Part shown: one piece after another, positions 1-64,000 of the stretch | Numbering within the stretch: position 1 is the first letter of the stretch | Layout: the number at the start of each line of letters is the position of its first letter | From: Paracidobacterium acidisoli | GTDB lineage: Bacteria > Acidobacteriota > Terriglobia > Terriglobales > Acidobacteriaceae | NCBI RefSeq assembly: GCF_003428625.2 | Contig: NZ_QVQT02000001.1 | Coordinates: 682,001 to 746,000, forward strand | Direction: 5' to 3' | Length of the DNA: 64,000 nt | Made by a program: the position numbers and the translations under genes | Notes under the pieces: generated by a model | Told to the model about the DNA's origin: nothing | Database searches by the model: none | Seen by the model: only the letters and a program-made list of their open reading frames with translations

Positions 1-31
1 GGCCAGTCCCGTGTACTGCCGAGCGCGCAGT

Positions 32-958
32 TTATACGCCGATGACGGCGCAGAGCTCCTTCACGGCCTCGGCGCTCTTCTTCAGCGCTGCTTCTTCCTC
101 CGGCGTCAGCCTGATCTCGATGATCTGCTCCAGTCCGCGCGCGCCCAGCTTGCAGGGAACGCCGATGTAGTAGCCGCTGATGCCGTATTCGCCTTCGAGA
201 AAAGCCGCGCAGGGCAGAATCTTCTTCTTGTCCTTCAGAATGGCCTCGACCATCTCGACCGCCGCGGCCGAAGGCGCATAGTATGCGCTGCCCGTCTTCA
301 GATACTTCACAATCTCCGCGCCGCCGTCGCGCGTGCGCTGTACGATCGCATCCAGCCGCTCCTTCGGAATCAGCTCGGTGATGGGAATGCCCGCGACCGT
401 TGAATAGCGGGCCAGCGGCACCATCGTGTCGCCGTGTCCGCCCAGCACAAAGGCCGTCACGTTCTCGACCGAGACCTTCAGCTCCTCGGCGATAAACGTC
501 CGGAAGCGCGCCGAATCCAGCACGCCGGCCATGCCGATCACCCGGTTGCGATTGAACTTCGCCTGGCGATACGCGGTCTGCGCCATCGCGTCCAGCGGGT
601 TCGAGACGATGATCAGAATACAGTCCGGCGAAGCGGCGATGGCCTTGCCGACCACGTCCGACATGATCTTGTAGTTGGTCTGCAGCAGATCGTCGCGGCT
701 CATGCCCGGCTTGCGGGCAATGCCGGCGGTGATCACCACGATGTCCGAATTTGCCGTGTCGGCGTAATCGTTCGTGCCGAGAATGTGCGCGTCGCGCTTC
801 TCGATCGGCATCGCTTCCAGCAGATCGAGGCCCTTGCCCTGCGGCACACCTTCCACCACATCGATCAGCACCACATCGGCCAGTTCCTTCGAAGCGATCC
901 AGTGAGCCGCCGTGGCTCCCACATTTCCAGCGCCGACGATCGTTACTTTCTTCCGCAT
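32..958 (-). CDS. mdh: malate dehydrogenase (NAD)
   Basis: Oxidises malate to oxaloacetate with NAD in the TCA cycle; cytoplasmic. At 308 residues it has the length of LDH-like bacterial malate dehydrogenases. The Rossmann motif GAGNVGAT lies at residues 9-16 and D33 (in LIDV) is the acidic residue expected for NAD preference. The mobile loop ARKPGMSR (81-88) supplies the two substrate arginines, the first being Arg as in MDH rather than Gln as in LDH. The catalytic His sits in GGHGD near residue 174. The ATG is preceded by AGAGGAGAAGT, a good ribosome binding site. It lies 96 bp downstream of icd on the same strand, so the two TCA genes may be cotranscribed, although a repeat sits between them. 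Identification is secure. Confidence 0.96.
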
Positions 959-982
959 ACTTCTCCTCTGTCTTCAGTTCTT

Positions 983-1036
983 AGTGGTCAGTTGCCAGTG
1001 GTCAGTTGCCAATCACCACCGGGGACTGACAACTGG
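983..1036. repeat. tandem 14-mer plus partial inverse copy between icd and mdh
   Basis: The unit AGTGGTCAGTTGCC occurs twice in perfect tandem at 983-996 and 997-1010. It is followed at 1021-1036 by GGGGACTGACAACTGG, which is close to an inverted copy of its core. On the transcribed minus strand the repeat begins about 18 nt after the icd stop codon. It belongs to the same style of stop-codon-proximal stutter repeat seen elsewhere in this window. Confidence 0.75.
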
Positions 1037-1054
1037 TACCGGATGACTATCCCT

Positions 1055-2455
1055 TTACATGTTCTCGATCATGCGGGTGGCGAACTCGCTCGTCTTCACC
1101 TTGGTCGCGCCCTGCATCTGCCGCTCGAAGTCATAGGTCACGAACTTCTGCTGAATCGTCTTCTCCATCGAGCTTTCGATCAGCTTCGCCGCTTCCTTCC
1201 AGCCGATGAACTCAAAGAGCATCACGCCCGAGAGCATTACCGATCCCGGATTAATCACGTCCTTGTCCGCATACTTCGGAGCTGTGCCGTGCGTCGCCTC
1301 AAACACTGCATAGCCGTCGCCGATATTCGCACCCGGCGCAATGCCGAGCCCGCCCACCTGCGCCGCGCAGGCGTCGGAGATGTAATCGCCGTTGAGGTTC
1401 GGGCAGGCCAGAACGCTGTACTCATCCGGCCGGATAATCACCTGCTGGAAGATCGAATCGGCGATGCGGTCGTTGATCAGCACCTTCTTCTTCCACTGTC
1501 CGTTGCCGTGCGTCGCGCCGATCGAATCGAGCACGCCCTTCACCTGCGCGAACAATGCCTTGCGGAAGTCCTCGGAGCCGAACTCGAGTCCCGGCTCGAT
1601 CATCGCCGCATTCTGCTCGACGGTCAGGCTGGGGTTCGCTTCCACATTGCCCAGCACCCAGCTCTCGAACTCCGTCACCACATCGGCGCGGAACTCGGCA
1701 ACTGCAACCTCATAACCCCACTCGCGGAAGGCGCCTTCGGTGAACTTCTGAATATTGCCCTTGTGCACCAGCGTGACCGACTTGCGCGCGTTGGCGACCG
1801 CATATTTAATGGCGTTCCGCACCAGCCGCTTCGTGCCGGTAATCGAGATGGGCTTGATGCCGACGCCCGAATCCTCGCGCACCTTCTTTTTGCCGCCCTT
1901 CAGCATATCGTTGTTGAGGAAGTCGATCAGCTTCTTCACTTCCGCAGTGCCCTGCTGAAACTCGATGCCCGCATAGACGTCTTCCGTGTTCTCGCGGAAG
2001 ATCACCACATCCAGCTTCTCCGGATGCTTCACCGGGCTGGGCACGCCCTGGTAGTACTTCACCGGACGCACGCACGTATACAGATCCAGAATCTGGCGCA
2101 GCGCCACATTCAGCGAGCGAATGCCGCCGCCCACCGGCGTCGTCAGCGGTCCCTTGATCGAGACGCGCAGATCGCGCGCCGCATTCACCGAGTCATCCGG
2201 CAGCCAGGTTTTGAACTCGCGGAAGGCCTTCTCGCCCGCATAAATCTCAAACCACTTCACGGCGCGCTTCCCGCCGTAAGCCTTTTCCACGGCCGCGTCG
2301 AAGACGCGCTGCGAGGCCTTCCAGATATCGCGGCCCGTGCCGTCGCCTTCGATAAAGGGAATGATCGGGTGATCGGGAATGTTGAACTTGCCGTCTGCGT
2401 ACTGAATCACCTGACCATCGGCAGGCAAAGAAAGCCCGTTGTAACTCGTCTGCAT
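1055..2455 (-). CDS. icd: isocitrate dehydrogenase (NADP)
   Basis: Oxidative decarboxylation of isocitrate to 2-oxoglutarate; TCA cycle, cytoplasm. 466 residues from the chosen ATG at 2455, which has GAGGAAA about 9 nt upstream; an upstream in-frame ATG at 2509 would add an unrelated 18-residue leader. Type I (E. coli-like) features are visible: GDGTG near the N-terminus, [12 protein letters not shown] containing the serine that is phosphorylated in the E. coli enzyme, [11 protein letters not shown], and [11 protein letters not shown], where the Lys-Tyr pair marks NADP specificity. It is upstream of mdh. No isocitrate dehydrogenase kinase (AceK) is in the window, so whether the serine is regulated is unknown. 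Confidence 0.96.
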
Positions 2456-2631
2456 GTGCGCTGATTTCCTCGAACTGGGGTGGAGTGAAGCCAATACCCA
2501 AGCTAACATCTGCGAAAGATGAGTGGCAACGGGCCGACGCCCCGCGGTACATCTCTGCGCCTCAGGCGCCGGTCACAGGAAAATACGCTTCGCGCGGAAA
2601 TTCCGGCCAAAACCTCTGCGGTAGCGTTACC

Positions 2632-3753
2632 ATGTTTGCGATGATCGCTCTCTGGTTTCGCCGCCTCTCCCTTCTGTCGCTCGCCTTCCTCACGCCACTG
2701 TGCCTGGCGCAGCAGCCGCTGCGCGTCGCCGTCGTCGGACTCGAGCACGGACACATCACCGGCTTTCTCAGTCAGTTTCCGAAGCAGCACGATGTGGAGC
2801 TGGTCGGCATCGCCGACGCCGACACCGCGCTCTGCGACCGCTACGAGCATCAGTTCCATCTCGATCACAGCCTCTTCTACTCCGATCCCGCAAAGATGGT
2901 CGCCGCCACGCATCCGCAGGCGCTGCTGGTCTACACCGCCGTCGGCGAGCATCGCAGAGTGATCGAGTTCGCTGCAGACCACAACCTGGCGGTGATGGTC
3001 GAAAAGCCGCTCACGCTCTCCGTCGACGATGCGCTGGCCATTCGCAAAGCCGCGCGCGAGCACCATATTCAGGTGCTGGTGAACTACGAGACCACGTGGT
3101 ACTCCAGCAACCGCGCCATTTATGACATGCTGCAGCAGGGCAAACTCGGCGATATCCGCAAGGTGATCGTGCGCGACGGCCATCAGGGTCCGGCCGAGAT
3201 CCACGTCCAGCCGGAGTTCCTCAAATGGCTCACCGATCCCGCTGAAAATGGGGCCGGCGCTCTCTACGACTTCGGCTGCTACGGAGCCGATCTGATGACC
3301 TGGTTCATGCATGGCGAAGCGCCCATCAGCGTCACCGCGGTCGCGCAGACCGACAAGCCGCAGACCTATCCCCGTGTGGACGACGATGCGACCATCGTCC
3401 TGCGCTATCCGCGCGCGCAGGCCGTGCTCCTGCCCTCCTGGAACTGGACCTTCGGCGTCAAGGACATGGAAGTGTACGGCAACAAGGGATACGCCATCGC
3501 CGTGAACGGAGGCAAAGAGGTGCGCGAGCGCTTCGCGGAGCGTGCTCCGGAAGACACCTTCACCGCGCCGCCTCTGGCCGCGCCCGAAGACAGCTCCCTG
3601 CACTACCTCGCCGCCGTGCTGCGCGGGCAGATCCAGCCGCACGGCGATCTCACCGCGCTCGATACCAATGTGATCGTCGTGCAGATTCTCGACGCCGCGC
3701 GCGAGTCGGCGCGCACCGGAAAAACCGTCACCCTGCATCCGCTGCCGGAATAA
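2632..3753 (+). CDS. exported Gfo/Idh/MocA family oxidoreductase
   Basis: NAD(P)-dependent sugar or polyol oxidoreductase family; the substrate cannot be read from sequence. 373 residues from the ATG at 2632; the open frame continues upstream but that part has no family similarity. Residues 1-26 form a signal-peptide-like hydrophobic segment ending in LAQQ, so the protein is predicted to be exported. This is unusual for Rossmann oxidoreductases but known for some Gfo/Idh members in polysaccharide-degrading bacteria. The Rossmann motif is VAVVGLEHGHITG (G-x-x-x-G-H form), and EKPLTLSVDDA is the family's conserved EKP motif. It is divergent from icd across a 176-bp gap. An alternative ATG lies nine bases downstream. 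Confidence 0.85.
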   Translation: MFAMIALWFRRLSLLSLAFLTPLCLAQQPLRVAVVGLEHGHITGFLSQFPKQHDVELVGIADADTALCDRYEHQFHLDHSLFYSDPAKMVAATHPQALLVYTAVGEHRRVIEFAADHNLAVMVEKPLTLSVDDALAIRKAAREHHIQVLVNYETTWYSSNRAIYDMLQQGKLGDIRKVIVRDGHQGPAEIHVQPEFLKWLTDPAENGAGALYDFGCYGADLMTWFMHGEAPISVTAVAQTDKPQTYPRVDDDATIVLRYPRAQAVLLPSWNWTFGVKDMEVYGNKGYAIAVNGGKEVRERFAERAPEDTFTAPPLAAPEDSSLHYLAAVLRGQIQPHGDLTALDTNVIVVQILDAARESARTGKTVTLHPLPE

Positions 3754-3823
3754 CCCTCTCCGGTATGTGTGCCCCGCGTCCGGCTTTCGGACGCGGGAAA
3801 CCTTCGAAGGCGTATCCTGAGTC

Positions 3824-4690
3824 GTGATCCGAATCCGCTTTGCTGCCGTCTTCGCTCTCGCTGCCTGTGCCACGCTCTTTGCTGCACCGGCGCGAGCGCT
3901 GCAGTACTCCGCCGACCGCCCCGTGGGTGCTACCGCGCAGCAGAAGCCTTCCTACCTGCAGCATGCGGGAATCGACCAGAATCTCAATCACGGACTGCCG
4001 CTCAGCGATCACTTCCGCGATGAATCCGGCGCCGACGTTACGCTCGGCAGTTTTTTCTCGCAGCGCCCCGTCGTCATGGCGCTCATGTACTACAAGTGCA
4101 AAATGCTCTGCCCTGAGGTGCTGCACGGCATGGCTACAGCGCTTCCGCAGACCGGCTTCCACCCCGGCCGTGAATTCGATGTGGTCGTCGCCAGCATCGA
4201 TCCCGGAGACACGCCCGCCGATGCCGCCGAAGAGAAGCAGCATTTCCTCAGCATGATGGACGCTCCTCCCGATGCCGCCGCGCATGTTCACTTCCTCACC
4301 GGGCCGCAGCAGTCCATCACCGATCTCGCGCAGGCCATCGGCTTCCACTACGTCCGCGTGCCCGGCCCCGACGGCAAAATGGATCAGTACGCGCACTCGA
4401 GCGTCATCCTCATCGCCACGCCTGACGGCCGCATGTCGAAGTATCTCTTCGGCGTCAGCTACCAGCCGCGCGACGTGCGCCTCGCACTGGTGGAAGCGAG
4501 CAACCGGCACATCGGCACGCTCAGCGACCTCGTGCTGCTTTACTGCTGCAGCTACTCGCCCACGCAGGGACGCTACACCGTCGCCATTCTGCGCGTGCTC
4601 GGCCTCGCCGGCATGGGCTCGCTGCTCGCCGTGATGATGCTGCTCTATTTACTGTCGAAGAAGCCGAAGGCCACCGTCACTCCGGCATAA
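3824..4690 (+). CDS. SCO1/SenC family copper chaperone-like protein
   Basis: SCO proteins deliver copper to, or reduce cysteines in, the CuA site of cytochrome oxidase at the outer face of the cytoplasmic membrane. 288 residues from a GTG start; an N-terminal signal segment ends near ARA. The copper-binding CKMLC (CxxxC) motif lies near residues 91-95, with the distal ligand His in YAHSS near residue 188. A C-terminal hydrophobic helix (about residues 255-280) followed by lysines would anchor it in the membrane, an additional feature found in many acidobacterial and myxobacterial homologues. No oxidase subunit genes are adjacent, so the partner oxidase is elsewhere. Confidence 0.88.
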   Translation: MIRIRFAAVFALAACATLFAAPARALQYSADRPVGATAQQKPSYLQHAGIDQNLNHGLPLSDHFRDESGADVTLGSFFSQRPVVMALMYYKCKMLCPEVLHGMATALPQTGFHPGREFDVVVASIDPGDTPADAAEEKQHFLSMMDAPPDAAAHVHFLTGPQQSITDLAQAIGFHYVRVPGPDGKMDQYAHSSVILIATPDGRMSKYLFGVSYQPRDVRLALVEASNRHIGTLSDLVLLYCCSYSPTQGRYTVAILRVLGLAGMGSLLAVMMLLYLLSKKPKATVTPA

Positions 4691-4705
4691 TTCCATCTGG
4701 CCGGC

Positions 4706-5515
4706 TCACAGCCTGGCCAGAGATCCCCGCTGCTCGGCGGCCGCCGCATCTCCGGCGTCTTTGCGCGATCCGCTGCGCACTATCATCGCCGCCACATACG
4801 CCGCGCCGAATCCGTTGTCGATGTTCACCACCGCCACATTCGGCGAGCAGGAGTTGAGCATCCCCAGCAGCGCCGCCACGCCGCCAAAGGCCGCGCCATA
4901 GCCCACGCTGGTCGGCACCGCAATCACCGGAGCCGCCACCAGGCCGCCCACCACGCTCGGCAGCGCGCCTTCCATGCCCGCGCACACCACCACCGCCTGC
5001 GCCCGGCCCAGCACTTCGCCCTGCGCCAGCAGCCGGTGCAGCCCGGCCACACCCACATCGTGTACGCGGTCGACCGTCAGCCCCAGATACTCCGCCGTCA
5101 CCGCAGCCTCTTCGGCCACCGGCAGATCGCTCGTTCCCGCACAGACCACCGCAATCCGTCCGGCATCCTCTGCCGGCCGCGACTGCCGCAGCCCGACAAT
5201 GCGTGCCTGCTCGTGATACACCGCCACCGGGACGCGCGCCCGCACCGCGGCAAAAGCATCGGCACCGGCGCGGGTCGCGATCACGTCGCCGCCCGCGGCC
5301 GCCATGCGCACAAAGATCTCCGCCACCTGCTCCGGCGTCTTTCCCGCCGCGTAGATCACCTCCGGCAGCCCCAGCCGCAGCGAGCGATGATGATCGATTT
5401 TGGCGATGCCGGCATCTTCGTAGGGCAGATGCGCCATGCGGCGCATGGCATCGGCAGGAGCCGTCAGCCCGCACGACACCTCTTCGAGCAGCCGCAGGAT
5501 CGACTCCGGCGTCAT
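4706..5515 (-). CDS. larB: nickel pincer cofactor biosynthesis protein LarB
   Basis: LarB carboxylates and hydrolyses nicotinic acid adenine dinucleotide to start synthesis of the nickel-pincer nucleotide of lactate racemase and related epimerases. 269 residues. The C-terminal two-thirds is PurE/AIR-carboxylase-like, with VVCAGTSDLPVAEEAA, VVCAGMEGALPSVVGG and PTSVGYGAAFGGVAAL carrying the family glycine-rich loops. The N-terminal portion with DHHRSLRLGLPEVIYAAGK is the LarB-specific part. Its start overlaps the end of larE by four bases (ATGA), so the two are translationally coupled. Neither larA nor larC is in this window. Confidence 0.92.
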   Translation of the reverse strand: MTPESILRLLEEVSCGLTAPADAMRRMAHLPYEDAGIAKIDHHRSLRLGLPEVIYAAGKTPEQVAEIFVRMAAAGGDVIATRAGADAFAAVRARVPVAVYHEQARIVGLRQSRPAEDAGRIAVVCAGTSDLPVAEEAAVTAEYLGLTVDRVHDVGVAGLHRLLAQGEVLGRAQAVVVCAGMEGALPSVVGGLVAAPVIAVPTSVGYGAAFGGVAALLGMLNSCSPNVAVVNIDNGFGAAYVAAMIVRSGSRKDAGDAAAAEQRGSLARL

Positions 5516-6384
5516 CGCTTCTCCATCCCAGCGCGCGGCGCTGCCGTCAGCGCCTCCAGCGGCAGCAGCTCGTTCATCGAGCCCGAGCGGTAGCCGTCGC
5601 AGTCGACCGCAACATAATGGAAGCCCGCAGCCCGCACCGCCCGCGAAAGATCGTGGAAGAACGACACATTCAGCGCCTTCGCCAGCTCCTCCTCCGCGAT
5701 TTCGATACGCGCCACGCTGCCGTGATGCCGCACGCGGAAGTTCCGCAGCCCCAGCCCGCGCAGCGCGCCTTCGGCCTCTTCCACCATGCGCAGCGCCTCC
5801 GGCGTCACGCGGCGGCCATACTCAATACGCGAGGAAAGACATGCAGAGGCCGGCTTGTCCCATACCCGCAGCTCCGCCTCTTTCGCCAGCGCGCGAATCT
5901 CTGCCTTCGTCAGCCCGGCATCGGCCAGCGGAGCCGCAACCTGATGCCCGACAGCAGCCCGCTGCCCCGGCCGGAAATCCTTTTTATCGTCCAGATTCAA
6001 GCCGTAGGCCACGGCCCCAAAGCCCAGCCGCCCGCGCTCCGCTTCCAGAACCGTGAACAGCTCATCCTTGCAGTGAAAGCAGCGATTCGCATCGTTCACC
6101 GCATACGCTTCCTGCTCCAGCTCGCGTGTCTCGACCGTCCGCAGCGGAATGCCCTGCTCCTCCGCAAAGGCCACCGCGTCGCGATAATGGCTGCGGTCGA
6201 GCGAGGCCGAGTCGGCGATCACCGCCAGCATCCGGTCGCCGAGCACCTGATGCGCCATCCACGCCAGATACGCCGAATCGATCCCTCCGGAGTACGCGAC
6301 CAGCAGGCTCTCCAGCTCGCGCAGCCTGGCCCGCAGCGATGCTTCCTTCCCGCGCAGTTCGATATCGGCACTTTCTTCCGTCAT
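5512..6384 (-). CDS. larE: ATP-dependent sacrificial sulfur transferase LarE
   Basis: LarE adenylates the LarB product and inserts sulfur during nickel-pincer cofactor synthesis; cytoplasm. 290 residues from the ATG at 6384; the longer in-frame start at 6588 adds a low-complexity leader overlapping the divergent promoter region and is rejected. The PP-loop ATP-pyrophosphatase motif SGGIDS is at residues 32-37. Three cysteines are conspicuous: C102 and C105 (RCFHCK) and C182 (ACLSSR). The last is at the position of the sacrificial cysteine of the Lactiplantibacillus enzyme. The three-cysteine pattern resembles the iron-sulfur-cluster LarE type. It is followed by larB with a four-base overlap. 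Confidence 0.93.
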   Translation of the reverse strand: MTEESADIELRGKEASLRARLRELESLLVAYSGGIDSAYLAWMAHQVLGDRMLAVIADSASLDRSHYRDAVAFAEEQGIPLRTVETRELEQEAYAVNDANRCFHCKDELFTVLEAERGRLGFGAVAYGLNLDDKKDFRPGQRAAVGHQVAAPLADAGLTKAEIRALAKEAELRVWDKPASACLSSRIEYGRRVTPEALRMVEEAEGALRGLGLRNFRVRHHGSVARIEIAEEELAKALNVSFFHDLSRAVRAAGFHYVAVDCDGYRSGSMNELLPLEALTAAPRAGMEKR

Positions 6385-6558
6385 CTCTTCTATTCTCCAC
6401 CATCCTGTAATTTTTGGATGCGAAGCAGCTCTGCGGCCCGAAGAACCCCTCAGGCTCGCGCCGCGCCTGAAGGGGAAATCCATCCGGAAGCAGCCCTGCA
6501 GCGTCGGCAAATCCGGCAAAAATTGAAGATGCGGCCTGCGAGCGATAAGGTAAAGGAG

Positions 6559-7767
6559 ATGAGCCCCCTCCCGGCGAACAGCGCGCACACCCCTGCGCTT
6601 TCCCCCGAAGAACGCCTCGATAAGCGCAGGCTCATCCTCCGCGATACCGCCTCTCTGGCGAGCTTATTTGCCATTACCGCGGTTCTTTTCGTCATCACCT
6701 GGTTCTTTTTCCGCTCCTTCGAGCATCACCGCGAAGAGCTTGCCCAGCGCTGGCTGACCCGCGGGCAGACCGAGATGCAGAAGGGCCATCCCGTGCAGGC
6801 CGTCTACGCCCTGCGCTCGGCCCTCGCCTACTCTCCCGGCCGCCGCGATATGGAGATTCAGCTCGCCACCGCGCTCGCCGCCGCCGGACGCACCCAGGAA
6901 GCGATCGCCTACTTCAGCAACCTGCACGACGCCGCGCCCGGCGATGGCATCATCAATCTGCAGCTTGCCCGCCTGGCCGCAAAACAGAAGAACAGCGGCG
7001 CCGAAACGCAGCGCGATTACGAAGCTGCCCTCGATGGAACCTGGCAGGGCGACGGTTACACCCGCCGCCGCGAGGTGCGCCTTGAAATGGCCGCCTGGCT
7101 CATCGGCCGGCATGATTTCGACCGCGCCCGCACCCAGTTGCTCGTCGCTGCCGGCAATGCGCCCGACGACCCCGCCATAAAGCTGCAGATCGCCGGGCTG
7201 CTCGAACAGGCACAGGACCCCGAAAGCGCCCTCCGCATTTACAGCGCCGTGGCCCGGAGGAAGCCGGTCTCCCTCGACGCGCTCGAAGGAGCCGGCCGCA
7301 CCGCCTTCGAGATCAGCCGGTATGAGACCGCGCGGCTCTGGCTGGAGCGCGTCACCGGCCATCCGGAGTTCTCCACACGGCCGGAAGCCGAGCGCAGCGC
7401 CAATCAGGACATGCTCAATATTTCCGTTCGTCTGCTCAACCTTTATCCCGGCCCCGGACTGAACATGCGGCCCCGCGCCGAGCGTGTGCTCTACGCCAAA
7501 AAGACGGCCTCGGCCCGCATGGCTGCCTGCGCCGCCGCTCAGCCTCAGAATGCGCTGGCGCTGGCCGATCTCACCACGCGCTGGCATCAGCTTCCGGCAA
7601 GCCCGAAACCACTGCAGCTCGAGCAGCAGCCGGAGCTCGAGGAATCTGTCATGCAGCTTGTTTTCGATACCGAGCGCGCCACCGCGGGCCTCTGCGGCGC
7701 GCCCGCCGGAGACGATGCGCTGCTGCTGCGCATGGCGCAGATACCCGTCGCGCACGACCAGGACTGA
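6559..7767 (+). CDS. membrane-anchored tetratricopeptide repeat protein
   Basis: 402 residues from the ATG at 6559 (AAGG eight bases upstream); another in-frame ATG at 6529 would add ten residues. One transmembrane helix (about residues 32-52, LFAITAVLFVITWFFF) is followed by TPR-like helical pairs (about 60-290), including RGQTEMQKGHPVQAVYALRS and ATALAAAGRTQEAIAYFSN. The bulk is predicted to be outside the cytoplasmic membrane. TPR domains scaffold protein complexes; no enzyme domain is seen. The gene is the first of a same-strand series with a ClC transporter, a kinase-like protein and a KdpD-type protein, 51 bp upstream of the transporter. Divergent from larE. Confidence 0.75.
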   Translation: MSPLPANSAHTPALSPEERLDKRRLILRDTASLASLFAITAVLFVITWFFFRSFEHHREELAQRWLTRGQTEMQKGHPVQAVYALRSALAYSPGRRDMEIQLATALAAAGRTQEAIAYFSNLHDAAPGDGIINLQLARLAAKQKNSGAETQRDYEAALDGTWQGDGYTRRREVRLEMAAWLIGRHDFDRARTQLLVAAGNAPDDPAIKLQIAGLLEQAQDPESALRIYSAVARRKPVSLDALEGAGRTAFEISRYETARLWLERVTGHPEFSTRPEAERSANQDMLNISVRLLNLYPGPGLNMRPRAERVLYAKKTASARMAACAAAQPQNALALADLTTRWHQLPASPKPLQLEQQPELEESVMQLVFDTERATAGLCGAPAGDDALLLRMAQIPVAHDQD

Positions 7768-7818
7768 ACTTCAGAAGAGATGAGCACGGAGAGATAAGCA
7801 GGGAGAGATGAGTACAGC
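7768..7818. repeat. short GGAGAGATGAGCA-type stutter repeat
   Basis: Directly after the TPR gene's stop codon the 51-bp spacer consists of near-identical 14-nt units (GGAGAGATAAGCAG, then GGAGAGATGAGTAC) preceded by a degenerate copy. The last purine-rich unit doubles as the region in front of the ClC start codon. Its position behind a stop codon matches the other stutter repeats in the window. Confidence 0.6.
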
Positions 7819-9576
7819 ATGGAGATAAAGGAGGCCAGCCGCGGAGCCGCAACCGGCGCGAATGCGCAGGCCGTTCGGCCCGCCGCCGCGGAGGTGAATC
7901 TCTCCCGCATCGCACCCACCCGCGACGAGCGCCTCTTTCTGGTCCTCTCCATCTTCATCGGTGTCATCTCCGGCCTGCTCGTGGTCTCCTTCCGCGTGGC
8001 CATCGAATGGATCGGCATCCTCACGCTCGGCTCCGCGCCGCACCCCGGCCAGCTCCGCCTGCTCTTCGTGCCTGCCGCCGCCGGACTGCTCGTCGCCGCG
8101 CTCGTCATCTGGTTCTTTCCCGGAGCCCGCGGCAGCGGCGTCAACCAGACCAAAGCCGCGCTCTATATCTATAACGGCTACATCTCCTTCCGCACCGTCA
8201 TCGGAAAATTCATCACCTCGGCCATCGCCATCGGCGCCGGCCACTCGCTCGGCCCCGAAGACCCGTCGCTGCAGATCGGCGCCGGCGTCGCGTCCATGAT
8301 CGCCCGCCGTCTGCGTCTCTCGCGCCAGCGCCTGCGCATGTTTGCCCCCATCGGCGCCGCCGCCGGCCTCGCCGCCGCCTTCAACGCTCCCATCTCCGCC
8401 ATTCTCTTCGTCATCGAAGAGGTTATCGGCAACTGGAGCGCCGCCGTCCTCGGCTCCGTCGTCCTCGCCGCCATCTCCAGCGTCGTCGTCGCCCGCTGGT
8501 TCTGGGGCGCCGAGCCCATGTTCCGCATCCCCTCGGTCAGCCTGCGCAATCCGCAGGAGCTGATCGCCTATGCCGTCCTCGGCATTGCCGGTGGCCTGCT
8601 CGCGCCCATCTTCTCCCGGGCCCTCGGCTTTCTGCGCCCTCGCCTGCGCGCCATGCCGCCGTGGACCCGTTACGGCCAGCCCGCTCTCGCCGGCCTGCTG
8701 GTCGGCGCCATCGGCTACTTCGGCTTTCCTCAGGTCATGGGCTCCGGCTACGGAGTCATCGATCAGGCCATGCACGGCCAGTATGTCTGGCAGTTTCTCG
8801 TGGCGCTCACCCTGCTCAAGCTGCTGGCCACCACGCTGTCTTTTTCCAGCGGCACGCCGGGCGGCATGTTTGCCCCCACGCTCTTCATCGGAGCCATGCT
8901 CGGCGCCGCCGTCGGCACCTTCGAGAAGCATTTCTTCCCGCACCTCACCGGAACCATCGGAGCCTATTCCCTGGTCGGCATGGGCGTGCTCTTCGCCGGA
9001 TTCCTGCGTGCTCCCCTCACCTCGGTCTTCATGGTGCTCGAGGTCAGCGGCAATTACTCGATCATCCTGCCCGTCATCCTCGCCAACACTATCGCCTATC
9101 TGCTCTCGCGCAGCCTGCAGCCGGTGCCCATCTTTGAGACCTTCACCCACCAGGACGGCCTCGAGCTGCCCTCGATGGAGGAACAGCGCGAAGAGCTCGT
9201 CCTGCACCTCGAAGACGCGCTGCGCCCCGTCGAAGTCCCGGTCGCCTCGGGAAGCGACAGCATCGAAGCGGCTTCGCGTCTCGTCGCCGGATCACGCGCC
9301 AGCGCCTTTCTCGTGCAGCTCGCCGACGGCACCTGGTACGCCATGACAGCCGAAGAGCTGACCGCCGCTGCCGCCGCCCATTCACCCTCCGCGGCACTGG
9401 TCACCGCGCTCCGGCCGGACCGCACACCCATGCTCTTTCCCGACCTGCCCCTCGAAAGCGCCCTGCATCACTTTCCGCGGTGGCCGCTGCTGCCCGTCCT
9501 GAACCGGGCCAACCGCAGCGTGCTCGAAGGCGTCGTCGCTCTTGACGACATCCTCCGCCGCTACCGGACCCCGTAA
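7819..9576 (+). CDS. ClC family chloride channel/transporter
   Basis: Moves chloride or other anions across the cytoplasmic membrane, probably in exchange for protons. 585 residues. Residues about 36-440 form the ClC membrane domain, with signatures GSGVNQTK (the GSGxP loop), GPEDPSLQ (carrying the gating glutamate at the GREGP position), FNAPISAILFVIEE (internal proton glutamate retained) and PGGMFAPTLFIG. Both exchanger glutamates are present, arguing for H+/anion exchange over a channel. At the position of the anion-coordinating Tyr (445 in the E. coli protein) the sequence reads PIF, i.e. Phe. The last 130 residues resemble a weak CBS-domain pair. It lies between the TPR protein and the kinase-like protein. 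Confidence 0.93.
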   Translation: MEIKEASRGAATGANAQAVRPAAAEVNLSRIAPTRDERLFLVLSIFIGVISGLLVVSFRVAIEWIGILTLGSAPHPGQLRLLFVPAAAGLLVAALVIWFFPGARGSGVNQTKAALYIYNGYISFRTVIGKFITSAIAIGAGHSLGPEDPSLQIGAGVASMIARRLRLSRQRLRMFAPIGAAAGLAAAFNAPISAILFVIEEVIGNWSAAVLGSVVLAAISSVVVARWFWGAEPMFRIPSVSLRNPQELIAYAVLGIAGGLLAPIFSRALGFLRPRLRAMPPWTRYGQPALAGLLVGAIGYFGFPQVMGSGYGVIDQAMHGQYVWQFLVALTLLKLLATTLSFSSGTPGGMFAPTLFIGAMLGAAVGTFEKHFFPHLTGTIGAYSLVGMGVLFAGFLRAPLTSVFMVLEVSGNYSIILPVILANTIAYLLSRSLQPVPIFETFTHQDGLELPSMEEQREELVLHLEDALRPVEVPVASGSDSIEAASRLVAGSRASAFLVQLADGTWYAMTAEELTAAAAAHSPSAALVTALRPDRTPMLFPDLPLESALHHFPRWPLLPVLNRANRSVLEGVVALDDILRRYRTP

Positions 9577-9649
9577 AATCCACGTCGGCTTGCATCGCTC
9601 CGCTGTCGCAAATACTCTCAGATGACGGACCGTTTCCAGCCTGACCGCG

Positions 9650-11452
9650 ATGCTGAGCCTTTATCAAAGACTGATCCTGGGGTGTCTGCTGCTGATCGCT
9701 TTGGTCACGGCGGTCAGTATGCTGGTGCGTACCTCCTTCGTCCGTCTGGCCGATCTGGCCGATCAGGTCCACCGCGCCGACGCCGCCGTCGCCTCTCTGA
9801 CCTCCGCGCGCGCCGCCCTTGCCTATGAGGAGCTGATCGCCGCCCGTCTCGAGACCGGTGCCGACAGCGCCACCCGGAAACAGCTTCAGGACCAGGCCCT
9901 GATGACCCGCAGCCTGCTGCGCGTGGCCCAGGAAAACGTCTCGCGCCTCGACCCCTCCGTCGATATCGCCGGTCTCAGCCGCCGCCACGAAGCCGCCCTT
10001 GCGCAGTTTCCGCAGCCCTCGGCAAAGCTGACCATGGCGCTCGAAGACCTGCTGCAGCAGCTCCGCCGTAATGTCGAGCAGCTCACCGCGCTCCGCAATA
10101 AAACCGTCTCCGGTCTGCTCGATCAGCAGGAGAGCCTGCGCGCCCGCCTCATCACCGCCTGCGGACTCAGCATCGCCGCCGCCACCGCCATCTCCATCGT
10201 CATGCTCACGCTGGTCATCGTGCCGCTGAAGCACACCGCCCGCATCGCCCGGCGCATCGGCCAGGGCGACCTGCACCAGCGCATCGAATGGCGGTCGAGA
10301 GACGATCTCGGCGTCATCGCCACCGAGCTCAACCGCCTCGCCGTCCGGCTCCGCGACCTCCGCGAAACCGAATCCGGCCGCCGCCAGATGGAGTTCCAGC
10401 TCAGCGACGCCGTCGTCCGCTCCATCTTCGAGCCCGTCATCGTCACCGACGCCAAAGGCCACATCCTCAAGCTCAATCAGGCGGCGATGGAGCTGCTCGG
10501 CGACGGCTCCTCCGACCGCATGGTGCTGGCCAACACCCCCGGCGGCGACAGAATTCTCGGCGCCATCCGCTCCGCGGTCTCCATGCAGCGCATGTCCACC
10601 GGCGAAGGCGATGCGGCGCTGCTGCCCATGCGCATCGGACAGGCCGAGCGCAGCTACCGGCTGCGCACCACGCCCATGCGCGACGGCGAAGGCAAGCTGC
10701 TCGGCACCGTCACCGTGCTCGAAGACGTCACCGAGCTGGCCCAGGTCGATCGCTTCAAGACCCGCTTTCTCACCGTCGCCTCGCAGAAGCTCCGCGACCC
10801 GCTCCAGCGCCTGCGTCTTTCGCTCTATGCCCTTGCGAAGGGCCATGCCGGCGATCTGCGCCCTCTGCAGTGCGATCTGGTGCAGGGCGCGGAGACTGAA
10901 GCCGAGCAGCTCGACAGCCTGATGGCCGACCTGATCGAGGTGGGTGAGCTCGAGACCGGACGCCGCGAGATGCGCGCCGAGAAGCTGCGCCCCGCCGACA
11001 TCCTGCAGAACGCCATCAGCCGCTTCCGCGACGAGGCGCGCACAAAAAGCATCGAGCTGGAGCTGAGCGTCTTCGCCGATCTGGCCTACGTCAGCGCCGA
11101 CCGCCGGGCCGTTCGCACCATCCTCGACAACCTGCTGACCAACGCGCTCCGCTATACCCCTTCGGGCGGAGAAATCCGCCTCGGCGCCACCGAAATGAGC
11201 GAGCGTATTCAGTTCTTCGTGCGCGACAACGGCCGCGGGATTGAAGCCGAGCGCCTTCCCCGCATCTTCGGCCGCTTCAGCGAAGGCTCCCGCGACGGAA
11301 CCGGCCTCGGCCTCGCCCTCGTGCGCCGCCTGGTGGAGTCGCAGGGCGGCCAGGTCTCCGTGGAAAGCCGCCTTGGCCACGGCACCACCTTCAGCTTCAC
11401 CCTCCCCATCGCGTCCGCCGGCGAAAGCCGCCACCCCGTGGAGGCAGGATGA
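9650..11452 (+). CDS. histidine-kinase-like membrane sensor lacking the phospho-accepting histidine
   Basis: 600 residues. Order: TM helix (about 7-27), extracytoplasmic helical sensor (about 30-165), second TM helix (about 168-192), HAMP (about 193-245), PAS (about 258-365), dimerisation helices, and a C-terminal HATPase. The ATPase boxes look complete: N-box DNLLTNALRY, G1 DNGRGIE, F FGRFSE, G2 GTGLGLAL. The H-box reads SQKLRDPL where kinases have SHELRTPL: codon 379 (CAG, 10784-10786) encodes Gln, so the phosphorylatable His is absent. By family knowledge it should bind ATP but not autophosphorylate on this site; it could be a phosphatase, a decoy or a sensor partner. Its stop overlaps the next start (ATGA), coupling it to the KdpD-type protein. 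Confidence 0.9.
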   Translation: MLSLYQRLILGCLLLIALVTAVSMLVRTSFVRLADLADQVHRADAAVASLTSARAALAYEELIAARLETGADSATRKQLQDQALMTRSLLRVAQENVSRLDPSVDIAGLSRRHEAALAQFPQPSAKLTMALEDLLQQLRRNVEQLTALRNKTVSGLLDQQESLRARLITACGLSIAAATAISIVMLTLVIVPLKHTARIARRIGQGDLHQRIEWRSRDDLGVIATELNRLAVRLRDLRETESGRRQMEFQLSDAVVRSIFEPVIVTDAKGHILKLNQAAMELLGDGSSDRMVLANTPGGDRILGAIRSAVSMQRMSTGEGDAALLPMRIGQAERSYRLRTTPMRDGEGKLLGTVTVLEDVTELAQVDRFKTRFLTVASQKLRDPLQRLRLSLYALAKGHAGDLRPLQCDLVQGAETEAEQLDSLMADLIEVGELETGRREMRAEKLRPADILQNAISRFRDEARTKSIELELSVFADLAYVSADRRAVRTILDNLLTNALRYTPSGGEIRLGATEMSERIQFFVRDNGRGIEAERLPRIFGRFSEGSRDGTGLGLALVRRLVESQGGQVSVESRLGHGTTFSFTLPIASAGESRHPVEAG

Positions 11453-12597
11453 GCTCTCCCGTCACCCTCAGCCACGAATCCGGCGAGCCCGCCCGGCTGC
11501 GCATCTACATCGGCGCCGCGCCCGGCGTCGGCAAGACCTTCCGCATGATGGAAGACGCTCACCTGCTGCGCCATCAGGGCTTCGATGTCGTCGTCGGCCT
11601 CGTCGAAACGCACGGGCGCGCTGAGACCGCCGCGAAGGTCGGCGATCTCGAGCTCGTTCCGCTGAAGGATATCCAGTACCGCTCCGTCACGCTCCGCGAG
11701 ATGGATCTCGATGCGATCCTCGTCCGCCGGCCCGCATGGTGCGTCGTCGACGAGCTGGCGCACAGCAATGTTCCCGGCTCGCGCCACCGCAAGCGGTATG
11801 AAGATGTGCTGGAGCTGCTCGACGCCGGCATCAGCGTGATGACCGCGGTCAACATCCAGCACCTCGAGACGCTGAACGACGCCGTCTCCCGCTCGGCCAG
11901 CACCACCATCCGCGAGACCGTTCCCGACAGCCTGCTCAGGCGCGCCGATGAGGTCGTCAACGTCGACGTCACCGTCGATGAGCTGCGCACGCGTCTGCGC
12001 AGCGGCAAAATCTACGCTCCCGAAAAGGTCGAGCAGGCGCTGGCGAACTTCTTCCGCAAGGGCAACCTCAACATGCTCCGCGAGCTGGCCCTGCGCACCA
12101 CCGCCGAACAGGTCAGCACCGCCGCAGCCGAGTACCGCCGTATCCAGGGCCTCGAACAGGCGCCCATTCCGGAAAAGGTGATGGTCTGCCTCTCCTCGCG
12201 CATCGGCATGGAGCGGCTGGTGCGCGTCGGCGCCCGCATCGCCGGCCGCCTCGCCACCAACTGGTACGCCGTCTACGTGGAGACGCCGGATACCGATCAC
12301 CGGCACGGCAATCCCGAGGCCTTTGCGCGCCTCGAAGAGTATCAGCGCATGGCGCGCGATCTGGGAGCGAGAGTCATCACGCTCAAGGACCGCAAAGTCG
12401 CCGACGCGCTGATCCAGTTCGCCCAGAAGGAAAACATCTCGCACGTCGTCTTCGGACAGTCGGCACGCTCACGCTGGGATGTTCTGCTGCACGGCTCGGT
12501 CATCAACCGCTTTCTCGCCGAAATGCGCGAGACCACCGTGCAGGTGGTCCCGATCGAAAAAGAACGCAGACAGGAAGCGGCGAAAAAGCAGGGGTAG
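11449..12597 (+). CDS. KdpD N-terminal domain plus universal stress protein domain, without kinase
   Basis: In full-length KdpD these domains sense potassium status in the cytoplasm. 382 residues. Residues about 15-225 are the KdpD sensor domain, with Walker A GAAPGVGKT (22-30) and Walker B CVVDELAH (near 97-104). Residues about 238-372 form a universal-stress-protein (USP) domain. There are no membrane segments and no HisKA/HATPase, so this is half of KdpD, like the short KdpD of some cyanobacteria. The kinase-like half may be supplied by the overlapping upstream gene, although that protein lacks the active His. No kdpFABC or response regulator is nearby. The stop codon TAG runs directly into a TTAGC-type repeat. 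Confidence 0.93.
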   Translation: MSSPVTLSHESGEPARLRIYIGAAPGVGKTFRMMEDAHLLRHQGFDVVVGLVETHGRAETAAKVGDLELVPLKDIQYRSVTLREMDLDAILVRRPAWCVVDELAHSNVPGSRHRKRYEDVLELLDAGISVMTAVNIQHLETLNDAVSRSASTTIRETVPDSLLRRADEVVNVDVTVDELRTRLRSGKIYAPEKVEQALANFFRKGNLNMLRELALRTTAEQVSTAAAEYRRIQGLEQAPIPEKVMVCLSSRIGMERLVRVGARIAGRLATNWYAVYVETPDTDHRHGNPEAFARLEEYQRMARDLGARVITLKDRKVADALIQFAQKENISHVVFGQSARSRWDVLLHGSVINRFLAEMRETTVQVVPIEKERRQEAAKKQG

Positions 12598-12871
12598 CGA
12601 TTAGCCATTAGCGATCAGGGATTAGCTGTCAGCTATTAGCGATCGGGGATTAGCTGTCAGGGAGCAGGTCGCAGGGCGCAGAGCACAGAAAAGCTGAACG
12701 ACCTCTCTGAAGCTCGTCGATTTATTTTCCATTGCTGTCAGCCACCGAGGATGCGGGTGCCCCGTGTCCGTATATCCGGACACATGGTGCGATCTGGAAT
12801 GCATCTGCCCTTTCGACCGTCGAAGGCTCAGCTTTTCTGTGCCCTGTGCCCTGCGACCTGTTCCCTGATCC
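12598..12871. repeat. composite intergenic repeat element A (stutter repeats, 43-bp inverted repeat, central hairpin)
   Basis: The 274-bp gap holds no gene. It starts with degenerate GATTAGC/GATCAGGG units straight after the KdpD-type stop codon. Two 43-nt arms, 12657-12699 and 12826-12868, are inverted copies (39 of 43 positions match by eye); the right arm ends 3 nt from the stop codon of the convergent DUF3857 gene. Between them a central part holds the hairpin GTGTCCG-TATATC-CGGACAC (about 12764-12783). The central part and right arm resemble element B at 21888-22081. No transposase is encoded; it could be a MITE-like or REP-like element and would also form a long hairpin in either transcript. 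Confidence 0.75.
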
Positions 12872-14839
12872 CTACTCCCTCTTCTTCAGCACCGCCGTGC
12901 TGTTTTCGTCCGTCGTGATTTTGCCTTCGAGGCTCTTCAGCTGCGCGTACTGGTCTGCGTTCAGAGCGAGCTTCTTCAGCACGTATTCGCGGGAGTAGTG
13001 CAGAGTGTCGCCCTCGGCCTTCACCTCGCTGCGATAGGTGGCGAAACCCATATCCACGCTGACCGGATCAGGCACCTCATCCACGGCATATCCGCTCGGA
13101 ATCTTCACGTCGAAGCTGTCGCGCCATGTGCCCAGCGACTCGAAGCTGATGGGGTACACCCGCTCCTCGTCGTTCAGACCCTCCGCGTCCGAGCCGATCA
13201 CGCGCGGCCGCACCAGCAGCAGACTGCCCGCCGTCTTCGCATACGCGGGCGCCGTCACGTCGTACTGCGTCACGAGCTGCTGGTCGAGGTTGCGAATGTT
13301 TTTAAAGTCCTCGGAATTGAGCGTGAAGGTCGAAAAGTCATTGCGCAGCGAGCCTTCGAGGCTCTCCGTGCGCTCCTTGTCGCTGCTCTCCGTCAGCCGG
13401 TGCCGCAACCCGCCCGACGAGGGGCCGCTGCGCACCACGGTCACGTCGCCCTTCAGCGTGCCGTCCGCCGCCAGCTCGAACTTCGCGGAGCGGTCCGTCA
13501 CATCCAGATCCGGCTTCAGCACCGGCAGCTCGATCACCTGACTGTCCGGCCCCGCCACCAGTGTTCCATAGCCGCCCTGCAGATACACCGGAAGCTGGCC
13601 GATCGGCACGTACGCATTGGTGGGATCGAAGATCAGATACCGCTTGCCGGTCTTCGCCGTCACCACCGCTTCGAGACGCGGATTGTCGTATCCCTTCGGA
13701 ATCTCGATCGCGGCAATTGCATGGTTCCCATACATCGAGGGCGTTCCCGGATCGACAAAGCCGCGGCGCGTATCCACCAGCACCCACGTTGCCCGGATTC
13801 CCACCGCGTCCAGCATCGAGACCAGCAATGTCGCCTTGTCCTTGCAGTCGCCATACTGATTCTTGAAAACATCTTCGGCGGAATGCGGCTGAAGGTTTCC
13901 CACGCCGATCTCGATGCCGACGTAGCGGATCTTCTGCTGCATATAATCCGCGACCTTCGCAATCCGCGCCATGAAGTCCTGGCTGTCGCCGGCCAGCGAG
14001 CGCGCCGACGCCGCCACATCCGTCGCCCCCTCGGTCCGCGGCGAGGCAAGCCCCTCATACCAGTTGCCGATGCTCGCCCACAGCGCATCTCCCTCGGGAA
14101 TGGGGCTGGCCGAGAAATGGACGCTCATGCGTCCCGCCAGCGCGCGCGGAGACGGAACCAGCGGAACATCGGAGACATCGATCGATGGAACGTCCCGCAT
14201 CTCCCAGCGGAAGTGGCCGGGCGCAATCTCCGCAGGCTGCACCGCCGCGTGATGAAACCAGACGGCGCGCTGGTGCCATCCCTGCGGCACGTCGATCTCG
14301 TAGACCGAATGCACCTTGGGAATCAGATACTGAAACTCCCACATATCCTCGTTCAGATAGCCGGGGAACTGGCTCTCCGACTCCCATGCGACGATGCCGC
14401 CCAGATCGGCACCCGGCGGCGAGGCCACGCGGGCGCGCTCGTCGTTGTAGAGTATCCCGTAACCCTCCTCGCCCACGTCCCGGTATTCCTTGTCCTTCAT
14501 GGTGTACTGGTGCCCGTCGGAACCGATACTCCACACGTGGAACGAAAGCAGCTTCTCATCCTTCGAGTAGCTCACGCCGGGAAGCGCATACTCGCGCCCC
14601 TGCGGACGCAGAATTTTGACGACGGCCCGGTAGCGGGTCACGGCGTGGCCGTCAGGCCCCACGGTGAGCAGCGTATCCTCCAGCAGATACACCGCCTTCG
14701 CATTCTTCTCGGCACGCGGCAGAGTAACCGGATTATCGACAGCCTGCTGCACCCAGTCCGGCACGTGGTCCGGAGCCGCATGGGCGGCCGCAAACGGAAG
14801 CAGCAGAACGATCGGAAGCGCGAACGCGGGGTACTTCAT
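12872..14839 (-). CDS. secreted DUF3857/transglutaminase-domain protein with intact catalytic triad
   Basis: 655 residues with a signal peptide (cleavage near AHA, residues 18-21), so periplasmic or exported. An N-terminal DUF3857 region (about 45-230) precedes a transglutaminase-like cysteine-protease fold (about 285-420). The triad is visible as C332 (QYGDCKDK), H373 (GNHAIA) and D405 (IFDPTN). The C-terminal 230 residues are DUF2569/DUF3858-like beta-rich sequence. The family is common in Bacteroidetes and Acidobacteria; its physiological substrate is unknown. The gene overlaps the end of the upstream DUF3857 gene by four bases (ATGA), so the two are coupled and probably work together in the envelope. 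Confidence 0.85.
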   Translation of the reverse strand: MKYPAFALPIVLLLPFAAAHAAPDHVPDWVQQAVDNPVTLPRAEKNAKAVYLLEDTLLTVGPDGHAVTRYRAVVKILRPQGREYALPGVSYSKDEKLLSFHVWSIGSDGHQYTMKDKEYRDVGEEGYGILYNDERARVASPPGADLGGIVAWESESQFPGYLNEDMWEFQYLIPKVHSVYEIDVPQGWHQRAVWFHHAAVQPAEIAPGHFRWEMRDVPSIDVSDVPLVPSPRALAGRMSVHFSASPIPEGDALWASIGNWYEGLASPRTEGATDVAASARSLAGDSQDFMARIAKVADYMQQKIRYVGIEIGVGNLQPHSAEDVFKNQYGDCKDKATLLVSMLDAVGIRATWVLVDTRRGFVDPGTPSMYGNHAIAAIEIPKGYDNPRLEAVVTAKTGKRYLIFDPTNAYVPIGQLPVYLQGGYGTLVAGPDSQVIELPVLKPDLDVTDRSAKFELAADGTLKGDVTVVRSGPSSGGLRHRLTESSDKERTESLEGSLRNDFSTFTLNSEDFKNIRNLDQQLVTQYDVTAPAYAKTAGSLLLVRPRVIGSDAEGLNDEERVYPISFESLGTWRDSFDVKIPSGYAVDEVPDPVSVDMGFATYRSEVKAEGDTLHYSREYVLKKLALNADQYAQLKSLEGKITTDENSTAVLKKRE

Positions 14840-16848
14840 TGCGGCTTCACCGAAGTCGTCGCCGTGGTCGCCACCGGCATCGGCCCCACCTTCAGCACCA
14901 GCGGCTCCTGATCGTGCGCGCTGGCCTTCTGGTAGAAATCCCGCAGCGTCGTATATTCCTTCGCGTAAAACAGATCGGTGCCGATCAGCATGGCGCGCCC
15001 ATAATTAATGCTGTTTCCCGCTATCCGGCACTTCTCCACGTAATCGGCAAGCTGCTGCACCGGAATATCGGTATCCTGGGGAGTGCTCTCGACCGTCATA
15101 TTGGCAGGCAGTTTGATCGTGACCTGATCGGCGACATCGGATGCATAGTTCAGATCGATCGGGGTCTCGCGCGTCGTCTCCGGAAAGCGCGGCTTCTCAC
15201 CGGCCTCGAAGAAGCTTCCCGGCAGAAAAACGCGCTTGCCGGTCGCCGTCCCCATGGTGCCGCTGATGTTCGCCATCACCATCAGTGCTGTCGTGTAGTC
15301 GTTCAGCCCGACAAAATGGTCTGTCTTCACTGTTATGCCCGGAGGCACGACCCGCTGCAGTTCGTCCTCGAAGTCCTTCTTCACTTCCTCCTCGTCATTC
15401 CGCAGCGCCGCATGGCGCCAGCGGAGAGCCTGCGCTCCCGCGAACAGGATGCGGATATCCCCGTGCACCTTGCCATCGGGATCAAGCTGAATATCCGCAT
15501 AGCGCCGTGTCGCATTGTCCTTGTAGCTCAGCCCCGGCGTCGTGGTGATTTCTGTGCCGTTGTCCGTCTGGCGAATCCCCGCCGTCTCGGTATGCTTCCA
15601 GCTCAGCTTTCCAAATTCGCAGTAACGCTGCCCCGGGTCGAAGTACTCTTCCTTCCCGCCGGCATTCACGATCACGATCTCGTCGTCCATCTGCCGCCAG
15701 CTCAGATATCCGGCATTGAAGAGGCTTTCATCGCGGTTGGTAACGGCCATGGCATACGCCTTCATCCCCGCGGCCCGCACCATAGCCAGAAACAGCCGCG
15801 CAATCTGATCGTCGTAGCCGCGCTTCTGCTCCCAGATATCGTCGGCGGTCTTTACGCGAAGCCCTTCCGCCTTGTTCTCTTCTGCCGTGTGCGTGCGGGT
15901 AAAGCTCGTATTCTCGAGCTTCATCACCGCCGCATAGATCTTCTGCAGCTTCTGCTCGTCCGTATCGCCGGGAGCCACCATCTGGCTGACCGCGCTTTTC
16001 AGCTTGTCCGACGGAGTCGCAAAGTGATCCACATTCTTCGACCAATATTTGCCCTCGGTCTTCCAGTACTGCACCCCGTCCGTGAACGGCGAGTAATAAA
16101 AGAGCACGCGGTAGCTCAGGCTGTGCATCGGCGGCATGAACGGCTCATCGGGCAGCGCCTCGATATCGTCCACCGCCAGATCGAAGCCGTTAAAGCCCTC
16201 CGTCACCTTCGCATCGTGAGGCAGGTGCTGGAAATAAAGCAGCCGGCTCGCCACGTCCTCATGCCCCTGCGAGTCACGGGTCGTCACATAGCGGCTTCCG
16301 CTCATATCGAACGGGATGAAGTGATAGTGCGCCTTGTGTACGTAGATCGGCTGCTGCACATACCACTCGGGCGAGCTCAGAAGATTATCGTCATAGGCCA
16401 GAACGTAGCGGTATTCGATAATGCTGCCCACCTGCACATCCGGCATGCTGAAGACCTTTTCCATCACCTTCCGGTCGCCGGACTTCATCAGCAGCTTATC
16501 CATCGGCCTGCCGGTAAACGGCACAATGGTGCCGTCGCTGTGGATGGTGCGCCCCTCCACATTCCGGATCGTGAAGCCGTGCGCCTCGTAGGGAATCTCC
16601 ACGTCGGCGTAGTCCTTGCCCTTTTCCGTCAGCACCTTGATGCGGGCATACAGCGAGTGGAAGTGCAGCTTGTCGTCCACCGTCTCTTCGCGGAAGAGAT
16701 ACACCGCAGGGGCATTCGGAGCCGCCGGGTCCGCAGTCATCTTCAGCTCTTCCGGAGTGGGTTGCGTCCAGGTGGGAGCGGCCAGTGCGGGAAAAGACGC
16801 AAACAGCAGAAAGGAGACGCACACGGAACGGCGCAGAGCGGTCAGCAA
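14836..16848 (-). CDS. secreted DUF3857 protein with degenerate transglutaminase domain
   Basis: 670 residues with a signal peptide (cleavage near ALA, residue 23). Same architecture as the next gene: DUF3857 (about 55-245), transglutaminase-like core (about 290-420), beta-rich C-terminus. In the core the cysteine position reads KRGYDDQIARL, so Asp 346 replaces Cys, and the histidine position falls in QMDDEIVIV, so Asp/Glu replaces His; only the YFDPGQ aspartate remains. It is therefore predicted to be non-catalytic. It is first of the overlapping pair and could act as a binding or regulatory partner of the intact paralogue. Upstream is a 157-bp gap with no recognised site. Confidence 0.83.
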   Translation of the reverse strand: MLTALRRSVCVSFLLFASFPALAAPTWTQPTPEELKMTADPAAPNAPAVYLFREETVDDKLHFHSLYARIKVLTEKGKDYADVEIPYEAHGFTIRNVEGRTIHSDGTIVPFTGRPMDKLLMKSGDRKVMEKVFSMPDVQVGSIIEYRYVLAYDDNLLSSPEWYVQQPIYVHKAHYHFIPFDMSGSRYVTTRDSQGHEDVASRLLYFQHLPHDAKVTEGFNGFDLAVDDIEALPDEPFMPPMHSLSYRVLFYYSPFTDGVQYWKTEGKYWSKNVDHFATPSDKLKSAVSQMVAPGDTDEQKLQKIYAAVMKLENTSFTRTHTAEENKAEGLRVKTADDIWEQKRGYDDQIARLFLAMVRAAGMKAYAMAVTNRDESLFNAGYLSWRQMDDEIVIVNAGGKEEYFDPGQRYCEFGKLSWKHTETAGIRQTDNGTEITTTPGLSYKDNATRRYADIQLDPDGKVHGDIRILFAGAQALRWRHAALRNDEEEVKKDFEDELQRVVPPGITVKTDHFVGLNDYTTALMVMANISGTMGTATGKRVFLPGSFFEAGEKPRFPETTRETPIDLNYASDVADQVTIKLPANMTVESTPQDTDIPVQQLADYVEKCRIAGNSINYGRAMLIGTDLFYAKEYTTLRDFYQKASAHDQEPLVLKVGPMPVATTATTSVKPQ

Positions 16849-17005
16849 GGCAGGCCTCGGGCAATCACGAAATATCCGCGCCGCCTGCCCGGTGACGCGA
16901 GCGTCGTATCCATTCCCGGGCTGGGCACCGCAGCCAACCCAGTTGTACTTTGATAAGCGTCAGTTACACAAGATAAATTTTGAAGATAGCCCCTGCGGTA
17001 ACCGC

Positions 17006-17839
17006 TCAGCCCGAGCAGCGTGACCGTTGTAACTCTCTTCGATACAGCGGATTCTGCGGGAACTCCGCGGCCAGTCCGCCCAGCAGGCTGCACGCCTGGC
17101 CCGTGTCCCTGTCGCGCAGCGCCGCAACCGCCAGCAGCAGGCGTGCAAAGGGCGCAAGCAGATCGCCATGCGCCGCCGTGAGTCTCAGATCGTGCAGTCC
17201 CTGCGCCTTATCCGTCTGCACTCCGCCCATCTGCAGCAGCCAGCGCACCGGAGCCGGCTTGATGCCGCTGAGATAGTTCTCAATGCCTACGGCAAGATAG
17301 GCGTCGTAACGCTCCGGAGCTTCCTGAAGTAACTGCTCCGCAAGTAACCTGCTCTGCTTCGTATAACGAATCGCAGCCAGATCGCGCTTATCGATCAGCG
17401 CGGCATAATCGGAGCGCAGCCCCAGCGAAAGCACCTGCGCAAACTGCGCGTTGATGTCGTGCGCATTTTTAGCCAGCGCCTTCCGCGCCAGATCGTCCGT
17501 CGCATCCACGGCCTGCTGAAACTGCTTCTCGATCTCCGGATCGGGGCTCGGCTTCTTTCTGTGCTCGAAGCGGTCATCGTCCGTAAAGAGCTGCGTCTCG
17601 AGAATCCCGAGGCGGTCGAACTCCGTGAACAGAAACGCTGCCGCATGCGCCGCCGGTCCCATCGGATCTTCCGGGTGCACCTTCTGCCACGCGTCGATAT
17701 CGCGATGCGCTCCCGCAAAATCCAGATCGTACATCCGGCCGAAGGCCTGCCGGATCTGCCCGCCATCTTCTCCTTCTGCGGAATGGGGGACTGCGATCAG
17801 CGAAAGCAGCAGAAGACAAAGAAGCACGCGTAATTTCAA
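17006..17839 (-). CDS. secreted helical (TPR-like) protein of unknown function
   Basis: 277 residues. The first 20 residues (MKLRVLLCLLLLSLIAVPHS) form a signal peptide. The rest is alpha-helical and resembles degenerate TPR repeats, for example AFGRMYDLDFAGAHRDIDAWQKVHPEDP and LLGGLAAEFPQNPLYRRELQ. No catalytic motif is recognised. It lies between the DUF3857 pair and the BcsC-like gene, all on the minus strand, and is plausibly part of the same envelope-related set, but separate promoters cannot be excluded (gaps of 157 and 85 bp). It may be specific to acidobacteria. Confidence 0.7.
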   Translation of the reverse strand: MKLRVLLCLLLLSLIAVPHSAEGEDGGQIRQAFGRMYDLDFAGAHRDIDAWQKVHPEDPMGPAAHAAAFLFTEFDRLGILETQLFTDDDRFEHRKKPSPDPEIEKQFQQAVDATDDLARKALAKNAHDINAQFAQVLSLGLRSDYAALIDKRDLAAIRYTKQSRLLAEQLLQEAPERYDAYLAVGIENYLSGIKPAPVRWLLQMGGVQTDKAQGLHDLRLTAAHGDLLAPFARLLLAVAALRDRDTGQACSLLGGLAAEFPQNPLYRRELQRSRCSG

Positions 17840-17924
17840 GAAGACTCCGTCACTCGGTTTTCAGAACTCAGTTTTTTGGACGCACATTACGGCTCTGCGA
17901 TACGGACCACCGCGAAAACCCTTT

Positions 17925-20672
17925 TCACGGAACCAGAAAAGGCCGCAGCCCCTGTGCCGGAAACAGCCCCGTCGCCCCCGGCTCGCCCCCATACTGCGGC
18001 CGAAAGAGGAAGCGAACGAAAAAGCCCACCGTCTGGTTGTCGTAATCGCGCGTGTTATTCCCCGAGACGGAGCCGCCCGCGTACCAGTGATCGGTGAGGC
18101 GATATGCCATCTCTCCATGAAAATCGTAGCTCAGACCCGTGTGGCTTCGCCCCGCATACGCAGCATTTCCCGCCGCTTTTTCGAGCGCCGCATCCAGCGG
18201 AAAGTATGGAGCGCCGTCTTCCTCAAAGGTCTGCACGCCCGGCGCTCCGGTAAGGTCATAGTGCAGATTCACTCCCCTGCGCCCTCGCCATGTAACCGGC
18301 GCGCTGGCGTCAGCATAGCGCTGCGGGCTGAAGTATCCACCCTGTCCCCAGGTGAAATAGCGCTCATTGTGCGCGTAGTGCATGCCGGAAACGCGGAGGC
18401 CCATCGTCACGCTCGACGTATCCGCAACCGCGAACAGCCGGTGCCACGCGCCTGCCTCGCCGCCGATGCGCGTGTTGTTCCCGACATGCTCGCCGGTCAG
18501 GTACTGTCCTCCGCCGCTGACGAAAAAACCGGAGCTCGCATCGCCCATCCGCAGCTCCGCCTCGCCGGCATTGGCCACCACGCCGCCCCATACCCTGCCC
18601 ACCGACCCAGCACTCGCAGAGCCAGCACTCGCAGAGCCCGGATCATGCGCGCCCGCATACGAAAGCTGCGAATCCCGCACCGAATCCCGATACGCCGAGA
18701 CCGTGAGCGGCCCGCCCGCCGGTCTCCAGCGCACACGGCCCACGAAATGGCCCACGGCAAATCCCGTCGGAGTATACCCGGCTCCGGCGGCAAAGTGCGG
18801 CGTGGCCACCTGTACCTCTTCGCCCACTCCGGCCACGCTCTGTGACGGCGGAGCCACTCCCGCAGCCAGCGTGCCGAAGCGCTCCGAAACACCCGGCGAC
18901 AGAACCGGCGCGCTCGCTCCCGCGCCCGCATCCAGAAATGTGGGCTTCACGATCAGCGTCACGCGCGCCACCGCGCCCAGCGGCGTCGAAGCCTCCAGCG
19001 GCGCCTCCGTCGCCATAAGCCGGTCGAAGCCCGGCGTGCCGCCGCGATGACTCACCAGCCCCGTGCCGCCCAGCCACGGACTGTAGCTGCCCTCGATCGT
19101 CGCCAGCTCTGCATCCGCCGCCTCCTTTGGGTTTCTTATGCGAATGACCGGCTCGGGCTTGCCGCCCTCCATCGCCGCCGCAGAAGCCGGAGCCGCGGAA
19201 ACCGCCCCCCCGGAAACGGAAGCAGGACCAGCAGCAGCAGGCCCTCCCGCCGCCGGCACTTCCTCCGTCGCGGCGATCTTCTCCTCCGGCGGATGCGAAA
19301 CCCCTTCGCTCACCGCCTCCGCAAACGGAGCTGACGCCCGCTCCTCTGCACTTCGCTGCTCTGCGGCCTGCAGATCCGACAATCGCAGATCTTCCGGCGG
19401 CGACCGCCATCGCAAAAGCCTCCGCTGCGCAATCTGCTGCGACAGCGCGGTCGGCTCTGTCACCAGCCCCGTCTCATCGAGCGGCCTTGCCTCAATCTCC
19501 GCCGGCCGCACCCGCTTCACCGATCCCGACGAAATGGAAAGGTGAAGCTGCGCGCCGCTCCCCTCCTCCGCAATCACCTGTTCGGCTTCTGCCTCCTCGA
19601 CCGCGTGATCCTGCGCAGCCGCGCCTCCAGGAGGAGCAGGCGGCGGCGGCGCGATCTTCGCGCTCGCCGCACTGTTCTCACTCCCTGCCGCCGGCCTCTG
19701 CTCCCTGGTCGTCGGCTCACTGCTCCTTTGCTCACTGCTTATCGGCTCTGCTGGCTTCGCCGCTTCCCGCTCCGTCTCCGGTGCCTGCGCAGCCGGTGCC
19801 GACGGTGCCTCGCTCTTCGCGGCATCGCCATGATCGGCGCTGGCCGTTGAAGCCTCCGGCTCATGCGATACGGGATGCTCCTCGCCCTTTGCGCCGTGAC
19901 CGTTGTCCGCAGAAGCCGGTGGCGTTGCCTCCGCGGGCGATCCTTCCCCGGCAGCCACATACGCCGCCGTCAGCCTCTGGAGGTACGCCGGATCGGTCGC
20001 AAGATCCTTACCCACCTCCGCGGGAAACCGCTTCGTCGTGGCAATGGCGTCCCGCGGATTCCCTCCCTCGGCCTGCGCCGTAAACAGCCCAAGCCACACC
20101 GGCTCCGCATCCGGCAGCACGCTCACCAGCCGCTGATAGACCGGGATCGCCTTCGCCGGCTGCTTTTCCTGCATGTAAACTCCGGCCAGCGACTGCAGCG
20201 CCACGGCGCTCTTCGGACGCAGCGCCAGCGCCGCCCGCAGGCGGTCCTCCGCCTGCTCCATGCGGCCCGCATTCCACGCCTCGGTCCCCTGGTCGACCGC
20301 ATCCTCGAACTGCGCATCGGTGAGCGCGCTGTCGATCTGCGGACCCGCGAGGCCATCCGCCTTCGCCTGAGTAAAGTAGCTCACCGCGCCGGCAAAATCC
20401 TGCTGCTGCAGGTGTACATAGCCCAGCCCGGCCAGCACGCGCGGATTGAATGGCTCGACGGTGTGCAGATCCTCGAAGCGCCGTTCGGCTTCGGCCAGCC
20501 GGTGCGCCGCCAGAGCGGAAAAGGCCGCCTGCTCCGCCGGCGTCTGCCCCAGCGCTTCAAAGCTCTGCGTCTGCGGCACGGGAGACTGGGCCGCGAGCCG
20601 CAACACACAACAGGAAAAAACAAGCCAGACCAGCGCTGCTCCCAGGGCCGGTCTGCACAGCATCCGCATCAT
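17925..20672 (-). CDS. BcsC-like outer-membrane protein (TPR plus beta-barrel)
   Basis: 915 residues. A signal peptide (about 1-28) is followed by TPR-like repeats (about 40-250), a long Ala/Pro/Glu/Ser-rich linker (about 250-430), and a C-terminal BcsC-type barrel (about 560-915). The barrel ends with YFSPQRY, ShTGLSYDFHGEMAYRLTDHW, GGSVSGNNTRDYDNQTVGFF and VRFLFRPQY, which are hallmark BcsC_C segments. BcsC forms the outer-membrane channel for bacterial cellulose. No bcsA, bcsB or bcsZ is in the window and the N-terminal TPR array is shorter than in E. coli BcsC, so it may serve a different exopolysaccharide. The start follows GGAAGGA. The linker includes a stutter-repeat-like patch and a duplicated SASAG pentapeptide. 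Confidence 0.85.
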   Translation of the reverse strand: MMRMLCRPALGAALVWLVFSCCVLRLAAQSPVPQTQSFEALGQTPAEQAAFSALAAHRLAEAERRFEDLHTVEPFNPRVLAGLGYVHLQQQDFAGAVSYFTQAKADGLAGPQIDSALTDAQFEDAVDQGTEAWNAGRMEQAEDRLRAALALRPKSAVALQSLAGVYMQEKQPAKAIPVYQRLVSVLPDAEPVWLGLFTAQAEGGNPRDAIATTKRFPAEVGKDLATDPAYLQRLTAAYVAAGEGSPAEATPPASADNGHGAKGEEHPVSHEPEASTASADHGDAAKSEAPSAPAAQAPETEREAAKPAEPISSEQRSSEPTTREQRPAAGSENSAASAKIAPPPPAPPGGAAAQDHAVEEAEAEQVIAEEGSGAQLHLSISSGSVKRVRPAEIEARPLDETGLVTEPTALSQQIAQRRLLRWRSPPEDLRLSDLQAAEQRSAEERASAPFAEAVSEGVSHPPEEKIAATEEVPAAGGPAAAGPASVSGGAVSAAPASAAAMEGGKPEPVIRIRNPKEAADAELATIEGSYSPWLGGTGLVSHRGGTPGFDRLMATEAPLEASTPLGAVARVTLIVKPTFLDAGAGASAPVLSPGVSERFGTLAAGVAPPSQSVAGVGEEVQVATPHFAAGAGYTPTGFAVGHFVGRVRWRPAGGPLTVSAYRDSVRDSQLSYAGAHDPGSASAGSASAGSVGRVWGGVVANAGEAELRMGDASSGFFVSGGGQYLTGEHVGNNTRIGGEAGAWHRLFAVADTSSVTMGLRVSGMHYAHNERYFTWGQGGYFSPQRYADASAPVTWRGRRGVNLHYDLTGAPGVQTFEEDGAPYFPLDAALEKAAGNAAYAGRSHTGLSYDFHGEMAYRLTDHWYAGGSVSGNNTRDYDNQTVGFFVRFLFRPQYGGEPGATGLFPAQGLRPFLVP

Positions 20673-20720
20673 TTCCTTCCCATCTCACCATGTGCTAACC
20701 TGGAACAGGAAGAAAAATGT

Positions 20721-20796
20721 GAGCTCGTAGCTCAGATGGTAGAGCAACGCCCTTTTAAGGCGTGGGTCCTGGGTTCGAGTCCCAGCGGGCTCACCA
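20721..20796 (+). tRNA. tRNA-Lys (anticodon TTT)
   Basis: A complete cloverleaf is readable: a 7-bp acceptor (GAGCTCG with CGGGCTC, one T-G pair), D-arm GCTC/GAGC, an anticodon arm with loop CTTTTAA giving anticodon TTT, and a T-arm with GGTTCGAGTCC. The CCA end is encoded (20794-20796). It lies between the divergent start of the BcsC-like gene and the end of galT. No integrated element is seen at its 3' end. Confidence 0.97.
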
Positions 20797-20810
20797 CATG
20801 CCTCCCCGCC

Positions 20811-21854
20811 TCAGCGCAGCGTAAAGTGCACCGGTGAGAGATTCCGCAGCCGTTCCGCCGCTGTCTCGGGCGTGATATCCCGCTGCGGCATCCCCAGCAT
20901 CTCGAATCCCACCATAAATTTGCGGACCGTCGCCGAGCGCAGCAGGGGCGGATAAAAGTGCGCGTGAAAGTGCCACTCCCCGTGCTCTTCTCCGTCGCAT
21001 GGACTCTGATGAAAGCCCATCGTGTACGGAAAGCTGGTCTCGAAGAGATTGTCGTACCGCGTCGTGAGCTGCTTCAGAATGTCCGCAAGCTGCGTCCGCT
21101 CCGCGTCCGTGAACTCCTTCAGCGAGCCCGCATGCCGCTTCGCCAGCACCAGTGTCTCGAAGGGCCACACCGCCCACCACGGCACCACCGCCAGAAATCC
21201 GTCGTTCTCGCAGACAATCCGCGAGGCCTCCCGCGTCTCCACGCCCGCGTAGTCGCACAGCAGGCAGCTTCCGTGCTCTGTGCGATACGCCCGCAGCGAC
21301 TCCGTCTCCTGGCGCGGCTCATCCGGAATATGCTCGGTCGCCCAGATCTGCCCGTGCGGGTGCGGATTGCTCGCCCCCATCATCGCGCCGCGGTTCTCGA
21401 AGATCTGCACATAGCGAATCTCCTTCTCCGCGCCCAGGCGCTCATACTCCTCCGTCCACGCATCCACGACCCGCCGTATCGCCTCCGGTTCCATCAGCGC
21501 CAGCGTCAGGCTGTGGTCGGGATGAAAGCACAGCACCCGGCACCGTCCCCGCTCCCGCTCCGCCACCAGCAGCGGCGAGCGCTCGCCCTCCGGCTCAGGA
21601 GAATCCGGCAGCAGCGCCGCATAGTCGTTATCGAAGATGTATACGCTTTCATAGCGGGGCGTAAGATGCCCCCCGGCGCGCGTATTGCCCGGGCACAGAT
21701 AGCACTGCGGATCGTAGTGCACCCCTGAAAACCCCGACGAGGGATTTACCTCGCCCTGCCAGGGCCTCTGCGTGCGGTGCGGCGAAACCAGCACCCACTG
21801 CCGGCGCAGCGGGTTATAGCGGCGATGCGGAAACTGCAGCGAATCCGAGCTCAA
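20811..21854 (-). CDS. galT: galactose-1-phosphate uridylyltransferase
   Basis: Leloir pathway enzyme that exchanges UMP between UDP-glucose and galactose-1-phosphate; cytoplasm. 347 residues, normal for the family. The active-site motif NPHPHGQIW contains the histidine that becomes uridylylated. CYLCPGN provides the zinc-site cysteines and EWHFHAHFYPPLL the C-terminal His cluster. No galK or galE is adjacent, so the rest of the pathway is elsewhere. A repeat element follows its start region upstream (21888-22081). Confidence 0.95.
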   Translation of the reverse strand: MSSDSLQFPHRRYNPLRRQWVLVSPHRTQRPWQGEVNPSSGFSGVHYDPQCYLCPGNTRAGGHLTPRYESVYIFDNDYAALLPDSPEPEGERSPLLVAERERGRCRVLCFHPDHSLTLALMEPEAIRRVVDAWTEEYERLGAEKEIRYVQIFENRGAMMGASNPHPHGQIWATEHIPDEPRQETESLRAYRTEHGSCLLCDYAGVETREASRIVCENDGFLAVVPWWAVWPFETLVLAKRHAGSLKEFTDAERTQLADILKQLTTRYDNLFETSFPYTMGFHQSPCDGEEHGEWHFHAHFYPPLLRSATVRKFMVGFEMLGMPQRDITPETAAERLRNLSPVHFTLR

Positions 21855-21887
21855 TGGACATCCCTTTCTGTTCGCATCTTACCGGAA

Positions 21888-22081
21888 TGAGCAGCGAACA
21901 GCAGGGATCAGGGATCAGCCACCAGCGATGGGCACGGGTACCCCACATCCCGATCTTCGAACCTGGGATGCCATATGGAATCCATCTGCCTTTTGTACCG
22001 CCGAAGATGCCCAGCATTTCTGAGCCTTGTGCCCTGCGCCCCGATAGCTAATCTCTGATCCCTGATGGCTAATCCCTGATC
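21888..22081. repeat. composite intergenic repeat element B
   Basis: This fills nearly the whole gap between the galT start and the stop codon of the ATP-grasp gene. Both ends carry GATCAGGG/GATTAGC stutter units. The middle (about 21920-22045) aligns by eye with the central part of element A: both share GGGT(G/A)CCCC, ATCTGCC, GCCGAAG/GTCGAAG and the TTGTGCCCTGCG end. In place of A's GTGTCCG/CGGACAC stem, B has CATCCC/GGGATG (about 21945-21970), a different sequence but still paired. This covariation-like change suggests a maintained hairpin. Confidence 0.7.
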
Positions 22082-23305
22082 TTAGTTCGTCGGCTTGTCC
22101 GGAACCGGCGCCGTCGCCAGATACAGCTCGGCAAATCTGCGGCTGTACTCCTCCAGCAGCTCTCTCACCCGCTCCGGCTGCTCCGAGCGCACGATCAGCC
22201 CCGCGTGGTGGTGCTTCTTCATCCGGTGCACGATCTCCGGCGCGTCGAAGATCGTCGTGTCCGGCTCCGCCGTGCGCGCCAGGCACAGCACGCTGCCTGC
22301 GTAGAGCGCTCTCTGCTCGGGCAGCGCATACGGCTCGCTGCGCAGCGACGCGACCTCGATCCGCGCCCACTCCGCCCACAGATTCACGCCCGTCGCCTGC
22401 TCGATCACGTCGGCGATGAAGGCGCCGCCCACGCGTGCCGCCACTTCCAGAAAGTAATAGCGCCCGTCGGTCCCGCGAATGTACTCCGCATGCGTCACGC
22501 CGCGCACCATGCCCATCGCCGGAATCAGCCCCGCATTGATCGCCGCCAGCGACACCGCATCCTCCGAGCGCCGGTCGAGCACCCGCGTCGTGAAGACGCC
22601 GCCCTCATGCATCACCTGCATCGGAGGCTTCCCATAGCCGCTCACCGTCGTGAACACCACCTGCGACTCGCTGGTGATCGCATCGACGTGAAAGATATCG
22701 CCGGGCACAAACCGCTCCAGCAGGTAAAAGCTCTGCCGGTCGCCCAGCTCATCGAGTGTGCGCCACAGCTGCTCCGGCTCGTGAATCTTTCGTATCCCGA
22801 TCGCCGAGGCCTCGGCGCGCGGCTTCAGCACCCACGGCGCCGGAACAGCCTCCATCCACGCCCGCAGATCGTCGTAATTCAGTACCGGAGTAAAATCCGG
22901 CACCGCCGCCTTCGACAGGCCGGTCGTGGCCGCCCGCTGCGCCTGAAAGCGCATCGCCAGCTTGTCGCGGAAGTAGGCCGTCGTCGTCAGCCCCATGCCC
23001 GGAATGCGCATATGCTCGCGCAGATGGGCAATGGTCATCATGTCGAACTCGTCGAGCGACACCAGCCGGTCGAACTTTCGCGAGCGCGCCAGATACGTCA
23101 CCGTGTTGGTGATCTGTTCCAGCGTCAGCCTCTCGGGCATGGTGATGATCTCTTCCAGCACATCGCGCGGCCAGTCGCCGTTCCGATGTTTGTCGAGCGT
23201 CAGCAGAACCACGCGGCATCCCAATGCCGCAGCCTGCCGCAGAAAGGCCTGGCCCTTCTCGTAGGTCGTCAGACAGAGAATGCGCTCGCTGCGATGTGCG
23301 TCCAT
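22082..23305 (-). CDS. ATP-grasp domain carboxylate-amine ligase-like protein
   Basis: 407 residues from the ATG at 23305; the longer in-frame start at 23503 would overlap the divergent gene and adds a basic, non-conserved leader. ATP-grasp signatures are visible in order: APWVLKPRAEASAIGIRKI (nucleotide-binding strand-loop), FYLLERFVPGDIFHVD (hinge and Mg region) and YYFLEVAARVGGAFIADVI (catalytic Mg ligands near the end). The N-terminal part is a Rossmann-like pre-ATP-grasp fold. Such enzymes join a carboxylate to an amine or thiol via an acyl-phosphate; the substrate is not predictable. It is divergent from a DUF4254 gene across 164 bp. Confidence 0.82.
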   Translation of the reverse strand: MDAHRSERILCLTTYEKGQAFLRQAAALGCRVVLLTLDKHRNGDWPRDVLEEIITMPERLTLEQITNTVTYLARSRKFDRLVSLDEFDMMTIAHLREHMRIPGMGLTTTAYFRDKLAMRFQAQRAATTGLSKAAVPDFTPVLNYDDLRAWMEAVPAPWVLKPRAEASAIGIRKIHEPEQLWRTLDELGDRQSFYLLERFVPGDIFHVDAITSESQVVFTTVSGYGKPPMQVMHEGGVFTTRVLDRRSEDAVSLAAINAGLIPAMGMVRGVTHAEYIRGTDGRYYFLEVAARVGGAFIADVIEQATGVNLWAEWARIEVASLRSEPYALPEQRALYAGSVLCLARTAEPDTTIFDAPEIVHRMKKHHHAGLIVRSEQPERVRELLEEYSRRFAELYLATAPVPDKPTN

Positions 23306-23469
23306 AAGCTTTGCCGTCCTGCGATCTGCGGGCAGCAGGAGCTGCCGTCCTGTACAACCTGCGGCCATGGAATCAGCCGCCATATACGGTGGCTGAGCGG
23401 CTGCTTTTCCGTTTCGGCCGCTTTTCCGTTTCGATAGTTCTACCATAAGCTCACAACAGACGATCTGCG

Positions 23470-24114
23470 ATGAACGACGCGCCCTTATATCCCTTCTCCG
23501 CACAGGAAATCGCCGCCCTCCACGACCACTTCACCGCCCTGTGGCACCGGCAGCCTCCGGCTCTGCCCGGCGAAGCACGCGGCCCGGTCCCCGACGCCGT
23601 CATCGCGCAGCACCTCGCCAACTTCGAGCTCTGGCACACCGAAGACCGCGCCCGCACCCCCGGCGCAACCGACCACGAGATCGCCGAGGTCAAGCGCTCC
23701 ATCGACCGCATCAATCAGCGCCGCAACGATCTCGCAGAGGCGTGCGACACGCTGCTGCTCGCAGAGCTTGCGACGCGCGGGCTTCCCGATCCCGGCGCCG
23801 AGCTGCACTCCGAGAGCCCCGGCCTCATCATCGACCGGCTCTCCATCCTCGCTCTCAAAATCTGGCATACCCAGGAGGAGATCGCCCGCGCCGCCGGCCA
23901 CCCGGAAGCCCTTGCCGGCCACGCCCTGCGCAACCGCGAGCGCCTCAACCTGCTGCTCATGCAGCGCGGAGACCTCGCCGCCTGCCTCGACCGCCTCTGG
24001 CAGCAGACCCTCGCCGGCGAGCGCCGCTTCAAGCTCTACCGCCAGCTCAAGATGTACAACGATCCCTCGCTCAACCCCGCCATCTATCAGGCGAAGACAC
24101 CGGTCGGCGAATAG
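23470..24114 (+). CDS. DUF4254 family protein
   Basis: 214 residues, the usual DUF4254 length. Recognisable family features are [11 protein letters not shown] near residue 55, an Asp-rich helix [18 protein letters not shown], and [18 protein letters not shown] near residue 125. The protein is all-helical and cytoplasmic. The family's molecular role is not established; in several bacteria it sits near glycosyltransferase genes, and no such neighbour is present here. It diverges from the ATP-grasp gene and runs toward the frameshifted toxin gene. Confidence 0.8.
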
Positions 24115-24141
24115 CGCAGCCACGCTGCCCGGCACAGCCAC

Positions 24142-24544
24142 TCACACAAACGGATTCCGGATCGTCAGCCCATCGATCTTCTGGCCATCCTGCATATCTT
24201 CCGAGTAAAGCGTCGTGCAGCCGGCCTCCAGAGCCGCCGCGATCACCAGAGCGTCGTAAATCTGATACCCGGTAGCGCCGTGCAATCTGCAGCCCGGCAA
24301 GGTGAATCCCAAGCGTCAGCGGCTCGGCCGGCTCGCACAGGGCTCGAACCGCCTCCAGTGCCTCTGCCGTTTCCCGCCAGCTCATGCCCAGCTTTCTGCG
24401 GGCTACGGCAGTAAACTCGTTCAGCACCTGAACGCTGATTCTTCCACCCGCGGCCAGCAGCTTTTCCGCCTCCGCAGTGCGCGCATCATTTTGTGCAAAC
24501 GCATAGATCAGAACACTCGTATCGAAAAATACCTTCGTGCCCAT
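24142..24544 (-). pseudogene. PIN-domain toxin (VapC-like), frameshifted
   Basis: The N-terminal 90 residues read as a normal PIN ribonuclease: FDTSVLIYAF (first Asp), VLNEFTAVARRKL (Glu) and LQIARRYR. The frame then goes wrong, while the other frame continues YQIYDALVIAAALEAGC, TLYSEDMQDGQ and LTIRNPFV before a TGA at 24142-24144. This restores the missing catalytic aspartates and normal C-terminus. The simplest explanation is one extra base in the CCC run at 24268-24270. The unshifted frame would run to 24071 with a nonsense tail. Either the toxin is inactivated in this strain or the base is a sequencing error. It follows its antitoxin by 12 bp. Confidence 0.8.
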
Positions 24545-24556
24545 TCGCGAAAGTCC

Positions 24557-24787
24557 TCAGCGTCCGTTCGCTGCTTCCCGGTCAAAATAAAAGCCCGGAG
24601 GCAGCGGTCTGCGCAGCGCGCGAATACGCTCCATGGCCTTCTGACGGCTGTTGTCGCGGCCAATCGCAAACTCTCTTCGCCCCGCGATATGGATTTCGAT
24701 CTGATCTCCTTCTTTCAGCTCAAGCACCTCCACAACGCCCGCTGGAAGACGAACCGCCAGGCTGTTTCCCCACTTCGCTACACGCAT
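24557..24787 (-). CDS. AbrB/MazE-type antitoxin of a PIN toxin
   Basis: 76 residues. The N-terminal half is a swapped-hairpin AbrB/SpoVT DNA-binding domain: MRVAKWGNSLAVRLP followed by LELKEGDQIEIHIAGRREFAIGR. The C-terminal 30 residues (PLPPGFYFDREAANGR) would be the toxin-binding tail. It neutralises the adjacent PIN ribonuclease and represses their promoter in family members. If the toxin is truly frameshifted, this is a surviving orphan antitoxin. The ATG is preceded by AGGAAG at a good distance. Confidence 0.87.
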   Translation of the reverse strand: MRVAKWGNSLAVRLPAGVVEVLELKEGDQIEIHIAGRREFAIGRDNSRQKAMERIRALRRPLPPGFYFDREAANGR

Positions 24788-24909
24788 ACATACTTCCTTC
24801 CTGTGCTATGGATATACATACTAAAGTATATCCACGATAGCCTTTCCTCCGGCTCCGCCTTCACACCTGCTTCACCCTGTTATCCTCATCCCCGGAGGAA
24901 AATGTTTTC

Positions 24910-25677
24910 ATGCTTACCCTTGAAGGCCGTGTCGCCGTCGTCTTCGGCCTGGCCAACAAACGCAGCATCGCCTGGGGAATCGCTCAGAAGCTCCACGCAG
25001 CCGGAGCGAAGCTCGCCATCGGATACCAGAACGAGCGCCTGAAGGCGGAAGCCCACAGCCTGATCGCCGATCTTCCCGGCTCCGAAGCCTTCCAGTGCGA
25101 CGTCTCCAGCGACGCCGAGATCGATCAGACCTTCGCCGGGTTCAAAGAGCGTTACGGCAAGCTCGACATTCTCGTCCACTCCATCGGCTTTGCGCCGCCC
25201 GACGCGCTGAAGAACGACTTCCACCTCACCTCCCGCGAAGACTTCCGCATCGCGCACGATGTCAGCGTCTACTCGCTCATCGCGCTCAGCCGCGCCGCTG
25301 CACCGCTGATGACCGATGGCGGCAGCATCGTTACGCTCACTTATTACGGCTCCGAAAAGGTCGTGCCCAACTACAACATCATGGGCGTCGCCAAGGCCGG
25401 GCTCGAGGCCACCGTCCGCTACCTGGCCGCCGATCTCGGCAGGAAGAACATCCGCGTCAACGCCATCTCCGCCGGCCCCATCAAGACCCTTGCCGCGCGC
25501 GGCATCGGCGGACTCGGCGACATGCTCAAAGCCCACATCGACCGCTCACCGCTGCATCGCAACACCGAGCAGTCCGAAGTCGGCAGCACCGCCGCTTTTC
25601 TCGCCTCCGATCTCGCCAGCGGTATCACCGGCGAAGTCATCTACGTCGACAGTGGTTACAACATCATGGGCTTCTGA
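24910..25677 (+). CDS. fabI: enoyl-[acyl-carrier-protein] reductase (NADH)
   Basis: Last reductive step of fatty acid elongation; cytoplasm. 255 residues. FabI-type rather than ordinary SDR: GLANKRSIAWGIA at the cofactor loop, and Tyr-x6-Lys spacing in YNIMGVAKAGLEATVRYLA. SAGPIKTLAARGI is the substrate-lid region. The C-terminus VDSGYNIMGF is typical. Single gene, preceded by GGAGGAAAATG-type spacing (24894 onward). The enzyme class is the triclosan target. Confidence 0.95.
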   Translation: MLTLEGRVAVVFGLANKRSIAWGIAQKLHAAGAKLAIGYQNERLKAEAHSLIADLPGSEAFQCDVSSDAEIDQTFAGFKERYGKLDILVHSIGFAPPDALKNDFHLTSREDFRIAHDVSVYSLIALSRAAAPLMTDGGSIVTLTYYGSEKVVPNYNIMGVAKAGLEATVRYLAADLGRKNIRVNAISAGPIKTLAARGIGGLGDMLKAHIDRSPLHRNTEQSEVGSTAAFLASDLASGITGEVIYVDSGYNIMGF

Positions 25678-25753
25678 AACCCAGCGGGCCGCGTTTTTCA
25701 ATATGCAGGAATTTCAGCAGTACAAAACACACACAAAAACATAAGGAGTGCCT

Positions 25754-26611
25754 GTGAATCGTCGCGCTTTTCTGAAAGGAAGCCTTCCCGTCGTCGCCAC
25801 GCCGTTTCTTCTGCGCCACACCGGTTTCGCTCAGTCCGCCGTGCCTCCGCTGCCTCCCGCCGGAGCCGACGGATGGATCTCTCTGCTCAACGACCGCGAT
25901 CTGAGCGGCTGGTACAGCATGCTGCAGAAATCCGGCAAAGACGTTGCGCAGCAGAGGGGCATGGTGCAGATGGAAGAAGGCATGCTCCACATCATGGGCA
26001 ACACCGCCGGCAATGAGCCCGCCGAGCCCGGCTACCTCGCCACCAACCAGGAGTTTGAAAATGTCCACATTCGCGTCGAATGCAAGTGGGGCATGAAGCG
26101 TTTTGCGCCGCGCCTTGAGGTCAAGCGCGACAACGGCGTCCTCTACGGCCTGGTCGGAGAAGACAAGGTCTGGCCCCGCTGCGTCGAATGCCAGATCGAG
26201 GAAGGCGACGTGGGCGACTACTTCCTGATCGACGGCGTCCGCGGCATCCAGTCCGGACATGGCGCCGGCTACTTCGGCGGCGGCATGAGCCCCAACGGCT
26301 GGCCGGCCGGCAGCAGCGAGACTCCCCGGACCCGGCCTGGACAGGCGCCGCCCGAGCCCGCCACCGGCCGCCTGATCAAGGACGGCAACTTCGAAAAGCT
26401 CGATGACTGGAACGTCATCGAAGTCATCTGGCAGGGCGACCGCTCCGCTCACATCGTCAACGGCAGAACCGTCAACTCCGTCACGAAGCTCGAGCAGCCC
26501 GATCCGAAGAATCCCGGCCAGTTCATTCCGCTCACGCGCGGAAAGATCGCCATCGAGCTGGAGTTCGCCGAGATCTGGTACAGAAGAATCGAAGTAAAAT
26601 CGCTCGTCTAA
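25754..26611 (+). CDS. exported DUF1080 (3-keto-disaccharide hydrolase-like) protein
   Basis: 285 residues from the GTG at 25754, which has AAGGAG with five-base spacing; a GTG six bases earlier overlaps that site. The N-terminus NRRAFLKGSLPVVATPFLL is a twin-arginine signal, so export is probably by the Tat route in folded form. Then one DUF1080 concanavalin-like domain (about residues 35-285): GWISLLNDRDLSGWYSML, a long loop, and NVIEVIWQGDRSAHIVNGRTVNS, ending RGKIAIELEFAEIWYRRIEVKSL. The family includes proteins acting on 3-keto sugars; the exact substrate is unknown. The adjacent genes do not clarify it. Confidence 0.85.
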   Translation: MNRRAFLKGSLPVVATPFLLRHTGFAQSAVPPLPPAGADGWISLLNDRDLSGWYSMLQKSGKDVAQQRGMVQMEEGMLHIMGNTAGNEPAEPGYLATNQEFENVHIRVECKWGMKRFAPRLEVKRDNGVLYGLVGEDKVWPRCVECQIEEGDVGDYFLIDGVRGIQSGHGAGYFGGGMSPNGWPAGSSETPRTRPGQAPPEPATGRLIKDGNFEKLDDWNVIEVIWQGDRSAHIVNGRTVNSVTKLEQPDPKNPGQFIPLTRGKIAIELEFAEIWYRRIEVKSLV

Positions 26612-26725
26612 AACCGCAGTAAAGCCACTCGTCTGCAGTACCTTCCGGCCGGGGCAGCGGAGATACGCCGCTTCCCCGCCGCACGGCCAGCCGGCCTGAA
26701 CCACTCAGGAGTCAGAAAAACCGCT

Positions 26726-27226
26726 ATGCCCATCGCTGAAGATCTTGCCCGGATCGCCCTCCAGGAGCGCGAGCTGCAGTTCTCCTCCTTCAACGAGCTC
26801 ACCGCGTGGAGCCTCGGCTCGCGCCTGCGCGACCTCGCGCTCTCCCGCGACCTTACCCTCGTCATCGACATCCGCCGCTTCGGCCAGCCGCTCTTCTACT
26901 CCGCACTGCCCCGCACCATCCCCGAAGGCGCGGACTGGGTGCGCCGCAAGGCCAACGTCGTGCAGCGCTTTCACCGCAGCTCTTACGCCGTCGGGCTCGA
27001 CCACAAAAACCGCGGCACCAGCCTGCACGAGCGCCAGGGCCTTTCCCTCACCGAGTTCGCCACGCACGGCGGCGGCTTTCCCATCCGCATCAGCGGCTCC
27101 GGCGTCATCGGCTCCGTCACCACCTCCGGACTCACCGAGCGCGCCGACCACGAGATCGTCGTCGAAGCGCTCTGCGCCGAGCTGGGGCGCGACTACTCCA
27201 GCCTCTGCCTGCCCTCCGAATCCTGA
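26726..27226 (+). CDS. heme-degrading/UPF0303 (DUF967, GlcG-HbpS-like) protein
   Basis: 166 residues, a single alpha/beta domain typical of UPF0303 proteins: ELTAWSLGSRLRDLALSRDLTLVIDIRRFGQPLFYSALPRT in the first half and THGGGFPIRISGSGVIGSVTTSGLTERADHEIVVEAL in the second. HbpS relatives bind heme; the biochemical role of this subgroup is uncertain. No signal peptide, so cytoplasmic. It ends 21 bp before a strong terminator hairpin shared with the convergent rseP operon. Confidence 0.82.
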   Translation: MPIAEDLARIALQERELQFSSFNELTAWSLGSRLRDLALSRDLTLVIDIRRFGQPLFYSALPRTIPEGADWVRRKANVVQRFHRSSYAVGLDHKNRGTSLHERQGLSLTEFATHGGGFPIRISGSGVIGSVTTSGLTERADHEIVVEALCAELGRDYSSLCLPSES

Positions 27227-27247
27227 AGAAGACCGCTCGCACAAAGC

Positions 27248-27280
27248 AAAAGGCCCGTCGCAGGACGGGCCTTTTTATTT
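27248..27280. terminator. bidirectional rho-independent terminator
   Basis: A perfect 12-bp stem (27248-27259 with 27264-27275; core AAGGCCCGTC) has a four-base loop GCAG. It is flanked by A-rich sequence on the left and TTTTTATTT on the right, so it can end both the + strand heme-degrading-type gene and the minus-strand cdsA-dxr-rseP operon. Confidence 0.93.
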
Positions 27281-27297
27281 CCTCTGATCTCTCCGCG

Positions 27298-28710
27298 CTA
27301 CGGCTTCAGCTTCGAGAACAGGTTCAGCTTCGACACATCGTTGAACATGATGAAGGCGAAGAACAGGATCAGCATTACGAACGCCACCTGATACACCCGC
27401 TCCTTGAACTCCTGCTTCAGATCGCGCCGCAGCGTGCCTTCAATCAGCAGCAGCAGAATCATCCCGCCATCCAGAATCGGGATCGGCAGCAGGTTCATAA
27501 TGCCGAGGTTCAGGCTGATCAGTGCCGTCAGCCCGATAATCGGCTGCCAGCCCTTCATCGTCACCGCCTCACCCGTTTCGCGCGCAATGCCGATCGGCCC
27601 GCTGAGCTGCTGGATATCCGAGCGGTGCGTCAGCAGCCGCTGCAGCACCTCGAAGATGTATCCCGAATAGTGCACGTTGTAGGTGACCGACTGCTTCACC
27701 GCCTCGGGCAGCGGAAGCTGTTCCACGCGGAACGGAGGCGCCACGGGATGAAAGCCCAGCCGGTAGCCCATGTGTCCCGCGCCGTCGTCGCCTTCAATCG
27801 GAGTGGTTGTCACCGGCAGTATTTTGCCGTCACGGTCGATCACCAGATTCACCGGCTTGCTGCCCGCCTGCTGCAGGTAGGCCATCACCGCGCTCACCGA
27901 GTGAATCGTCTGTCCGTTGATCGACACGATGCCGTCGCCGGCCTTCAGCCCGGCCTTCTCCGCCGGATACCCCGGCGTCACATCGTGAATCAGCAGCGGA
28001 CCCGGCTGCTCCTGTGGCAGCAGACCCAGCGACTCGATCTCGAAATCCTGTCCCTTCGACGGATCGGCCAGGAACAGCATCGTGCTGAACTGCGTCGTCT
28101 GCCCGTTCACCGTGCGCTCCACTGTCACCGGCACCGTCGTGTTCGCGTCGAGCGCGGCGCGCACGCGAACCTTTTCCCATGTCGGATTATGATCGCTGTC
28201 GAAGCGCACGATCCGGTCGCCCGAGGTCAGTCCCGCTTTGGCCGCGGCCGAATCCTGCGGCACAAAATCCATCACCGCCGGATTCGAGAGGTAGACCTCG
28301 ACCTCGTTGTGCATCATGTACAGCCCGGCCATCAGCACAAAGGCCAGCACAAAGTTGGCCGCCGGTCCTGCCAGCCCGATCAGGATGCGCTGCCAGCGCG
28401 GATGCGCGTTCAGGTCGCCCGAGTCGCGCATCATAATGCCCGGAGGGTTCGCGGCGGTGCTGACCGGCATCGTGCCGTCGCCGCCCAGCTCGCCTGCCAT
28501 CTTTACATAGCCGCCCAGCGGCAGCAGGCTCACCCGGTAATCGGTGTCGCCGCGGCGAAAGCCGAACAGGCGCGTGCCGAAGCCGATCGAAAACACTTCC
28601 ACGCGAACGCCGCAGAGCTTGGCTACGGCAAAGTGGCCGAACTCGTGCACCAGCACCATAACGCCGAGCACGATAAGCATGGAAACGGTAGCAGTCAGAG
28701 CAAAAGGCAT
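27298..28710 (-). CDS. rseP: site-2 intramembrane metalloprotease RseP
   Basis: Regulated intramembrane proteolysis of anti-sigma factors and signal-peptide remnants in the cytoplasmic membrane. 470 residues. The zinc motif HEFGH lies in the first TM helix (residues 22-26). AGPAANFVLAF is in the second TM helix, and two PDZ domains occupy about 140-330. NLLPIPILDGG supplies the third metal ligand. It is the last gene of cdsA-dxr-rseP on the minus strand, 29 bp after dxr, and ends 18 bp before the terminator. Confidence 0.96.
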   Translation of the reverse strand: MPFALTATVSMLIVLGVMVLVHEFGHFAVAKLCGVRVEVFSIGFGTRLFGFRRGDTDYRVSLLPLGGYVKMAGELGGDGTMPVSTAANPPGIMMRDSGDLNAHPRWQRILIGLAGPAANFVLAFVLMAGLYMMHNEVEVYLSNPAVMDFVPQDSAAAKAGLTSGDRIVRFDSDHNPTWEKVRVRAALDANTTVPVTVERTVNGQTTQFSTMLFLADPSKGQDFEIESLGLLPQEQPGPLLIHDVTPGYPAEKAGLKAGDGIVSINGQTIHSVSAVMAYLQQAGSKPVNLVIDRDGKILPVTTTPIEGDDGAGHMGYRLGFHPVAPPFRVEQLPLPEAVKQSVTYNVHYSGYIFEVLQRLLTHRSDIQQLSGPIGIARETGEAVTMKGWQPIIGLTALISLNLGIMNLLPIPILDGGMILLLLIEGTLRRDLKQEFKERVYQVAFVMLILFFAFIMFNDVSKLNLFSKLKP

Positions 28711-28739
28711 ATTGGGGTCGAAATCTCAGAAAGCGGGCG

Positions 28740-29945
28740 TCAGGATCGGATGGCGACGCCTGAGTGCGCAGCAGCGTAGTCGCGTCCGGCTCTGGCCAGA
28801 ACCTCCCGGGACCTCTCGCGCGCCTGCTCGTCCAGAGCAAGCACATCCCGTATGGTCGCCGGATGGCTCTCGGGGGTAGCCTGCAGTACTGCTTCAATTG
28901 TACGCGGGATGCCCTGGAACGGAATGACTCTTTCGAGGAAGGCCTCGACCGCGATTTCATCCGACGCATTCAGCGCAATGGCGTGCGCGCCGCCCCGCTC
29001 CGCCGCCTCATACGCCAGCCGCAGGCAGGGAAAACGCTCAAAATCCGGCGCTTCAAACTCCAGGTGTTTCAGCGCCGTCATATCGAAGGTCAGATCCGAC
29101 TCGACCCGCTCCGGCCAGCTCATCGCATACAGTATCGGCAGCCGCATATCGGTGACCGAAATCTGCGCCAGAATGCTGCCGTCCACGTACTCCACCAGCG
29201 AGTGCACCGTCGACTGCGGATGCACCGTCACCTTCACCGCTGCCGGCGGCAGATCGAAGAGCCGGCACGCCTCGATAATTTCGAGGCCCTTGTTCAGCAT
29301 CGTCGCCGAATCGATCGTTATGCGCCGTCCCATCACCCACGTCGGATGCTTCAGCGCCTGTTCGACCGTGATCTGCGCGAAATCGGCCAGCGGCAGCGTC
29401 CGGAAGGGACCGCCCGAAGCCGTCAGCCAGATCCGCTTCACCTCGGCCCGATCTCCGGCCCGCATGCACTGGTGTACGGCGTTATGCTCGGAGTCGATCG
29501 GCAGCAGCGCAACCTTCTTTTCGCGCGCGGCCGCTGTCAGAATCTCGCCTGCCGCCACCATCGCCTCTTTGTTCGCCAGGCCGATGGTCTTCCCCGCCTG
29601 CACCGCCGCGTAGGTCGCTTCAAGACCGGCCACGCCCACAATCGCCGAAACGACAAAATCCACCTCGGGCAGCGTCGCCGCATGAACCGTGCCCTCGGTG
29701 CCGTGAACCGTTTCAATGCCCGATATCCCGGCCTCACGCAGCCGCTTTTCGAGCGCTGCAGCCAGCTCCTCGGTGGCCATCGAGACCACGCGGGGACGCC
29801 ACCGCCGGCACTGCTCGAAGGCCGCATCCACGTTGCGTCCCGCCGCCAGCGAGGCGACCGCAAACCGCTCCGGATAGCTCTCGACGATGCTCAGAGTGCT
29901 CTGGCCGATAGACCCGGTCGAGCCAAGAATGGCGATGTGCTTCAA
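28740..29945 (-). CDS. dxr: 1-deoxy-D-xylulose 5-phosphate reductoisomerase
   Basis: Second step of the MEP isoprenoid pathway, making 2-C-methyl-D-erythritol 4-phosphate with NADPH; cytoplasm. 401 residues. NADPH loop GSTGSIGQSTL (8-18). LLPIDSEHNAVHQ holds the metal-binding Asp and Glu. The substrate loops TASGGPFR and HPTWVMGRRITIDSATMLNKGLE and the C-terminal ALNASDEIAVEAFL are all intact. It is between cdsA and rseP. Confidence 0.97.
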   Translation of the reverse strand: MKHIAILGSTGSIGQSTLSIVESYPERFAVASLAAGRNVDAAFEQCRRWRPRVVSMATEELAAALEKRLREAGISGIETVHGTEGTVHAATLPEVDFVVSAIVGVAGLEATYAAVQAGKTIGLANKEAMVAAGEILTAAAREKKVALLPIDSEHNAVHQCMRAGDRAEVKRIWLTASGGPFRTLPLADFAQITVEQALKHPTWVMGRRITIDSATMLNKGLEIIEACRLFDLPPAAVKVTVHPQSTVHSLVEYVDGSILAQISVTDMRLPILYAMSWPERVESDLTFDMTALKHLEFEAPDFERFPCLRLAYEAAERGGAHAIALNASDEIAVEAFLERVIPFQGIPRTIEAVLQATPESHPATIRDVLALDEQARERSREVLARAGRDYAAAHSGVAIRS

Positions 29946-29982
29946 GTGCAGAAAGTCTTTGCTTTGCAGAGTTTGCAGCAGA

Positions 29983-30810
29983 CTAAAACAGCTGCTGCAC
30001 TAACTGAGCGTACCACAGCACGGGAGCCGCCAGCAGCAGCGCGTCGATGCGGTCCAGAATCCCTCCGTGGCCCGGCAGCAGCGTCCCCGAATCCTTCACG
30101 CCCGCGCCGCGCTTGATCGCCGACTCCGCCAGATCGCCCACCTGCGCCGCCACATTCAGCAGCACCGACAGCCCGATCCAGCGCCACACCGACCCCGGAA
30201 AGAACAGGATCTCCACATCGTGCCGCGCCAGCAGGCCCGCGCCCTGAATCAGCAGCAGCGTCACCACCACGCTGCCCAGCACCGAGGCCGCCGCGCCCTC
30301 CCATGTCTTGTTGGGACTGATCGCCGGAGCCAGCTTTCTGCGCCCGAAGGCCCGCCCCACGTACAGCGCCGCAATATCGCCCGACCACACCGCGAAGAAG
30401 AGAAACAGCAGCAGCGATTTCCCGTTCTCCTGCGCCGACAGCAGCGGCAGCGTCAGCATGGCCAGCCCGATATACACCAGCCCGAAGGCCGAGTACGCCG
30501 TATCCGGCAGCACCCGCGCAACCGGCGAGCGGAAGGCGCACACCAGAAACAGCGCCAGCACCAGGCAGCCCAGAATCGGTCCGATCCAGTCCAGCGGCAG
30601 ATAATAGATGCCCGCGAACTGCACGGCCATCGCCGCCATCACCACAATGCGCGGCGTCTTCGCTCCGCTGGCGTCGGCCAGCCCCAGATACTCCCACAGC
30701 GCCAGCTCGGCCACCGCCGCCACCGCCAGAATCAGCAGCGGGTACGGCGCCTTGAAGATCAGCAGCAGAACGAGAGGCACAAGAATGACGGCAGTCAGGA
30801 TTCTTTTCAT
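29983..30810 (-). CDS. cdsA: phosphatidate cytidylyltransferase
   Basis: Makes CDP-diacylglycerol for phospholipid synthesis; integral to the cytoplasmic membrane. 275 residues from the ATG at 30810 (MKRILTAVILVPLVLLL); an in-frame start at 30897 would add 29 residues of non-hydrophobic sequence without family similarity. About eight TM helices. The signature spans DLAESAIKRGAGVKDSG and LLPGHGGILDRIDALL. It is first of cdsA-dxr-rseP. The usual upstream neighbour uppS is 5.4 kb away, beyond four other genes. Confidence 0.95.
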   Translation of the reverse strand: MKRILTAVILVPLVLLLIFKAPYPLLILAVAAVAELALWEYLGLADASGAKTPRIVVMAAMAVQFAGIYYLPLDWIGPILGCLVLALFLVCAFRSPVARVLPDTAYSAFGLVYIGLAMLTLPLLSAQENGKSLLLFLFFAVWSGDIAALYVGRAFGRRKLAPAISPNKTWEGAAASVLGSVVVTLLLIQGAGLLARHDVEILFFPGSVWRWIGLSVLLNVAAQVGDLAESAIKRGAGVKDSGTLLPGHGGILDRIDALLLAAPVLWYAQLVQQLF

Positions 30811-31156
30811 GGATGAAACGTCAGAATACACGGAACCGGGCACGATTCCCCCGTCCGTCGCCTGCAGACCTGAAATCTGAAGAATGCTCACCGTCACGGA
30901 ACGGAAGCGCCCGCGGTAACCATGAAATACCTCTCAATTGGGGGATGTCTTCCTCATCGCAGTTCGCTATTCTCCACTTGTCCCCCCGATCAAACCCTAT
31001 AGATCAAACCCCATAGAGACGTCTGCGATGACCTGGTTCGTAGTCTGCCTTAAAGCTCTTCTCGCCTCGTTCCGCGAGATCGCCGATCTGTCTGGTCATG
31101 CTGTGCCATAACGATGTAGCTCCGTCGCTGCTCTGAAAGCTCTTTGAGGAATTTTT
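30811..31156. other. 346-bp intergenic region with a tandem 14-mer
   Basis: Divergent control region between cdsA (minus) and a secreted-protein gene (plus). It contains two tandem 14-mers differing in one base, GATCAAACCCTATA (30988-31001) and GATCAAACCCCATA (31002-31015). No convincing RNA gene or open frame with codon structure is seen. The second half is less GC-rich than its surroundings. Confidence 0.5.
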
Positions 31157-31996
31157 ATGAAGAACACACTTTGCACGTTCATCGTTCTCGCTTCCGGCTT
31201 CACCTGCACTTTTGCACAGCAATCCCAGGCTCCGCCGGCGCCCTCTGCGCCCGGGCCCACCATGGAACAAACCATCGCGTTTATCAATACGGGTCTGGCG
31301 CAGGATGACGCACTCGAAAATAAGCCTGTACGGACTCGCTCTGTCGAGCTTTCGAATGGCTGTTCTCTTGTGATGACAGAGAAGAGAGTCGCAGGTCCGG
31401 GTAATCCCGCAGGAAATATGGATTACCCACACTATCCAAAGCGTTACAGCCTGCACCTTGACAAGACTGACCCACGCAGCATCAGCATCTCCAGCGCCGG
31501 AGACACCCCTGCCAGCGGTGCTTCCGTGACAATATCTTCTGCGATCTGGGAAGAGTTAGACCTTCCGTATCAGGTTACCGAGCCTCTTCCCGGTTCGTAT
31601 CAAATAACGGGAGTGGTACAGTCTGTTTCCGAGTCGTCGATTACGATCGAAACGCTTTTTAATAACCTGATTACCATCCCTGTTGATCCTCAGGTGGGAT
31701 ACAGCGAAATGGCTGAGGGGGCGGGCCAGGGAACCAGGATCACGAAAAGAAGGTTTTCTGAGCTTCGGCCGAGCATTCACCCTGGCGAAGGAATCAATAT
31801 CAGACGCTCTCCTTATGAAAAGCTGCAGTCGATTATGAAAGAGGACAGCGTACACCTCCTGTCGGTAAATGAGAAATTGCCTCGCAATGAGAACTTTGCA
31901 TATTTCCACTCCAAAGATCAGGCTGAGCGGATCGCGAAAGCGTTAATTCACGCGATGGTGCTCTGCCACAAGGACCAGCCGCCATCGCTGTTTTAA
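31157..31996 (+). CDS. secreted protein of unknown function
   Basis: 279 residues, not recognised. The first 20 residues (MKNTLCTFIVLASGFTCTFA) form a signal peptide, followed by a Pro/Ala-rich stretch. The mature part holds two cysteines (one in NGCSLVMTEKR) and a final basic/helical segment DQAERIAKALIHAMVLCHKD. It has AGGA seven bases before the ATG. Codon use is less GC-rich than flanking genes (many AAT, TTT and AAA codons), as in the next gene 22 bp downstream; both may have arrived together. Coupled expression is likely. Confidence 0.72.
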   Translation: MKNTLCTFIVLASGFTCTFAQQSQAPPAPSAPGPTMEQTIAFINTGLAQDDALENKPVRTRSVELSNGCSLVMTEKRVAGPGNPAGNMDYPHYPKRYSLHLDKTDPRSISISSAGDTPASGASVTISSAIWEELDLPYQVTEPLPGSYQITGVVQSVSESSITIETLFNNLITIPVDPQVGYSEMAEGAGQGTRITKRRFSELRPSIHPGEGINIRRSPYEKLQSIMKEDSVHLLSVNEKLPRNENFAYFHSKDQAERIAKALIHAMVLCHKDQPPSLF

Positions 31997-32017
31997 CTTC
32001 ACTTCCGGAGACCGCCT

Positions 32018-33373
32018 GTGAAACGAATCTTCAACCTGGTTCTTCTGCTGAGTGTGGGTATCGTCGTGATATCCGCAGCTCAAACGCATCCGGCTGTTGC
32101 ATCCTTTGCTTCTTCAGATGGCGCGCAGCCCCAGGTTCAGGGAGAACAGACGGTATGGTTCGTCGAGGTGACAGCCGTACTGACCGAGACTGAAGCAAAA
32201 GACGCGGAAACCACTCTGAAGCAGCATGGATATTCTCCGGCGAGATCAGCTCAGAACGATGACCGGGCAATTCGTCTGCGCGTCGGTCCGTTTCCCTCTC
32301 GGCAGCAGGCTGAAGCCGCGAACGATCAGATCACCGCTCTCGGCTTCAACACTGCATTCGTCGCATCGCAGTCCCTCCCGGCGCCTACAACTGCGGTGCT
32401 GACATCGCAACAGGCAGACCTCGAGACACAGGCGCTGGCGAAGCTGAGCGGCTCCGGCGCAGCACCTGTATCTTCCAGTCCGGCCGATCTCGAATCCCAG
32501 GCAGTGCAGTCGATGGAAGCGCAGACGGCGGAGAATGAAACAGAAGCAGCCAGGCGCAGAGTGGAAGAGGAAGAACAGCGCAGAGCTGCTGCCGAACGCG
32601 CAGCGGAAGAAGCGCAGAACACTCCACCCCCGGCAGCGCAATCCGGTGGAGGCGGTTTCCTGAACGGCCTGAATGGACTCCTTGACGCTGTAAATCAGGG
32701 CATGCAGCAGGGCGCAGAAGAGAATGCCGCGATCTCAGGGCCGGCAATAAACAACGCGGCTCAGGCTGCTGAGGCCCGCGCCCAAACCCAGGCACATCAG
32801 CAGCGCAGTCAGCAGGCTGAAACCCAAACCACGACCACACCGGTCGGCAGTCGAGGCGGCAACAGCACAGGGACCACCGGCCTCGTCCCCGCTTCCACAT
32901 CACAGATACCCTCGGCTGGCGATACCGCAGCCACGCCACAGCCCTCGCAGGCTCCGGAGGCGCCGGTCACTTACGGCTTCGCCGCAGGCGCTGGCAACCC
33001 GACTGCCATCGGCGACAGTGACGATTTCGGAAAAAATTCGATCTCCTCCCCATGCCCGGGCACTATCGAGCCGCAATGGAAACCGAACCAGTACTCGGAC
33101 ACGAACCAGGACCTCTGGTTTCACAGCATCTGCGCTGCAGATGTGAACCTGGTCTGGTTTTTCGGCCATAGCCCTGTCGCGAACGAAAAAGCTATCCACG
33201 CCTGGGGAGATACCATTGCCACCTATGGATTGCGTCTGAATACTTCCGTTTCTGTCTATGCCTGCCCGATCGATCACCCGATCCCCGTCAATAAAAAAGG
33301 AGTCAAGGTATTGGGTGCCGGCGAAGAATATCGTTGTGCGACCAGCCTCGGCATCTTTACGCCAAGATACTAA
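32018..33373 (+). CDS. secreted SPOR-domain protein with low-complexity linker and cysteine-rich C-terminus
   Basis: 451 residues. Signal peptide to about residue 24. A SPOR-like domain (about 44-118; WFVEVTAVLTETEAKDAETTLKQHGY then IRLRVGPFPSRQQAEAANDQITALGF) would bind peptidoglycan glycan strands. Residues about 120-320 are an Ala/Gln/Glu-rich, partly coiled-coil linker. The last 110 residues form a compact domain with four cysteines (SSPCPG, HSICAAD, YACPID, YRCATS), probably disulfide-linked outside the cytoplasm; I do not recognise it. It is 22 bp after another secreted-protein gene in a locally AT-richer patch between cdsA and uppS. Confidence 0.75.
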   Translation: MKRIFNLVLLLSVGIVVISAAQTHPAVASFASSDGAQPQVQGEQTVWFVEVTAVLTETEAKDAETTLKQHGYSPARSAQNDDRAIRLRVGPFPSRQQAEAANDQITALGFNTAFVASQSLPAPTTAVLTSQQADLETQALAKLSGSGAAPVSSSPADLESQAVQSMEAQTAENETEAARRRVEEEEQRRAAAERAAEEAQNTPPPAAQSGGGGFLNGLNGLLDAVNQGMQQGAEENAAISGPAINNAAQAAEARAQTQAHQQRSQQAETQTTTTPVGSRGGNSTGTTGLVPASTSQIPSAGDTAATPQPSQAPEAPVTYGFAAGAGNPTAIGDSDDFGKNSISSPCPGTIEPQWKPNQYSDTNQDLWFHSICAADVNLVWFFGHSPVANEKAIHAWGDTIATYGLRLNTSVSVYACPIDHPIPVNKKGVKVLGAGEEYRCATSLGIFTPRY

Positions 33374-33560
33374 GCGTCCGGCAGAGCGAACGTCTTCCGC
33401 ATCCGTTCACTCTGCCCACTGGGGTGTTTGTCAAAATCGACTGACCCTCTTCATCCGCTGCCTATGCGCCCTTTCCTTCCGGCGGCGCGTCTAAATCTGT
33501 ACAGAGTCCCACGACTCATCGCCGCGCGCCCTCGGCTCGTTCCGCGCGGAAGGAGAAAAC

Positions 33561-34502
33561 ATGAAGCTCTCTCGATCCCTGGCCATCCTGGCCGCCGCAG
33601 TCATGCTGTTGCCCCTCACCTTTCTGGGGCAGAGCGAAAATCAGGGTCAGGGGCGCGCCATCGTCACCGTCCTCGGCAAAAGTGCCGAGAGCACTCCCGC
33701 CATCACCCAGCAGGACATCAAAGTGCAGGTCGACGGCAAATACGCCACCGTCACCGGCTGGGATCGCCTCCAGAGCCCGCAGACGCCGCTCGAGCTCGTC
33801 TTCCTCATCGACGACTCCGCCCGCACCAGCCTCAGCCGCCAGTTCAATGAGGTCGCGAACTACCTCCAGGCGCTGCCCCCGGACGCGAAGGCCGGCATCG
33901 CATACATGCTCAACGGCCGCGCCGACTTCGCCGGTCCCCTCACCGCCGATCACGCGCGGCTTGCCCATGAGCTCCACATTCCCGTCGGAGCACCCGGAGA
34001 AAACGCCAGCCCCTACTTCTGCCTCTCCGATCTGGCAAAGCGCTGGCCCTCGCAGGACCGCAGCGCGCGCCGCATCGTCGTCATGATCACCGATGGAGTG
34101 GACAACTACGAGCGCCGCTACGATCCGCAGGACCCCTACGTCCAGGCCGCGATCACCGACTCGGTCCGCGCCGGCCTCGTCGTCTACTCCATCTACTGGC
34201 GCGACGAAGGCCGCTTCGACCGCAGCACGTATGCGAACAACAGCGGTCAGAACCTTCTCAGCCAGCTCACCCAGGCCACCGGCGGCATCCCGTACTGGCA
34301 GGGCTTCGGCAACCCCGTCACCTTCCAGCCCTTCTTCGACGATCTCAACCGCCGCCTGCAGAATCAGTACGAGCTGGGCTTCGCCGCGAAGAGCAACGGC
34401 AAGCCGCAGACGGAGACGCTGCGGCTGAAGATCAGCGCCCCGTCCATTAAAGTCACCGCGCCGGAGCAGGTCTTCGTCGCCCCCGCCAGCGCCGGACAAT
34501 AA
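33561..34502 (+). CDS. VWFA-related acidobacterial-domain protein
   Basis: 313 residues. A signal peptide (to about residue 23) is followed by a von Willebrand factor A fold of the type described as the VWFA-related acidobacterial domain (TIGR03436 style). The MIDAS-like metal site starts in VFLIDDSARTS and continues in VVMITDGVDNYERR. The C-terminus (YELGFAAKSNGKPQTETLRLKIS) matches the usual end of this family. Predicted to be exported; function unknown, probably protein-protein or adhesion contacts. RBS AAGGAG at seven bases. Two GC-rich hairpins follow it. Confidence 0.9.
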   Translation: MKLSRSLAILAAAVMLLPLTFLGQSENQGQGRAIVTVLGKSAESTPAITQQDIKVQVDGKYATVTGWDRLQSPQTPLELVFLIDDSARTSLSRQFNEVANYLQALPPDAKAGIAYMLNGRADFAGPLTADHARLAHELHIPVGAPGENASPYFCLSDLAKRWPSQDRSARRIVVMITDGVDNYERRYDPQDPYVQAAITDSVRAGLVVYSIYWRDEGRFDRSTYANNSGQNLLSQLTQATGGIPYWQGFGNPVTFQPFFDDLNRRLQNQYELGFAAKSNGKPQTETLRLKISAPSIKVTAPEQVFVAPASAGQ

Positions 34503-34523
34503 CAACGCAGATGCCCGATCCTT

Positions 34524-34616
34524 CGCGCCTGCCTTTGGCGCGAGGAATCGGAAAGCACAAAATCTGAGATTGATCCCGCGCCGAAGGCGCGTCTGCCCGT
34601 GCGGCCAGCACCCGGA
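34524..34616. repeat. GC-rich hairpin repeat, copy 1
   Basis: Two stem-loops lie after the VWFA gene: CGCGCC-N7-GGCGCG (34524-34542) and CGCGCC-GAA-GGCGCG (34577-34591). The second and its next 25 bases (to about 34612) recur almost unchanged at 36186-36222. The first hairpin might serve as a terminator but has no T-tract. Confidence 0.7.
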
Positions 34617-34640
34617 TCTTCGGCGTGGGGTTTCCCGCCG

Positions 34641-36047
34641 TCAGGGCATAATCCGCAGCGCCGGCTGCTTCGCCTCCGTCAGGCTCACGCCCAGAACCCC
34701 CGCCACCGTCGGCGCAATCTGCCGCATGTCGATCGTTCCCAGGTCGCGTCCCTTTGCCACGCCCTCACCCATCATGAAGAACGACGAGTGCATCTCCGGA
34801 AACGACGGCAGATAGCCGTGCGTGCCCTTCACCGGCGAATGATCCGTCACCAGAGCGCCGGAAAGCGCGGTCCCGATTGCGTATCCCGGCTTCATCGCCA
34901 GCACAAACGCCGCGTCCGGAAACCCTCCGTCCCGCTTCACCTCGTCCGCGTCCAGAATTCTGGCAATGCCGTTCGCCGGGTCCGCCGCCAGCCTGTCGAG
35001 CAGCGTCCGCACCTGCTCCTTCGTCTTCGCGTCCGCCGGATCGTGCAGCACAATCGCCGCCAGTCCGCTCGCCGGCCAGGGCTCCGCCTTCCATGCCGTC
35101 ACCGTCGCCGCGCCCGAGTACGCATCCTTCCCTGTCTCGATCAGCCCCGCCTGCAAAAACGGAATGTACAGATTGAAGAGATGGTCCACCTTCACGAAGC
35201 CGTGATCCGACACGATCACCACCCGCGTCTGCGGATCGTTCCCGAGCGCCGCATCCATCAGCTCCTTTACCATCCCGTCAATGGCTTCGAGCGTTTTGTC
35301 CGACTCCTCGCTGAACGGCCCCGTCAGATGCTCCGCCTCATCGAGCGAGCTGAGGTGAATCGTCATGAAACCCGGCTTCTCCCGCCGCAGAATATCCAGC
35401 GAAAAGCGTGTGCGCGTCGCATCGCCCTCCAGCGTCGTCTCGTTGCCCATCATGTAAGGACCCAGCCGCTTTTCCATCTCCGCCAGCGCGCCATCCGGTC
35501 GCGAGATCGCCGCCATCAGCTCCCGGTCCTGCGGATTCCCGCCGCCCGCCGGCGACAGTGACCGCCAGTACTCCGGAATCAGCCAGTCCACGCTCGTCGC
35601 ATTCACGCTCACCGGCCAGCTCACGCTCGCCGTCCGAATGCCCGCCGCATGCGCCGCATCCCACAGCGTCGGTACCTTAATGCTCGACGCATACCAGTAC
35701 CATGCGCCGGAGAACTTCCTCTCCGGATCGAAGAGCGGGTTGTTCAGAATGCCGTGCCGGATCGGCCACACGCCGGTGATCAGCGTCGTGTGGTCGGGAT
35801 AGGTCACCGTCGGCAGCACCGCCTGCACTCCATCGGCGTACGTGCCTTCGGTCAGAAACCGCCGCAGCGTGGGAACCTTCAGCCCATGCTCATCGGCGTG
35901 CGTCACGTACTCCGGCTTCAGCCCGTCGATGGAAATCATCAGCACCGGCGCGGCCCATGCAGAGCAGGCTGCGCAGAGGGCGCATACGGCAGGCAGAACG
36001 ATGCAGAGAAAGACGCGGCGGAAAAAGCGAAATGACAAATCGTTCAT
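34641..36047 (-). CDS. exported type I phosphodiesterase/nucleotide pyrophosphatase-like protein
   Basis: 468 residues from the ATG at 36047, which gives a clear signal peptide (FFRRVFLCIVLPAVCALCAACSAWA); an upstream in-frame ATG at 36140 gives a polar leader. Alkaline-phosphatase superfamily fold: VLMISIDGLKPEYV (first metal Asp), VLPTVTYPDHTTLITG (nucleophile Thr, binding Asp/His), HLSSLDEAEHLTG, VVIVSDHGFVKVDH and the final GTHGYLPSFPEMHSSFFMMG. It would hydrolyse phosphodiester or pyrophosphate bonds outside the cytoplasm. A GC-rich repeat lies on each side of the gene. Confidence 0.92.
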   Translation of the reverse strand: MNDLSFRFFRRVFLCIVLPAVCALCAACSAWAAPVLMISIDGLKPEYVTHADEHGLKVPTLRRFLTEGTYADGVQAVLPTVTYPDHTTLITGVWPIRHGILNNPLFDPERKFSGAWYWYASSIKVPTLWDAAHAAGIRTASVSWPVSVNATSVDWLIPEYWRSLSPAGGGNPQDRELMAAISRPDGALAEMEKRLGPYMMGNETTLEGDATRTRFSLDILRREKPGFMTIHLSSLDEAEHLTGPFSEESDKTLEAIDGMVKELMDAALGNDPQTRVVIVSDHGFVKVDHLFNLYIPFLQAGLIETGKDAYSGAATVTAWKAEPWPASGLAAIVLHDPADAKTKEQVRTLLDRLAADPANGIARILDADEVKRDGGFPDAAFVLAMKPGYAIGTALSGALVTDHSPVKGTHGYLPSFPEMHSSFFMMGEGVAKGRDLGTIDMRQIAPTVAGVLGVSLTEAKQPALRIMP

Positions 36048-36185
36048 TTCGCTTAGTAGATCGTTATGCGCGGAGATGCTGCATGAAGGCAGCGTGAAAA
36101 CGCAACCGTCCCGCCGTGCGTACTCCTGCCGGGATGACACATTTAAGGACTTACATTCCTGACTTCGGCTGCATCAGCGGGGAAT

Positions 36186-36245
36186 GGCGCCGAAGGCGCG
36201 TCCCGCCGTGCGCGCAGCACGCGCTGAAGGCGCAGTTGCCGGGAC
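36186..36245. repeat. GC-rich hairpin repeat, copy 2
   Basis: GGCGCC-GAA-GGCGCG at 36186-36200 and the following TCCCGCCGTGCGCGCAGCAC closely match copy 1 at 34577-34612, in the same orientation. A further GCGCTGAAGGCGC stem follows. It lies in the 215-bp gap between the phosphodiesterase start and the end of uppS; nothing else is recognised in that gap. Confidence 0.7.
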
Positions 36246-36262
36246 GACCAGTCCCGCAGCAC

Positions 36263-37108
36263 CTAGCCTACGAGCTGATTCGCCGGCAGCGAGGCCACAT
36301 CGTCCGACTCGGTCCCGTCCGCAAGCCCGCCATAACGCCGCTCGCGCCGCTGGTAGTCCTCGATCGCCTCCAGCATGTGGATGCCGCGGAAGTCCGGCCA
36401 CAGGCGGCTGGTCACATAGATTTCGGTGTACGCGATCTGCCACAGCAGGTAATTCGAGATGCGCATCTCGCCCGAGGTCCGGATCAGCAGATCCGGGTCC
36501 GGCATGTGCGCCGTGTACAGGTGCCGCTGGATATCCTGCTCCGTCACATCGTTCAGCTTCAGCTGCCCCGACTGCACCTCGGCGCACAGTCCGCGAAAGG
36601 CATCCATCAGCTCCGAGCGCGCTCCGTAGTTCAGCGCCAGCGTCAGCACCGTGCCCGTATTGCGCTGTGTCGCCTCCGCCGCCCACTGCATCCGCTCGCG
36701 AACCTCGTCCGGCAGATCGTCCGTCCGCCCGATGTACTGGATGCGCACGTTGTTGTCGTTCATGCGCCGGACATTGTTGTTCAGATACATCTTCAGCAGC
36801 CGCATCAGAAAGTTCACTTCCGACTTCGGCCGCCGCAGATTGTTCTCAAGCGAAAAGGCGTACAGTGTCAGCCACGGCAGCCCGATGCGCGAGGCCGTCT
36901 CGACCACGTACTGCACGGACTCGGCGCCCTGCTGATGCCCCAGGAAACGCTTCAGGCTGCGCTTGCCCGCCCAGCGTCCGTTTCCGTCCATGATGATGGC
37001 GACATGATGCGGCAGCCGCTCCGGGTCAAGACGGCGATAGATCGCCATCTCTTCCGGCGGCAGCAGATGTACGCGGCTGGTATCCAGACCCAAGTAGCTT
37101 CCTCTCAT
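36263..37108 (-). CDS. uppS: isoprenyl transferase (undecaprenyl diphosphate synthase)
   Basis: Builds the C55 carrier lipid for peptidoglycan and polysaccharide export; cytoplasmic, membrane-associated. Residue 7 of the longest frame gives the ATG at 37108 (281 residues); a start at 37048 with GGAAGAG nearby is also possible. Signatures: HHVAIIMDGNGRWA (catalytic Asp), LTLYAFSLENNLRRP, LNYGARSELMDAF and IRTSGEMRISNYLLWQIAYTE. It is often next to cdsA, but here it is separated from cdsA by two oppositely oriented secreted-protein genes, the VWFA gene and the phosphodiesterase gene. Confidence 0.95.
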   Translation of the reverse strand: MRGSYLGLDTSRVHLLPPEEMAIYRRLDPERLPHHVAIIMDGNGRWAGKRSLKRFLGHQQGAESVQYVVETASRIGLPWLTLYAFSLENNLRRPKSEVNFLMRLLKMYLNNNVRRMNDNNVRIQYIGRTDDLPDEVRERMQWAAEATQRNTGTVLTLALNYGARSELMDAFRGLCAEVQSGQLKLNDVTEQDIQRHLYTAHMPDPDLLIRTSGEMRISNYLLWQIAYTEIYVTSRLWPDFRGIHMLEAIEDYQRRERRYGGLADGTESDDVASLPANQLVG

Positions 37109-37185
37109 CGACCGTAGCACGCACACTGGCGGAGCCGCAATTCATCTCACGCGGGATAGTGTTCCGGTTTTAATTTGCGCAGTAA

Positions 37186-37213
37186 TTGAAAGTGAACCTG
37201 TTCAAACTACGAT
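37186..37213 (+). promoter_or_regulatory. candidate promoter with palindrome in the spacer (Kelch gene)
   Basis: TTGAAA (37186-37191) and TACGAT (37208-37213) are 16 bp apart, a plausible sigma-70 promoter 90 bp before the Kelch-like gene. Its spacer contains the perfect 12-bp palindrome TGAACCTGTTCA (37193-37204), a possible repressor site. Confidence 0.45.
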
Positions 37214-37304
37214 ACCTCCGCTAACAGCATCACTCAGGTGCGTTCAAAATCAGAGTGCTAGACTCTTTTTGCCTCGCTCACCACACCTGAAGGATTTTTC
37301 GCAG

Positions 37305-38678
37305 ATGACTCATCGAGCTACTTCTGCCATTTCTCTCCTCTGCCTCATGTTCATCGCGGGTTGTGGAAGCTCCGGCTCCAATCCTCCGGCACCGCTGGCA
37401 GCAGCCAATCAATGGACCTGGGTCTCCGGCTCCAGTCTCGCTAATCAGGCTGGCTCCTATGGTCAGCAGGGAGTCTCCGCCTCCACCAATGCTCCGCCCG
37501 CCCGTTATGGCGCGGCTACCTGGACAGACGCCTCCGGAAACCTCTGGCTTTTCGGCGGCGCCACCGAACCCACTATCGCATCCGATATGTATTTCAACGA
37601 TCTCTGGAAATTCAGCAACGGCCAGTGGACATGGATGGGCGGTTCGAACTCCACCAACCAGTCCGGCATCTACGGCACCCTGGGCACTGCCGCACCTGCC
37701 AATATCCCCGGCGCACGCCGCTACGCGGTCACCTGGACAGACAGCTCCGGCAATTTCTGGCTCTTCGGCGGCTTAGGGCTCGATACCTCAGGATACAGTG
37801 CTTACTTGAACGACCTCTGGCGGTACAGCAACGGCCAGTGGACCTGGATGGGCGGATCTCAACCCACGCTCTTCGGAACTCCGGGCAGTTACGGCACCAA
37901 AGGCACGGCAGCAGCAGGAAATCTCCCTGGAGGACGTGAGAGAGCCGCTGCCTGGACCGATAGCTCCGGCAACTTCTGGCTCTTCGGCGGCACGGGTAAT
38001 GGCTCCCTCGTCAACTCAGGCTACCTGAACGACCTCTGGAAGTTCAGCAACGGCGAATGGACCTGGATGGGCGGTTCCGATCAAGCCTATCAGCCCGGCG
38101 TCTACGGCACCCAGGGTACTCCAAACTCTGCAAATGTACCCGGAGGACGTGAGGGCGCCTCTACCTGGGTGGACGCCTCCGGTAACCTCTGGCTCTTTGG
38201 TGGCCTAAGCAACAGCCAGTCTTTCGGAACGGTTCATCTGCTGAATGACCTCTGGAAGTTCAGCAACGGCGAATGGGCCTGGATGGGCGGCTCCGATCAA
38301 CCCGATCAGCCCGGTGCCTACGGCACACAGGGCACGGCATCTGCGGCAAACATACCAGGAGCCCGCTCCGGCGCAGCCGCCTGGGTCGATAGCTCTGGCA
38401 ACTTCTGGCTCTTCGGCGGCATGGGTTTCACCACCTCACCGGATGACCTGTGGAAGTACAGTAACGGCCAGTGGACGTGGGTGAGCGGCTCGCAATCGAG
38501 CTCGCCCGGAAGCTACGGAACCCTCGGCACCGCCTCCTCCTCCAGCATTCCCGGCTCGCGCTCCTCAGCCGCAACCTGGACTGACCGTTCCGGCAATCTG
38601 TGGCTCTTCGGCGGCACCGGTAATGGCGCCAAAGGGATTCGGGGCTTACTCAACGATTTGTGGAAGTATCAGCCATAA
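37305..38678 (+). CDS. Kelch-like repeat lipoprotein
   Basis: 457 residues from the ATG at 37305 (GAAGGA ten bases upstream). The signal peptide ends in the lipobox FIAGC, so it is a predicted lipoprotein. It is followed by six near-identical repeats of about 65-73 residues. Each runs from QWTWMGGS through YGTxGTA, an Ile-Pro-Gly-Ala/Gly-Arg turn and TDSSGNFWLFGG to NDLWKFSNG. This is a galactose-oxidase/Kelch beta-propeller pattern of six blades, presumably one closed propeller on the cell surface or in the periplasm. No catalytic residues are evident; ligand unknown. High similarity among the blades points to recent internal duplication. Confidence 0.9.
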   Translation: MTHRATSAISLLCLMFIAGCGSSGSNPPAPLAAANQWTWVSGSSLANQAGSYGQQGVSASTNAPPARYGAATWTDASGNLWLFGGATEPTIASDMYFNDLWKFSNGQWTWMGGSNSTNQSGIYGTLGTAAPANIPGARRYAVTWTDSSGNFWLFGGLGLDTSGYSAYLNDLWRYSNGQWTWMGGSQPTLFGTPGSYGTKGTAAAGNLPGGRERAAAWTDSSGNFWLFGGTGNGSLVNSGYLNDLWKFSNGEWTWMGGSDQAYQPGVYGTQGTPNSANVPGGREGASTWVDASGNLWLFGGLSNSQSFGTVHLLNDLWKFSNGEWAWMGGSDQPDQPGAYGTQGTASAANIPGARSGAAAWVDSSGNFWLFGGMGFTTSPDDLWKYSNGQWTWVSGSQSSSPGSYGTLGTASSSSIPGSRSSAATWTDRSGNLWLFGGTGNGAKGIRGLLNDLWKYQP

Positions 38679-38772
38679 ACCCGCGAGGTATTGGTCTGAC
38701 GCAGTCCGGCGAATGAGAGGATATTTCTTTCATACGGCCCTGTGCCCTGTACCCTTCGTCCTGTCCGCTGGA

Positions 38773-39384
38773 TTACGGCCGCTTCATATCGAAGCGGTCA
38801 TGCGTCCGCACAAATGTCGGCCCGCCCATGCGCCCCACCGCCTTCAGCTTCTCCGGATCGATCTTGTAACTGTCGAGAAGAACCTCTTCCGCGATGTGGA
38901 AGCGCAGCACGTCGCCCAGCACCAGGCTTCCGCCGCCGGGCAGCTCGCTCACCACCACCACCTCGCGCAGCCGGCACTCCATGTGGATGCGGCTCTCGGC
39001 CACGCGCGCCGGCTTCACCAGATCGCTGGCCAGCGGCGTCAGCCCGGCCAGCGCAAACTCGTCCACTTCAGGCGCAACCTCCGCCGACGTGGCATTCATT
39101 TTTTCCGTGAACTCTTCCGAGACGATATTCACCACGAACTCGCCCGTGGCGCGAATATTTTCGAGCGTGTCTTTGTGAGGACGAGCTCCCGTGCGCACCG
39201 CCGCGCAGAAGCACACCACCGGCGGATTCGTGCTGCATCCGGTGAAGTAGCTGAAGGGCGCCAGATTTCTCACGCCCTGCACATCGACCGACGACACAAA
39301 GGCGATCGGCCGCGGCACAATCATGCCGATCATCAGCTTATAAATATCGCCGGGAGCATGTTCCCCAGGGATGAAGGTGCGCAT
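38773..39384 (-). CDS. flavin reductase-like (FMN-binding split barrel) protein
   Basis: 203 residues. Flavin_Reduct fold: DIYKLMIGMIVPRPIAFVSSVD (FMN-binding strand-turn), NLAPFSYFTGCSTNPPVVCFCA, and KDTLENIRATGEFVVNIVSEE. Members reduce flavin or bind FMN; the partner oxygenase is not adjacent. A 9-bp hairpin sits just upstream of the start codon and overlaps the ribosome binding site region, so translation may be modulated. Its stop codon is followed at once by a CCCTGTGCCCTG-type stutter repeat. Confidence 0.88.
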   Translation of the reverse strand: MRTFIPGEHAPGDIYKLMIGMIVPRPIAFVSSVDVQGVRNLAPFSYFTGCSTNPPVVCFCAAVRTGARPHKDTLENIRATGEFVVNIVSEEFTEKMNATSAEVAPEVDEFALAGLTPLASDLVKPARVAESRIHMECRLREVVVVSELPGGGSLVLGDVLRFHIAEEVLLDSYKIDPEKLKAVGRMGGPTFVRTHDRFDMKRP

Positions 39385-39391
39385 TCTCGCT

Positions 39392-39414
39392 CCGTGGAGA
39401 CGGACTCTCCACGG
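39392..39414 (-). promoter_or_regulatory. hairpin at the flavin reductase translation start
   Basis: CCGTGGAGA (39392-39400), loop CGGAC, TCTCCACGG (39406-39414) form a perfect 9-bp stem. On the mRNA it ends seven bases before the ATG and includes the first bases of the GGAGCGAG ribosome binding site, so it could limit ribosome access or act as an RNA thermometer-like element. Confidence 0.5.
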
Positions 39415-39529
39415 CTATTGTATGGGCTGAGCTTCTTCTTACCCCGCGGCGATCAGACATCCACAGATGCTTCTTCCGCAAAAGAAGCCGGCCGCTCTAT
39501 CCCTGGCTGCTGACCGCTGGCTGGCTGTG

Positions 39530-40063
39530 TTACGCCAGCCGCCTCCGGCCCATCGCCATCTCACGCACCTGGTTCAGAAACATCGAGCGCTGAAAGGGAT
39601 CGAGCTGCGCCACCAGCGGCACAATCTCCGCGAGGAACGGATCGGCCAGCACCGCCGCCGTCTCATGCTCCCTCCGGCTATGGCCATCCCGCAGCAGCTC
39701 GCAGATATTCACTTCAAGCGCGCGCGCCAGCCGCTCGAGCGACGAGAGCGTCGGAACCGCCTTGCCGTTTTCGATCTTCGAGATGTACGTGCGGGGCACC
39801 TGCATTCTTCCCGCAAGCTGCCTCTGGCTGAGCCGGCGTCCACGGCGAATCTCGCGCACCGCGCGCGCCACGTTGATGCCTTCGCTCTCTTCGCTCTGCG
39901 GCGGGGTCACCACCAGCTGCGGAGACAGCGGCTCAGGCTCTTCCATTTCGAGGGGCTTGTGACAGCGTCTGCAGAGCGAATTCGATGTTCTGAACTGCAC
40001 CAGACTGCAGTGGTCGCAACGAAGTACCTCGCGTGCTTCAACAGTTGCTAAGGTAGTCGCCAT
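39530..40063 (-). CDS. zinc-ribbon/XRE family transcriptional regulator
   Basis: 177 residues from the ATG at 40063; the frame stays open upstream to 40132. An N-terminal zinc ribbon (CDHCSLVQF and CRRCHKPL, two CxxC pairs, residues about 16-40) precedes a Cro/C1 helix-turn-helix (about 65-122; LSQRQLAGRMQVPRTYISKIENGKAVPTLSSLERLA). The C-terminal 50 residues are helical. Such proteins act as DNA-binding regulators; the target is unknown. It is divergent from an HD-domain gene across 215 bp with no evident operator. A GCTGGCTGGCTG stutter follows its stop codon. Confidence 0.88.
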   Translation of the reverse strand: MATTLATVEAREVLRCDHCSLVQFRTSNSLCRRCHKPLEMEEPEPLSPQLVVTPPQSEESEGINVARAVREIRRGRRLSQRQLAGRMQVPRTYISKIENGKAVPTLSSLERLARALEVNICELLRDGHSRREHETAAVLADPFLAEIVPLVAQLDPFQRSMFLNQVREMAMGRRRLA

Positions 40064-40278
40064 AAGTTGTAACGGAGCACCAGAGCGGGCGCTTCCATTG
40101 ACTGAATCGGCGGATTGTACCCGCTTCTTCACGTCAACTGAGTATTACCTTGCAGTCGGGGTACCCTGGTTGTCAAGTGAAAACGATGAGTCTCACCGAA
40201 AAAAGCCAGGAAAACCCGAAGAAAACCGAAAATCGCCGTACCCCGCATTACCATATCCATTACGGAGCAAAATCACGC

Positions 40279-40905
40279 ATGAGCCTCAGCGACGGCTACA
40301 CCCGCGAGCGCGCCTGGGCGCTGCTCAACGAGCACACCCAATCCGCCAGTCTTCTTAAACACGCGCTCGCCGTTGAAAGTTGCGTTCGCGCCTGCGGCGA
40401 GCGCGAGGCCGACGCTCTCTCGCTCACCGGAACAGGGCGTGACGCACTCCTCACTACGTACTCCGTCACCGCTCTGCTTCACGACTTCGATTACGAAAAG
40501 CATCCCAGCCTCGACGAGCATCCCTTTGTCGGTGTGCGCATTCTCGCTGAGCAGGGCTGGCCCGAGGAGATCCACACCGCCATCCTCGGCCACGCCGAAT
40601 ACTCCGGCGTCCCGCGCGAGACGCACCTCGCGAAAGCGCTCTTCGCCTGCGACGAGCTCGCCGGATTCCTCACCGCCTGCTCCCTCGTCAAGCCCACAAA
40701 ATCCATCTTCGATGTCGAGGTCGCCGGCGTGAAAAAGAAGATGAAGGACAAGGCCTTCGCCCGCGGCGTCAACCGCGACGACATCACCAAAGGCGCCGCC
40801 GAGCTCGGCGTCTCGCTCGAAGACCACATCGCCTTCTGCATCGCCGCCATGCAGAAGAACGCCGACACTCTCGGCCTCAGAGGAATCCCGGATCTCAGCC
40901 TCTGA
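40279..40905 (+). CDS. HD-domain hydrolase
   Basis: 208 residues from the ATG at 40279 (GGAG upstream); in-frame ATGs at 40150 and 40186 give polar leaders without similarity. Metal-binding HD residues: LKHALAVESCV (first His), TALLHDFDYEKHP (His-Asp), ILGHAEYSG (His) and ALFACDELAGF (Asp). Phosphohydrolase activity is expected from the family; substrate unknown. The mid-region ACSLVKPTKSIFDVEVAGVKKKMKDKAFARGVNRDD recurs in this HD subgroup, which is often annotated simply as HD/HDIG protein. Confidence 0.88.
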   Translation: MSLSDGYTRERAWALLNEHTQSASLLKHALAVESCVRACGEREADALSLTGTGRDALLTTYSVTALLHDFDYEKHPSLDEHPFVGVRILAEQGWPEEIHTAILGHAEYSGVPRETHLAKALFACDELAGFLTACSLVKPTKSIFDVEVAGVKKKMKDKAFARGVNRDDITKGAAELGVSLEDHIAFCIAAMQKNADTLGLRGIPDLSL

Positions 40906-41031
40906 ATCCTCTCGCCGCGGCGGCGGAACTGGGTTAAAATGACCCGTACCAGAGCACGGCTTCGGCCGTGTCGCGAACCGCGCTCCCCTCCCCGGTCGTG
41001 ATGCTCTCAGTTCACCTCAGGGGCTGACACT

Positions 41032-43026
41032 TTGTTGCCAGGTTCGCAGTCGCATCGTCCCTCCGACGGTTTTCGTGCAGATATTGAAGGGCTCCGCGGG
41101 ATAGCCGTCCTGCTGGTCGTCCTCTATCACGCCCGCGTTCCCTTCATGGGCGGCGGCTTCATCGGGGTCGACATCTTCTTTGTCATCTCCGGATACCTCA
41201 TCACCGGCCTGCTCATCCGCGAGGCCTCGGAAACCGGCCGGATTCACTTCGCAAAGTTCTACGCCCGCCGCGCCCGCCGCCTGCTGCCCGCCGCTTCGCT
41301 GACCATCCTCGTCACCATCGCCGCCGGATACTTCATCTACGCCGCGTACGAGCAGCTCCCCATCATCAAAACGGCCATCACCGCCGCGCTCTACAGCTGC
41401 AACATCTACTTCGCGCACCACGCCACCGACTATCTGGCCCCCGACGCAAAGACCAATCCCTTCCTGCACATGTGGTCGCTCGCCGTCGAAGAGCAGTTCT
41501 ACCTCGTCTGGCCGCTCGTCATCTGGCTCGCCTTCCGCGCCTGGCCCGGCAAGGCCGTCCGGCGTCTGCCTCTGCTGCTTGGAGCCATCGCCGTCGCATC
41601 CTTTGCCGCCTGCCTCTGGCTTACGTATACCGCGCAGCCCTGGGCATTCTTCTCCTCGCCCACCCGCGCGTGGGAGTTCGCCATCGGCGGCCTCGCCCAG
41701 TTCGGCGTGCGGCGCGTTTATCCCCGTATCTGCGCTGCGCTGCCGGTGCTGGCCCTGCTGGCGCTCATCGCCGGCTCTGCCGTCTTTTCCGCCACCACCC
41801 GCTTTCCCGGCTTCGCCGCGCTGGTTCCCGTCCTGGGATCGGCCGTCCTTCTCCACTTCCACACCCGGCAGCAGGGCGTTCGCTGGCTGCTTGAAAACCC
41901 CGCGAGCCAGTTCCTCGGCCGCGTCTCCTATTCGTGGTATCTGTGGCACTGGCCCGTGCTCGTGCTCTCGAGCGCCCTGTGGACGCTGACTCTCACCGAC
42001 CGTCTCGTCTGCGCCCTCGCCTCGCTGCTTATGGCCGCGCTCACGTATCAGCTTCTTGAGAACCCCATACGCTTCCACCCCGCGCTCATGGGTCATGCCT
42101 GGCGCTCGCTGGCCATGGCGGTCTGCGTCACCGGCATCTCGCTCAGCGCCTGCGCCGCAACCGCGTATCTCCGGCACCATCTGCAGACGCCGCGCAGCCG
42201 CTACATCAGCGCCACCATCGCCGCTCTGCCCGTCGTCTACAGCGACGGATGCCACCTTACCTATACCGTCTCCGCCTCCCCCGACTGCTCCTTCGCCGAT
42301 ACCGCCTCGAAGACCACCGTCGTCCTCTTCGGCGACTCGCACGCCGCGCAGTGGTTTCCTGCCATCGAGCGCATCGCCAATGAAAATCACTGGCGGCTCG
42401 TCTCCCTCACCAAATCGGCCTGCACCATCTCCTCGACCCCCATCATCGACAAGGCCCTGCACAAGACCTACACCGAGTGCTCCGACTGGCGCGACAGCGC
42501 TCTGAAGCGCATCGCCGCCATGCACCCCGCGCTGGTCATTCTCACCGACTACACCACCCTCTATCTCTCCGAAGGCCTCAGCGTGCCGGAATGGGGCAGC
42601 GGCCTCCGCACCACCGTCTCGCGGCTCAACGACGCCGGCGTGCAGACGCTGCTGCTCCACGACCCTCCCGCGCCCGAAGAAGACCCCGATACCTGCCTTG
42701 CCCGCGCCGCCCGCATCGGCCGCAGCTTCGCCACCTGCACCTATCGCCGCGACCTTACAGCGGACGCGCCCATCCAGGCCGCAGAGCGCCAGGCCGTCCA
42801 GGGCCTTCCCCATGTTCAGCGGTGGAACATCACCAGCGATCTCTGCCACCGCCTCGCCTGCAGCCCCTACGAGAACGGAACCGTCGTCTATCGCGACACC
42901 AGCCACTTCACCGTCAGCTTCGCGCTCACGCTCGCTCCGCTGCTGCAGCCCGAGGTCGACGCCATGGTGACCGATCCCCGCTCGCTCACCAGCCGCCCTG
43001 CAAAAAGCATCTCCGCGCATCTCTGA
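41032..43026 (+). CDS. OafA/YrhL-type O-acyltransferase with SGNH domain
   Basis: 664 residues from a TTG start (AGGGG upstream; no ATG precedes the conserved region). Residues about 12-380 are the acyltransferase-3 membrane domain with ten or so TM helices: FRADIEGLRGIAVLLVVLYHA with the catalytic His, FIGVDIFFVISGYL, and SLAVEEQFYLVWP. Residues about 420-650 are a periplasmic SGNH domain, with GDSHAAQW (Ser) and DTSHFTVSFA (Asp...His). These proteins acetylate surface polysaccharides or peptidoglycan. The neighbours do not show which polymer. Confidence 0.94.
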   Translation: MLPGSQSHRPSDGFRADIEGLRGIAVLLVVLYHARVPFMGGGFIGVDIFFVISGYLITGLLIREASETGRIHFAKFYARRARRLLPAASLTILVTIAAGYFIYAAYEQLPIIKTAITAALYSCNIYFAHHATDYLAPDAKTNPFLHMWSLAVEEQFYLVWPLVIWLAFRAWPGKAVRRLPLLLGAIAVASFAACLWLTYTAQPWAFFSSPTRAWEFAIGGLAQFGVRRVYPRICAALPVLALLALIAGSAVFSATTRFPGFAALVPVLGSAVLLHFHTRQQGVRWLLENPASQFLGRVSYSWYLWHWPVLVLSSALWTLTLTDRLVCALASLLMAALTYQLLENPIRFHPALMGHAWRSLAMAVCVTGISLSACAATAYLRHHLQTPRSRYISATIAALPVVYSDGCHLTYTVSASPDCSFADTASKTTVVLFGDSHAAQWFPAIERIANENHWRLVSLTKSACTISSTPIIDKALHKTYTECSDWRDSALKRIAAMHPALVILTDYTTLYLSEGLSVPEWGSGLRTTVSRLNDAGVQTLLLHDPPAPEEDPDTCLARAARIGRSFATCTYRRDLTADAPIQAAERQAVQGLPHVQRWNITSDLCHRLACSPYENGTVVYRDTSHFTVSFALTLAPLLQPEVDAMVTDPRSLTSRPAKSISAHL

Positions 43027-43105
43027 CCTGCGCGGATCATTCGGGCAGGCTCACGCGCCGCGCCGTCCGCCCATCGCCTCCGCGTGCTATGCTGACCAGT
43101 TTCCT

Positions 43106-44818
43106 ATGAGCGCAGCCGATCCCACCGCCCTCAACACGCAGCTTCCCTCAACGCTCGATCCCGCTCAGCCCCGCGCTGCCCGCAACACCCAGGGCATGCT
43201 CGCTCTCCTCGCCGCCATTCGCGCGCAGGAGGCAGAGATTCGCCAGGGTGGCGGCACAAAGGCCATCGAGGCGCAGCACGGCAAAAAGCGCCTCACCGCC
43301 CGCGAGCGTATCGCGCTGCTCCTCGATCCCGATACAGAGTTGTTCGAGCTCGCCCTCTTCGCCGCCTTCGGCATGTACGAGGAGTGGGGCGGAGCACCCT
43401 CCGCCGGCGTCGTCACCGGCCTCGGCCGCGTCTCCGGACGGCTCTGCATGATCGTCGCCAACGATGCCACCGTCAAGGCCGGAGCCTTCTTCCCCATGAC
43501 AGCCAAAAAAGTTCTTCGCGCGCAGCACATCGCCATGGAGAACCGCATCCCCACGCTCTATCTGGTCGACTCCGCCGGCGTCTTTCTGCCCCTGCAGGAG
43601 GACGTCTTCCCCGATCAGGACGACTTCGGCCGCATCTTCCGCAACAACGCCGTCATGTCCGCGCAGGGCATTCCGCAGATCACCGCCATCATGGGCATGT
43701 GCGTCGCCGGAGGCGCGTATCTGCCCGTCATGACCGACCACGTCCTCATGACCGAAGGCAGCGGACTCTTTCTGGCAGGCCCCGCGCTGGTGCAGGCCGC
43801 CATCGGGCAAAAATATTCTGCCGAAGAGCTCGGCGGCGCCACCATGCACGCCGAAATCTCCGGCACCGTCGACTTCAAAGAGCCGAACGACCACCTCTGC
43901 ATCGCCCGCCTGCGCTCGCTCGTCTCCAGAATCGGCGACAAGGGCCGCGCGCCCTTCGACCGCGCTGCGTACGATGCGGTGAAAGACGCGCCGAAGTATG
44001 CGGCTGAGGGCCTCTGCGCGCTGCTCGATCCCGATCCGGCCAGACCCTCCGCCTACGACATGCACGAAGTCATCGCCCGCATCGTCGATCGCAGCGAGTT
44101 CGACGAATACCGCCCTGACTACGGACGCACTGTGCTCTGCGGTTACGCCCGCATCGGCGGCTTCGCCGTCGGCCTCGTCGCCAACCAGAAGCTGCCTCAG
44201 CCCCAGACCAGCCACACCGGCGAAAAGCGCATCGAGTTCGGCGGCGTCATCTACTCGGAGAGCGCCGACAAGGCCGCCCGCTTCATCCTCGACTGCAACC
44301 AGAACCTGATCCCGCTCATTTTCCTGCACGACGTGAACGGCTTCATGGTCGGCCGCGACGCCGAGTGGAGCGGCATCATCCGCTCCGGCGCCAAGATGGT
44401 GACGGCGGTGGCAAACTCCGTCGTGCCGAAAATATCGGTGATCGTCGGCGGCTCGTTCGGAGCCGGCAACTACGCCATGTGCGGCAAGGCCTACGACCCG
44501 CGCTTCCTCTTCGCGTGGCCCACCGCGCGTTACGCCGTCATGAGCGGAGCCTCGGCAGCCAACACCCTCGCCGAGATCCGCCTCCGCCAGCTCGAGCGAG
44601 ACGGAAAAAAGTTAAGCGACCAGGAAAAAGAGGAGCTCATCGCCTCCATCAAATCCACCTACGAAGAGCAGACCGACTGCCGCTACGCCGCTGCTCGCCT
44701 CTGGGTCGACGCGATCATTGACCCTGCCAAAACCCGAGAAGCCCTGCTGACCGCCCTCGAAGCCGCCGCCCTCAACCCCGACGTGCCGAAGTTCAATCCC
44801 GGCATCCTGCAGACATAA
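43106..44818 (+). CDS. acyl-CoA carboxylase carboxyltransferase beta subunit (methylcrotonyl/geranyl-type)
   Basis: 570 residues. Transfers CO2 from carboxybiotin to an acyl-CoA; cytoplasm. Both crotonase-fold halves are present. The N-half contains KKRLTARERIALLLDPDTEL, VVTGLGRVSGRLCMIVANDATVKAGAFFPMTAKK and YLVDSAGVFLPLQEDVFPD. The C-half contains VIYSESADKAARFILDCNQ, IFLHDVNGFMVGRDAE and VGGSFGAGNYAMCGKAYDPRF. The length and C-half match methylcrotonyl-CoA carboxylase beta subunits better than propionyl-CoA ones. The biotin carboxylase subunit is not adjacent. Confidence 0.9.
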   Translation: MSAADPTALNTQLPSTLDPAQPRAARNTQGMLALLAAIRAQEAEIRQGGGTKAIEAQHGKKRLTARERIALLLDPDTELFELALFAAFGMYEEWGGAPSAGVVTGLGRVSGRLCMIVANDATVKAGAFFPMTAKKVLRAQHIAMENRIPTLYLVDSAGVFLPLQEDVFPDQDDFGRIFRNNAVMSAQGIPQITAIMGMCVAGGAYLPVMTDHVLMTEGSGLFLAGPALVQAAIGQKYSAEELGGATMHAEISGTVDFKEPNDHLCIARLRSLVSRIGDKGRAPFDRAAYDAVKDAPKYAAEGLCALLDPDPARPSAYDMHEVIARIVDRSEFDEYRPDYGRTVLCGYARIGGFAVGLVANQKLPQPQTSHTGEKRIEFGGVIYSESADKAARFILDCNQNLIPLIFLHDVNGFMVGRDAEWSGIIRSGAKMVTAVANSVVPKISVIVGGSFGAGNYAMCGKAYDPRFLFAWPTARYAVMSGASAANTLAEIRLRQLERDGKKLSDQEKEELIASIKSTYEEQTDCRYAAARLWVDAIIDPAKTREALLTALEAAALNPDVPKFNPGILQT

Positions 44819-44859
44819 GCGCGCCGCGCAGCATATATCAAATTTGGTAAGATAGTCGG

Positions 44860-45276
44860 ATGAGCCGCGATGCTTCCGCTTCATGGAAAATTGATTTCTT
44901 TGAAGAGGAAGATGGCAGCTTTCCGGTCCGAAACTGGCTTGACGGTTTGCCGGAAGGTGTTCGAGGTAAAGTTCTTGCCCGTATCGATCTTTTGCGAAAG
45001 GGCGGCCCGACTCTCGATTATCCCTACACCTCCCAGATTGAAGGAAAGCTGCGCGAGGCACGGCTTCGCATGGGAAAGACACGTTACCGGGTTCTGTACT
45101 TCTTTGATGAAAACCGGACAGCCATCCTGTTGCACGGTTTCACAAAAGACACTGCCTCCGTGGAAGAGCTGGACAAACGCGTCGGCAGAGACCGCATGGC
45201 CAGACATGAAAGCAGGTTAAATAAACTATCTTCGGCCAAAGCAAAGCTAAAACAGACAGAAGGGAAAAGCAGATGA
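44860..45276 (+). CDS. RelE/HigB-superfamily toxin (phage Gp49-like)
   Basis: 138 residues. Gp49-like/DUF891 toxin: FPVRNWLDGLPEGVRGKVLARIDLLRKGG, IEGKLREARLRMGKTRYRVLYFFDENRTAILLHGFTKDT, with the conserved Arg-rich strand and final basic tail. Such toxins cleave mRNA on the ribosome. Toxin-before-antitoxin order, as in higBA; its stop overlaps the antitoxin start by four bases (ATGA). Upstream, AT-rich TATATCAAATTTGGTAAGAT may hold the promoter. Confidence 0.92.
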   Translation: MSRDASASWKIDFFEEEDGSFPVRNWLDGLPEGVRGKVLARIDLLRKGGPTLDYPYTSQIEGKLREARLRMGKTRYRVLYFFDENRTAILLHGFTKDTASVEELDKRVGRDRMARHESRLNKLSSAKAKLKQTEGKSR

Positions 45277-45575
45277 AGACTGCATGGGACAACTACCTTA
45301 AACAGGAACTCCGCAAGCCAAAAGTGCAGCAGGCTTACGACGAAGAAACGAGAGTACTCAGCATCGGGCTGGAACTCGCCAGTCAGCGCCGGCGGAAAGG
45401 CATGACACAGGCTCAGGTTGCCGAAAAGATCGGAACCAGCGCTCCGCAACTCAGCCGCACCGAACGCCGCCCGGAAAATGTAAACATGCGCACGCTGATG
45501 CGCTACGCGGAAGCCGTGGGCATGAATCTCGATATCCGTCTCGTACCGAAAGCGGCACGAAGAAAATCTGCATAA
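45273..45575 (+). CDS. HigA-type XRE antitoxin
   Basis: 100 residues. Helix-turn-helix of the Cro/C1 type (about 38-92: SQRRRKGMTQAQVAEKIGTSAPQLSRTERRPENVNMRTLMRYAEAVGMN). Neutralises the preceding Gp49-like toxin and represses the operon in family members. Translationally coupled to the toxin. Ends 18 bp from the end of a convergent VapC-type gene. Confidence 0.92.
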   Translation: MKTAWDNYLKQELRKPKVQQAYDEETRVLSIGLELASQRRRKGMTQAQVAEKIGTSAPQLSRTERRPENVNMRTLMRYAEAVGMNLDIRLVPKAARRKSA

Positions 45576-45593
45576 GGCCGCCCGCAGGTACCT

Positions 45594-46019
45594 TTATTTC
45601 TGCTTCGCCCAGGGGTTCAGCACCTTTACCTTTAGATCCTGCACGTCGCTGATATGGCGTGTCACCAGCGTAAGCCCGTGCGCCACCGCGGTCGCCGCCA
45701 GCAGAGTATCGATCACCGGACGCGGACGCTGTGCCGACCACTCGCCCCAGTGTGTGGCCGCAGCAGCATCGATGCCGAGAATGCGGTCCGCGAAGCTCTG
45801 CTCCAGCCCGTCCACCCATCCTGCCAGCCGCCGCGCCGCATCCGGATCGGACTGCCGCTTCAGCGCGATTCCCTTTTTCAACTCTCCGAGTGTAAGCACG
45901 CTGATGTAAAAAGCCGACGAATCGGTCGAGGACAGGAACGACATGACACCCTCGTCCGCCTGCTTCCGGCGCGTCTCCGACAGCACATTCGTATCCAGCA
46001 GATAGCGTTGCGCACTCAC
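45594..46019 (-). CDS. PIN-domain ribonuclease toxin (VapC/FitB-like)
   Basis: 141 residues with all acidic residues expected: YLLDTNVLSE (Asp), VLTLGELKKG (Glu), PVIDTLLAATAVAHG (Asp) and LVTRHISDVQDL (Asp). Unlike the frameshifted PIN gene near 24.3 kb, this one reads through normally. It overlaps its antitoxin by four bases and is tail to tail with the HigBA-like module. Confidence 0.92.
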   Translation of the reverse strand: MSAQRYLLDTNVLSETRRKQADEGVMSFLSSTDSSAFYISVLTLGELKKGIALKRQSDPDAARRLAGWVDGLEQSFADRILGIDAAAATHWGEWSAQRPRPVIDTLLAATAVAHGLTLVTRHISDVQDLKVKVLNPWAKQK

Positions 46020-46261
46020 AGGCGGATCTTCCGCCCGGTATCGCGCTCGCGCTTCACCTCAAAGCTGTCCACCTTCGGACCGCCCAGCAGATACTCCCGC
46101 AGATCGGGCTTGTGCGCCGTAAGAGCCCGGTAATCCGCAATGGAGAGGAGGACTGCGCGCTCTGTGCCATGCTTCGTAATGATCTGCGGCCCCTCGCTGT
46201 GCGCCTCTTCAATCACTTCGCTCAGCCGCGATTTCGCATCCTGAACCTGCCACACTGCCAT
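46016..46261 (-). CDS. Phd/YefM-type antitoxin
   Basis: 81 residues from the ATG at 46261 with AGGAGG seven bases upstream; the longer frame to 46414 is rejected because it covers the operator and lacks similarity. Phd fold: MAVWQVQDAKSRLSEVIEEAHSEGPQIITKHGTERAVLLSIADYRAL. The C-terminal tail binds the downstream PIN toxin. A perfect inverted repeat overlapping a TATAAT box lies 13 bp upstream, consistent with autorepression. Confidence 0.92.
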   Translation of the reverse strand: MAVWQVQDAKSRLSEVIEEAHSEGPQIITKHGTERAVLLSIADYRALTAHKPDLREYLLGGPKVDSFEVKRERDTGRKIRL

Positions 46262-46273
46262 CTTCCGCACCTC

Positions 46274-46302
46274 CTGACCAGAATTATAGTCGTTCTGGTC
46301 AG
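46274..46302 (-). promoter_or_regulatory. operator and -10 box of the Phd/VapC module
   Basis: Perfect 10-bp inverted arms CTGACCAGAA (46274-46283) and TTCTGGTCAG (46293-46302) are separated by nine bases. On the minus strand a consensus TATAAT (46283-46288) lies between them, so protein bound to the arms would cover the -10 region. The adjacent gene encodes the presumed repressor. Confidence 0.8.
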
Positions 46303-46494
46303 AATCCTGGAGAGCCCGCGACCCTCGTCTTCCCCCCGCCATCAAACACTGTCTTCGCAAACAGCATCCAACAGTACCTATGGAGATACATCGCCCGCTT
46401 TTGCTATTTATCAATTGCTAACTCTTCCCTATTCTAAAAACGCTGGCCCAGCACGATGGCGCCCCTTGAAACCATTTTGTCCCAGGAGACTCCG

Positions 46495-46737
46495 ATGGCA
46501 GAGACAGTAAAGAAAGCAAAAGCCCCCGCAAAGCCCCGCAAGACCGCCGCAAAGACCGCGCCGGTAGTGGAAGCATCGAAACCGGTCCTGGTAAAGACGG
46601 AAGCAAAGCGTGAGGTCACGCACGAGGACATTTCAAAGCTCGCCCACCGCTTCTGGATCGAGCGCGGCCATCAGCACGGATCGCCCGAGCAGGACTGGCA
46701 CCGCGCCGAGCAGGAGCTTCGCGGCAAAGCCTCGTAA
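46495..46737 (+). CDS. DUF2934 family protein
   Basis: 80 residues from the ATG at 46495 (AGGAG six bases upstream). The N-terminal half is Lys/Ala/Pro-rich (KKAKAPAKPRKTAAKTAP), histone-tail-like. The C-terminal half (ISKLAHRFWIERGHQHGSPEQDWHRAEQEL) is the DUF2934 motif with the HGxxxxDWxxAE core. Function unknown; common as small stand-alone proteins in acidobacteria and proteobacteria. It is bordered by the Phd/VapC module and the ADOP permease. Confidence 0.85.
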   Translation: MAETVKKAKAPAKPRKTAAKTAPVVEASKPVLVKTEAKREVTHEDISKLAHRFWIERGHQHGSPEQDWHRAEQELRGKAS

Positions 46738-46811
46738 GCTGAACGTCTCTGTCGGCCGGCTGCTGCGCGATGATGCCGTACCGCTCCGGGATCACGAACA
46801 GCTTTTTCGCG

Positions 46812-49373
46812 TCACTCCGTCCGCAGCGCCTTTACCGGATTGATCGACGCCGCGCGCTGCGCCGGAATGATCGACGCAATCAGCGCGCACACGGCCAGCG
46901 CCAGCACCGCGCCTCCCAGCACCAGCGGGTCCCATCCCTTCACCTGGTAGAGCTGCGAGGCAATCAGCCGCGAGCATCCGATCGAGATCGGAATCCCGAT
47001 CAGCAGCCCGACCAGAATCTGCAGAAACGCCCCGCGCAGCACCAGTCGGACCACATTCACCCGGTTCGCTCCCAGCGCCATGCGCACACCGATCTCGCTC
47101 GTCCGCCGCTCCACCGTATAGGCCGTCACGCCATACAGCCCCACCGCCGCCAGAATCAGCGCCAGAATTCCGAACAGGCCCGTCATCCGCGCCACCGCGC
47201 GCTGCTGATCGAAGTTCCCGTCCACCTGGTCTTCCAGCGTCTGCAGACTCAGCAGCGTAAGGTTCGGATCGATATCGCTCAGCACCTGCCGCACCTGCGG
47301 CTCCAGCCCTTCCATGCCGCCATGCACCTGCAGCACCGCGCCCTCGATGTAGTGCGTGCTGTCGTCGATCGACTGCATCAGCGGATTGTCGTAATGCGCC
47401 CGCTGCGCCAGCGCCACAAAGAACAGCGGCCGCGGCGGCTCGCTTCCTGTCAGATTTCCCCATATATACTTCGCATCGGGCACCACGCCGACAATCTCAT
47501 ACGTGCTGCTGTACTGCGGCAGATCCAGTCCGAAGTGTGCGCCGATCGGATCTTCGCCCGGCTTGAAGAACCGCTTCACAAAGGTCTGATTCACCACCGC
47601 GACATTCTGTGTCGAGGCCGTGTCGTCCTCCGTGAGCCCTCGCCCGCGGATCACGCGCTCATCCAGCGTCTCCAGATAGCCGGGGCCTACATGGTCCCAC
47701 GACGAGCCGATGTCGTCGTTCATGTTCGGCATCCCATGCCCCTGGCGGATGACGATCTCGCCCCAGTTGTCCTCGAGCGGCGTGTACTGCGCCAGCGCCG
47801 CGTGCTCCACGCCCGGCAGGTGCGTCAGCCGGTCCTGCAGCTCGCGATACATCGCATCCAGCCTGGGCTGCGAATACGTCGAGAACGGCGCCGTCAGGCT
47901 GATCGTCACTCTGTGATCCAGCGCATAGCCGAAGTCCTGATGCTGCAGCTTATCGAGGCTTCGCGTCAGCAGGCCCGCGCCCGCCAGCAGCACCACCGAC
48001 AGCGTCGCCTGCACCACCACCAGCGCCTTCTGCGAGAACGACGACCGGTCCCGCGTGCTGCGGTTGGCCCCGCGCAGCGCCTCCGCCGGATCGGCATGCG
48101 TCGCCAGCCATGCCGGAGCCGTTCCGAACAGCATGCCCGTCACCAGCGACAGCCCAAACGCAAAGCCCAGCACCGGCAGCGACGGAGCCGCCCCGATCGG
48201 CACATACTTCGCGCCATGAAAGGCCAGCGCCACCACTGCCTTCACGCCCACATACGCGACCGCCAGACCCGCCGCGCCGCCCATCACCGAAAGCACCAGA
48301 CTCTCCGTCAGCGACTGCCGTATCAGCCGGCTGCGCGACGCGCCCAGCGCCAGCCGCACCGAAGTCTGCGTCCGCCGCGAAGCTCCGCGGGCCAGCAGCA
48401 GGTTCGCAATGTTGGCGCACGCAATCAGCAGCACCAGGCAGCACACCGCCAGCAGAATCCGCAGGCTGACCGCATAATCCGCCTTCATCGCCGCTACGCC
48501 TCCGCCCGCCGGAATCACCCGAATCGTCTGCTTCGAAAGCTGCGCCTTCACGCCGGACATCCACTCCGAAGGCATGCCGCTGTCCGTCACCAGCCATGCC
48601 CGCAGCAGATTCGTCATCCGCCCCGGCAGCGCATTCGGCGAAGCTCCGGGCTTCAGCCGCCCGATCACGCGCAGCCATGCCGGAAAGCGGTGCAGCAGCG
48701 AATTCTCTCCGCGGAACTGCGGCTCCTGCTGCACCGGCAGATACACCTCCGGAGGATCGCTGCGCAGCGTCTCGCCGAAAAATCCCGGCGGCGTGATGCC
48801 CACAATCGTGAATGGATGATCGCTCAGAATGAACGTCGATCCCACCACGCCCGGGTCCGATCCATACTCCTGCTGCCATGCGCGATAACTCAGCATCGCC
48901 GCCGGCGCTGAAGAGGCCTCGTCATCCGACGGAGCCAGCGTCCGTCCCGCGAACGCGCTCACGCCGAAGGTCGAAAAATAATTTCCGGTAACAAACTCGC
49001 CGCGCAGCGGCTTCGCCATGCGGTCGCGCTCGCTGCGCCGCACGCTCACCTCATAGCCGCCCGCCTCAAAGGCCGCCAGCTCCGCAAACTCCGGCGCATT
49101 CTCCTTCATCCGCTGATAAAAGGGGTACGAAAACATCCCCCAGTTATCCTGCGGACTGCCTTCGATGCAGCAGTCCCGCCCCTCGCCGACCCGGTACAGG
49201 CTTGACGGATCAGCCACCGGCAGCGACTTCAGCATCACCGTGTCGATCAGTGAAAAGATCGCCGTCGTCGCGCCGATGCCGAGCGCCAGCGTCAGCATCG
49301 CCGTCAGCGTAAATACAGGAGACAGGCGCATCTGGCGAAGCGCGTAGGCAATATCCTGCCGCAAAGTCTGCAT
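46812..49373 (-). CDS. ADOP-type MacB-like ABC transporter permease
   Basis: 853 residues, two fused FtsX-like permease modules as in the acidobacterial duplicated orphan permeases (ADOP). Module 1 has the N-terminal TM helix (about 18-42), a MacB periplasmic core domain (about 50-300) and three TM helices (about 305-420). Module 2 has TM near 450-475, a second periplasmic domain, and TM helices in about 725-845. Conserved MacB ends: GASRRTQTSVRLALGASRSRLIRQ and ERRTSEIGVRMALGANRVNVVRLVL. No ATPase gene is adjacent, as usual for the family. No PadR gene or N-terminal prefix domain is attached here. Confidence 0.93.
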   Translation of the reverse strand: MQTLRQDIAYALRQMRLSPVFTLTAMLTLALGIGATTAIFSLIDTVMLKSLPVADPSSLYRVGEGRDCCIEGSPQDNWGMFSYPFYQRMKENAPEFAELAAFEAGGYEVSVRRSERDRMAKPLRGEFVTGNYFSTFGVSAFAGRTLAPSDDEASSAPAAMLSYRAWQQEYGSDPGVVGSTFILSDHPFTIVGITPPGFFGETLRSDPPEVYLPVQQEPQFRGENSLLHRFPAWLRVIGRLKPGASPNALPGRMTNLLRAWLVTDSGMPSEWMSGVKAQLSKQTIRVIPAGGGVAAMKADYAVSLRILLAVCCLVLLIACANIANLLLARGASRRTQTSVRLALGASRSRLIRQSLTESLVLSVMGGAAGLAVAYVGVKAVVALAFHGAKYVPIGAAPSLPVLGFAFGLSLVTGMLFGTAPAWLATHADPAEALRGANRSTRDRSSFSQKALVVVQATLSVVLLAGAGLLTRSLDKLQHQDFGYALDHRVTISLTAPFSTYSQPRLDAMYRELQDRLTHLPGVEHAALAQYTPLEDNWGEIVIRQGHGMPNMNDDIGSSWDHVGPGYLETLDERVIRGRGLTEDDTASTQNVAVVNQTFVKRFFKPGEDPIGAHFGLDLPQYSSTYEIVGVVPDAKYIWGNLTGSEPPRPLFFVALAQRAHYDNPLMQSIDDSTHYIEGAVLQVHGGMEGLEPQVRQVLSDIDPNLTLLSLQTLEDQVDGNFDQQRAVARMTGLFGILALILAAVGLYGVTAYTVERRTSEIGVRMALGANRVNVVRLVLRGAFLQILVGLLIGIPISIGCSRLIASQLYQVKGWDPLVLGGAVLALAVCALIASIIPAQRAASINPVKALRTE

Positions 49374-49515
49374 GAAACAAGCCTCTGCGGAACATACGGA
49401 AGCAGCGGCTCAGAGGTTCCGGGAAAAATCGGCAGCGCCCGCTCCGAAAAGACTCCGCACAAAGAAGCCGTCAGATCCATCTCCGGCTTCTTCATGACAA
49501 AAGCCGTCGCCGCTT

Positions 49516-50169
49516 CTATCTCACAGCCGAATCCGCAAACGGCGAATGCGCAATCAGATCGCAGAAGTTTGGGCTCCGGTATCCCTCGATGAACCGCTCG
49601 CACACATCGGCCTTCACCGTGCCCCACGTCGATCCCGGCTTGTGCGCAAAGCCGCCAAAGAAGGCCTTCACGATGCCTTCCTTAAAGTGAATACGCGGAT
49701 ACGCCGTCACAATCTCCTCGCGCTCCTCCGCCGGGAATGCATCGTATCCCTCGCCCAGCACATCCAGTCCCACTCCGCTGAAGAGCAGCGCCACCTCCGG
49801 ACGCATATACTGCGTCACGCCCGGTGTCGTATGCAGCGCAATCGCCTCCCACACCGTCTGAATCTGCTCCTCCGGCACCTGGTGCGCCGCAAGAAACTGC
49901 CGCGCCGCGTTCGCGCCGTCCACTTCAAAGCGCTCTGTCTCGCTTGAAAACTTCCGGATCAGCCCCAGATCATGAAACGCCGCACCCACATACAGCAGCT
50001 CGGCATCGAACTTCATCTTTGCCTGCCTTCCCTGCGTCGAGGCAAAGTGAAAGACGCGCATCGAGTGGTTGTAGAGCAGCTCCGTCGAGTGCTCGCGAAG
50101 AATCTCCGTCGCCTCCCGGGCAAGTTTCGTGTCCGGAATCCGGTTTGCAGAGGTGAAAGCGGTTGTCAT
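49516..50169 (-). CDS. HD-domain protein, cyanamide hydratase-like
   Basis: 217 residues. ELLYNHSMRVFHFA (metal His), YVGAAFHDLGLIRKF (His-Asp), EAIALHTTPGVTQYMRPEVALLFSGVGLDVLG (distal His and Asp region) match the cyanamide hydratase/HD subgroup. The enzyme class hydrates small nitriles or hydrolyses phosphate bonds; activity here is not proven. It diverges from a GlxA-type regulator across 112 bp, suggesting that regulator controls it. Confidence 0.87.
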   Translation of the reverse strand: MTTAFTSANRIPDTKLAREATEILREHSTELLYNHSMRVFHFASTQGRQAKMKFDAELLYVGAAFHDLGLIRKFSSETERFEVDGANAARQFLAAHQVPEEQIQTVWEAIALHTTPGVTQYMRPEVALLFSGVGLDVLGEGYDAFPAEEREEIVTAYPRIHFKEGIVKAFFGGFAHKPGSTWGTVKADVCERFIEGYRSPNFCDLIAHSPFADSAVR

Positions 50170-50281
50170 GGTTTGCTCCTTCCCCTCTCACACTAGTCAG
50201 CCGCATGCGCTGCCGCCACGACACAAATCCGTCAGATTCGGACATCGAACATGCCGCCTCGCCGTTCGTAAAATAAAAGCC

Positions 50282-51238
50282 ATGCGTACGGTCGTCATCA
50301 CCGGCCCCCCTCCCGTGCAGGTGCTCGACGTCACCGGCCCGCTCGAGGTCTTCGCCTCCGCGCCCGGTTATTCGGTCCGCGTCGCCACGCCCGAGGACAG
50401 CCACGCGCTGCGCACCAGCCGCGGCCTCTCTCTCACCGAAGCCATCCCGCTGCGGCATCTCACCGGTCCCATCGACACGCTCATCATCGCCGGCGGTCCC
50501 GGCGCTGAAGACGGCCCCGCCGATCCGGCTCTTCTTCAGTGGATCACCCAGGCTGCCCGCCGCTCACGCCGCATCGCCTCCATCTGTACCGGAGCCTTCG
50601 TTCTCGCCGCCGCCGGCCTGCTCGATGGCCGCGAGGCCGTCACGCACTGGAGCTTCTGCGACCGCCTCGCCCGTGAATATCCCGCCGTGAAGGTCCGGCC
50701 CGACCCGATCTTTCTGAAGGACGGAGCCATCTACACCTCCGCCGGCATCACCTCCGGCATCGATCTCTCGCTCGCCCTCGTCGAAGAAGATCACGGACAC
50801 GAAGAGGCCCTTCGCATCGCGCGGCAGCTCGTCATGTTTCTCGTGCGCCCCGGCGGCCAGGCGCAGTACAGCCACATGCTCTCGCGCCAGGCCATCACCT
50901 CGCAGCCGCTGCGCGAGCTGCAGGTCTGGATGCGCGGGCACCTCCGCGATAACCTCACCATCGACCGACTCGCCGAGCGCATGAGCATGAGCTCGCGCCA
51001 CTTCACCCGCGTCTGCCTGCGCGAAACAAGGATGAACCCCGGCCAGTTCGTCGAGCGCATGCGCGTCGAGGCCGCGCAGCAGCTCATCGGCAGCTCCGCC
51101 CTCGGCCTCAAGCAGATCGCCGGCGAGTGCGGCTTCGGCTCCGCCGACTCCATGCGCCGCAGCTTCGTCCGCGTGCTCGGCGTCACCGCCGGCGACTATC
51201 TCCGCCGCTTCCGCCGCGACCAGACCGGGAGCGCATAA
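50282..51238 (+). CDS. GlxA-family transcriptional regulator (DJ-1/PfpI domain plus AraC HTH)
   Basis: 318 residues from the ATG at 50282; the open frame extends upstream into the divergent promoter. A DJ-1/PfpI domain (about 1-180) has the nucleophile-elbow cysteine in SICTGAFVLAAAGLLDG. An AraC helix-turn-helix follows (about 215-312; LTIDRLAERMSMSSRHFTRVCLRETRMNPGQFVERMRVEAA). Probably a ligand-sensing activator of the divergent HD-domain gene. Confidence 0.9.
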   Translation: MRTVVITGPPPVQVLDVTGPLEVFASAPGYSVRVATPEDSHALRTSRGLSLTEAIPLRHLTGPIDTLIIAGGPGAEDGPADPALLQWITQAARRSRRIASICTGAFVLAAAGLLDGREAVTHWSFCDRLAREYPAVKVRPDPIFLKDGAIYTSAGITSGIDLSLALVEEDHGHEEALRIARQLVMFLVRPGGQAQYSHMLSRQAITSQPLRELQVWMRGHLRDNLTIDRLAERMSMSSRHFTRVCLRETRMNPGQFVERMRVEAAQQLIGSSALGLKQIAGECGFGSADSMRRSFVRVLGVTAGDYLRRFRRDQTGSA

Positions 51239-51299
51239 CGCGAAGAGCGCCTGGTCTGAGAAGACCGGCATGCGCGAGAGCTCCGCAAATCAGTCCAGG

Positions 51300-51339
51300 C
51301 ATATATACAGTTAAACTTTACAGATTACCTGTATATATG
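51300..51339. promoter_or_regulatory. inverted repeat operator upstream of marR
   Basis: Perfect 11-bp arms CATATATACAG (51300-51310) and CTGTATATATG (51329-51339) are separated by 18 bases. TTTACA (51317-51322) in the spacer could be a -35 element with GATATT about 18 bases on. This is the usual arrangement for MarR autorepression. The GTG start is only 13 bases past the right arm and no good ribosome binding site is visible. Confidence 0.82.
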
Positions 51340-51352
51340 AGATATTGATCGG

Positions 51353-51805
51353 GTGAGCGGTCCAAAGTCTTCTCCGCAAACCGGGCTCGCTTCGACGCTT
51401 GCTGCCGAGCTGCGCACAGTCTTTCGCAGAATCAAGCTGCGCCTGCGCGAGCATGGGGTCCCCGGCGACCTCACGCCATCCCAGATCTCCGTTCTTCTTC
51501 GCCTCGAGCAGGACGGTTCCACCACCGTTTCAAGCCTCGCGCGAACGGAAGGCATGCGTCCGCAGTCCATGAGCGCTGTAGTCGCTCCGCTGCAGGAGTC
51601 GGGCCTTGTGAGAGGCATACCTGACCCAGGCGACGGACGCCAGACGCTGATGTCTCTCACGCCCCGATGCCTGAAGCTGCTTCAGGAGGGCAGGGCCGCG
51701 CGACAGGACTGGCTCACCATGAGGATCTCGCAGAAGCTCTCCGTTCAGGAGCAGGAGAAGCTTCAGGCCGCACTCGCACTGCTTACGCGGCTCGTTGAGG
51801 ACTGA
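51353..51805 (+). CDS. MarR family transcriptional regulator
   Basis: 150 residues from a GTG start. Winged helix: LTPSQISVLLRLEQDGSTTVSSLARTEGMRPQSMSAVVAPLQESGLVRGIPDPGDGRQTLMSLT, flanked by dimerisation helices. Repressors of this class sense aromatic compounds or oxidants. It is the first gene of a same-strand run with an isochorismatase-like hydrolase, a small membrane protein and an MFS transporter, and sits right behind a strong palindromic operator. Confidence 0.9.
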   Translation: MSGPKSSPQTGLASTLAAELRTVFRRIKLRLREHGVPGDLTPSQISVLLRLEQDGSTTVSSLARTEGMRPQSMSAVVAPLQESGLVRGIPDPGDGRQTLMSLTPRCLKLLQEGRAARQDWLTMRISQKLSVQEQEKLQAALALLTRLVED

Positions 51806-51863
51806 GCCCACTGCTTCCCTGCTTCTTAACCCATGCCAGCTTTGTATCTGAGGAGAAGAGCCG

Positions 51864-52436
51864 ATGCCGCTGACTACGCTTGATCTCAACACCGCGCTGA
51901 TCGTCATTGACCTGCAGAAGGGCATCGTCAACGGAAGTTTCATCTCTCCCATCGGCGAAGTCATCGACCGGACGCGCGCGTTAATTGATGCTTTCCGTGC
52001 GAAGAACCTCCCCGTCGTACTGGTCAATGTGGCAGGACGAGCGCCGGGCCGGACGGAACAGGGTCCGCGCAGCAGCATATCGTTTTCCGAGGGATGGACC
52101 GACCTTCTGCCGCAGCTCGATCGGCAACCGGGCGATATCGTCGTCACCAAGGGAAGCTGGGGCGCCTTCGCGACAACAGATCTTGAACGCCGGCTAAGAG
52201 AGCGAGGCGTTACCCAGGTGGTCGTGACCGGAGTCGTGACATCGGGTGGCGTCGAGGCTACCGCCCGCCAGGCCTGGGAGCAGGGCTTCCACGTAACCCT
52301 CGCACTCGATGCAATGACCGATATCCGCGAAGAGGCGCACGAGTACAGCATCAGAAACGTCTTCCCTCGTATCGGAGAGACAGGGCCCGCACAGGAAATC
52401 ATTTCGCTGCTTGAGAGAAGGAGCTCCGCATTATGA
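51864..52436 (+). CDS. isochorismatase-family hydrolase lacking the catalytic cysteine
   Basis: 190 residues. Family features: ALIVIDLQKGIV (catalytic Asp), DIVVTKGSWGAFATTDLERRLRERGV (Lys) and VVVTGVVTSGGVEATARQAWEQGFHVTLALDAMTD. In the last motif most cysteine hydrolases have TxxCVexTaR; here the Cys position is Gly. A Cys-less subgroup is known to occur, so this is probably not damage, but the chemistry is uncertain. Its stop overlaps the next start (ATGA). Part of the MarR operon. Confidence 0.88.
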   Translation: MPLTTLDLNTALIVIDLQKGIVNGSFISPIGEVIDRTRALIDAFRAKNLPVVLVNVAGRAPGRTEQGPRSSISFSEGWTDLLPQLDRQPGDIVVTKGSWGAFATTDLERRLRERGVTQVVVTGVVTSGGVEATARQAWEQGFHVTLALDAMTDIREEAHEYSIRNVFPRIGETGPAQEIISLLERRSSAL

Positions 52437-52762
52437 ACTGGCTTTGGCTTGTGTCGTATTTCTTTGGAGGCGCTTTTGCCGCGAATGCTGTCCCTCACTT
52501 TGTCGCGGGCATGATGGGACGCCCCTTTCAAAGCCCCTTTGCAAAGCCGCCCGGCCAGGGGCTCTCCTCTGCAACGGTCAACGTCGTCTGGGGATTCTTC
52601 AACGCGGTGGCTGGCTATCTGCTCGTCGCGCACGTCGGCGCTTTCGATCCGCGCGCGACAGCCCATATCCTCCCGTTCGGCCTGGGCGCGCTGCTCATCG
52701 GCATCTTTTCGGCGCGTCACTTCGGCCAGTTCCATGGGGGCAACACGCCGTCGCGTACGTGA
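52433..52762 (+). CDS. small integral membrane protein of the MarR operon
   Basis: 109 residues, not recognised by name. Hydrophobic segments at about 3-20, 44-68 and 78-95 suggest three TM helices, with a loop RPFQSPFAKPPGQGLSS. It overlaps both neighbours by four bases (ATGA before, GTGA after), so it is cotranslated with the hydrolase and the MFS transporter and probably supports them. No catalytic motif. Confidence 0.8.
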   Translation: MNWLWLVSYFFGGAFAANAVPHFVAGMMGRPFQSPFAKPPGQGLSSATVNVVWGFFNAVAGYLLVAHVGAFDPRATAHILPFGLGALLIGIFSARHFGQFHGGNTPSRT

Positions 52763-53991
52763 AGCATCGAGTGTCCGGCACCTTTCGATCTCTGAGAAGC
52801 TTCAACTTCCGCTTATGGACGGTCGGCGGCCTGATCTCCAACGTCGGCACCTGGATGCAGCGCGTCGCACAGGACTGGCTTGTGCTGACGCAGCTTACCC
52901 ATCACAATGCGTCGGCGCTGGGCATTGTCATGGGCCTGCAGTTCGCTCCGCAGCTTCTGCTCCTGCCCTGGACGGGGTCGGCTGCGGACCGCCTCAATCA
53001 GCGCAGGCTCCTGATGCTCACCCAGGCAACGATGGGCGTGCTTGCGCTCCTCCTCGGAGTGCTCACAATCGCAGGCGTCATCCGGCTCTGGCACGTGTAT
53101 GTCTTCGCCTTCCTGTCAGGCTCCGCCGCCGCGCTCGACGCACCGGTGCGGCAGACCTTCGTTGCGGAGATGGTCGGCGATGAAGATCTTCCCAATGCCG
53201 TCGCACTGAACTCCACCTCGTTCAATGCTGCCCAGATGATCGGTCCCGCCGTTGCAGGCCTGCTGATTGCAAAGGTTGGCATCGGCTGGGCCTTCCTTCT
53301 CAATGGGCTCTCGTTCGCGGCAGTGCTGCTCTCCATGTCGCTCTTCCGTCTCTCTGAGCTGCGTACCAGCGCCAGAGCGCATCGCACCGCATCCGGATTC
53401 GCGGAGGGGTTTCGCTATGTGCGCAGAAGACCGGACCTCAGAGCGATCCTGGTCATGTTGTTTCTGATCGGCACCTTTGGGCTGAACTTTCCGATCTTCA
53501 TCTCTGCGATGGCCGTGAATGTCTTCCACTCCGGCGCGCGTGCTTTCGGTTTGCTCTCCTCCATCATGGCCGTGGGCTCGCTCTCGGGAGCGTTGTTTGC
53601 CGCTGGCCGAAAGAGACCAGGCCTTGCGTCTCTGTCGATCGGCGCCGGTGTCTTCGGGCTGGGCTGTACTCTGGCCGCACTCGCGCCCGGATACTGGTGG
53701 TTTGCAGCCGCTCTCGCGCTCAGCGGCGCGGCTGCCCTGACCCTGACCAACGGCACGAACAGCATCATGCAGCTCTCGACAGGACCCTCCATGCGGGGCC
53801 GGGTGATGGCCCTCCGGGTCGGCGTTGCACTCGGGGGAATGACGATCGGCGCTCCCATCGTCGGCTGGGTCGCCAACCGCTTCGGCCCGCGCTGGTCGCT
53901 CGCCGTGGGTGCCGGCGCGGCCTTCGCCGCTGCCCTGGTCGCCGTCTTCGCTCTCCTCCGCCGAAAAGAGCCCGCTGCTTCCCTGGTTTAA
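52759..53991 (+). CDS. MFS transporter (EntS/MFS_3 type exporter)
   Basis: 410 residues from the GTG at 52759, which overlaps the previous stop; another GTG lies 12 bases downstream. Twelve predicted TM helices; begins FRSLRSFNFRLWTVGGLISNVGTWMQRVAQDWLVLTQLT, a typical MFS_3 opening, with GSAADRLNQRRLLMLTQ as the loop 2-3 motif. Related exporters pump siderophores or drugs. Being last in a MarR-controlled operon, efflux of a toxic compound sensed by MarR is the likely role. Confidence 0.92.
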   Translation: MKHRVSGTFRSLRSFNFRLWTVGGLISNVGTWMQRVAQDWLVLTQLTHHNASALGIVMGLQFAPQLLLLPWTGSAADRLNQRRLLMLTQATMGVLALLLGVLTIAGVIRLWHVYVFAFLSGSAAALDAPVRQTFVAEMVGDEDLPNAVALNSTSFNAAQMIGPAVAGLLIAKVGIGWAFLLNGLSFAAVLLSMSLFRLSELRTSARAHRTASGFAEGFRYVRRRPDLRAILVMLFLIGTFGLNFPIFISAMAVNVFHSGARAFGLLSSIMAVGSLSGALFAAGRKRPGLASLSIGAGVFGLGCTLAALAPGYWWFAAALALSGAAALTLTNGTNSIMQLSTGPSMRGRVMALRVGVALGGMTIGAPIVGWVANRFGPRWSLAVGAGAAFAAALVAVFALLRRKEPAASLV

Positions 53992-54190
53992 TGCCGCCAG
54001 GTCGGTTATGCTGGCCGCACAGGCCGTTGCCGGTAGCGCGTTTCACAGGACTCATCCACGGCGAACAGAACACATGTACGTGGAGCCGTGCTTCGGAATA
54101 CCTTTTATAGGTCTCCTGTTTCCTCGCTGAGGCATCTGTCTTCAGGGCTCTGGCCTGATCCGGAACGCAAAGGACTGCCGAGGTATTCCA

Positions 54191-55135
54191 ATGACTGAAT
54201 CTTCTGAGCTTCGCATGAAGAGAATGCCGCTCAACAACAAAAGCGGCAATATGCCCGCAGTTGGCTTCGGTACTCTCATTCCCGACCGGGCCGTGACGAT
54301 CACTGCGACCCGGGACGCGCTGGAGGCCGGATTTCGGCACTTCGATTGTGCGGAGCGATACGGGAACGAGCGCGAGGTCGGCGAGACGTTGCAGGCGGCC
54401 CTTGCCGCCGGAGGAATCGCGCGCGAAGACCTTTTTGTCACCACGAAGCTGTGGAACTCCAATCACCGGCCTGAGCGTGTCGAACCGGCATTCGAGGCGA
54501 GCCTCGAAAGACTCAGGCTCAGCTATCTGGATCTCTACCTCATCCACACTCCGTTTGCCTTTCAGCCGGGAGACAATCAGGACCCGCGCGATCAGAACGG
54601 CAACGTCCTTTACGACAGCGGGGTGACGCTGCTCGATACCTGGAAGGCGATGGAGACTCTCGTGGACCATGGCAAATGCCGGGCCATCGGACTGTCGGAC
54701 ATCACCCTGGATAAACTGTTGCCGGTCTATGAAGCGGCAACGATCAAGCCGGCTGTGGTCCAGGTCGAGTCGCACCCGTATCTGCCGGAAACGGAGCTTC
54801 TGGACTTCTGCAGAGAGAAGGGCATTGTATTTTTGGCCTTCGCGCCGCTGGGTCACGGAACCAGACCGGGCCCGCTCGAAGATCCCGTCATTACGGCCAT
54901 TGCGGCGCGAGTAGGAAAGACGCCGGCACAGGTGCTGCTGGCCTGGGCGGTGCAGCGAGGCACCGCTTTTCTCACCACGCCGCGATCTGCGGCTCGCGCA
55001 CATGAAAACTTCAGCATCTCTTCTCTTCCCGAAGACGCGCTGGACGAGATCAATCGGATTCAGACCCGGCAGCGGCTCAATGACGTTGTGAATACCGGCA
55101 GCCCAGGCTTCATTCCACGCGTGAAACCGGCATAA
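54191..55135 (+). CDS. aldo/keto reductase
   Basis: 314 residues, NADPH-dependent reduction of carbonyl compounds; cytoplasm. Catalytic tetrad visible: Asp in GFRHFDCAERYGNE, Tyr in the same motif, Lys in FVTTKLWN and His in YLIHTPF. Cofactor site near the C-terminus TTPRSAARAHENF. The 199-bp upstream gap holds no recognised site. A SnoaL-like gene follows 26 bp downstream in the same direction. Confidence 0.93.
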   Translation: MTESSELRMKRMPLNNKSGNMPAVGFGTLIPDRAVTITATRDALEAGFRHFDCAERYGNEREVGETLQAALAAGGIAREDLFVTTKLWNSNHRPERVEPAFEASLERLRLSYLDLYLIHTPFAFQPGDNQDPRDQNGNVLYDSGVTLLDTWKAMETLVDHGKCRAIGLSDITLDKLLPVYEAATIKPAVVQVESHPYLPETELLDFCREKGIVFLAFAPLGHGTRPGPLEDPVITAIAARVGKTPAQVLLAWAVQRGTAFLTTPRSAARAHENFSISSLPEDALDEINRIQTRQRLNDVVNTGSPGFIPRVKPA

Positions 55136-55161
55136 AAGCCGGATAACACCGGAGGCGGTCT

Positions 55162-55542
55162 ATGCAGGAAGAACAGATACGTGAGGCTCTGGATCAGCAT
55201 TGGGCGGCGTCCGATGCCAACGATTTTGAAGCGGAGCACCGCATCTATCACGAGGACGCGGTGCTCGATTACCCGCAGTCAGGCGAGCGAACCAGCGGCC
55301 GGCGCAACATACAGAATCAGCGCGCCGGTCAGCCGAGCAAAAAGCGATTTGCTGTCCGGCGAATCCTTGGCAGTGGTGATCTCTGGATCACCGAATTCAC
55401 CCTGACCTATGACGGCAAACCGTCTTACACCGTGAGCATCATGGAGTTCAGGGGCGACAAAGTTGCGCACGAGACACAGTATTTCGCGGACCCCTTTGAG
55501 GCTCCGGCGTGGCGCAGTCAATGGGTGCAGAAGATTCCCTGA
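55162..55542 (+). CDS. SnoaL/NTF2-like protein
   Basis: 126 residues, a single cone-fold domain: QIREALDQHWAASDANDFEAEHRIYHEDAVLDYPQSGER and YTVSIMEFRGDKVAHETQYFADPFEAPAWRSQW. The family includes polyketide cyclases, isomerases and binding proteins; the activity here is not predictable. It probably shares a transcript with the aldo/keto reductase. RBS GGAGG upstream. Confidence 0.85.
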   Translation: MQEEQIREALDQHWAASDANDFEAEHRIYHEDAVLDYPQSGERTSGRRNIQNQRAGQPSKKRFAVRRILGSGDLWITEFTLTYDGKPSYTVSIMEFRGDKVAHETQYFADPFEAPAWRSQWVQKIP

Positions 55543-55727
55543 GCAAAAAGCGCCGGAGTCGTCGCCGCCTATGAGCGGACGCAGACGGTTTGCGCATACG
55601 CACCGCTGCGGTGAAGTGTTTGCGGTTGGAAGAAGTGTTTACGGCTACGCATGGATGCCGGCAGTTCCGATCGGACTTGACTCTATCCGTTTTAGATATA
55701 TCATGGTTCGATAGAGAGGCTGGCCGC

Positions 55728-56093
55728 ATGATCAGGAAATACCCCTTCGACGATGATCTGCTGGAAAATCTGCCGCTGCCGACGGCATCATTCTTCGTTC
55801 TTTTCGCATTGGCCGATGCCGATAAGCATGGCTACCGGATTATGCAGGACATCCGTGAACTCTCCGGAGGAACGGTTTCCCTCGGTCCGGCAACCTTATA
55901 CACGACAATCAGGAAACTCTCGGATCAGGGACTGATCAGTGAGACCTCAGAGTCGAGTGGGGACGAACGGCGCAGAATCTACGCCCTGACTTCAGGTGGA
56001 AGACGCCTGCTCGGTGCCGAATTTCATCGCCAGCAACAGCTGCTTGATCTCGCAAGAAGAATGAAGGTTCTTAAAATCGGAGAGCAGAAATGA
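55728..56093 (+). CDS. PadR family transcriptional regulator
   Basis: 121 residues from the ATG at 55728; the frame is open upstream but without similarity. Winged helix of the PadR type: TASFFVLFALADADKHGYRIMQDI, GTVSLGPATLYTTIRKLSDQGLISETSE and ERRRIYALTSGGRRLLGAE. It overlaps the next gene by four bases (ATGA). In acidobacteria PadR genes commonly precede ADOP permeases; here the partner is a hydrolase carrying what looks like the same N-terminal prefix. Confidence 0.92.
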   Translation: MIRKYPFDDDLLENLPLPTASFFVLFALADADKHGYRIMQDIRELSGGTVSLGPATLYTTIRKLSDQGLISETSESSGDERRRIYALTSGGRRLLGAEFHRQQQLLDLARRMKVLKIGEQK

Positions 56094-57214
56094 ATCGCAT
56101 CTATCGATTCCATTGCCATCTGTTCGATTGCCTTCTGAGCGTTCAGAGCGACGATCTGATGGCTCGATACGGCGATGAGATACGCTCGGTCTTCCGGGAC
56201 CAGCTCAGCGATGCATGGAAGGATGGTCTTTCTGCCATTCTTGGAGTTTGGTTTGACGTTATCGCCGAAACAATCGCGCTTGTGACGCCTCGCTGTCTTG
56301 CACATCTGCGCCTCGTTTTTGCGGCCACTGCTCTGGCAAGCGTTCTTACCATTGGTTCTGCGCTCGGCTTCTGTACCCTCGGCGCCACGCCTGTTGTCCA
56401 TGCGTGCCCTCAGGAGCAGCCCGGCGCTCAGCCGTCTGCTCAAAGCGGAACATCGGGCAGCCTCGTACAGCTTCCGGACGGGCGTCACATGTTTCTTGAA
56501 TGTTCCGGGGATGCGAATGCAGTGCCCACCGTGATTCTGGCAAACGGCAGAGGCCTTGGCACGGCCGATTCATGGGCGCAGGTGCAGCGTAAGGTGATTC
56601 CATCGATTCGGGTGTGCAGCTACGATGCGATGGGCGCCGGACGCAGCGACCGCGTGCAGGGCCCCCCACAGTTCCATCCCATCGATCAGGTCATCTCAGA
56701 AATGCACAGCCTTTTCCTGACTGCGCAGCTGAAGCAGCCCTTCGTGCTCGTTGGAGCTTCGGCCGGAGGGATTCTGGTGCGGCGTTATCAGCAACAGTAC
56801 CCGCACGAAATCGCCGGTCTCGTCTTCGTCGATTCGGCGCACGAGGAAATGGAGTGGCGCGATGCAGCCATCTCCCCGCAGACCGATCCCAACTGGAACA
56901 ATCCCGTATTCCTGCGGGAAAATGGATTTCTTCCGAATCATCAAAAGCTCACATGGCATGCGGATATTCCGCTCATTGATCTGGAGCGCTCGGAAAAAGC
57001 TCCTCTGTCTGCCTTTCCAGGGCTGATACAGCAGCAGGTGGACGCCATGAATGCGGCATGGCACGACTTTCAGGTTGACCTTGCCGGCCGGTCGAAGTTC
57101 GGTCAGCTCAGAATCGTTCCCGGTTCAGGTCATCGCATGCACGAGCAAAGGCCGGATGCCATCGCCGACGCCATACAGGATGTCATCCGTCAGGCCCGGT
57201 CAAAAGCGTATTAG
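56090..57214 (+). CDS. alpha/beta hydrolase fused to a permease-prefix-like N-terminal domain
   Basis: 374 residues. The first 65 residues (HCHLFDCLLSVQSDDLMARYGDEIRSVFRDQLSDAWKDG) resemble the cytoplasmic prefix found in PadR-linked permeases, followed by a TM helix (about 72-95). The extracytoplasmic part is an alpha/beta hydrolase (about 125-370): oxyanion region VPTVILANGRGLG, nucleophile elbow LVGASAGG, acid in VFVDSAHEEME and the His in PGSGHRMHEQRPDAI. It hydrolyses an ester or similar bond; substrate unknown. Translationally coupled to PadR. Confidence 0.85.
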   Translation: MNRIYRFHCHLFDCLLSVQSDDLMARYGDEIRSVFRDQLSDAWKDGLSAILGVWFDVIAETIALVTPRCLAHLRLVFAATALASVLTIGSALGFCTLGATPVVHACPQEQPGAQPSAQSGTSGSLVQLPDGRHMFLECSGDANAVPTVILANGRGLGTADSWAQVQRKVIPSIRVCSYDAMGAGRSDRVQGPPQFHPIDQVISEMHSLFLTAQLKQPFVLVGASAGGILVRRYQQQYPHEIAGLVFVDSAHEEMEWRDAAISPQTDPNWNNPVFLRENGFLPNHQKLTWHADIPLIDLERSEKAPLSAFPGLIQQQVDAMNAAWHDFQVDLAGRSKFGQLRIVPGSGHRMHEQRPDAIADAIQDVIRQARSKAY

Positions 57215-57332
57215 GGAATTTACTCGACAACCGCAGCGGGCGATTCATTTCGTGGCCGGCGCGCAACCAGTCATGAGCGGATGACGACGCCGGCCCTGGC
57301 GGCCTACTGTTCCCAGGCTAAACAGACTCGAG

Positions 57333-58079
57333 CTAAGCAGTCTGGCCAAGCCATTCGTCGAATCGCATCGTTCCGAGCCGTGCGTTGTCTTCGGGAACCA
57401 GTGCGCGCTCGGTCACCTTCACGCCGTAGTAAGTCGCCTGTGGATCGGCGACAACCTTCCGCTGATCCTTCCATGCGGCCAGACCTCGCCGGATAAGTTC
57501 ATCGAGGTGGAACTGCTGCGGTCCCCCTGCTTCCACAATGCCATTCACCGGTGAGCCCGTGGCGACGCGGCCTACCGCACTGGCGACATCGTCCGCGGCC
57601 ATAGGCTGGATCAGTGCAGACGGCAGGTGTACCTCGTTGCCCCGGGTGGAAAAATCGGCGATGCCTTTCACGAATTCATAGAACTGCGTCGCGCGAACGA
57701 TCGAGTAAGGAATGGAGGAAGCCCTGATCAGATTTTCCTGAGCGATCTTGGCGCGGAAGTAGCCGCTCTCGAGCAGGCGTTCCGTTCCCACGACGGACAA
57801 TGCCACGTGATGCCCCGCGCCTGCGGCCGCTTCCTGGGCGAGGAGATTGCGGGTCGACGTCTCAAAGAAATGCATCACAGCCGCGTCTTCCCATGACGGA
57901 GCATTGGATACGTCCACGACGACTGATGCACCCTTCAGCACTTCGGCCAGCCCCTCGCCCGTCACCGTATTGACGCCGGACTTTGGGGATGCCGCGATCG
58001 CTTCGTGCCCCTGTTCACGAAGTTGTGGAACGAGCTTTGATCCGATAAGTCCACTACCGCCGATCACTACGATTTTCAT
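57333..58079 (-). CDS. NAD(P)-binding NmrA/SDR-like oxidoreductase
   Basis: 248 residues from the ATG at 58079 (AAGGA seven bases upstream). Atypical short-chain dehydrogenase: GGSGLIGSKLVPQLREQGHEAIA (GxxGxxG), then VVDVSNAPSWEDAAVMHFFETSTRNLLAQE, HHVALSVVGTERL and YFRAKIAQENLIRASSIPYSIVRATQFYEF. The Tyr is in YFRAKIAQE. It diverges from a LysR gene across 281 bp, so LysR control is likely. Substrate unknown. Confidence 0.88.
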   Translation of the reverse strand: MKIVVIGGSGLIGSKLVPQLREQGHEAIAASPKSGVNTVTGEGLAEVLKGASVVVDVSNAPSWEDAAVMHFFETSTRNLLAQEAAAGAGHHVALSVVGTERLLESGYFRAKIAQENLIRASSIPYSIVRATQFYEFVKGIADFSTRGNEVHLPSALIQPMAADDVASAVGRVATGSPVNGIVEAGGPQQFHLDELIRRGLAAWKDQRKVVADPQATYYGVKVTERALVPEDNARLGTMRFDEWLGQTA

Positions 58080-58360
58080 GACCCATCCTTTCGCCGTGCT
58101 CCGCATCGAGCACGCTGTAAAGCCGGTTTTCCCGGAAAGGAGTGTATCGCCCGAAGCAGCTGCTGATGCTGAACAGGCTCATCTACCAGTAAAGACCTGG
58201 CAGAGGAGCATTTCGTGACATGCATGCTGCGAATGCAAAAAAATCAAAGGTATCCGTTTGAGTGGTGCGGCTGCCGCGCCGGCATCTGCGCGAATAGCCG
58301 CGTTGGCGAACGATTCGAATATATTCATAATGCGGGTCGAATGATTCGCAGAGGTTTTCA
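58080..58360. other. divergent promoter region (SDR / LysR)
   Basis: 281 bp without a gene. Near the LysR start it contains the palindrome GAATATATTC (58317-58326) and two TCGAAT copies 22 bp apart (58315-58320 and 58337-58342). These are candidate LysR contact points, but no clear T-N11-A site is certain. Confidence 0.4.
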
Positions 58361-59302
58361 GTGGAGTTGAGGCATCTGCGTTACTTTGTTGCTGTGGCCG
58401 ATCGGAAAGGCTTTCGGGAGGCCTCGCGGTTTCTCCACATCTCTCAGCCGGCGATCAGCAAAACTCTCACTCAGTTAGAGCAGGAGCTTGGCGTCGCACT
58501 CTTCGCGCGTTCCGGCAGGACGGTCCGGCTGACTGCACAGGGAGAAGTCTTCTATAAGCAGACGCTGCTGACCCTGCAGCAGGCCGATCACGCGGCTGAA
58601 GCCGCCCGGCGCGCGGCGCGCGGCGAGTTTGGAACATTGACGCTCGCCTTTTGCAGTGTGGCCACCTATGGCTTTTTGCCGCGGCTGGTGCAGCAATATA
58701 AGGAGCTCCAGCCTGGTGTTCAGATTTTGCTCCGGGAGATGAATCCCCCTCAGCAGGAGCTCGCGTTTCTGCAACGAGAGATAGACGCAGGCATCACGCG
58801 GCTGCCTTTCTCAAAGAAGCTCGCTCCTGATCTTGAGGTCAAGTCGATACTTCGTGAACCGCTGGTGGTTGCGGTTCACGCGGCTTACCGCTTTGCGAGC
58901 CGGAAGCTCAAGATCGAAGACCTGTCTGAAGAACAGTTCATTCTTCTTCAGCGCAACGGCGCTCCCACTGTCTATGATGCGATCCTTGGCATGTGCCAAA
59001 AGGCAGGCTTCGCCCCCAGAATAGCGAGCGAAGCCGATTTTATGCAGACGCTGTTCACGCTGGTGGCGGCTGGGCAAGGCATCGCACTGATACCCGCATG
59101 CGCCATGAATCAGCGTCCTCCGGGAGTTCGCTTCCTTCGCCTGCAGCACGATGACTACCGGGCCGACCTGATACTGGCATGGCGTAAAGACTCTCAGCCA
59201 TCCACGCTCCAGAGCTTCATCAGGCTCGTCGATAAGGAATGCAAAGCTATCCGAAGCGATGCGCGGCAGCTGCTCGAATCAGCCGGCCGCGCGAAGAGCT
59301 GA
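58361..59302 (+). CDS. LysR family transcriptional regulator
   Basis: 313 residues from a GTG start. N-terminal winged helix MELRHLRYFVAVADRKGFREASRFLHISQPAISKTLTQLEQELGVALFARSGRTVRLT, then the LysR substrate-binding domain (about 90-295; LTLAFCSVATYGFLPRLVQQYKELQPGVQILL). Probably activates the divergent NmrA-like reductase when an aromatic or similar inducer binds. Confidence 0.93.
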   Translation: MELRHLRYFVAVADRKGFREASRFLHISQPAISKTLTQLEQELGVALFARSGRTVRLTAQGEVFYKQTLLTLQQADHAAEAARRAARGEFGTLTLAFCSVATYGFLPRLVQQYKELQPGVQILLREMNPPQQELAFLQREIDAGITRLPFSKKLAPDLEVKSILREPLVVAVHAAYRFASRKLKIEDLSEEQFILLQRNGAPTVYDAILGMCQKAGFAPRIASEADFMQTLFTLVAAGQGIALIPACAMNQRPPGVRFLRLQHDDYRADLILAWRKDSQPSTLQSFIRLVDKECKAIRSDARQLLESAGRAKS

Positions 59303-59338
59303 TCGATGCGGCACGCCCGAGCGTGACGCAACGCCTGA

Positions 59339-60106
59339 TTACGCGTTCCAGCCGCCATCTACCGTCAGGCTTTCGCCGTTGATGAATGCCGATTCCGGGC
59401 TGGCGATAAAGGCCACCGCGGATGCAATTTCCTCCGTCCGGCCGAAGCGGCCGACGCTCATCAGCTTTTTCATCATCTGGGCAGCGGGGCCATCATCATC
59501 CGGACTCAGCTCCGTATCGATCGCGCCCGGCTGCACGTTATTGACGGTCACTCCTGTAGCGCCAAGCTCGCGCGAAAGTGCCCGTGTGAAGCCCCGCACC
59601 GCAAACTTGGTGGCAACATACAGTGTTACGCCAGGCAGAGGCGCAGCTTCACCAAGGCAGGAGCCAATGTTGATGATCCGGCCCCATTTCGCCCTGATCA
59701 TGCGCGGAGCAAGATCTCTGGTCAATGCGATCAGCGAGCGCACGTTCAGGTTGAAGTGCCTGTCATAGGAGCTCTCTGAAGATTCGAGGAACGGCCCAAA
59801 CTCCACGGTGCCCGCATTGTTGACGAGAATGTCGAGGCGTCCGCCAAACCTGCCGCCGAAGACCTTGTCTACAGACGAGGCAAGCGCTTTGGTGCCTTCC
59901 ACCGTGCTCAGGTCAGCCTGAACCGCCTCGGCATGACCTCCGGCACTGACGATTTCTGACACCACCTGCTCGGCGCGGGCCGGGCTTGCGGCATAGTTGA
60001 CGATAACGTGAGCGCCTTCGGCAGCCAGACGAGCTGCAATCGCGGCTCCGATGCCTCGTGACGATCCAGTGACGAGAGCGAGCTTATTTTCCAGTGGCTT
60101 TGACAT
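59339..60106 (-). CDS. short-chain dehydrogenase/reductase (FabG-like)
   Basis: 255 residues, classical SDR: LVTGSSRGIGAAIA cofactor motif, ILVNNAGTVEFG, Ser in INIGSCLGE, and YVATKFAVRG (Tyr-x3-Lys). C-terminus ESAFINGESLTVDGGWNA is typical. NADPH use is likely from the Ser-Arg in the cofactor loop. It is downstream of, and on the same strand as, a TetR gene (171-bp gap). Not in a fatty acid cluster, so probably a catabolic or stress reductase. Confidence 0.93.
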   Translation of the reverse strand: MSKPLENKLALVTGSSRGIGAAIAARLAAEGAHVIVNYAASPARAEQVVSEIVSAGGHAEAVQADLSTVEGTKALASSVDKVFGGRFGGRLDILVNNAGTVEFGPFLESSESSYDRHFNLNVRSLIALTRDLAPRMIRAKWGRIINIGSCLGEAAPLPGVTLYVATKFAVRGFTRALSRELGATGVTVNNVQPGAIDTELSPDDDGPAAQMMKKLMSVGRFGRTEEIASAVAFIASPESAFINGESLTVDGGWNA

Positions 60107-60277
60107 CCTGACGAATCCTCCAGTGAGTTGTCAGTTCGAGCGCGGAAACTGTTGAGTCCCACCACGCAGAACCAAACTGAACTAGTGGAGTAGATTGCCG
60201 GCAGCCGTCAACGTTGCGTGGCAAGAACTCATCGGACTGATTACCAGCAGGCATCAGTCGAATGCGTACGAGACGCG

Positions 60278-60838
60278 TCAGGCTGTGGTCAGAAGATCAG
60301 GCAATGACTTCAGTACGCGCTCGAATCCCGCGGTGTCCCCCAGAACTCTGGCAAGAATCAGCGAGCCTTCGATCCTGACGATCGCTTCCTCAGCCCTCAG
60401 GCGTGCTGCAGCAATCCCCAGACCGCTCTCCTTCGCCACCTGCGCAAAGGCTCCCACCCAGGCCTGCATCGCTCCCCGCAGAGCGAGCTGCAGCTCTTCA
60501 GAACCGCCAGGAATCGAGAGCACATCCATCAGACAGGCCTTCGACCCCCCTGAATAAAACGTCTTCAGCCGCTCGGCTACAAAGGAAACACGCTTCCGCG
60601 TGGAGCCGCCGCTCGCAAGCGGATCGAAGACATTGGCCTGGAACCAGATCACCACATCCCTGGCGATAGCCATCGCGATCTCGTCCTTACCGCCCGGGTA
60701 GCGATAGTAAAGGCTCGCCTTTTCAAGGCCCGTCGCATCCGCAAGCCGCTTCAGGCTGGCGCCCTCAAATCCGTAGGTACGGAACAGGTCCAGCGCCGTG
60801 GCAAGAAAGGCCTCATCACTGATGGTTCGGTGTGCCAT
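60278..60838 (-). CDS. TetR family transcriptional regulator
   Basis: 186 residues from the ATG at 60838; an upstream ATG at 60883 would place the start inside the operator. Helix-turn-helix: TALDLFRTYGFEGASLKRLADATGLEKASLYYRYPGGKDEIAMAIA, then a helical ligand domain with a conserved CLMDVLSIPGG. Divergent from an AhpD-like gene, with two matching palindromes between them. Likely repressor of both. Confidence 0.92.
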   Translation of the reverse strand: MAHRTISDEAFLATALDLFRTYGFEGASLKRLADATGLEKASLYYRYPGGKDEIAMAIARDVVIWFQANVFDPLASGGSTRKRVSFVAERLKTFYSGGSKACLMDVLSIPGGSEELQLALRGAMQAWVGAFAQVAKESGLGIAAARLRAEEAIVRIEGSLILARVLGDTAGFERVLKSLPDLLTTA

Positions 60839-60858
60839 AGATGTTCTCTCTTTATATA

Positions 60859-60874
60859 TGCCGAACATTCGGCA
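60859..60874. promoter_or_regulatory. TetR operator, proximal to tetR
   Basis: TGCCGAACATTCGGCA is a 16-bp palindrome with 6-bp arms (TGCCGA/TCGGCA). It lies 20 bp from the TetR start codon and adjoins the TATATA stretch that may be its -10 region. A second copy lies 53 bp away. Confidence 0.82.
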
Positions 60875-60911
60875 GGGATTCACATAAGAGCATAAAACTT
60901 CCCTGAATCCC

Positions 60912-60927
60912 TACCGAACGATCGGTA
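60912..60927. promoter_or_regulatory. TetR operator, proximal to the AhpD-like gene
   Basis: TACCGAACGATCGGTA is a second 16-bp palindrome of the same design. The two operators are preceded by AGGGATTCA and TGAATCCCT, so the whole arrangement is one larger inverted repeat of about 22-bp arms (60861-60882 with 60904-60925) around a 21-bp centre. Confidence 0.82.
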
Positions 60928-60981
60928 ATCACATAGATGCACCACCCATCCGGCCTGAAAGGCCACTCAGGAGCAAAAGAC

Positions 60982-61527
60982 ATGTCCCGTTTACACGCTG
61001 TTGATCCCTCCACCGCCACCGGAAACGCCGGAGAACTGCTCGATGCAGTGAAGGGCAGGCTCGGTATCGTGCCGAATATGACCAGAGTGATGGCGGCCTC
61101 ACCGGCAGTGCTCGCATCCTACCTGGGCTTCAGCGGCGCGCTCGCCGATGGCCTGCTCGACGCCAAAACCCGCGAACAGCTTGCCTTGCTCACGGCGCAG
61201 CAAAACCACTGCGACTACTGCCTCTCGGCGCATACCGCAATCGGCAGAATGGTTGGCCTGAACCACGAGCAGATCGTTGCTAGCCGCAAAGGCGACGGCG
61301 GCAGCGCGAAAACCACGGCAGCTCTGACCTTTGCGAAGCGCGTTCTGGAGACGAAGGGCCAGGTCAGCGAATCCGATCTCTCCGCCGTCCGCGATACCGG
61401 ATTCTCCGAAGGTGAAATCGCGGAGATCATTGCGCATGTCGCCCTGAACGTTTTTACCAACTACTTCAATGTAGCTGCGGATGTGGACATCGACTTCCCG
61501 AAGGTATCCTCTTCGGAAGCTGCCTGA
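60982..61527 (+). CDS. carboxymuconolactone decarboxylase/AhpD-like protein
   Basis: 181 residues from the ATG at 60982 (AGGAG eight bases upstream). CMD fold with the redox pair in HCDYCLSAHTAIGRMVGL (CxxC-x3-H), the AhpD-type active site, preceded by REQLALLTAQQN. Peroxidase-related disulfide reductase or decarboxylase; cytoplasmic. Controlled, by inference, by the divergent TetR. Confidence 0.92.
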   Translation: MSRLHAVDPSTATGNAGELLDAVKGRLGIVPNMTRVMAASPAVLASYLGFSGALADGLLDAKTREQLALLTAQQNHCDYCLSAHTAIGRMVGLNHEQIVASRKGDGGSAKTTAALTFAKRVLETKGQVSESDLSAVRDTGFSEGEIAEIIAHVALNVFTNYFNVAADVDIDFPKVSSSEAA

Positions 61528-61538
61528 GACGGGACAGC

Positions 61539-61570
61539 GGCCGGAGCGGCGAGATGCTGTTGCTCCGGCC
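61539..61570 (+). terminator. possible terminator hairpin after the AhpD-like gene
   Basis: GGCCGGAGC (61539-61547) and GCTCCGGCC (61562-61570) form a 9-bp GC-rich stem with a 14-base loop, 12 bases after the stop codon. No T-tract follows, so it may only slow transcription or protect the 3' end. Confidence 0.5.
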
Positions 61571-61654
61571 CGCGTGTCGATATCCACGTGCAGAATTCCG
61601 TCACTCCTTCTTCAGCGCCCTGCAGAGAAAAATTCTTCCGCGATCACCGCTGCC

Positions 61655-61945
61655 CTACCTGCCCTGGATCAGCAGACCCAGTGGCGCGAGCGGGCCCACC
61701 GGCCAGAGTTGATATTTCATCAGGCCGCCGGTTACGAGCGGCATATCATCGACGATCGCTTTGGCCTCTTCCACCGATTCAGCGTTCATCAGGAAGATCG
61801 GCCCGGTGTCCGCGCGGAACCAGAACTGCTCGATCTTACCCTCGAGATACAACCTGAGGGTGTGAGGCACTTCCTTCGGCATAATCTCCTGCCGCTGCTC
61901 CGGGGTCATGGGAGCGTCGAGCGTTCCAATAGCCATAACTTTCAT
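61655..61945 (-). CDS. YCII-related/muconolactone isomerase-like small protein
   Basis: 96 residues, ferredoxin-like dimeric fold of the YCII group: MKVMAIGTLDAPMTPEQRQEIMPKEVPHTLRLYLEGKIEQFWFR and TGPIFLMNAESVEEAKAIVDDMPLVTGGLMKYQLWPVGPL. Function unsettled; some relatives isomerise lactones. Divergent from a GlxA-type regulator across 107 bp. Confidence 0.87.
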   Translation of the reverse strand: MKVMAIGTLDAPMTPEQRQEIMPKEVPHTLRLYLEGKIEQFWFRADTGPIFLMNAESVEEAKAIVDDMPLVTGGLMKYQLWPVGPLAPLGLLIQGR

Positions 61946-62052
61946 GAGTCATCTCCTTGTCGCATCGTCACGATGTCCGACAAGGACTAATCTAGCCGCC
62001 GGCAGGGTAAAATAGGAGAGTCGTAAACGCCAACTTTAAGGTCAGTTACGCC

Positions 62053-63018
62053 ATGCGGATTGTAGTACTCGCCCTCGATGGAGTATTCGACACCGGGCTT
62101 ACCGTAGCGCTCGACGCCTTCTCAACCGCCAGCGCTCTTTCCGCCAGGCTCTTCGGCGGAACGCCTCGCTTCGACCTGACGGTCGCCGGTGTCCGGCGAA
62201 GGGTTCGGACCGCTCAGGGGCTCACCGTGCCCGTGAAGCCTGTTACGCCCGGTCTGCGGCCCGACTGGGTCATCGTTCCGGCGCTCAGGGCTACGACACC
62301 CGCGGCGTTGCTGCCTGCTCTCAGCCGGCCCGACGTGCGTGAGGCAATCTCTCAGCTGCTGAAGTGGACCGCCAAAGGCGCTCAGATCGGCGCTTCCTGT
62401 ATCGGAACCTTCCTGCTTGCCGAAGCTGGCCTTCTCGATCAGCAGGAAGCGACGACCACATGGTCGCTCGCTCCGTTCTTTCGGCAGCGTTACCCCCATG
62501 TCCGGCTCGACGAGTCCCGGATGCTCGTGCCATTCGACCGGGGCGTGACAGCCGGAGCCGCGATGGGGCATCTCGATCTTGCGCTGTGGCTGATACGGCA
62601 GGCCAGTCCCGAGCTGGCAGGAACCGTCTCGCGCTACCTGCTCGCCGACATACGTTCTTCGCAGGCCCCCTATATCATTCCCAATCATCTGGCGCAGGCC
62701 GATCCGCTGATTCTGCGCTTCGAGCGGTGGTCCAGAGAACACCTTCGCGAAGGCTTCTCGCTGCAGCAGGCCGCAAGGGCTCTGGCCACCAGTGCTCGCA
62801 CGCTGCAGCGCCGCTGCGATGCGGTGCTCGGCAAGTCGCCCCTTGCCTACTTCCAGGACCTGCGCGTGGAGCACGCTCAGTCGCTTCTGCGCCGCAGCGG
62901 CCACAACATCGAAGCCATTGCAGCCGAGGTCGGCTATGCCGACGGCGCGACGTTACGGACGCTCCTGCGCCAGCGGCTTGGACGCGGAGTGCGCGAAATA
63001 CGCGCCGAGCTGCACTGA
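62053..63018 (+). CDS. GlxA-family transcriptional regulator (DJ-1/PfpI plus AraC HTH), second copy
   Basis: 321 residues. DJ-1/PfpI domain (about 1-190) with the elbow cysteine in IGASCIGTFLLAEAGLLD, then an AraC HTH (about 220-318; FSLQQAARALATSARTLQRRCDAVLGKSPLAYFQDLRVEHAQ). It resembles the regulator near 50.3 kb in architecture but not closely in sequence. Likely controls the divergent YCII gene or genes lost from the rearranged patch downstream. Confidence 0.9.
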   Translation: MRIVVLALDGVFDTGLTVALDAFSTASALSARLFGGTPRFDLTVAGVRRRVRTAQGLTVPVKPVTPGLRPDWVIVPALRATTPAALLPALSRPDVREAISQLLKWTAKGAQIGASCIGTFLLAEAGLLDQQEATTTWSLAPFFRQRYPHVRLDESRMLVPFDRGVTAGAAMGHLDLALWLIRQASPELAGTVSRYLLADIRSSQAPYIIPNHLAQADPLILRFERWSREHLREGFSLQQAARALATSARTLQRRCDAVLGKSPLAYFQDLRVEHAQSLLRRSGHNIEAIAAEVGYADGATLRTLLRQRLGRGVREIRAELH

Positions 63019-63407
63019 TGCCGCACAGGCCATTTCATGCCGTGGGAACGCCGCCGGATTCATCATGGATTTACAGATTTCCCTGTGGATCGCGGGTATA
63101 TACTTGCCGCGTTCGGCCTTCCGTGCGCGTCGATGAAGCTCAGCGGCACAGGCCCCAGGCAAAGAGATCGGCCGGCCCGATTCCCTGAGATCTCTTCCAG
63201 GCAAGACCTTTTCACCCGGATCGCCCCGTAAAGAAGGCACGTTGCGGGACATCAGCGTCGAGAGCATCATCACCGGCAAAGCGCGTCAGCTCCGGTCATT
63301 CGTACCTCTCTGAGTAAAGAGGAAGCGGATGAACTTTTCAGCGGAACAATTTCAGCGAACAAGGCGTTCCGCGGAAGCTCCTTATAGGCCACAAAGGAGG
63401 AAGGAAC
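63019..63407 (+). other. 389-bp region without a convincing gene
   Basis: No complete gene. The frame ending at the TAG at 63385-63387 reads LSKEEADELFSGTISANKAF before the stop, which has protein-like composition. The frame before it (VESIITGKARQLRSFVPL) could join it if two bases near 63310 were removed. This may be the remnant of a broken small gene. The 3' end provides AAGGAGG for the VOC fragment. Confidence 0.4.
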
Positions 63408-63581
63408 ATGGCAAATGCGACCCCTGAAGTGCAGAGCAGCAACGCTGCCGGCGAGGCAGGCGTAGCCAAAGTCGACATGAAGTTTGAAATCGTCGTGATC
63501 CCTGTCTCCGATATCGATCGCGCGAAGGAATTCTACGCGACGTACAACATAGACGGAGGCCAGCAGCTCGTGGCGGGATAA
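63408..63581 (+). pseudogene. VOC/glyoxalase-family N-terminal fragment with an SDR-like C-terminal tail
   Basis: 57 codons with a strong ribosome binding site (AAGGAGG). Residues 24-43 (MKFEIVVIPVSDIDRAKEFY) are the first strand and helix of a VOC/glyoxalase-bleomycin-resistance protein. These are usually followed by about 100 more residues starting LGW; here the next residues are ATYNIDGGQQLVAG and a stop. YNIDGGQ...VAG is the usual end of a short-chain dehydrogenase, so an in-frame deletion appears to have joined the start of a VOC gene to the end of an SDR gene. Too short to fold as either family. Confidence 0.75.
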
Positions 63582-63645
63582 ACGCGTAAGTGCCATCAGC
63601 GTTTAGAAGCAGGAGTTGTCAACGGTCCTGATTTACTATTGGCAG

Positions 63646-64000
63646 GTGATTTCGAAAGAGAGAATTCAGGAACTAATCGAGTTGGGGAACGAGAACCGTA
63701 ACCTAGACTATAAGTGCGCATTCTCGTGGTCTGACGCAAATAACGACGAAAAGTGCGAGATCACCAAGGATGTTCTGGCCTTTGCAAATACACGTGATGG
63801 CGGGGTGATCCTGATTGGCGTTGATGACAAGTCCGGCGCTCTCGAAGGGCTCACCGAAGAGCAGGCTCTATCATTCGATCAAACAAAGTTCAACAACTTT
63901 GTGCAGAAGTACACCGATCCCCGCCATACAGCCAACGTACATCGAATCGAGATCGGCGAAAAGCGGCTCGTGGTGATAGACATTCCGGAATTCTCTGAAA
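63646..64000 (+). CDS. AlbA_2/Schlafen-type DNA-binding domain protein (partial, runs off the window)
   Basis: Open to the end of the window, 118 residues visible from the GTG at 63646; a TTG at 63616 is an alternative start but abuts AGGAG with no spacing. The sequence LDYKCAFSWSDANNDEKCEITKDVLAFANTRDGGVILIGVDDKSG is the AlbA_2 domain (putative DNA/RNA-binding, Schlafen-like), with the FANTxGGxxxxGVDD core. Members are transcriptional regulators, or effectors in some defence loci. The C-terminal part and partners are outside the window. Base composition is clearly more AT-rich than the flanking core genes, suggesting acquisition. Confidence 0.85.
   Translation, partial: MISKERIQELIELGNENRNLDYKCAFSWSDANNDEKCEITKDVLAFANTRDGGVILIGVDDKSGALEGLTEEQALSFDQTKFNNFVQKYTDPRHTANVHRIEIGEKRLVVIDIPEFSE

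Follow-up and report, generated by a model that had tools for sequence, protein, structure and literature searches.

The window analysed here, a stretch of 64,000 nucleotides covering bases 682001-746000 of contig C1 of the Paracidobacterium acidisoli genome (5.0 Mb, 15 contigs), carries on its forward strand an open reading frame of 600 residues (9650-11452) with a HAMP-PAS-DHp-CA layout, which we call psHK, for pseudo-histidine kinase. The N-terminus of psHK, read from the sequence, is a helical putative sensor region flanked by two hydrophobic helices; a Pfam scan gives a 4HB_MCP_1 match in this region for the relatives L091 and L185 and none for the window psHK itself. There follow a HAMP domain (10214-10357, residues 189-236; PF00672, E 1.5e-6), a PAS domain (10427-10741, residues 260-364; PAS_4 in Pfam), a HisKA/DHp domain (10757-10960, residues 370-437) and a HATPase_c/CA domain (11099-11410, residues 484-587; PF02518, E 1.3e-28) in which the N, G1, F and G2 boxes are all intact, so that the statement of an earlier note on this DNA that HAMP, PAS and the ATP-binding boxes look intact agrees with the domains found. 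The HisKA domain scores 25.4 bits in the Pfam domain scan, slightly below the cut-off of 26.9, and 30.9 bits, above that cut-off, in a genome-wide search. Its H-box, SQKLRDPL, lies in the context FKTRFLTVASQKLRDPLQRLRLSL; where relatives have the phosphoacceptor histidine, psHK has a glutamine, encoded by CAG at codon 379 (10784-10786), as the earlier note had read it within 10775-10800. The closest named relatives by the psHK gene are Acidobacteriaceae, including Silvibacterium and Acidobacterium, and the species carrying the gene include Silvibacterium bohemicum and Acidipila rosea. A short-form branch (open frames of 463-525 residues in the fetched orthologues) is devoid of the N-terminal sensor region and retains the rest. 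Upstream of psHK, on the same strand, is a gene for a ClC-type chloride channel/exchanger (7819-9576; PF00654).

Directly downstream lies a gene of 382 codons (forward strand, 11449-12597) whose product, KdpD-N, consists of KdpD and Usp domains only, covers positions 22-384 of the KdpD model (895 residues) and is likely an atypical serine kinase. Its Walker A motif GAAPGVGKT (G-X5-GKT; 11512-11538) and the Asp-Glu pair of Walker B (D101 and E102; 11749-11754) are retained in all 54 neighbouring KdpD-N frames of the Acidobacteriaceae branch. The residue after the GKT of Walker A is F in the window, Y in most relatives and Trp in E. coli KdpD, in which Trp39 and Arg190 form the adenine-binding pair. 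The best NCBIfam match of KdpD-N is NF038185, 'KdpD_non_kinase' (407.5 bits, below the cut-off of 550); the family is thus named a non-kinase, yet the same domain is a serine kinase in E. coli. The psHK stop codon (TGA, 11450-11452) overlaps the KdpD-N start codon (ATG, 11449-11451), and the last psHK codons hold a GGAGG (11440-11444) ahead of this 4-base overlap (the whole arrangement spanning 11440-11452), so that the two genes are probably translationally coupled. No PF02702 match other than KdpD-N occurs in the genome. KdpD-N is found directly downstream of psHK in 30/30 fetched orthologues and in 55 of the 56 named Acidobacteriaceae-branch loci, the other (L182) reaching its contig end (55/55 where the next gene is visible), and the KdpD-N start codon lies between -10 and +20 bases from the psHK stop in 49/55 loci. 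A single-frame fusion of psHK and KdpD-N, which would have served as proof of interaction, was found at none of the loci examined. Nor was a constant third gene seen beside the pair, the flanks differing in the ten loci listed.

That the phosphoacceptor is lost is firmly established, and the loss extends across a clade. Orthologues of psHK are found in 47 of the 200 genomes of the order searched; 46 are clear (E 2.6e-132 or better) and the 47th (G178) is a contig-edge match, 59% identical over 170 residues. The next matches below these are paralogues, with E values of 2.4e-52 or weaker and, among the matches listed, at most 38% identity. Histidine is absent from the corresponding column in all 30 orthologues fetched from the 47 genomes, the window's own included, which rules out a recent point mutation or a sequencing error. 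It is also absent from the 56 of 56 named Acidobacteriaceae-branch loci having a letter at this column, L186 being the only one of the 80 loci of the named-genome scan without one. Together with relatives outside the family, which come from the named-genome scan and a phylum search, the alignment comprises 101 rows, namely 40 that bear the histidine (including four ordinary kinases as an outgroup), 60 of the His-less clade, and L097. Outside the clade, the histidine is present in 36/37 aligned relatives, the exception being L097. Within it, column 379 is R in 35 rows, Q in 16, E in three, and L, G, D, K, N and S in one row each, a spread that rules out a fixed substitute acceptor of the kind represented by the Tyr of DivL.

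Residues next to the phosphoacceptor position have changed as well. A canonical HisKA domain combines the phosphoacceptor His with an acidic or amide residue at H+1 and Thr or Asn at H+4, and the 36 His-bearing relatives, outgroup aside, have E or Q at H+1 and T at H+4 without exception. The clade has K at H+1 in 59/60 rows (R in the remaining one), and D, E, G, A or Q at H+4 in 58/60, T occurring in only two; psHK itself, with K380 and D383 beside the glutamine, has none of the three canonical residues. We take these positions to be those of E281 and T284 in the histidine kinase CovS. The portion of the CovS study available describes E281 as required for kinase activity and T284 for phosphatase activity (PMC7028121). 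Since both positions are replaced in psHK, it is expected to have lost autokinase as well as phosphatase activity. The adjacent Lys and Asp, which the earlier note had taken as marks of long-term divergence, are thus part of a co-substitution at H+1 and H+4 that runs through the clade, and the alignment of orthologues that it had put forward as a check returned no histidine in any of the 60 clade rows. The single base change from a His codon to CAG that it had also considered, in contrast, does not hold, because the column contains nine different residues and the loss maps to the base of a clade of 54 tree rows.

The N, G1 and G2 boxes expected of a canonical CA domain are present in psHK, and their key residues hardly vary: N494, N498, D526, G528 and G530 are invariant in 59/59 clade rows, and G552 and G554 are kept in 57/59 and 58/59, respectively. 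Median omega is 0.18 for the PAS domain, 0.24 for DHp and 0.21 for CA (pairwise Nei-Gojobori medians over non-independent pairs), and by these sequence measures the ATP boxes are kept under purifying selection. Mean pairwise identity among the His-less Acidobacteriaceae is 78% for PAS (residues 250-365), 72% for CA, 70% for DHp and 55% for TM2-HAMP; of these four regions, the PAS domain is the most strongly conserved. The view that the phosphoacceptor was lost while the ATP-binding domain was preserved is therefore upheld, and the motifs suggest that psHK binds ATP; DivL, however, is described in the accessible text as having kept the fold and yet binding an ATP analogue weakly (PMC4211667). 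The predicted structure of psHK (mean pLDDT 83.7) contains all the elements expected, namely helices, PAS, DHp and CA, with low confidence at residues 544-549, within the ATP lid; given its pTM of 0.45, the domains alone of the model were used. Its top PDB match by VIA-align is DivL (4q20), with a Z of 25.3 across 224 residues at an rmsd of 5.1; ZraS with ADP comes next (Z 23.8), and DivL is also the second-ranked PDB match to psHK by sequence. The model supports a kept kinase fold, which by itself is no demonstration of a mechanism shared with DivL. With a kinase fold apparently kept and the phosphotransfer residue lost across its orthologues, psHK looks in sequence and fold like a pseudo-histidine kinase, a kind of protein that would also be devoid of autokinase activity and act by binding a signalling partner.

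A maximum-likelihood tree of 89 rows, with the H-box columns removed and rooted on the outgroup, requires two losses of the histidine, one at the base of the 54-row clade and the other in L097 alone, the CA domain of which is also worn (N-box ILLGNAIENT, G2 GAGLELA). The 54-row clade has a support of 100/100 (although the bootstrap was not quite settled) and unites the Acidobacteriaceae rows with L185 (Terriglobia) and with L091 and L092, from genomes of family f12. His-bearing relatives include, by their record titles, Blastocatellia, Pyrinomonadaceae, Armatimonadetes, Chthonomonadales and deltaproteobacteria, and a match to KdpA, KdpB, KdpC or KdpD-N lies near 27 of the 36 His-bearing rows, counted within the stretches fetched, which for L211-L240 extend no farther than 1.5 kb. 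A nearby response regulator gene is usual, if not universal, for a canonical kinase. When six receiver queries were used on the same strand and within 2 kb, a response regulator was found beside 18/18 His-bearing loci with full flanks (15/15 after removal of three duplicate loci) and beside 0/46 His-less loci with full flanks, psHK itself having none. Of seven His-bearing loci with short flanks four have a response regulator, with none visible at L196, L209 and L210, and none was seen at 14 further His-less loci with short flanks. The association between loss of the histidine and loss of the regulator rests on two independent events, not 46, and both point in the same direction. The regulators of the His-bearing relatives vary, being OmpR-like in L208 and NtrC-like in L206, and all seven of those scanned from L188, L190, L191 (two), L194, L195 and L198 show only a receiver domain, followed by a C-terminal part without a recognised domain.

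The other half of KdpD is encoded elsewhere in the genome. On contig C11, a histidine kinase, HK_kdp, has a DUF4118 domain, a HisKA domain with its histidine intact (VTHDLRTPL) and a HATPase_c domain, aligns to positions 389-883 of the 895 of the KdpD model and is divergent from kdpABC and the gene for a KdpE-like regulator; the latter has a Trans_reg_C domain and a KdpE score of 191, below the model cut-off of 325. Complementary KdpD halves on separate genes, together with KdpE, are the hallmarks of a split KdpD, and on these alignments KdpD is split in this organism, the N-terminal half being coupled to a dead kinase and the C-terminal half being a live kinase elsewhere. In L091 and L185, moreover, the gene order is kdpA-B-C-psHK-KdpDN-HK_kdp-KdpE, which ties psHK to the Kdp system. 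The KdpB encoded on C11 carries the TGES motif, as do 49 of the 50 KdpB frames examined. Among the 47 genomes with psHK, 46 have kdpA and 45 have an HK_kdp match at E 1e-60 or better, those of G051 and G143 being weaker, at only 1e-67 to 1e-71; kdpA is also present, however, in 130 of the 153 genomes without psHK, so that co-occurrence is weak evidence. Moreover, in G057, a genome 99% complete, psHK-KdpDN is present and no KdpA, HK_kdp or KdpB orthologue was found. KdpB therefore cannot be the sole target everywhere, which for G057 leaves two options: a different target for the pair, or a link to Kdp that does not account for everything. A role for psHK-KdpD-N confined to kdp is weakened by this genome.

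A second type of KdpD-N, 40-44% identical to the first, occurs in other Acidobacteriaceae (L120-L127) in which psHK is absent; it lies beside HK_kdp and KdpE in 8/8 fetched loci, with kdpA in 6/8, and since this type works without psHK, psHK is not a general need. Diadenylate cyclase was found in none of 12 psHK Acidobacteriaceae genomes tested, the same search being positive in 11/14 controls, and was likewise not found in G036, which has the second-type KdpD-N and is devoid of psHK. The enzyme is present in both f12 genomes and both f23 genomes examined. Two psHK genomes that have it, G207 and G431, are from another family. Its absence from 12/12 genomes makes c-di-AMP unlikely as an input to psHK-KdpD-N in the Acidobacteriaceae.

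From the clade-wide loss of the histidine, the replacement of its neighbours, the kept ATP boxes, the missing regulator and the constant coupling to KdpD-N, we infer a regulatory role for psHK, comprising a complex, a signal and an effect on KdpB. We lean, with modest confidence, towards psHK being a pseudo-histidine-kinase membrane receptor that sets the activity of KdpD-N and, through it, controls KdpB. In such a scheme, psHK would be unable to autophosphorylate a DHp histidine or to pass phosphate to a response regulator, and would form a membrane complex with KdpD-N. Signals sensed through the PAS and HAMP domains of psHK, with ATP in the CA domain perhaps acting as a gate, would set the activity of KdpD-N, which, as an atypical serine kinase, would phosphorylate the TGES serine of KdpB and so, in ample K+, shut the potassium pump KdpFABC. 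Transcriptional control would be left to the separate canonical pair, HK_kdp and KdpE, beside kdpABC. Precedents come from E. coli, where, according to the sections of the study at hand, the N-terminal domain of KdpD is an atypical serine kinase and KdpB is phosphorylated at S162, within TGES, the pump being shut at high K+ (PMC11018627). The same sections report that inhibition of KdpB is retained by the KdpD H673A mutant, that KdpB phosphorylation persists with a KdpD devoid of DHp-CA and that the N-terminal domain is active alone in vitro (PMC11018627). The histidine and the response regulator could be lost, with the framework for transmitting the signal retained, because a serine-kinase output requires no phospho-His. 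Against this reading stand G057, the weak co-occurrence with kdpA, the F that follows Walker A, the second-type KdpD-N that occurs without psHK (in G036 without the cyclase as well) and the cyclase of G207 and G431; in addition, the persistence of KdpB phosphorylation without DHp-CA and the activity of the isolated E. coli domain mean that a partner is not strictly needed.

An alternative, which we regard as unlikely, is that psHK is an accessory pseudokinase of HK_kdp, joining it in a mixed complex and biasing its kinase/phosphatase balance towards KdpE, while KdpD-N, as a third subunit, would make the split KdpD complete. RocA, which acts in this manner on CovS in the part of the study available (PMC7028121), provides the precedent, HK_kdp accompanies psHK in the 45 genomes counted above, and L091 and L185 hold all the parts in one gene order. 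The constant neighbour of psHK is KdpD-N, however, the genes for psHK and HK_kdp lie on separate contigs in the organism studied here (C1 and C11), and G057 has psHK-KdpDN and no HK_kdp. That same genome, being without KdpB, would fit control by the pair of some other ion transporter instead of KdpFABC, for example the adjoining ClC protein, the gene for which ends 73 bases upstream of psHK and is found within 2.5 kb upstream at 15/18 long-form named loci as against 1/38 short-form loci. A further examination of loci showed a ClC gene beside the short form L058 and, 2.5 kb off, near the short form L059, and found none at three long forms, L045, L049 and L050. We nevertheless consider this improbable: no ClC gene was found within 2.5 kb at 37 of the 38 short-form named loci (four of which have a short upstream flank) or in the stretch fetched around the G057 psHK, and the pair sits in the kdp operons of L091, L092 and L185.

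It seems slightly harder still to credit that psHK is half alive, its intact CA domain phosphorylating in trans the histidine of another kinase within a heterodimer. The invariance of the key CA residues under purifying selection would suit such an activity, and the loss of H+1 and H+4 in its own DHp domain would presumably be irrelevant in such a pair, but no obligate His-bearing partner was found, HK_kdp is missing from G057, and an intact set of CA motifs does not prove that ATP is bound, as the available text on DivL illustrates (PMC4211667). That psHK is a functionless remnant of a kinase, decaying after the loss of its response regulator, is scarcely tenable, for although its catalytic residues and the regulator are gone and the separate loss in L097 is accompanied by a worn CA domain, omega is ~0.2, the ATP-box residues are invariant, and in 30/30 orthologues the frames are open and the pair is together.

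If psHK is indeed a receptor subunit for KdpD-N, it has partial counterparts in known systems. DivL of Caulobacter crescentus shares with psHK a histidine-kinase fold, the absence of the histidine in orthologues and a PAS input, as far as the accessible portion of the DivL report goes (PMC4211667). DivL, however, has Tyr in place of His, a residue never found in the 60 clade rows, which have R, Q, E and others; moreover, DivL reads DivK~P and steers CckA, whereas psHK has KdpD-N as its neighbour and no response regulator gene at hand. The nearness of psHK to DivL would be one of fold, seen in a model, and not one of shown descent. RocA of Streptococcus pyogenes is, like psHK in our reading, a membrane pseudokinase acting via another signalling protein, its own phosphotransfer being dispensable; in contrast to psHK, it retains its (dispensable) histidine and binds a histidine kinase, CovS, and the available part of the RocA report mentions no KdpD domain, whereas psHK pairs with KdpD-N (PMC7028121).

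E. coli KdpD, for its part, is a tandem serine-histidine kinase in one polypeptide, with a live histidine and a DUF4118-GAF build, whereas at the psHK locus the serine-kinase half is separate and lies beside a His-less HAMP-PAS kinase. A KdpD split between KdpD-N and a C-terminal kinase on separate genes is shared with Deinococcus and cyanobacteria, going by the portions of two reports that were available (PMC5716572, PMC11018627), and a title in the reference list of the second points to a similarly split, short KdpD in Alicyclobacillus (PMC11018627). The short KdpD of Deinococcus geothermalis responds to c-di-AMP (PMC11018627, available part), and a His-less HAMP-PAS kinase partner is not mentioned for short-KdpD systems in those portions (PMC5716572, PMC11018627). 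A search of titles and of the beginnings of abstracts, with subscription journals and supplements outside its range, found no His-less kinase tied to KdpD. Pseudo-histidine kinases and split KdpD proteins are known kinds, and it is their pairing that was not met in the literature found.

To our knowledge, few pseudo-histidine kinases have been well studied, and their origin is poorly documented. By all the sequence comparisons made here, psHK is a genuine pseudo-histidine kinase, old and still maintained, that is tied to a split KdpD, and a single gene family presents live relatives, two separate losses of the histidine, the disappearance of the response regulator and the persistence of the partner; since all of these stages are visible in one family, the change can be traced step by step. 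Tentatively, and with rather more doubt than confidence, we suggest that a histidine kinase chassis, no longer bound to phosphotransfer, has been turned into the membrane-spanning receptor subunit of the KdpD-N serine kinase, so that post-translational and transcriptional control of K+ uptake would run via two separate sensors in bacteria seemingly without c-di-AMP synthesis, and that the pair may have acquired a new target in the pump-less lineage of G057. psHK would then suggest a testable answer to a question that arose once KdpD-N was found to be a serine kinase, namely how potassium may be sensed by a short KdpD that has no membrane sensor domains where c-di-AMP is missing.

The phosphoacceptor has been lost independently in a second kinase (L097, 4790-6622, genome G460), in which the H-box reads AAQALQEPL. 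This His-less kinase sits in a kdp operon of a different taxonomic family, its ATP-binding HATPase_c domain is also worn, and no response regulator adjoins it. Response regulators (L191, 6286-7754; L190, 3440-4255; L188, 6232-7059; L198, 6134-7045) are found beside His-bearing relatives of psHK, the His-less pseudo-histidine kinase of the window; each comprises a receiver domain and a C-terminal part of ~125-140 residues, for which there was no Pfam match.

In the window, psHK and KdpD-N, the N-terminal half of KdpD directly downstream, are convergent with two tandem genes for DUF3857/transglutaminase-like proteins, the ends of which overlap (12872-14839 and 14836-16848, both on the minus strand); this tandem likewise adjoins the psHK-KdpD-N pair at L043 and L048. 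The gene at 17925-20672, also on the minus strand, encodes a protein that combines TPRs with a BcsC C-terminal domain (PF05420). An ORF of 677 aa lies opposite the kinase gene (9401-11434, minus strand), and further long ORFs run antisense to real genes; such ORFs are expected in GC-rich DNA and were not counted as genes.

A diadenylate cyclase (c-di-AMP synthase) was not found in 13 of the 14 Acidobacteriaceae genomes tested; it is present in all four other Acidobacteriota genomes tested. Genome G057 (99% complete) retains psHK and KdpD-N (L050, 8279-11272), and neither kdpA, nor HK_kdp, the His-bearing C-terminal half of KdpD, nor a KdpB orthologue was found in it. In this organism, the psHK-KdpD-N pair may have a target other than Kdp.
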